The notes beneath the pieces are model-generated. The model was not told the DNA's origin and searched no databases. It worked only from the letters and a program-made list of their open reading frames with translations. The translations under genes and the position numbers were made by a program. A stretch of 20,497 bases of DNA from a virus: positions 1-20,497 of IMG/VR virus record IMGVR_UViG_3300026124_000014; one strand, written 5' to 3'. Below are positions 1-20,497 of the stretch, piece by piece (positions within the stretch are counted from its first letter, which is position 1; each line of letters opens with the position of its first letter).

Positions 1-177
1 TTGTCGCTGCCGCTCAAGGAGGCCATGGAGGAAGTCCACGACAGCAATATGTCGAAGCTCAACGAAGACGGGAGGCCGATCTTCGGGCCGTCTGGGAAGG
101 TGATGAAAGGACGACACTATAGGGCCGCCGATATGACGCGGCTACTACGCTACTACTGCCAATACAGCTATAAATAA
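1..177 (+). CDS. 3' end of an unidentified upstream gene (partial)
   Basis: Frame 1 is open from the first base to a TAA at 175-177, giving the last 58 residues of a protein whose start lies outside the window. The visible part is hydrophilic and ends in a Tyr-rich stretch (LLRYYCQYSYK). I recognise no family. It does not end like a T7-type RNA polymerase. An internal ATG at 25 exists, but the frame is open upstream of it. A T7-promoter-like motif lies inside its last third. The next gene, nrdB, starts 11 bases after the stop, so the two are probably co-transcribed. That it is coding at all is inferred from the open frame and the tight spacing. Confidence 0.5.
   Translation: MSLPLKEAMEEVHDSNMSKLNEDGRPIFGPSGKVMKGRHYRAADMTRLLRYYCQYSYK
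111..124 (+). promoter_or_regulatory. Candidate phage RNA polymerase promoter upstream of nrdB
   Basis: The sequence ACGACACTATAGGG at 111-124 closely resembles the core and start of the T7 promoter (ACGACTCACTATAGGG), with two bases missing in the middle. The same CGACACTATA core recurs in the intergenic region at 2882-2894. It lies inside the end of the upstream gene, about 65 bases before nrdB, so transcription from it would read nrdB and nrdA. No polymerase gene is in view, so its specificity is inferred. Confidence 0.45.
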
Positions 178-188
178 AGGAGAACCCA

Positions 189-1172
189 GTGCTATTTGAG
201 GAGCAGATCAGTCGGAAGCCTGACTTATATCCGTGGACAAAAGAGTTCATTGAGGCTATCTGGTCAGGCTTTTGGACTCCCGATGAGTTTAACTTCCGCA
301 GCGACTACGCTCAGTTCTATAGCGATCTCACCGAGGCCGAGAAAGGACTGATCGTTCGAGACCTTTCGGCAATCGCCCAGATTGAAGTGGCGGTTAAGTC
401 GTTCTGGGGTGATCTCGGAAAGACCTTCCCGCACCCGTCGATCCATGACCTGGGGGCCGCCATGGCCAACTCGGAGGTGATCCACAATCGGGCCTACGAG
501 AAGCTCCTCGATGTGCTGGGCCTCGATGAGGTATTTGAGCAGAATCTTGACGAACCGGCGCTCCGGGGTCGTGTCGAGTACCTGAAGAAGTACACCGAGA
601 AGAACTATTCTGATCAGCGTAAGCAGTTCATCTATTCGATCATTCTGTTCACGCTTTTCGTGGAAAACGTCAGCCTTTTCTCGCAGTTCTACGTCGTGCT
701 GCATCTCAACAAGCACGGGGGATATCTCAAGGATACAGCCCAGCAGGTGCAGTACACCCGCAACGAGGAGATGCTCCACAGCGAAGTCGGGATCGCCCTG
801 ATCCAGACACTCCGCCGCGAGTATCCCGAGATGTTCGATCAGGAGCTGGAGAATCGGATCGTCCATGAGTGCGTCGAGTCTCTTAAAGCCGAGGACAATG
901 TCATCGACTGGATCATCGGGGACTACGACGGCACTGGCACCAGCCTGACTGCCGACCACCTGAAGACTTTCATCCGCCGCCGGATGGTTACCAGCCTAGA
1001 GAGCATCGGTTTCGAGAGTGGGGCAGCGCATATCGACATCGACCCGAAGCTGGCCGATGAGACCTACTGGTTCGATGAAGGCCTCTACGGCTACACCATG
1101 ACCGACTTCTTCCAAAAGACACCCGTCGACTACGCCAAAGGTAAGGGCGTCGACGCCGATGAACTATTCTAA
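189..1172 (+). CDS. nrdB: Ribonucleoside-diphosphate reductase small (beta) subunit, class I
   Basis: This 327-residue protein is the radical-generating beta subunit of class I ribonucleotide reductase. With NrdA it reduces ribonucleoside diphosphates to deoxyribonucleotides for phage DNA synthesis. The metal and radical residues are visible: E66 (aligned with E. coli D84), E96 and H99 in SEVIH, the tyrosyl-radical candidate Y103 in NRAY, E159 in FVEN, and E194/H197 in NEEMLH. The tail VDADELF resembles the C-terminal peptide by which beta subunits dock on alpha. The start is GTG at 189, fixed by AAGGAG at 177-182 six bases upstream. Nine bases separate the stop from nrdA. The order beta then alpha is the reverse of the common bacterial nrdA-nrdB. 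Retention of Tyr argues against the class Ic (Phe) type. Confidence 0.95.
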   Translation: MLFEEQISRKPDLYPWTKEFIEAIWSGFWTPDEFNFRSDYAQFYSDLTEAEKGLIVRDLSAIAQIEVAVKSFWGDLGKTFPHPSIHDLGAAMANSEVIHNRAYEKLLDVLGLDEVFEQNLDEPALRGRVEYLKKYTEKNYSDQRKQFIYSIILFTLFVENVSLFSQFYVVLHLNKHGGYLKDTAQQVQYTRNEEMLHSEVGIALIQTLRREYPEMFDQELENRIVHECVESLKAEDNVIDWIIGDYDGTGTSLTADHLKTFIRRRMVTSLESIGFESGAAHIDIDPKLADETYWFDEGLYGYTMTDFFQKTPVDYAKGKGVDADELF

Positions 1173-1181
1173 GGAGACACA

Positions 1182-2861
1182 ATGGCTTTTGAATGGCTAA
1201 ACGACGACGCCCGAACCTTTCTCGAATCTGGCTACCTACCCGATGGACTTACTGCTGAACAGCGGATTGAAGAGATCGCTCAGGCAGCGGAGACGTACTT
1301 GGACGAGTCTGGTTTTGCTGAGACTTTCTTCGACTACATGAGCCGAGGCTTCTACAGCCTCAGTAGCCCCATTTGGGCCAACTTCGGGAACAAGCGAGGC
1401 TTGCCGATCAGCTGCAATGGCAGCTACATCCCCGACGACATCGGCGGCATCCTTGGCAAGACCGCTGAGGTTGGCGTCGAGACCAAGCATGGAGCGGGCA
1501 CCAGCGGGTACTTCGGGGATATCCGCTCCCGAGGCTCCGCAATCAACACCGGCGGTGACGCTGACGGCCCAATCCACTTCATGAATCTTTTCGAGACCAC
1601 CACCGATGTGGTTTCACAGGGCAACGTGAGACGCGGTTCGTTCGCGGCCTACCTCGACATTGAGCATCCTGACTTCGAAGAATTCCTCCAGGTTCGCGAA
1701 GTAGGCAACCCGATCCAGAACATGAGCATCGGAGCCTGTATCTCGAACGACTTCATGGAACGGGTTATCAACGATGGCCATTCTGCCAAGGCAGGTGACA
1801 TCAAAGCCTCCGAGTCCCAGCCCCTGCAGCGCATGGCGAAGCTCATCCGCAAGCGCAGCGAGAGCGGCTATCCGTACATCTTCTTTACAGACAACGTGAA
1901 CAACAACCGCCCTAAAGCGCTCAAGGATCAAGACCGCCGGATCCACGCCAGCAACCTGTGCAGCGAGATCTGCTTGCCCTCAAGCGAGGACGAGTCATTC
2001 GTTTGCAACTTGGCATCCATGAACTGCGCTACCTATGAGGAGTGGCAGCATACCGACGCTGTGGAGGTTCTGACTCGGTTCCTCGATGCGGTCATGACCG
2101 AGTACATCGAGAAGACCTCAGAGATCGACCACATGGAAGCCCCGTGTAACTTTGCGACCCGGTGGCGAGCCATTGGTATCGGACAGCTTGGATGGCACAC
2201 CTATCTGCAGAGCAAGGGCATCCCGTTTGAGTCATTTGACGCTCATGCCAAGGCCGCTCAGATCTCGAAGTTTATCGACGAGCATTCGCTCAAGATGTCC
2301 AAGGAAATGGCCCTCAAGTACGGCGAACCGGAAGGACTCAAGGGCTACGGGGTTCGGAACTTGACCCGCACTGCTATCGCTCCGACGACCAGCAGCAGTT
2401 TTATCCTCGGGCAGGTAAGCCCCAGCATCGAGCCGCTCCGCTCTAATTACTTCGTCAAGGATCTGGCCAAGGGGCAGTTTACGTTCAAAAACCCGCACCT
2501 TAAGGAAGTTCTGGCGGAGCATGGCCGGGACGACCGGGAAACTTGGGAATCTATCCTGACCCGTGGCGGCTCGGTTCAGCACCTTGACTTTCTCACGGAT
2601 GATGAGCGGGCCGTGTTCAAGACTTTCGACGAGATCACTCCGTTGTCGATCATTCAGCAGGCCTCTGTTCGCCAGCACTACATCGACCAGAGCCAGAGCT
2701 TGAACCTTCTGATTCCGCCGGACACCCCAGCAAAAGAGATCAACTCACTGATCATCGAAGCGTGGAGGCTGGGCATCAAGACCCTGTACTACCAGCGGTC
2801 TTCCAACCCGTCTCAGGAGCTTGTCAGGGACATCATGAACTGCAGCGCATGTGAAGCGTAA
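1182..2861 (+). CDS. nrdA: Ribonucleoside-diphosphate reductase large (alpha) subunit, compact form
   Basis: This 559-residue catalytic subunit carries the full set of class I alpha residues: C78 (ISCNG) and C275 (FVCNL) as the redox pair, N258/C260/E262 in NLCSEI as the active site, Y536-Y537 (TLYYQ) for radical transfer, and a C-terminal C554-x2-C557 that would be re-reduced by thioredoxin or glutaredoxin. It is about 200 residues shorter than E. coli NrdA. The conserved barrel begins almost at once (SRGFYSLSSPIWANFG, residues 54-69), so there is no N-terminal ATP-cone and no overall activity switch is expected. The ATG follows AAGGAGACACA. It forms an operon with nrdB. A hairpin and a candidate promoter follow, which suggests the transcription unit is re-fed downstream. 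Confidence 0.95.
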   Translation: MAFEWLNDDARTFLESGYLPDGLTAEQRIEEIAQAAETYLDESGFAETFFDYMSRGFYSLSSPIWANFGNKRGLPISCNGSYIPDDIGGILGKTAEVGVETKHGAGTSGYFGDIRSRGSAINTGGDADGPIHFMNLFETTTDVVSQGNVRRGSFAAYLDIEHPDFEEFLQVREVGNPIQNMSIGACISNDFMERVINDGHSAKAGDIKASESQPLQRMAKLIRKRSESGYPYIFFTDNVNNNRPKALKDQDRRIHASNLCSEICLPSSEDESFVCNLASMNCATYEEWQHTDAVEVLTRFLDAVMTEYIEKTSEIDHMEAPCNFATRWRAIGIGQLGWHTYLQSKGIPFESFDAHAKAAQISKFIDEHSLKMSKEMALKYGEPEGLKGYGVRNLTRTAIAPTTSSSFILGQVSPSIEPLRSNYFVKDLAKGQFTFKNPHLKEVLAEHGRDDRETWESILTRGGSVQHLDFLTDDERAVFKTFDEITPLSIIQQASVRQHYIDQSQSLNLLIPPDTPAKEINSLIIEAWRLGIKTLYYQRSSNPSQELVRDIMNCSACEA

Positions 2862-2881
2862 ACAGTAACTTACGCTAACCC

Positions 2882-2894
2882 CGACACTATATGG
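2882..2894 (+). promoter_or_regulatory. Candidate phage promoter before the structural genes
   Basis: CGACACTATATGG at 2882-2894 shares the 10-base core CGACACTATA with the site at 112-124 and resembles the T7 promoter. It sits in the only sizeable gap (83 bases) between nrdA and the morphogenesis genes, where a late promoter would be expected. Downstream transcripts would begin with a hairpin (2907-2933). Support is two matching sites plus position. Confidence 0.45.
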
Positions 2895-2906
2895 ACATAT
2901 AAACAG

Positions 2907-2933
2907 TAGGCCCAGGGGCAGTCCTTGGGCCTA
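2907..2933 (+). other. Intergenic hairpin (transcript 5' stem or processing site)
   Basis: TAGGCCCA at 2907-2914 pairs perfectly with TGGGCCTA at 2926-2933 around an 11-base loop that can add a short AGG/CCT pairing. No T-run follows, so it does not look like an intrinsic terminator. It lies between the candidate promoter and the ribosome binding site (GAGGT, 2936-2940) of the next gene. It could be a 5' stabilising stem, as in the T7 gene 10 leader, or an RNase III site; both are inference. Confidence 0.45.
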
Positions 2934-2944
2934 TAGAGGTACTC

Positions 2945-3142
2945 ATGTCTGAAACAAAGATCCCCATGCTCCACCGCCAGCAGGTTGAAGCCCTAGACGC
3001 GCTCTATCCTGAGCAGTCCGCAGAGATGGACTGGTCGGATCGAGAGGTTTGGTTCAAGGCTGGCCAGCGGAGCGTCATTCGGTTCCTGTGGAAGCAGATC
3101 CAGATTCAGGAAGAAAACATTCTCGATATCGATAAGAGGTGA
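2945..3142 (+). CDS. Small hypothetical protein, T7-like late cluster
   Basis: A 65-residue acidic/amphipathic protein with no signal peptide or membrane segment; Trp residues are spread through it (MDWSDREVWFKAG, then FLWKQ). The ATG follows AGAGGT at a normal distance. Its stop overlaps the region holding the ribosome binding site of the next gene. By position it corresponds to the small proteins found before the T7 portal gene, some of which are minor virion components, but no family is recognised. The role is unknown. Confidence 0.75.
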   Translation: MSETKIPMLHRQQVEALDALYPEQSAEMDWSDREVWFKAGQRSVIRFLWKQIQIQEENILDIDKR

Positions 3143-3147
3143 AAGCC

Positions 3148-3399
3148 ATGTGCAACTCTCCATCGCCACCGCCGCCGCCGGAGCCGTCTGCCAAGCCAGC
3201 GCCGCCGCCTGCGAAAGAACCCCAGACCCCCGCCAAAGCGGCACCTAGAGGTGGTTCTGACAGCAGCACGGTGGATTCTTCAGACAGTCGCAGTCAGAAG
3301 CAGCGGGGTCGGGATCGCCAGTCGACAGGTACGAGCCGTCTACGGATTCAGTTCAACGCTCCGAGTTCTTCGGGTTCTGGCCTTCGCATCCCCGGCTAA
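3148..3399 (+). CDS. Proline-rich small protein, gp7.3-like (tail assembly candidate)
   Basis: An 83-residue low-complexity protein starting MCNSPSPPPPPEPSAKP, with a Pro/Ala-rich first half, a Ser/Arg/Gln-rich middle, and a C-terminus with the pattern SRLRI...SSSGSGLRI. T7 gp7.3, which also lies just before the portal gene, is a small low-complexity protein ending in a comparable pattern (SLSV...SSGGGINI). gp7.3 is a minor virion protein linked to tail assembly and adsorption. I chose ATG 3148 because GAGGTG at 3136-3141 is well placed for it; an in-frame GTG at 3139 lies inside that site. Homology is inferred from position, size and tail motif only. Confidence 0.7.
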   Translation: MCNSPSPPPPPEPSAKPAPPPAKEPQTPAKAAPRGGSDSSTVDSSDSRSQKQRGRDRQSTGTSRLRIQFNAPSSSGSGLRIPG

Positions 3400-3411
3400 A
3401 CGAGGTAACTA

Positions 3412-4956
3412 ATGGAGAAGACGGCAAAAGAGCGTTTCGCTCAACTCGAAGCCGACCGGCAGCCTTATCTTGACCGGGCTCGAGAAGCTTCCAAACTGAC
3501 AATTCCATCGCTCCTGCCGCCTGAAGAGACCACGCCAAGCTCAAACCTCTATCAGCCTTATCAGAGTATCGGGTCACGTGGAGTCAACAACTTGGCGTCG
3601 AAACTGCTGCTTGCTCTGATGCCGCCGAATTCGAGCTTCTTCACGCTCACCATGAACGAGTACGAGCTTCAGGAAGAGGCGGGATCAGAAGACGAATACA
3701 TCGACATCAAAGAGCAGGTCAAAGAGGCTTTCTCTCGGATCGAGCGTGTCGTCATGGAGGATATCAACAACTCGGCAGACCGAGTGACTATGTTCGAAGC
3801 TTTGAAGCATCTGGTAGTGGCTGGCAATGGACTTCTGTATGTCGCCAAAGAAGGCACCCGCTTTTTCGCCCTGCCTCATTTTGTGTGCCAGCGAGATCCT
3901 TCAGGAAACCTAACCGAGATCGTCATCAAAGAAGAGATGACTCGGGATGCGTTGCCAGAAGACGTTGAGACTGAGATTGCGGATAAGCTCGATGAGCAAG
4001 GAGCCAAAAAGGTCTCCGTCTTCACCTGGGTGCGTCGTGAAGACGACAAGATGAAAAGCCATCAGGAAGTCATGGGCGTCAAGGTCGATGGCACTGAGGC
4101 TGAGTACCCGGTAGAACGGTCTCCCTATATCGCACTCCGCCTCAACAAAATCGATGGTGAGAGCTATGGGCGCAGCTACATCGAAGAGTACATCGGCGAC
4201 CTTCACTCCCTAGAAATCCTGTCAGAAGCTATCGTCAAAGGCTCCGCAGCGGCGGCCAAGGTGTTGTTCCTTGTGAACCCTAACGGCACCACTCGGCAGC
4301 GGACACTGGCTGAGAAAGAGTCAGGCGCTATCGCTGAGGGCGACGCCAACGACGTTAGTGTTCTCCAGATGGAGAAGTACAACGACTTCCGAGTCGCTCA
4401 GGACAGTATTGTGAAGATCGAGGAGCGACTGAGTTTCGCGATGCTTCTCAACACAGCGATCCAGCGGAACGCCGAGCGAGTGACAGCCGCCGAAATCCGG
4501 TACATGGCCCAAGAACTTGAGGACGCTTTGGGTGGTATCTACTCCATCCTTTCTCAGGAGTTTCAGGAGCCTTACGTTCTTCGGAAGATGAAGATCCTCG
4601 AAACTCAAGGAAAGATGCCGAAGCTCCCCAGAGACAAGGTCAATGTGACTATCACGACCGGCATCCAAGCGCTTGGCAAAGGGCATGATCGGAACAAGCT
4701 GATCGAGTTCTTGAGTACCCTTGGCGAGACTTTAGGCGCGGAACAGATCATGCAGTACGTCGACATTCGCAACTTCATTGCTCGCCTGGCCGCGTCCGAC
4801 GGCATCGATACGAAGGGCTTGATCAAGTCTGAAGAGCAGATCCAACAAGAGCAGCAGCAGGCCCAGATGCAGCAGATGACTGACAGCTTGGGGCCAGAAG
4901 CCATGAAGATGATGCAGCAGCAGATGGATCAACAGAACGGGCAGGGCGGCCAGTAA
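3412..4956 (+). CDS. Portal (head-tail connector) protein, T7 gp8-like
   Basis: This 514-residue protein (T7 gp8 is 536) forms the dodecameric portal through which DNA is packaged and ejected, and on which the gp11/gp12 tail is built. The conserved N-terminal region reads LYQPYQSIGSRGVNNLASKL (about residues 46-65), then LLALMPPNSSFF. A second family-typical stretch is GESYGRSYIEEYIGDLHSLE (about 249-268). Another is QRNAERVTAAEIRYMAQELE (about 351-370). The last 40 residues are Gln/Met-rich and probably disordered. The ATG at 3412 follows GAGG at 3401-3404. Scaffold follows after 33 bases, as in T7. Confidence 0.95.
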   Translation: MEKTAKERFAQLEADRQPYLDRAREASKLTIPSLLPPEETTPSSNLYQPYQSIGSRGVNNLASKLLLALMPPNSSFFTLTMNEYELQEEAGSEDEYIDIKEQVKEAFSRIERVVMEDINNSADRVTMFEALKHLVVAGNGLLYVAKEGTRFFALPHFVCQRDPSGNLTEIVIKEEMTRDALPEDVETEIADKLDEQGAKKVSVFTWVRREDDKMKSHQEVMGVKVDGTEAEYPVERSPYIALRLNKIDGESYGRSYIEEYIGDLHSLEILSEAIVKGSAAAAKVLFLVNPNGTTRQRTLAEKESGAIAEGDANDVSVLQMEKYNDFRVAQDSIVKIEERLSFAMLLNTAIQRNAERVTAAEIRYMAQELEDALGGIYSILSQEFQEPYVLRKMKILETQGKMPKLPRDKVNVTITTGIQALGKGHDRNKLIEFLSTLGETLGAEQIMQYVDIRNFIARLAASDGIDTKGLIKSEEQIQQEQQQAQMQQMTDSLGPEAMKMMQQQMDQQNGQGGQ

Positions 4957-4989
4957 GCGTCGCCCGTACCCACAACTCAAGGAGACACA

Positions 4990-5808
4990 ATGGCTGAAAA
5001 CAACAGCGTTCAGATGGACTCTGGATCCACCGGGACTGTTCCCCCGGAATCCCAGCAGCCCGGCACTCAGCAGGACAATGAGGGCAACCAGCGGCCCGAG
5101 TGGCTTCCCGAGAAGTTCAGCACTCCGGCTGAGATGGCCAAGGCTTACTCCGAGCTTGAAGCTAAGTTAGGGCAGAATCAGAGCCAGCCTGACGAGAGCG
5201 ATCAGAATACTGAACCGAGTTCCTCGGATAGCTCTTCAGAGAATGAAACAGGCAATGAAGGCCCGTACTATTCGGAAGCGATTGATTCCGCGTTGAACAA
5301 TGCCGGTGTTGATCCATCGGAAGTTCAGAAAGAATTCGCTGAAAACCAGCAGCTTGGCGACGAAACCTACAGTAAGCTTGAGCAGGCTGGCTATCCCCGA
5401 GAGATGGTAGATGCCTACATCAAGGGGCTGCAGGCAGATGCACAGGCAAACGCCAACAGTCATGCCCAGGAGATCATGAGCGAGGTCGGTGGTAAGGAGA
5501 CCTACAACGAGATCACTCAGTGGGCCGCAAACAACCTGTCGGCACAGGAAGTGGAAGACTTCAACAAGGCCGTCGAGAGCGGCACAGAGGCAGCCAAGTG
5601 GGCAGTCCGTGGCCTGTACTCTCGCTACCGTAGTTCCGAGGGTGTTGAGCCCTCCCGTTCTCTCAGCGGAAGCACTAGCTCCACTCCAACTGACACGTTC
5701 ACATCAACCCAGCAGGTTGTCGAAGCGATGAAGGATTCTCGGTATCAGAACGATCCGGGCTTCCGTAAGCAGATTCAGGACAAGCTGCAGCGTTCCAACG
5801 TCTTCTAG
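4990..5808 (+). CDS. Capsid assembly scaffolding protein, T7 gp9-like
   Basis: This 272-residue acidic protein sits between portal and capsid, the place of T7 gene 9 (307 residues). It would line the procapsid interior, guide capsid polymerisation, and leave before DNA packaging. Residues 1-30 and 55-85 are Ser/Gln/Glu/Asn-rich and look disordered. Between them is RPEWLPEKFSTPAEMAKAYS, a typical element of podovirus scaffolds. The C-terminal region (QVVEAMKDSRYQNDPGFRKQ and onward) is helical and charged, as expected for the capsid-binding end. The ATG follows AAGGAGACACA, the same leader as nrdA. Confidence 0.9.
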   Translation: MAENNSVQMDSGSTGTVPPESQQPGTQQDNEGNQRPEWLPEKFSTPAEMAKAYSELEAKLGQNQSQPDESDQNTEPSSSDSSSENETGNEGPYYSEAIDSALNNAGVDPSEVQKEFAENQQLGDETYSKLEQAGYPREMVDAYIKGLQADAQANANSHAQEIMSEVGGKETYNEITQWAANNLSAQEVEDFNKAVESGTEAAKWAVRGLYSRYRSSEGVEPSRSLSGSTSSTPTDTFTSTQQVVEAMKDSRYQNDPGFRKQIQDKLQRSNVF

Positions 5809-5817
5809 GAGGCACCC

Positions 5818-6036
5818 ATGGAATTCATTAACGAGGAAGTCCTCGTCGGCATTCTTCTGGCCTTGCTCGGTACTAAAGCTGCTGCCATGGCCATCGTGAA
5901 CACGACGGACACCCCCAAGGACGACAATATCGCCGGAAAGGTCTACAAGGTCGTCGAGGTTATCGCCGGTATCGTCGCTCCTGAGCGGGCGAAGCAGTTT
6001 GCCGGTGAACTGGACAAGGTGAAAGAAGACAAGTGA
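5818..6036 (+). CDS. Small membrane protein, holin candidate
   Basis: A 72-residue protein with a hydrophobic N-terminal segment (VLVGILLALLGTKAAAMAIV, about residues 8-27), a short polar turn, a second moderately hydrophobic stretch (VYKVVEVIAGIVAP, about 42-55) and a charged tail ending in KEDK. This hydrophobic-charged layout, and its position directly before a spanin pair, suggest a holin that would permeabilise the inner membrane to start lysis. The ATG has a strong AGGAGG site. Its stop overlaps the GTG start of the next gene (GTGA). No endolysin is in the window. A minor structural role is the alternative. Confidence 0.5.
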   Translation: MEFINEEVLVGILLALLGTKAAAMAIVNTTDTPKDDNIAGKVYKVVEVIAGIVAPERAKQFAGELDKVKEDK

Positions 6037-6266
6037 GCTTCCTGAAGACCTTTCTCGCTCAGGCTATAGGCCCAATCGCCAACATCTTGTTCAAGATCTG
6101 GAATCGAAGCCAAGCCAAGCAGGAGGGCAAAGATGAAGCCTATGCCGAGCAGAACGAACAGCAGCTTCGGGACTCCCGTGAAGAAAAGGAAATTGGGGAG
6201 CGCATTCGCCGGGCTGATGATGATCAGCTTAATCGCTGGATGCGCCACCCAGACGAACGTCAGTGA
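6033..6266 (+). CDS. Rz: Putative inner-membrane spanin (Rz-like)
   Basis: A 77-residue protein with a hydrophobic N-terminal segment (FLAQAIGPIANILFKIW, about residues 7-23) followed by a highly charged region rich in Glu, Arg, Gln and Asp that should form a helix or coiled coil. That is the plan of an i-spanin: anchored in the inner membrane, with a periplasmic coiled coil that binds the o-spanin to fuse inner and outer membranes in the last step of lysis. The GTG start at 6033 overlaps the preceding stop, so translation is probably coupled. The Rz1 gene starts inside it in another frame, the classic nested arrangement. Confidence 0.65.
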   Translation: MSFLKTFLAQAIGPIANILFKIWNRSQAKQEGKDEAYAEQNEQQLRDSREEKEIGERIRRADDDQLNRWMRHPDERQ

Positions 6267-6399
6267 GTCCTGCCCAGTATGGGTCGAGGATAATACGTTC
6301 TATCCCTCCGAGGAGGTCATCTCGGTTATGGATCGGGGAGAAAGAGAACAAGTCGCCCAGATCAATCAAGAAATCGAGACCTTCTGTAATACCGAATAA
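6133..6399 (+). CDS. Rz1: Putative outer-membrane lipoprotein spanin (Rz1-like)
   Basis: An 88-residue protein with a basic n-region (KKRK, residues 17-20), a hydrophobic core and a clear lipobox LIAGC with the lipidated Cys at 37, leaving a mature lipoprotein of about 52 residues. It begins inside Rz in the +1 frame and runs 133 bases past it. AGGAGG at 6121-6126, six bases before ATG 6133, fixes the start even though it lies inside Rz coding sequence. Two further Cys residues (43 and 85) could form a disulphide; o-spanins of other phages are often disulphide-linked. Unlike lambda Rz1 it is not Pro-rich. Confidence 0.75.
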   Translation: MKPMPSRTNSSFGTPVKKRKLGSAFAGLMMISLIAGCATQTNVSESCPVWVEDNTFYPSEEVISVMDRGEREQVAQINQEIETFCNTE

Positions 6400-6422
6400 T
6401 GCCGACACGCCTCTGGTTCAAG

Positions 6423-6702
6423 CGCAAATCGTGATCCGGTAACGGATATCGCCTTGGGGACGCCCGAGGAGTCGGCTACTTTCTTCCCCCTACTGCTTAC
6501 GGGCAGTAGATAGGTTTGCGGCCTACCTTTGAAAAGACCGCTTTCCATCACACTCAGGCTCTTTGAGGTCTGGCCGTTACCAGCATAGCAAAAACGTGCG
6601 ACAGAGCCTGAGTGTGGTGGCTTGTCTCCACCCCTTTTAAGGGGGCAGACAGCCTGCAACCCCAGAACGTCCCACGAAGGACGCTGAGGCCCGCTGCGGC
6701 GG
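6423..6702 (+). ncRNA. Candidate structured RNA upstream of the capsid gene
   Basis: The 388 bases between Rz1 and the capsid gene hold no convincing gene but many helices. CGCAAATC (6423-6430) pairs with GGTTTGCG (6513-6520), one G-U, and encloses three hairpins: ATCCG/CGGAT with a GTAA tetraloop (6434-6447), CCTTGGG/CCCGAGG with loop GACG (6452-6469), and CTACTGC/GCAGTAG (6490-6509). An 18-bp stem follows (6545-6562 with 6603-6620, one G-U), with CTGG/CCAG in its loop. Further hairpins are TGTCT/AGACA with CCCC/GGGG (6623-6651), CGTCC/GGACG (6668-6683), and CCGC/GCGG (6691-6702). No group I or group II core motif, tRNA or hammerhead is visible. Function is unknown: leader, processing site or stand-alone RNA. 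Confidence 0.5.
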
Positions 6703-6787
6703 ACAACCTTGTGCGGACAACGTGTTGAGTCTGACGGGATAGGGCAACCAATACCGTGAATCTCAAACACAATAGGGGAAACCCACA

Positions 6788-8247
6788 ATGGCAGATTATA
6801 TTCCGAGCCGCCCCGGTAATGACGGGAGCGGTGACGCTCGCGCACTTTTCCTTAAAGTCTTTTCGGGCGAAGTCCTGACCGCCTTCAACCAGAAGCAGGT
6901 CATGATGGACAAGCATTTCGTCCGTACCATCGAATCGGGCAAGTCGGCTTAACCATGAACCGGGCCGACTCTAAACACTCCGTAAAATCGGGGAAACCCT
7001 CACAATCGCCCGAGGGCAATCCCGAGCCAAGGCAGCGCAGTAAGCGCGAAGGTGTAGAGACTGGACACGGAGCGACTCTAGTAGCCTGCAAATCCTGTAG
7101 CAAACCCAAGAAGCCCACTGAGTTCTATCGCAAAGACCGCCAAGGTCGGCGCGACCGAGTATGCAAACGCTGCCGAACTATCGAGCAGCGCGAAAAGACC
7201 CTCGGGATCACAGATGAGACTTACTGGGATCTATACCATAAGCAGGCTGGACGGTGCGGCATTTGCCGACGCCGTTTGTACTCGAAACGATACAAGGTGT
7301 TTTGCGTCGATCACGACCATGACACCGGTGCCATCCGTGGCCTCCTGTGCCACAACTGCAACCGAGCAGTAGGTATGTTTCGAGACTGTAGCGCAACGAT
7401 TCAACGCGCCGCAGCATGGGTCGAAGGGACAGTCCAACCCCAGTAGTAATACTGGCACGGGAAGCAGTTCCCGGTTACCTGGAAGGCCGAGGCCAAGTAT
7501 CACACTCCCGGTGCGGAGCTTACTGGTAGCAACCAGTTCACCCACCGTGAGCGCACCATCAACATCGACCAGCTTCTGGTCGCCGACACTTTCATCCCCC
7601 GTATTGACGAGGCGATGAACCACTACGACGTTCGTTCGATCTACAGCACTCAGCTCGGCGAAGCGCTCGCCAACGAGTTCGACCGAAACGTCCACATCGT
7701 CGGTCTCAAGGCTGCCCGCGAGGCCGCTGGGACTCTGTTCCCTGAGCATCCGGGTGGCGCTCAGAAGATCAACGCGGACTACGGCACGGTCGGCGAGACC
7801 CTTGCCGACGGGATGTTTGAAGCCGCTCAGGTTCTCGATGAGAAGGATGTCCCTGAGGGCGACCGCTACATGACCGTCCGTCCGGCTCAGTATTACCTGA
7901 TGGCGCAGACCACCAAGGTGCTGAACCGCGACTGGGGTGGCCGTGGCTCCTATGCCGACGGTGAAGTCCTGAACGTCGCTGGGATCAACATCGTTAAGTC
8001 GAACAACCTCCCGAACACCAACATCACCACGAACCCGTCGGGAGCGGAGAACGACTACACGGGCGACTTCAGCAACACGGTTGGTCTGGTGCATCACCGT
8101 ACCGCCATGGGGACTGTAAAGCTCCTTGATCTGGCGATGGAGAACGAGTGGCAGATCGCCCGCCAGGGCTACCTGATGCTCGCCAAGTTCGCCATGGGTC
8201 ATGACTATCTGCGTCCTGAGGCGGCGGTTGAGCTGGCCACTGCGTAA
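6788..8247 (+). CDS. Major capsid protein, T7 gp10-like, interrupted by a group I intron
   Basis: Exon 1 is 6788-6949 and exon 2 is 7465-8247; joined they encode 314 residues (T7 gp10A has 344). Exon 1 carries ALFLKVFSGEVLTAFNQKQV and ends in SGKSA. Exon 2 starts QFPV and continues with DEAMNHYDVRS, HRTAMGTVKLLDLAME and AMGHDYLRPEAA, all close to T7 gp10. T7 has SGKSAQFPV uninterrupted, so the inferred splice restores the ancestral protein exactly, in frame. Without splicing, translation stops at TAA 6950-6952 after 54 residues. The ATG follows AGGGGAAACCCACA. No second in-frame capsid form was identified. Two terminator hairpins follow, as the single T-phi terminator follows T7 gene 10. Confidence 0.93.
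6950..7464 (+). ncRNA. Group I self-splicing intron in the capsid gene
   Basis: Helices read directly: P1, exon GTCGGCT (6943-6949) with GGCCGAC (6963-6969), ending in the splice-site U-G pair. P3, CTCCGT (6978-6983) with ACGGAG (7067-7072). P4, TCGGG (6988-6992) with CCCGA (7021-7025). P5, CCCTC (6997-7001) with GAGGG (7012-7016). P6, GCGC (7035-7038) with GCGC (7044-7047). P7, 7057-7063 (GAGACTG, bulged A) with 7430-7435 (CAGTCC). P8, CGACTC (7073-7078) with GGGTCG (7418-7423). P9, CCAGTA/TACTGG with a GTAA loop (7440-7455). P10, GAACCG (6957-6962) with exon CAGTTC, five of six pairs. The intron ends in the expected G (7464). The conserved AATCCCGAGCC and TAGAGACT core strings are present. 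Confidence 0.92.
6955..7446 (+). CDS. Intron-encoded HNH homing endonuclease, endonuclease VII-like
   Basis: A 163-residue protein. Residues 1-40 are low-complexity and basic, because the same bases form the ribozyme core. A zinc site follows (C45, C48, C70, C73), then an HNH/endonuclease VII motif: C101-x2-C104, CVDHDH (117-122), RGLLCHNC with C132/C135, and NRAVG. It probably cuts intronless capsid alleles and promotes intron homing. The ATG at 6955 is two bases after the TAA that ends capsid exon 1, with no clear Shine-Dalgarno of its own, so coupled re-initiation on unspliced RNA is likely. The stop lies in P9. The catalytic body fills the P8 loop. Activity is not shown by sequence alone. 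Confidence 0.9.
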   Translation: MNRADSKHSVKSGKPSQSPEGNPEPRQRSKREGVETGHGATLVACKSCSKPKKPTEFYRKDRQGRRDRVCKRCRTIEQREKTLGITDETYWDLYHKQAGRCGICRRRLYSKRYKVFCVDHDHDTGAIRGLLCHNCNRAVGMFRDCSATIQRAAAWVEGTVQPQ

Positions 8248-8275
8248 AGCGGCTGAACCACAACTTGCTACCTAA

Positions 8276-8309
8276 AGGGGTGGCCCCACCGGGGCTGCCC
8301 CTATTTTTT
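8276..8309 (+). terminator. Rho-independent terminator after the capsid gene, copy 1
   Basis: A 12-bp stem, AGGGGTGGCCCC (8276-8287) with GGGGCTGCCCCT (8291-8302), has two G-U pairs, an ACC loop and a following ATTTTTT. It corresponds in position to T7 T-phi after gene 10, which attenuates late transcription so that downstream tail genes are made in smaller amounts than capsid. Confidence 0.9.
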
Positions 8310-8325
8310 GTTAGGAGCCACCAAT

Positions 8326-8370
8326 GATTACCTGCGTCCTGAGGCGGCGGTTGAGCTGGCCACTGCGTAA
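8326..8370 (+). pseudogene. Orphan duplicate of the last 14 capsid codons
   Basis: In the duplicated segment the peptide DYLRPEAAVELATA plus stop is repeated in the same phase as the capsid gene but with no upstream body. The first two codons differ synonymously (gat tac against gac tat). It cannot be reached by read-through, because TAA and TGA codons lie between the copies. Confidence 0.7.
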
Positions 8371-8398
8371 AGCGGCTGAACCACAACTTGCTACCTAA

Positions 8399-8432
8399 AG
8401 GGGTGGCCCCACCGGGGCTGCCCCTATTTTTT
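8399..8432 (+). terminator. Rho-independent terminator, copy 2
   Basis: This is an exact copy of the 8276-8309 hairpin and T-run, shifted by 123 bases. It ends 13 bases before the gp11-like start. Two terminators in series would lower read-through into the tail genes further than one. Confidence 0.9.
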
Positions 8433-8445
8433 GTTAGGAGCCACC

Positions 8446-9051
8446 ATGAGTGTAAACCGAACAACTGAACTTGAGGCTATCAACACACTGCTCGAAACCA
8501 TCGGGCTTTCTCCAATCAACACCCTGACTGGAAAGAAAACAGCAGACATCATCCGAGCCGAAAGCGTCCTCAATGAGGTAAACCGAGAAGTCCAGACCAT
8601 GGGGTGGTTCTTCAATAGGGAGAGTAAATTCACTTTGGCCCGAGACCGAAAGAACGAGATTCCTGTGCCCGGAAATGTGGTGCGAATTGACTACGACCGG
8701 TCTTCATTCAAAGACATCGAGCCGGTCATTCGAGGCACACGCCTCTATGACAAGAAGAACCACACCTACAAGTTCGACGAAAGTGTCGAGCTGTCCGTTG
8801 TGATCGCGCTTCCTTTTGAAGAGCTTCCCGAAGCTGCCCGTAGGTATATTACGATCCGAGCCGCCCGTATGTACGGCGACCGAATGGTCGGGTCAGAGAG
8901 CTTGAATGCTTTCACCCGTAACGATGAGAACCGAGCTTGGATCAGCCTTAGGGAGTGGGAAGGCGACGTAGGCGACTATAGTATTTTCGACGCTCCAGGA
9001 ATGGCCGAGACGCACCTCCGGGGGCGGCATGTGCCAAGGGGAAATTACTAA
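8446..9051 (+). CDS. Tail tubular protein A, T7 gp11-like
   Basis: A 201-residue protein (T7 gp11 is 196) that would form the dodecameric adaptor ring between portal and nozzle. The start MSVNRTTELEAINTLLETIG is typical of the family (an N-terminal helix that contacts the portal), as are SVLNEVNREVQTMGWFFN in the middle and EELPEAARRYITIRAARMY toward the C-terminus. I chose ATG 8446 because AGGAG at 8436-8440 precedes it; an upstream in-frame ATG at 8431 would start in the terminator T-run and is unlikely. Its stop overlaps the next start (TAATG), implying translational coupling with gp12. Confidence 0.93.
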   Translation: MSVNRTTELEAINTLLETIGLSPINTLTGKKTADIIRAESVLNEVNREVQTMGWFFNRESKFTLARDRKNEIPVPGNVVRIDYDRSSFKDIEPVIRGTRLYDKKNHTYKFDESVELSVVIALPFEELPEAARRYITIRAARMYGDRMVGSESLNAFTRNDENRAWISLREWEGDVGDYSIFDAPGMAETHLRGRHVPRGNY

Positions 9052-11471
9052 TGGCGTTCATCAGTTCCTCAATTCCAAACCTTATCAACGGGGTTTCTCA
9101 GCAGCCCCCTTCGCTCCGCAGGGCTTCCCAAGCGGAGGCTCAGGAGAATGCTTATTCTTCGACGGTTGAAGGGCTGGTGAAAAGAGACCCCACTGAGCAT
9201 GTCGCTGATCTCATCGGGGACAATCTCGATGATGTTTTCATTCACACGATAAACCGCGATACCTTTGAGCAGTATATCGTCCTGATCTACCCTGACCCCA
9301 GCGACGGCCAAGGTCGTATTCGAGTTTTTGATCTTAATGGCAATGAAAAGACGGTAAACTACGAAGCTAATGTAGCCTACCTAGACCCTGTTAATCTCTC
9401 ATACCGAACCGGACTGAAAGCCCTGACCGTAGCGGACTACACGTTTATCGTGAATCAGAATGTCATTACTGAAATGGCCGACGATAAAGTCTCCACTCGA
9501 AAACCTGAAGCTCTCTTGTCGATTGACGCCGGCAACTATGGCACGAACTTCAATGTCTACATCAACGGAAGTTTGGCGGCCAATTATGAGACCCCAGATG
9601 GTTCCAGCGCTCCTCATATCAATGCTATCCGCACCGATGCGATTGCAGAGGGATTGATTAACGGGACAACGCCAAGCGACGCTACATCAAGCACCAATCT
9701 AAACAGCTCTGTTGGCTCCGAATACGACATTGAGCAGATTGGATCGACGATTCATATCAGCCGTAAAGACGGGAACGACTTTGGCATCCGAATCACGGAT
9801 AGCCAAGGCGATACCACTTCAACCGCAATCAAGGACAACGTCCAGCGTTTCGGCGATCTACCGGTGAGAGCAGTTCAGGACTTCACGGTTCAGATCACTG
9901 GTGTGGACACCGATGAATTCAACGGCTACTACGTCCGTTACGATCAAGAAAGCACCGGCACCGAGGGCGTCTGGCGTGAGACTGTCGCTCCAGGAATCAA
10001 ATATAAGATCCGCAATGAGACGATGCCTCACACCCTTGTCAGGGAATCCGACGGATCATTCACTTTCAAGGTGGCGGACTGGGGCCAGCGAGTTGTGGGC
10101 AATGAAGCGAGTGCGCCTGAACCCTCGTTCATCAACGACACCATTAATCAAGTGTTCTTCCACAGGAACCGTTTGGGAATCCTGTCAGATGACAATGTGG
10201 TCTTCTCCCGTTCCAGTGAGTTCTTCCAGTTCTTTGTTGAGACAGTGACGACGCTACTGGACAGCGATCCCATCGACATTGCAGCGGCAACCACTCAGGT
10301 AGCCAAGCTCAAAGAGGCAGTGCCTTGGGACGAAAGGCTTCTCGTTTTCTCAGATCAGGCACAGTTCGTCTTAGACGGGAACCCTATACTCACCCCCAGC
10401 ACCGTCTCCATGAACCTCGCTACAGAGTTCTCTGCGTCTTCTAGGGCAAGCCCCGTAGTGTCAGGGCGTAATGTTTACTTCGGTGTTGAGAGAGGGCCGC
10501 ACGGAGCCCTTATGGAATACTACCGAGACAACTCGGTGGGTGTTCTTGACGGACAGGAAGTAACCAGCCACGTTCCAAAATATCTTTCAGGCGAAATCCA
10601 CACGATGGTCAGCCAGCCTAACGAAGACTTGATCGTGGTTGCGGGCGACCGGGAGCCCTCCGCCATCTACCCCTACAAGTTCATGTGGCAGGGCGACCAA
10701 AAGATCCAGTCCGCTTGGTCGCGGTGGACGTTCAATAGCGATGCTGTCCTCGGCATGGACTTTATCCGGTCGGACTTGTATCTAGTAATCAACCGAAAAG
10801 GCGCTCTGTCCTTGGAAAAGATCCGGCTGAACAAAGCTGTTTCTGATCCTAACCAGCCATTTGTTGCACACTTGGATCGCCGCGTTGATGAATCTCTATG
10901 CAATGTCTCTTATGACTCAGCGAGTCGAGAAACAACTATTCAGCTTCCCTACCAAGTGGAGGTAGATCGGAAGTTTGTCATTTTGGAGCGCGGCACAGAC
11001 GCTGATAGTTCAACGCCTGGATCTGCTTTTACGGTTCTGCGCCGTCCGGCGAGCAATATAATGGTCGTTCGAGGAAGAGCAGAGTCGTTTTATGCCGGAG
11101 AGCCATACCTCATGCGCTATCAATTCTCTACGCCTTACATCCAAGAGGGCCAGCAGGGTACTCAGGCCGTCACAACTGGACGACTCAACATCCGCTTCTG
11201 GACGATTCAGTACGCCCAGACCGGATACTTCGAGATCCACGTTACACCTGACTACGGCGAGACCTCAGTCTACACCTACAACGGCAGAACCATCGATCAG
11301 GAAGATAACCGGATTGGCTCTGTGGCGATTAGCCAAGGTAACTTCAAAGCGCCAATCATGGCGAAGAACGACGAAGTCACTATTGAGGTAAAGACTGACA
11401 GTTTCCTTCCGGCCCGCTTTCAGTCGGCTGAATGGGAAGCGCTCTACTTCTCAAGGAGCAAGCGTGTTTGA
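9051..11471 (+). CDS. Tail tubular protein B (nozzle), T7 gp12-like
   Basis: An 806-residue protein (T7 gp12 is 794) expected to form the hexameric nozzle below the gp11 adaptor, where the fibres attach. The N-terminus carries the family signature IPNLINGVSQQPPSLRRASQ, followed by QENAYSSTVEGLVKRDPTEH. FHRNRLGILSDDNVVFSRSS (about residues 371-390) is a second recognisable block. ATG 9051 overlaps the gp11 stop (TAATG). The stop at 11469-11471 overlaps the next ATG (TGATG). No frame breaks are seen. Confidence 0.93.
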   Translation: MAFISSSIPNLINGVSQQPPSLRRASQAEAQENAYSSTVEGLVKRDPTEHVADLIGDNLDDVFIHTINRDTFEQYIVLIYPDPSDGQGRIRVFDLNGNEKTVNYEANVAYLDPVNLSYRTGLKALTVADYTFIVNQNVITEMADDKVSTRKPEALLSIDAGNYGTNFNVYINGSLAANYETPDGSSAPHINAIRTDAIAEGLINGTTPSDATSSTNLNSSVGSEYDIEQIGSTIHISRKDGNDFGIRITDSQGDTTSTAIKDNVQRFGDLPVRAVQDFTVQITGVDTDEFNGYYVRYDQESTGTEGVWRETVAPGIKYKIRNETMPHTLVRESDGSFTFKVADWGQRVVGNEASAPEPSFINDTINQVFFHRNRLGILSDDNVVFSRSSEFFQFFVETVTTLLDSDPIDIAAATTQVAKLKEAVPWDERLLVFSDQAQFVLDGNPILTPSTVSMNLATEFSASSRASPVVSGRNVYFGVERGPHGALMEYYRDNSVGVLDGQEVTSHVPKYLSGEIHTMVSQPNEDLIVVAGDREPSAIYPYKFMWQGDQKIQSAWSRWTFNSDAVLGMDFIRSDLYLVINRKGALSLEKIRLNKAVSDPNQPFVAHLDRRVDESLCNVSYDSASRETTIQLPYQVEVDRKFVILERGTDADSSTPGSAFTVLRRPASNIMVVRGRAESFYAGEPYLMRYQFSTPYIQEGQQGTQAVTTGRLNIRFWTIQYAQTGYFEIHVTPDYGETSVYTYNGRTIDQEDNRIGSVAISQGNFKAPIMAKNDEVTIEVKTDSFLPARFQSAEWEALYFSRSKRV

Positions 11472-11935
11472 TGCTTCACACAAGAATAGCAGTCAAAACA
11501 GATATCCCTTTTTTAGCGGATCGTTTGCGAAAAGCTGATCGAGAAGAAGTAAAAGCATCGGGGGGTTTATCTCCCCGAGCTGCTTTGCAAAGAGGTTGGG
11601 CTCACTCTGAGATCGCTAGAACTATCCGCACCGACAACAGTGGAAAGCCTGTGGCTATTTACGGGGTAGTCCGCATTGATCAAGAGCTTCCCTCCGGTGG
11701 CGTATGGCTTTTAGGGACAGACGATCTGACCAGTTATGGAATGCCATTTGCTCGCAGGTGTGGCGAGCATATAGAAATGCTTCAAGAAAGCTACCCGGTG
11801 CTGTTCAACTACGTCGACGCTCGAAACAGCTTACATATTCGATGGCTCAAATGGTCTGGCTTTCGTTTCATCCGTCGGCATGAGTGCTTTGGGCATGAAA
11901 AAAGACCCTTCTATGAATTCATCCGAGTGAGGTAA
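11471..11935 (+). CDS. Internal virion protein A, T7 gp13-like
   Basis: A 154-residue protein in the gp13 position (T7 gp13 is 138). The C-terminal half, PVLFNYVDARNSLHIRWLKW then SGFRFIRR, aligns with T7 LWNYVWVGNTSHIRFLKTIG. T7 gp13 is needed for virion assembly but is not a stable core component. The fold resembles GNAT acetyltransferases, and proteins of this group are sometimes annotated so; no catalytic claim is made here. I chose the ATG overlapping the gp12 stop (TGATG) because it gives a protein beginning LHTRIAVKTD; an in-frame ATG at 11432 would extend 13 codons into gp12 in another frame. Some segments are more AT-rich than neighbouring genes. Confidence 0.82.
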   Translation: MLHTRIAVKTDIPFLADRLRKADREEVKASGGLSPRAALQRGWAHSEIARTIRTDNSGKPVAIYGVVRIDQELPSGGVWLLGTDDLTSYGMPFARRCGEHIEMLQESYPVLFNYVDARNSLHIRWLKWSGFRFIRRHECFGHEKRPFYEFIRVR

Positions 11936-11937
11936 CC

Positions 11938-12480
11938 ATGTGCGATCCCATGACAGCTATGGCTGTTGCTAGTAGCGCTCTGCAGTTCCAACAGCAGCGG
12001 TCTCAGGCAGAAGCCCAGGCCGAACACCAGCAGAACGTCTACGAACGTAATAAGCAGCAGGCCATGCAGGCCCGCAATCAGAAAACCCAGCAAGAAAACC
12101 TGCGGATTCAGCAGGAACGCGAAGCGGCCAACCAGAAAATGGCCCAACAGAGTCGTGAAGCGGATCAAGCGCGGGCTCGCGCCCGTGTCTCTGCGGCGGA
12201 ATCAGGCGTCAGCGGCAACTCAGTAGATCAGCTTCTGGCTGACTTTACTCGCCAAGAGGGTGAGTACATGAGCGCACTGAACACCAACTTCGAGAACTCC
12301 CAGCAGCAGAGTGAAGTCCGCCGCGAGATGTACAAGAACGAGCAGGAGGCGCGGATCACTAACGCCCAGCCTGACCCAATCAATGAGCCGAACCTACTTG
12401 CTGGCGCTCTGCGGATCGGCAGCTCCGGGTACTCGGCCTACCAGCAGAACAAGCTCAACCAGCAGCAGTTCAACAGCTAA
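11938..12480 (+). CDS. Internal virion protein B, T7 gp14-like
   Basis: A 180-residue protein (T7 gp14 is 196) starting MCDPMTAMAVASSALQFQQQ. The Met-Cys start, a short apolar segment, and then a long Gln/Arg/Glu/Ala-rich helical region are typical. T7 gp14 is ejected first and forms a pore in the outer membrane. Residues 16-80 look like one continuous amphipathic helix. The block RARVSAAESGVSGNSVDQLL (about 81-100) resembles the RAAIGESMLEGSSMDR region of T7 gp14. AGGTAACC before the ATG contains the preceding stop. The Gln-rich composition matches that of gp15 and the portal C-terminus. Confidence 0.88.
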   Translation: MCDPMTAMAVASSALQFQQQRSQAEAQAEHQQNVYERNKQQAMQARNQKTQQENLRIQQEREAANQKMAQQSREADQARARARVSAAESGVSGNSVDQLLADFTRQEGEYMSALNTNFENSQQQSEVRREMYKNEQEARITNAQPDPINEPNLLAGALRIGSSGYSAYQQNKLNQQQFNS

Positions 12481-12504
12481 CCGTGAAATAACGAGAGGGA
12501 CACA

Positions 12505-14466
12505 ATGGCACGACGGCAGCAGAGAGTTCAGGTGCGCGACCTGCGGGACGCTCCTTCACTTCGGCCCCAAGCCTCACCCGTTCGCGGGTACTTTCAAGAA
12601 CAGCCCAAGCGGCTCCCCGAGAGCGACCTGACTCAGGTGGCAAACGCCCTGTCCGACGTAAACCCTGACATCCAGCGGGCTCTCCAGCAGAAGCAAAAAG
12701 TAACTACCGTCGAAGATCAGGCGGAAGCCCAGCGGAAGTATCGTGAAACCCAAATGGCGCTTGGAGAGGCTGTTAGAAAAGGTGAGATTCGAGAGGGCCA
12801 GTCACCGGCTTTTCGCCGAGCGTGGCGGCAGAGCCATCTGCGAGTAAAGGGCAAAGAGTTCGGTGCGTTTCTCCGAGACCAGTATGCCAATAGTCCCGTC
12901 TCGAACTCGACAGATCCCGAGGCTGCCGCTGAGTTCGCTCAGGAGCAGTATGAAGCTTTCCTCGAACAGAACGAAGAGATCCAATCTGCTGACAACATCG
13001 ATATGACGGAGGCCTTTATCCCTGAGGTCGACCGGCAGATCAACTCGCTGACCCAACAGCATCAGCAACTCGCGATGCAGAGGACAGAGAAGCAGGCTCG
13101 GGAAACACTCGGCACGGAGATCAACCTGATCGTCGATGAGAACTTGGCTGCCGATCCCGGTGAGGTCATGGAAGCAGCTCCCAATGCTGAGACCGTCGAG
13201 GGTGCCAGGGCTTCGACCATCGCTTCTAGTGTCCAATCCCGTATTGACGAGATGATCGCAAACGGCATGAACGGGACAGACGCGAACCGGATCGCCATTG
13301 AAACTCTTGCTGGGACGCAAGACCCGGATCTGATGCGCTCTGTCCTTGGCCAGATTAAAACCGGAAGCGGAACTCTTGGGGATACCAAAGCTGCTCGCGA
13401 GACGATCAATCAGGTCGAAGATCAGGCTATCCAGCGAGAGATGCGTAACTACCGCTTTAGGAATCAGCTTGAAGACGATCGCAAAGCTGAAGCACGGGCT
13501 GAAGCTGTCGATGGCTACACTACACAGCTTATGGAGGCTCTCAGCGGCTCTTCGAAAGCACAGCGTATGGAGACGCTCCGGTCTTTCGATCCCATCGAGT
13601 ACGCTCAGAACAACGGAATCACCGACCGGCGGACTGTTGATGAACTGATTCGAATTGACCAGTCCCTCTCCAACGCAACAGGAGACGTTCAGGAAGACAC
13701 TGAGCGCATTCAGGATATGTACCGGACGATGATGGATGATCCTGAAAGCATCAGTCAGACCGACATCATCGACGGCATCGGCGAGTTCTATGATGTGAAT
13801 CGTGGAATGTCTATTCTCAGCGACTACAAGTCGATGGCCGGTTCAGACGGCGCTCCAAAAGATCACCCCTATCTCAACCTCAGCACTTACAAGACCTCCA
13901 AGAACGGCATCAATGGCGCATTGAAGAGCCTTGTCGATATGGGTGGTGTGCCTGAACTCAACGCAACGAACGCTGAGTTTGAGTTTGAAATGGTAATGCG
14001 AGAGTACCTCCAGCAGAACCCCGAGGCCACTAAGTCGGAGTTCCTTCGCGAGAGCAACCGAGTGATGAATGACATCGTCAAGCATTACAACGAGGTTGCA
14101 GAGAACTTCCAGCCTGGGAATCAGGTTGAGCCTAATTCCTACATGGAAAGCCTTGAGTCTGGCTCCACAGGCTCCGCAGAGGCTACACAAAACGGCAGCG
14201 AAGATCCCGATGGGGTCTCCTCAAGGATGGAAGGTGGAAGCAATCAGAGCGGTTCTGAGAAGCAGTCTGACTACTCGTTTTCTATTGAGGAAATCAATCG
14301 CATCGATACTGAGCAGGCAAGAGAGATGGACAGCCAGAACCGAGCTTTGATGCTGCAACAGCTTAACGATATGCGACGGTCTGGCGAACTCAATCGAGAC
14401 CAATACAGATCTTTGACTGAACCCCTTGTGAGGGCGATTCAGGAACAACCCGAAGGTGAAGAATAA
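12505..14466 (+). CDS. Internal virion protein C, T7 gp15-like (ejectosome)
   Basis: A 653-residue largely helical protein between gp14-like and gp16-like genes (T7 gp15 is 747). In T7, gp15 forms the periplasmic channel with gp16 during DNA ejection. The N-terminus (MARRQQRVQVRDL) is basic. Residues about 55-200 are Gln/Glu/Arg-rich, as in family members. The C-terminal region before the last 60 residues is Ser/Gly/Glu-rich and probably flexible. Identification rests on gene order, size and composition rather than a catalytic motif. GAGAGGGACACA precedes the ATG. The stop overlaps the gp16-like start (TAATG). Confidence 0.88.
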   Translation: MARRQQRVQVRDLRDAPSLRPQASPVRGYFQEQPKRLPESDLTQVANALSDVNPDIQRALQQKQKVTTVEDQAEAQRKYRETQMALGEAVRKGEIREGQSPAFRRAWRQSHLRVKGKEFGAFLRDQYANSPVSNSTDPEAAAEFAQEQYEAFLEQNEEIQSADNIDMTEAFIPEVDRQINSLTQQHQQLAMQRTEKQARETLGTEINLIVDENLAADPGEVMEAAPNAETVEGARASTIASSVQSRIDEMIANGMNGTDANRIAIETLAGTQDPDLMRSVLGQIKTGSGTLGDTKAARETINQVEDQAIQREMRNYRFRNQLEDDRKAEARAEAVDGYTTQLMEALSGSSKAQRMETLRSFDPIEYAQNNGITDRRTVDELIRIDQSLSNATGDVQEDTERIQDMYRTMMDDPESISQTDIIDGIGEFYDVNRGMSILSDYKSMAGSDGAPKDHPYLNLSTYKTSKNGINGALKSLVDMGGVPELNATNAEFEFEMVMREYLQQNPEATKSEFLRESNRVMNDIVKHYNEVAENFQPGNQVEPNSYMESLESGSTGSAEATQNGSEDPDGVSSRMEGGSNQSGSEKQSDYSFSIEEINRIDTEQAREMDSQNRALMLQQLNDMRRSGELNRDQYRSLTEPLVRAIQEQPEGEE

Positions 14467-17400
14467 TGGAAGAGGAAGAGCGTAAGGCGCTTGCGGAGCG
14501 CCAAAAGCTGCTAGATGAGAGTGCGCTCATCGACGAGCGGAACCAGCTCCTGCAGCAGGATGAGCAGCCGGACTCTTCAAATACCCCTGAGCAAACCGAC
14601 ATGACCACCCGCGCCGCCGTGCGGGAGCAGAGTGAATCCCAGGCCGAGACCGAGGTAGAGGTCGAAGACGATGGCAGCGGGATCATTGATGGAATCGCCG
14701 ATGTTGCTCAGGGCGTAGCCCGTGGAACCCAGCGTGGTATCGACGCAACAGTAGAGCTGGCCGAAGATGGTGCCAACGCAATGGTGTCTTCCGTGGGCGA
14801 GCGTCCTCAGGGGCCGAACACTCCAGCGGCGACCAATGATGGCGACGTAGACTTCCAGAACACTTCGGAGGCTTTCGGATCGATTCCTGAGCCTGACTCT
14901 ACTGCGGGGAAGCTTGCCAGCGGCCTCAGCCAGTTTGCCGTCGGGATGTTTGGCGGCGGTAAGTTCCTGAAGGCCGCCAACTGGGCAAAGAGCAGCAAGC
15001 CCTTTGTCCGCTCAATGGTTCAGGGTGGCATCGCCGACTTCACTGCGTTTCAGGAGAACGAGGCGCGTCTGTCCAACATGGTCGAGGACTACGCCCCAGA
15101 GCTTTCTAACCCAATGACCCGTTATCTCGCTGCAGACGAAGACGACGGGTTCTTTGAAGGGCGTCTTAAAAACACCATTGAAGGCGCAGGATTAGGCGCT
15201 GCGGGTGACATGCTCTTCCGCACCGCGAAGTTCCTGAAAAAGGGCAAACAGAACGCCCAGAAGCTGAGTAAAGAAGAGGCCGTCGCACTCAACGAGCGGG
15301 GCGCTAAAGAAGTCGCTGACTTCAACGACCAGATGGTCGACTCAGTGACTGGCCGTGACCCCCGGATGAACAACTCACCGCTCCGTCCTGAGCAGCGGAA
15401 CACTCCGACCATGACTGACGCAGAGCGGAATGCTGTTCTGGATGAAGCTCAGGTTATTCGGAGTGAGGAATACGCCGATCAAGTCGTTCTGAACGATCCA
15501 GCGGAAGTAACTCAAGCCAAGCAGCTTTTCCGCATGGCTGAAGACGGCAAGATCTCGACTGATGAAGCCCTCCGCTTTGTTCCGTTTCGTCGTCCTGAGA
15601 AGTTCAACAAGTTCGGTGACTATGTCTCCGCGTACTCCGACCGGATCGGCAAGATCTTTGAGGAGCGAGGGGCAGCCGAAATGGGCGAGCCCCAGAGTGC
15701 GAGAGAGCTGATCACACTGGCCGAACAGAACATGTCTGATCCTGATCAGGTACTCAGGAATCTTGAGGAGTTCGCAGGCCAGAAAGACGATGTGGCTCCG
15801 CTAGTGTTCGCAGGTCGGGCTCTTTATGAAGGTGCCGAGCAGGACGTTATCAACTCCGTGCAGGCCTGGAAAAACGGCACAGGGTCTCAGCAGCGGGCTA
15901 TGAAAGCCATCGACTTTATGGGTCGAGTCCAGCAGGCACTCCGTGGAACAGCAACGACCGCTGGCCGGTCTCTGAATGTTCACAAGCTCTCCACGGATGA
16001 GGGCGCTGCCATGAACGCCGACGAAATCGCTAGGACTATAGACCGTCGAGAGATCTATGGCAGTGAGGAAGAGTTCCTTGAGAAGATCTCGACTATCAAG
16101 GAGCCCGGCACTGCTGGCCGAGTTATCCGCGCCTCTTTCGCTGAGAAAGCTTGGGAGCTTCACAACGAGATCTGGCTGAACTCACTTCTGGCTGGCCCTA
16201 AAACGCAGATCATCAACCAAGCCTCAAACGCTTTGCAGGCAGTCGTGGCTCCGATTGAAACGGCGGCGGGATCAATCGTTCGCCGGGACTTTCGGACGAG
16301 TCGAGCGGCTGCGTCTCAGGCTGCAGGCCTTGCCCAGTACAGTCTCGACGCTCTCAAGTATGCGGGGAAGAGCGCCTATAACGAAGATGCGTTTCTTGAC
16401 CCTTTCACCGCCAACAACATGGGCCACCTGCCTACTGAAGGCGTTGGCAACAACAAGGTCACCAGTCAAGCTTTTGGCCGTCTTGGCGAAATGGCTGGCG
16501 GTGGCGCAAACCGAGCGACAGGGCAAGCTGGTCGGAAAGTAGGCGAAGCTGCAGGCGGTGTCGTCAGGCTTCCCACCCGAGGCCTCATGGCAGGCGACGA
16601 GTTCTGGAAGCAGCTTAACTACCGAGCCCGACTGAAGTCTCAGGCAGTCGACGAAGCCGCCCGAAAAGGTCTCTCCACGAAGAAAACCATTGAGCGGCCC
16701 GACGGGACAATGATCTCCGAGGCAGAAGAGTACATCGCCACTCGGTTCCAGCAGGGCTTCGATGAGGCCGGAGCCGCTGTTGATGATCGCGCCCTTCAGT
16801 ACGCTCGGGAGCAGACGTTCACCAACGATCTTCTTCCAGGCACCATCGGTCGCACCGTGCAGGAGCAGGTCAATAAGCACCCATCGCTTCGTCTGGTCAT
16901 GCCTTTCGTTCGGACACCGACCAACTTGTTCAGGCAGGCTTGGCAAAGAACGCCAGGGATAAACCTCCTGCAGAAAGAGTATCGCCAAGCCCTCCGCTCC
17001 AGTGACGACATGGTTCGTTCTCAGGCCTACGGCAAGATGATGACCGGTGCTGCCGTGTGGTCACTAGGCTCCCAACTGGCGCTTAATGGTCACATCACCG
17101 GTGAGGGGCCGATGGATCCCGATATGCGGCAGAAGCTCTTGTCTCAGGGCTGGAAGCCATACTCGTTCACGGACGGTGAGACCTATTACCAATTCGACCG
17201 GGCCGATCCTCTCGGCATGATCTTCGGCATCATCGGTGACTGGGCCGAAGCTGGCGCTGAACTCGACGATAAGCAGGTTGAAGAGCTTTCCATGGGTGGT
17301 GTCCTGTCTATCGGCGAGGCCATGTTCGGTGATCAGGGAATGACCGCTGAAGAGAAGACTCAGATGGTAGGCAGCATGGTTACGACTGTCCCGAAGAACC

Positions 17401-18146
17401 TCATGAACAAGACGTACATGAAGTCTCTGACAGACGTTCTGACAACGCTGACCGACGGGAAGCCCGATGCAGCGGGCCGCCTTCTCAAACAGCGGATCGC
17501 ATCCTACGTTCCCAACAACTTCTCGCAGCAGCGACGGGCAACTGACCCGCGTGTTCTGGAGATGCGGACGGTAATGGATCAAGTTAAGGGAAGCATCCCT
17601 GGGCTGGCCAAGGACGTTGAAGCCCGTCGGGATGTCTTCGGTAACCCCGTGATGCGGAGCGGAAGCGCGTTGAACCGTCTGCTCTCGCCTGTAGCCATCA
17701 GCCAGCGCAAGGACGACCCGGTGGTCGAGACCATGATCGACTTAGGCGGCGCTTACCCAGCCGTGCCGGACACCCGAGGCAACCTTGATCTGACTCAGTT
17801 CACGAATAAGAACGGTCGGACGGCATGGGCTATCTGGAACGACTACGTCCAGAAGAACGACCTTCACAGTAAACTTGAGGAGCTAGTGACCTCCGATGGG
17901 TTCCAGAACCTGTCAGAAGGCACTTCGTCTGTTGAGCAGGACTACCCTGGCACTAAGTCTTTCGCCTTGAACAAGGTGATCAATCAGACCCAGAAGATGG
18001 CCTACCAGCAGATGCTCCAGTCGGAAGGCGGGAATCTCACCTCCGAAAACGGGATGACATTCCTTGAGGCCTACCGTAACGAAGAGCGAAACAAGGCCCT
18101 GTCGAAGCAGGGTTACCCTGAAGACCAGCTTCTCCCGATCAAGTAA
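14466..18146 (+). CDS. Internal virion protein D, T7 gp16-like, without visible transglycosylase
   Basis: A 1226-residue protein in the place of T7 gp16 (1318 residues), the largest ejection protein, which in T7 enters the host and helps pull in DNA. Residues 1-85 are very acidic and Gln-rich. Gly/Ala-rich apolar stretches follow, for example LASGLSQFAVGMFGGGKFLK (about 151-170). Around 560-600, EIWLNSLLAGPKTQIINQAS leads into another apolar region. T7 gp16 begins with a lytic transglycosylase domain; I see no such domain here, so cell-wall opening must be done otherwise or by another protein. The start overlaps the gp15 stop. A terminator follows the stop after 11 bases. Confidence 0.87.
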   Translation: MEEEERKALAERQKLLDESALIDERNQLLQQDEQPDSSNTPEQTDMTTRAAVREQSESQAETEVEVEDDGSGIIDGIADVAQGVARGTQRGIDATVELAEDGANAMVSSVGERPQGPNTPAATNDGDVDFQNTSEAFGSIPEPDSTAGKLASGLSQFAVGMFGGGKFLKAANWAKSSKPFVRSMVQGGIADFTAFQENEARLSNMVEDYAPELSNPMTRYLAADEDDGFFEGRLKNTIEGAGLGAAGDMLFRTAKFLKKGKQNAQKLSKEEAVALNERGAKEVADFNDQMVDSVTGRDPRMNNSPLRPEQRNTPTMTDAERNAVLDEAQVIRSEEYADQVVLNDPAEVTQAKQLFRMAEDGKISTDEALRFVPFRRPEKFNKFGDYVSAYSDRIGKIFEERGAAEMGEPQSARELITLAEQNMSDPDQVLRNLEEFAGQKDDVAPLVFAGRALYEGAEQDVINSVQAWKNGTGSQQRAMKAIDFMGRVQQALRGTATTAGRSLNVHKLSTDEGAAMNADEIARTIDRREIYGSEEEFLEKISTIKEPGTAGRVIRASFAEKAWELHNEIWLNSLLAGPKTQIINQASNALQAVVAPIETAAGSIVRRDFRTSRAAASQAAGLAQYSLDALKYAGKSAYNEDAFLDPFTANNMGHLPTEGVGNNKVTSQAFGRLGEMAGGGANRATGQAGRKVGEAAGGVVRLPTRGLMAGDEFWKQLNYRARLKSQAVDEAARKGLSTKKTIERPDGTMISEAEEYIATRFQQGFDEAGAAVDDRALQYAREQTFTNDLLPGTIGRTVQEQVNKHPSLRLVMPFVRTPTNLFRQAWQRTPGINLLQKEYRQALRSSDDMVRSQAYGKMMTGAAVWSLGSQLALNGHITGEGPMDPDMRQKLLSQGWKPYSFTDGETYYQFDRADPLGMIFGIIGDWAEAGAELDDKQVEELSMGGVLSIGEAMFGDQGMTAEEKTQMVGSMVTTVPKNLMNKTYMKSLTDVLTTLTDGKPDAAGRLLKQRIASYVPNNFSQQRRATDPRVLEMRTVMDQVKGSIPGLAKDVEARRDVFGNPVMRSGSALNRLLSPVAISQRKDDPVVETMIDLGGAYPAVPDTRGNLDLTQFTNKNGRTAWAIWNDYVQKNDLHSKLEELVTSDGFQNLSEGTSSVEQDYPGTKSFALNKVINQTQKMAYQQMLQSEGGNLTSENGMTFLEAYRNEERNKALSKQGYPEDQLLPIK

Positions 18147-18157
18147 TCCTTCCCATA

Positions 18158-18184
18158 GCCCCCACTCGGGGGCTTCTTTCCCTT
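18158..18184 (+). terminator. Rho-independent terminator between gp16-like and fibre genes
   Basis: GCCCCC (18158-18163) and GGGGGC (18168-18173) form a perfect 6-bp stem with an ACTC loop, followed by the pyrimidine-rich TTCTTTCCCTT. It lies in the 48-base gap before the fibre gene, whose AGGAGG (18185-18190) follows directly. The T-run is interrupted, so termination may be partial. Confidence 0.75.
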
Positions 18185-18194
18185 AGGAGGAAAA

Positions 18195-20497
18195 ATGGCA
18201 GACAGTTTTATCCGGTACACCGGAGACGGCTCTACGTCTGAATTCTCGGTGCCGTTCGACTACATCAGCAAAGGCCATGTACGGCTGTTCGTCGACGGCG
18301 TTGATACCGACTTCGAGTGGGTAAACGCCGGTAGCATCTCTCCGGTAACCGTTCCCGCATCCGGCAGCGATGTGATCGTTCAGCGTGAAACTCCCAAGTC
18401 CCCTCTGGTCGACTTCTCCAGCGGCGCTGTAATCAACGAGTCCGAGCTTGACCTGCTCACTCGGCAGAACGTCTATATCTCCGAGGAGACCCGAGACCGG
18501 TCTCTGATCATCGATGAAGACGGGACGGTGGACGCCAAGTCCTCGCGGCTCACGAATGTCGCTGATCCGGTCGATCCTCAGGACATCGCCACGCGAAACT
18601 GGGCCGAGAACGAGACCACCAGCTTCATTGTCGCTGCCGAGGCTGAAGCTGATGCGGCTTCTCAGAGTGCTACTGACGCCGACCTGAGTGCTGCTGACGC
18701 CCAAGCCAGCGAAGACGCAGCTGCGGTCAGTGAGACCAATGCTGCCTCAAGTGAATCAGCGGCGGCCACTAGCGAGGCCAATGCCAAGACGAGTGAGAAC
18801 GCAGCGGCGGCTAGTGAATCAGCAGCGGCCACCAGTGAGTCTAATGCGGCCTCAAGCGAGAATGCGGCTGCTTCAAGCGAAACCGCTGCGGCCAATAGCG
18901 CCTCAGCAGCTCTCTCCAGCGAGAACGCGGCTGCCTCAAGTGAGTCGGCAGCGGCTACCAGTGAGTCCAATGCGGCTGACAGCGAGACGGCTGCGTCTAA
19001 CAGCGCTTCGGCAGCGGCTACGAGTGAGTCGAATGCAGCCACAAGCGAGTCGAACGCAGCCGCGAGTGAATCGGCGGCAGCTACAAGCGAGTCCAACGCG
19101 GCTTCTAGTGAGTCTTTGGCAAACCAGTGGGCCGAGGAAAGCGAAGACGTAGAAGTGACGGCTGGGTCTTATTCAGCCAAGCACCACGCTTTCAAGGCTT
19201 TCGCCTCCGAGAACGCAGCCTCGACCAGCGAGTCAAATGCAGCTTCGTCGGCTTCTGCTGCGTCAGATAACGCATCAGCAGCAGCGACCAGCGAGTCTAA
19301 TGCGGCCTCGAGTGAAACTGCAGCCGCTAACAGTGCTTCAGAGGCTTCGACGAGTGCATCGAATGCAGCCGCGAGTGAGTTAGCGGCCTCTGCTAGTGAA
19401 TCTAACGCGGCTTCGAGCGAGTCCAATGCAGCCGCGAGTGAATCGGCGGCAGCTACAAGCGAGTCGAATGCGGCTTCGAGCGAGTCCCTGGCGAACCAGT
19501 GGGCTGAAGAGAACGAAGATGTCGAGGTGACTACTGGCGCTTATTCGGCCAAGCATCATTCTCTTAAAGCCTCTGCATCTGAAAGTGCGGCTTCGACGAG
19601 CGAGTCGAATGCAGCCTCAAGTGCGACTGATGCGGCCAATAGCGCTTCAGCGGCCTCAACCAGTGAGACCAATGCCGCTTCGAGCGAAACTGCAGCCGCC
19701 AATAGTGCCTCAGCGGCTTCGACAAGCGAGTCGAATGCGGCCACCAGTGAGTCAAATGCTGCTGATAGCGCCTCAGCGGCCTCGACCAGCGAGTCCAACG
19801 CGGCTACGAGCGAGACCAACGCTGCCGCCAGTGAGTCCTTGGCGAACGACTGGGCCGAGGAAGCTGAGGATGTCGAGGTAGAAACCGGTTCCTATTCCGC
19901 AAAGCACCATGCCAACAAGGCATCCGCTTCGGCTAGTGCGGCGTCCACTTCGGAATCCAATGCGGCCTCTAGTGCCACTGACGCAGCCAACAGCGCCTCG
20001 GCTGCATCAACCAGCGAGTCCAACGCGGCTACTAGCGAATCAAATGCCGCTACCAGCGAGACCAACGCAGCCTCAAGCGAGAGTGCGGCAGCCACCAGCG
20101 AGTCAAATGCGGCAGATAGCGCTTCCTCAGCTTCAACGAGTGAATCTAATGCGGCCTCAAGTGAGTCGAAAGCTGCGCTCTGGGCCGAGGAAGACGAGAA
20201 TGTTGAGGTTGAGACTGGAGCTTACTCAGCCTACCACTGGGCAAAACAGGCTCAGAGCTATGCCACGGGCGATATCTCGCTTGATCAGATCGTCCAGAGT
20301 GGAGCGACTGATGGCCAGCAGATCGTCTGGGACGATGCAAACAGCGAGTGGATTGCTTTCTCTCTGACTGCTTCGGATGTGCCGGTCTCCGACTCTGGCG
20401 GCAATTTTACTGCTGCTAACGTCGAGTCCGCATTATCAGAAGAAGCTGACGCTCGTCAGGCTCATGAGAGCAACACAGCGAACCCCCATTCGGTGAC
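18195..20497 (+). CDS. Tail fibre protein, T7 gp17-like N-terminus (3' end beyond window)
   Basis: At least 767 residues, open to the window end without a stop. Residues 1-145 form the virion-attachment domain of the T7 tail fibre family: FIRYTGDGSTSEFSVPFDYI, then VIVQRETPKSPLVDF, SELDLLTRQNVYISEE and DPQDIATRNWAE. From about residue 152 to 657 an Ala/Ser/Glu shaft of seven-residue repeats (type ESNAASS) is interrupted by copies of a module of type WAEExEDVEVxxGxYSAKHH. After the last copy the sequence becomes non-repetitive (about 680 onward). It ends in HESNTANPHSV, an NPH element common in distal fibre parts. The receptor-binding tip is not in the window. AGGAGG precedes the ATG by four bases. 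Confidence 0.93.
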   Translation, partial: MADSFIRYTGDGSTSEFSVPFDYISKGHVRLFVDGVDTDFEWVNAGSISPVTVPASGSDVIVQRETPKSPLVDFSSGAVINESELDLLTRQNVYISEETRDRSLIIDEDGTVDAKSSRLTNVADPVDPQDIATRNWAENETTSFIVAAEAEADAASQSATDADLSAADAQASEDAAAVSETNAASSESAAATSEANAKTSENAAAASESAAATSESNAASSENAAASSETAAANSASAALSSENAAASSESAAATSESNAADSETAASNSASAAATSESNAATSESNAAASESAAATSESNAASSESLANQWAEESEDVEVTAGSYSAKHHAFKAFASENAASTSESNAASSASAASDNASAAATSESNAASSETAAANSASEASTSASNAAASELAASASESNAASSESNAAASESAAATSESNAASSESLANQWAEENEDVEVTTGAYSAKHHSLKASASESAASTSESNAASSATDAANSASAASTSETNAASSETAAANSASAASTSESNAATSESNAADSASAASTSESNAATSETNAAASESLANDWAEEAEDVEVETGSYSAKHHANKASASASAASTSESNAASSATDAANSASAASTSESNAATSESNAATSETNAASSESAAATSESNAADSASSASTSESNAASSESKAALWAEEDENVEVETGAYSAYHWAKQAQSYATGDISLDQIVQSGATDGQQIVWDDANSEWIAFSLTASDVPVSDSGGNFTAANVESALSEEADARQAHESNTANPHSV
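18648..20165 (+). repeat. Heptad-repeat shaft of the tail fibre gene
   Basis: In the fibre frame, seven-residue units of consensus E-S-N-A-A-S/T-S occur 22 times before the first WAEE module (module 19113-19208), 13 times before the second (19485-19580), 12 before the third (19836-19931) and 11 before the fourth (starting 20166), each block ending with one extra Glu. The protein repeats are far more regular than the DNA, because synonymous codons vary between units. The longest near-identical DNA stretches are around 19050-19100 and 19420-19470. Confidence 0.93.

Follow-up and report, generated by a model that had tools for sequence, protein, structure and literature searches.

The major capsid gene of a T7-like phage is very probably interrupted by a mobile group I intron with a gene for an Endonuclease VII (EndoVII)-family homing endonuclease, and the arrangement of the sequence suggests that the intron would remove itself from the capsid mRNA, would have its nuclease made by re-initiation of translation, and would home into uninterrupted capsid genes. 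The intron was found in a 20.5-kb virus record (20,497 nucleotides; this whole stretch is referred to as the window), and the exons, the intron and the elements of the intron are all on the plus strand.

A predicted group I intron lies at the most conserved codons of the capsid gene

The window displays the T7-like gene order of portal (PF12236), scaffold, capsid and tail tube A, and the capsid gene was assigned to the T7 gp10-like major capsid genes by this gene order, by the Gp10A profile PF21703 (E=6.4e-75), and by matches to PF12236 and PF17212. The gene is present as two exons. Exon 1 (6788-6949) consists of 54 codons in an open frame that ends with GKSA, has U6949 as its last base, and matches PHROG 267 (E=1.2e-10); exon 2 (7465-8247) encodes 260 amino acids beginning with QFPV, and matches both the Gp10A-like Pfam profile given above and PHROG 267. 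Joining the exons in frame yields an uninterrupted capsid protein of 314 amino acids, in which exon 1 covers positions 23-75 of PHROG 267 and exon 2 covers positions 76-325, exactly contiguously. The initial annotation had proposed this junction, SGKSA to QFPV, and had noted that it restores the T7 gp10 sequence; T7 gp10 indeed carries the stretch SGKSAQFPV uninterrupted at the corresponding place. The joined product is a known protein, at least 80% of which was matched in one place in 1336 phage records. The interrupted site is formed by the invariant GKSA codons, the most conserved codons of the T7 gp10-like capsid gene. In a T7-like phage, no late product is more abundant than the capsid protein.

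A collection of viral sequences was scanned with the capsid protein, the open reading frame (ORF) of the intron, and motifs for the core and for P1. In all, 16 distinct alleles from T7-like phages proved to carry the same intron at an identical codon position (the window, L003, L006, L023, L053, L057, L078, L095, L102, L109, L138, L213, L226, L227, L228 and L230), with intron lengths of 507-537 nt. In the window the intron occupies 515 nt (6950-7464), begins with TAA, which stops the exon 1 frame, and ends with G7464. The covariance-model search recommended by the initial annotation returned Rfam family RF00028 at 6916-7456 as the sole Rfam match in the window (E=1.1e-5), with a score of 34.9 bits that lies below the gathering score of 50; a related intron (L006) scored 51.5, over that cutoff, and the intron of L003 (79% identical), for which no Rfam match was listed at E 0.1, was placed by alignment instead.

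P1 (6943-6969) pairs exon bases 6943-6949 with guide bases 6963-6969 and places the pair U6949-G6963 at the splice site in all 16 alleles; in L138, a G-C pair of P1 has become C-G, matched by a synonymous exon change in a serine codon. The P10 guide strand (6957-6962) has bases 7465-7470 of exon 2 as its partner, and double changes were found in L006 (C-G to U-A) and L023 (G-C to A-U). Because P1 and P10 pair the intron with exon bases and covary, both splice sites are fixed. P3 (6978-6983/7067-7072; double changes at five pairs) encloses P4 (6988-6993/7020-7025; one pair), P5 (6997-7001/7012-7016; three pairs), P6 (7026-7028/7051-7053) and P6a (7035-7038/7044-7047; two pairs). The 5' strand of P7 (7057-7063) pairs with 7430-7435 around a bulged A7058; all 96 P7 cells are paired across the 16 alleles, the bulge is kept, two pairs show double changes, and in six alleles one pair is G-C in place of A-U. 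P8 (7073-7078 with 7418-7423, CGACTC/GGGTCG) was aligned by eye and left out of the pair counts, since the alleles differ by one base in its register. P9 (7440-7455) forms the hairpin CCAGTA-GTAA-TACTGG with a GUAA cap at 7446-7449, and five of its six pairs show double changes.

Pairing of the core was examined first in 12 alleles, in which 99.0% of 582 cells were paired, vs 28-42% when the partner strands were slid by 1-3 columns; double changes occurred at 17 pairs compared to a shuffled mean of 9.4, and none of 500 shuffles reached as high a count. Across all 16 alleles, 756 of 768 cells of the core, to which P1 and P10 contribute, were paired (98.4%) and 22 pairs showed double changes; this pairing greatly exceeds chance. 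Taken together, the Rfam match and the covariation identify the group I core of P3, P4, P6, P7 and P8, with P7 and P3 pseudoknotted, and the U-G pair at the 5' splice site and the terminal G7464 are likewise those of a group I intron. These data, along with the contiguous PHROG 267 coordinates, bear out the initial annotation, which had predicted such an intron in a T7-like major capsid gene and had drawn P1, P10, the splice-site U-G pair, the bulged A in P7, the GTAA-capped P9 and the terminal G where they are found here; positions 6950-7464 are predicted with confidence to be a group I intron that splits a major capsid gene of the T7 gp10 type.

It could be argued that the insert no longer splices and that the capsid works as two separately made pieces, as is reported for NrdA, split by mobE, in Aeromonas phage Aeh1. 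Genes whose two parts are separated by a nuclease gene and are not spliced are known (PMC7344957), and exon 2 contains an internal ATG at 7615. However, exon 2 has no start at its beginning, translation from 7615 would omit 50 conserved residues, and the reading phase over the junction is kept in all alleles. Furthermore, a fixed split gene of the Aeh1 NrdA type has no ribozyme between its halves, whereas a covarying ribozyme lies between the capsid exons, and the covariation of P1 and P10 ties it to exon bases, which only splicing would select. A permanently split capsid gene is therefore very unlikely.

An additional hairpin (7458-7473) joins the last intron bases with exon 2, in which CGGGAA pairs with TTCCCG around G and CAG, the splice site falling between these two. 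All six pairs are present in 14 of the 16 alleles, and none of 1000 shuffles was as well paired. The outer pair, at a silent proline position, is GC in eight alleles, CG in three, AU in two and GU in one, and an inner pair changes from G-C to A-U in L230. This hairpin and P10 compete for the same UUC; it may act as a further control through this competition, and we speculate that it presents or shields the 3' splice site. The inverted repeat was also considered as a DNA target of the nuclease, and this was rejected because an empty site lacks the repeat.

The intron encodes an EndoVII-type nuclease

The initial annotation had described the intron as compact, and this is misleading, as an ORF that it overlooked (6955-7446; 163 amino acids) takes up 492 of the 515 nt. 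This ORF starts in the P1 loop, stops in P9, and encodes an EndoVII-type (DHHRN) protein (Pfam PF02945, E=5.2e-22). Its nearest solved structures by sequence are Hpy99I (E=2.8e-17) and T4 EndoVII (E=9.5e-11), and the predicted fold also places these two nearest. The DHHRN motif has been defined as CX2-4C, DHDH, R, CX2C and N (PMC6083498), and the corresponding residues, the zinc-binding ones among them, C101, C104, D119, H120, H122, R128, C132, C135 and N136 are invariant in 16 sequences. The nuclease domain, with CxxC, DHDH, R and CxxCN, comprises residues 79-157 of 163 (7189-7425) and is encoded in the P8 loop; such a C-terminal position is the arrangement of the homing/restriction clade and not of the resolvase clade (PMC6083498).

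Substitution rates at the first, second and third codon positions were 0.31, 0.22 and 0.59 in the nuclease part, where third positions vary the most, and this is a sign of purifying selection. The part of the ORF that overlaps the ribozyme displayed rates of 0.15, 0.16 and 0.20; there, RNA pairing constrains third positions too. Among the loci of the pattern scan, the ORF family is confined to capsid introns, with the exception of one borderline match in L045. The intron is thus predicted to be a composite mobile element with a putative EndoVII-family homing endonuclease gene. A resolvase role for the ORF was also considered and was rated low on the basis of domain order and of Hpy99I as the nearest structure.

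The nuclease reading frame runs through the ribozyme core

Codons 1 to about 39 of the nuclease ORF (6955-7072) overlap P1, P3, P4, P5, P6, P6a, P7 and the 3' strand of P3. Through the core, the nuclease frame contains no stop codon in 12 alleles, compared to 38 and 22 stops in the other two frames. The distance from start codon to P7 (81-99 nt) is a multiple of three in 12 of 12 alleles, and the distance from splice site to P7 (91-106 nt) is not always so. All 16 introns open with a stop codon in the exon 1 frame (TAA or TGA), and the nuclease starts lie 1-17 nt past it; in the window, the ATG lies 2 nt past the TAA at the splice site. No Shine-Dalgarno sequence was found before the nuclease start codons, and in L138 the in-frame ATG has been lost, so that a GTG start would be needed. 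Residues 1-35 are predicted to be disordered (pLDDT about 35) and the fold begins near residue 41, hence the N-terminal tail looks like translated ribozyme. In six alleles (L053, L057, L078, L095, L109 and L213), the 3' strand of P7 (GTATAGTCC) supplies the TAG stop codon of the nuclease; where the P7 pair or the frame is different, as in the window, the ORF continues into P9.

The disorder of the first 35 residues would also be compatible with an illusory overlap, in which the true start of the nuclease lies within the P8 loop. The EndoVII ORF in the terminase intron of the Vequintavirus MaxBurger starts after P3', and overlaps of this sort have been suspected as mispredictions (PMC3073962). 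Nevertheless, seven alleles, including the window, have no ATG, GTG or TTG in frame from codon 2 to codon 70, the P1-loop codon being the sole such codon in the first 70, and in all alleles the frame is open and changes in length by multiples of three through the core. A start inside the P8 loop is accordingly improbable as a general account; it should be noted that nine of the 16 alleles do have additional in-frame ATG, GTG or TTG codons within the first 70, and an internal start may be used in these. These findings argue that the predicted overlap of the nuclease frame with the ribozyme core is real, and, since the seven alleles offer no alternative start, any ribosome that translates the nuclease would traverse the entire ribozyme.

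Capsid genes with and without the intron are interspersed in the tree

The distribution of the intron was assessed in a tree of 78 capsid sequences, a quick tree with some long branches, on which intron presence requires seven changes, at least five of them forced by well-supported branches. Sister sequences differ in intron presence (L057/L176, L213/L166 and L078/L201/L219), and the sequences that flank the intron in L078 adjoin at adjacent bases in L201, which is an exact empty site. This intermixing, together with exact empty sites, indicates that the intron is mobile or has been lost repeatedly. The exact 13-base target GTCGGCTCAGTTC is present and unoccupied in five of 67 intronless genes. 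The shorter sequence GTCGGCT is present in 11 of 12 intron-bearing capsid genes (P=5e-9), an enrichment that fits either co-conversion or a requirement for P1 pairing.

The intron might splice while its nuclease is inherited vertically or has taken on another role, such as that of a resolvase, and no longer acts in homing. EndoVII belongs to a family of Holliday-junction resolvases, nuclease and capsid identities correlate (Spearman 0.54), and repeated loss could also yield the patchy distribution, so that five state changes fall short of proving transfer. On the other hand, nuclease identity holds at 58-65% where capsid identity drops to 44-59%, sister capsid genes differ in the presence of the intron, the ORF family was found at this capsid site only among the loci scanned, and the nuclease domain is nearest to Hpy99I and lies at the C-terminus, as in the homing/restriction clade (PMC6083498). 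A nuclease without homing activity is thus improbable, and a mobile intron remains the favored reading.

The window is a metagenome record, and a 123-bp tandem duplication nearby is absent from two near-identical contigs, which would be in keeping with an assembly or chimera artefact; however, the intron is present unchanged in two further contigs and 15 other alleles occupy the same codon, making an artefactual origin exceedingly unlikely. When the window region and related introns were compared by BLASTN with 50,697 phage records, no isolate with this intron was found; the core was shared only by distant DNA polymerase introns. The P1 pattern did not occur in contigs of bacterial and archaeal genomes.

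Proposed expression and mobility of the intron

From these features we infer that the ribozyme would excise itself from the late mRNA by two transesterifications, with the 5' site (U6949/U6950) held by P1 and the 3' site after G7464 held by P10, to leave an intact capsid mRNA. On unspliced mRNA, ribosomes translating exon 1 would terminate at the TAA formed by intron bases 1-3, and some would re-initiate within the P1 loop, at the ATG that follows after two bases, to produce the nuclease. Translation of the nuclease would run from P1 to P9 and prevent splicing of that RNA, and the nuclease would cut the uninterrupted site between GKSA and QF in co-infecting intronless phages, whereupon repair would copy the intron in. 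Each transcript probably either splices and gives capsid or yields nuclease, not both. There is an even chance that capsid translation itself is the switch, with the stop at the splice site and re-initiation in the P1 loop deciding, transcript by transcript, between ribozyme folding and read-through. It is established that exon translation affects the splicing of phage introns, and phage introns often have stop codons just inside the 5' splice site (review, PMC3073962).

Capsid yield would depend on splicing efficiency, as the initial annotation had stated, because unspliced RNA stops at the first codon of the intron. If a transcript makes nuclease instead of capsid, the cost would be direct, given the abundance of the capsid protein; that the intron has persisted in the capsid gene of at least 16 lineages suggests that it splices efficiently and homes strongly. 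The 16 alleles, with their empty sites and small phages, constitute a comparative set for the question, raised by the literature on core creep (PMC3073962), of how a ribozyme with a coding core would go on splicing despite heavy translation.

Relation to known introns and consequences for annotation

Introns in capsid genes, introns in T7-like phages and intron-encoded EndoVII nucleases have each been described before; new here are the capsid site, its breadth, and a reading frame that starts in the P1 loop and spans the full core. Searches of open-access literature brought up no earlier account of an intron in a gene of the T7 gp10 type. The major capsid gene of mycobacteriophage LittleE likewise contains a group I intron that harbors a homing endonuclease, and the splicing of this intron was shown by RT-PCR (PMC3706429), whereas splicing is predicted for the intron in the window. 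LittleE is a siphovirus, the single phage of its cluster with such an intron, with another capsid family and site, and its nuclease ORF is LAGLIDADG-like and on the opposite strand, unlike the EndoVII-type ORF described here. A spliced capsid intron of Tuc2009 is cited within PMC3706429.

In T7-like phages, group I introns are known from DNA polymerase genes, as in Yersinia Berlin and phiL7, and some DNA polymerase introns carry EndoVII-type ORFs (PMC6083498). Those of Escherichia phage Sekstaphage-1 and Erwinia phiEa1H resemble the capsid intron in their T7-like hosts and in the sequence of P3-P6; they differ in the interrupted gene, and the Sekstaphage-1 ORF does not start until the region of P6, further downstream, leaving P1 to P5 untranslated. 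The terminase intron of Escherichia phage MaxBurger (MZ501093) also belongs to group I and has an EndoVII-type ORF within its P8 loop, and its nuclease is 43% identical to that of the capsid intron; however, it interrupts a different gene and its 5' core is untranslated. The capsid-intron nuclease shares all defining residues and the C-terminal nuclease domain with F-CphI and the DHHRN family (PMC6083498), yet F-CphI is encoded outside the intron that it helps (collaborative homing), whereas the capsid-intron nuclease is encoded inside its own intron. As in core creep, the homing ORF contributes to the catalytic helices, but the overlaps tabulated in PMC3073962 measure at most 81 nt, compared to about 120 nt (5') and about 30 nt (3') here.

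A deep-sea T7-like phage, Chosvirus KM23C739 (KT997847.1; L018), carries two ORF-less group I introns elsewhere in its capsid gene (1130-1312 and about 1829-2020; Rfam scores of 78 and 77 bits). Removal of the first restores the reading frame, and the record annotates the interrupted gene as two capsid genes. Introns in the capsid gene break capsid-gene markers and automated gene calls, as the KT997847 record illustrates.

Other features of the window

The 123-bp tandem duplication (8201-8446; 98%) comprises the 3' end of the capsid gene, a terminator and the start of the next gene; it is single-copy in two near-identical contigs and is either recent or an assembly artefact. A 17-nt near-repeat (88%) links the capsid leader before the start codon (6771-6787) with the P4-P5 segment of the intron (6986-7002), and may be due to chance. 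Two ORFs overlapping in different frames (6033-6266 and 6133-6399), without a Pfam match, look like a nested Rz/Rz1 spanin pair, as the second has a lipoprotein signal (LIAGC). A putative tail-fibre ORF (18195-20495), open at the end of the window, contains a very long Ser/Glu/Asn/Ala repeat (SESNAAxSE).
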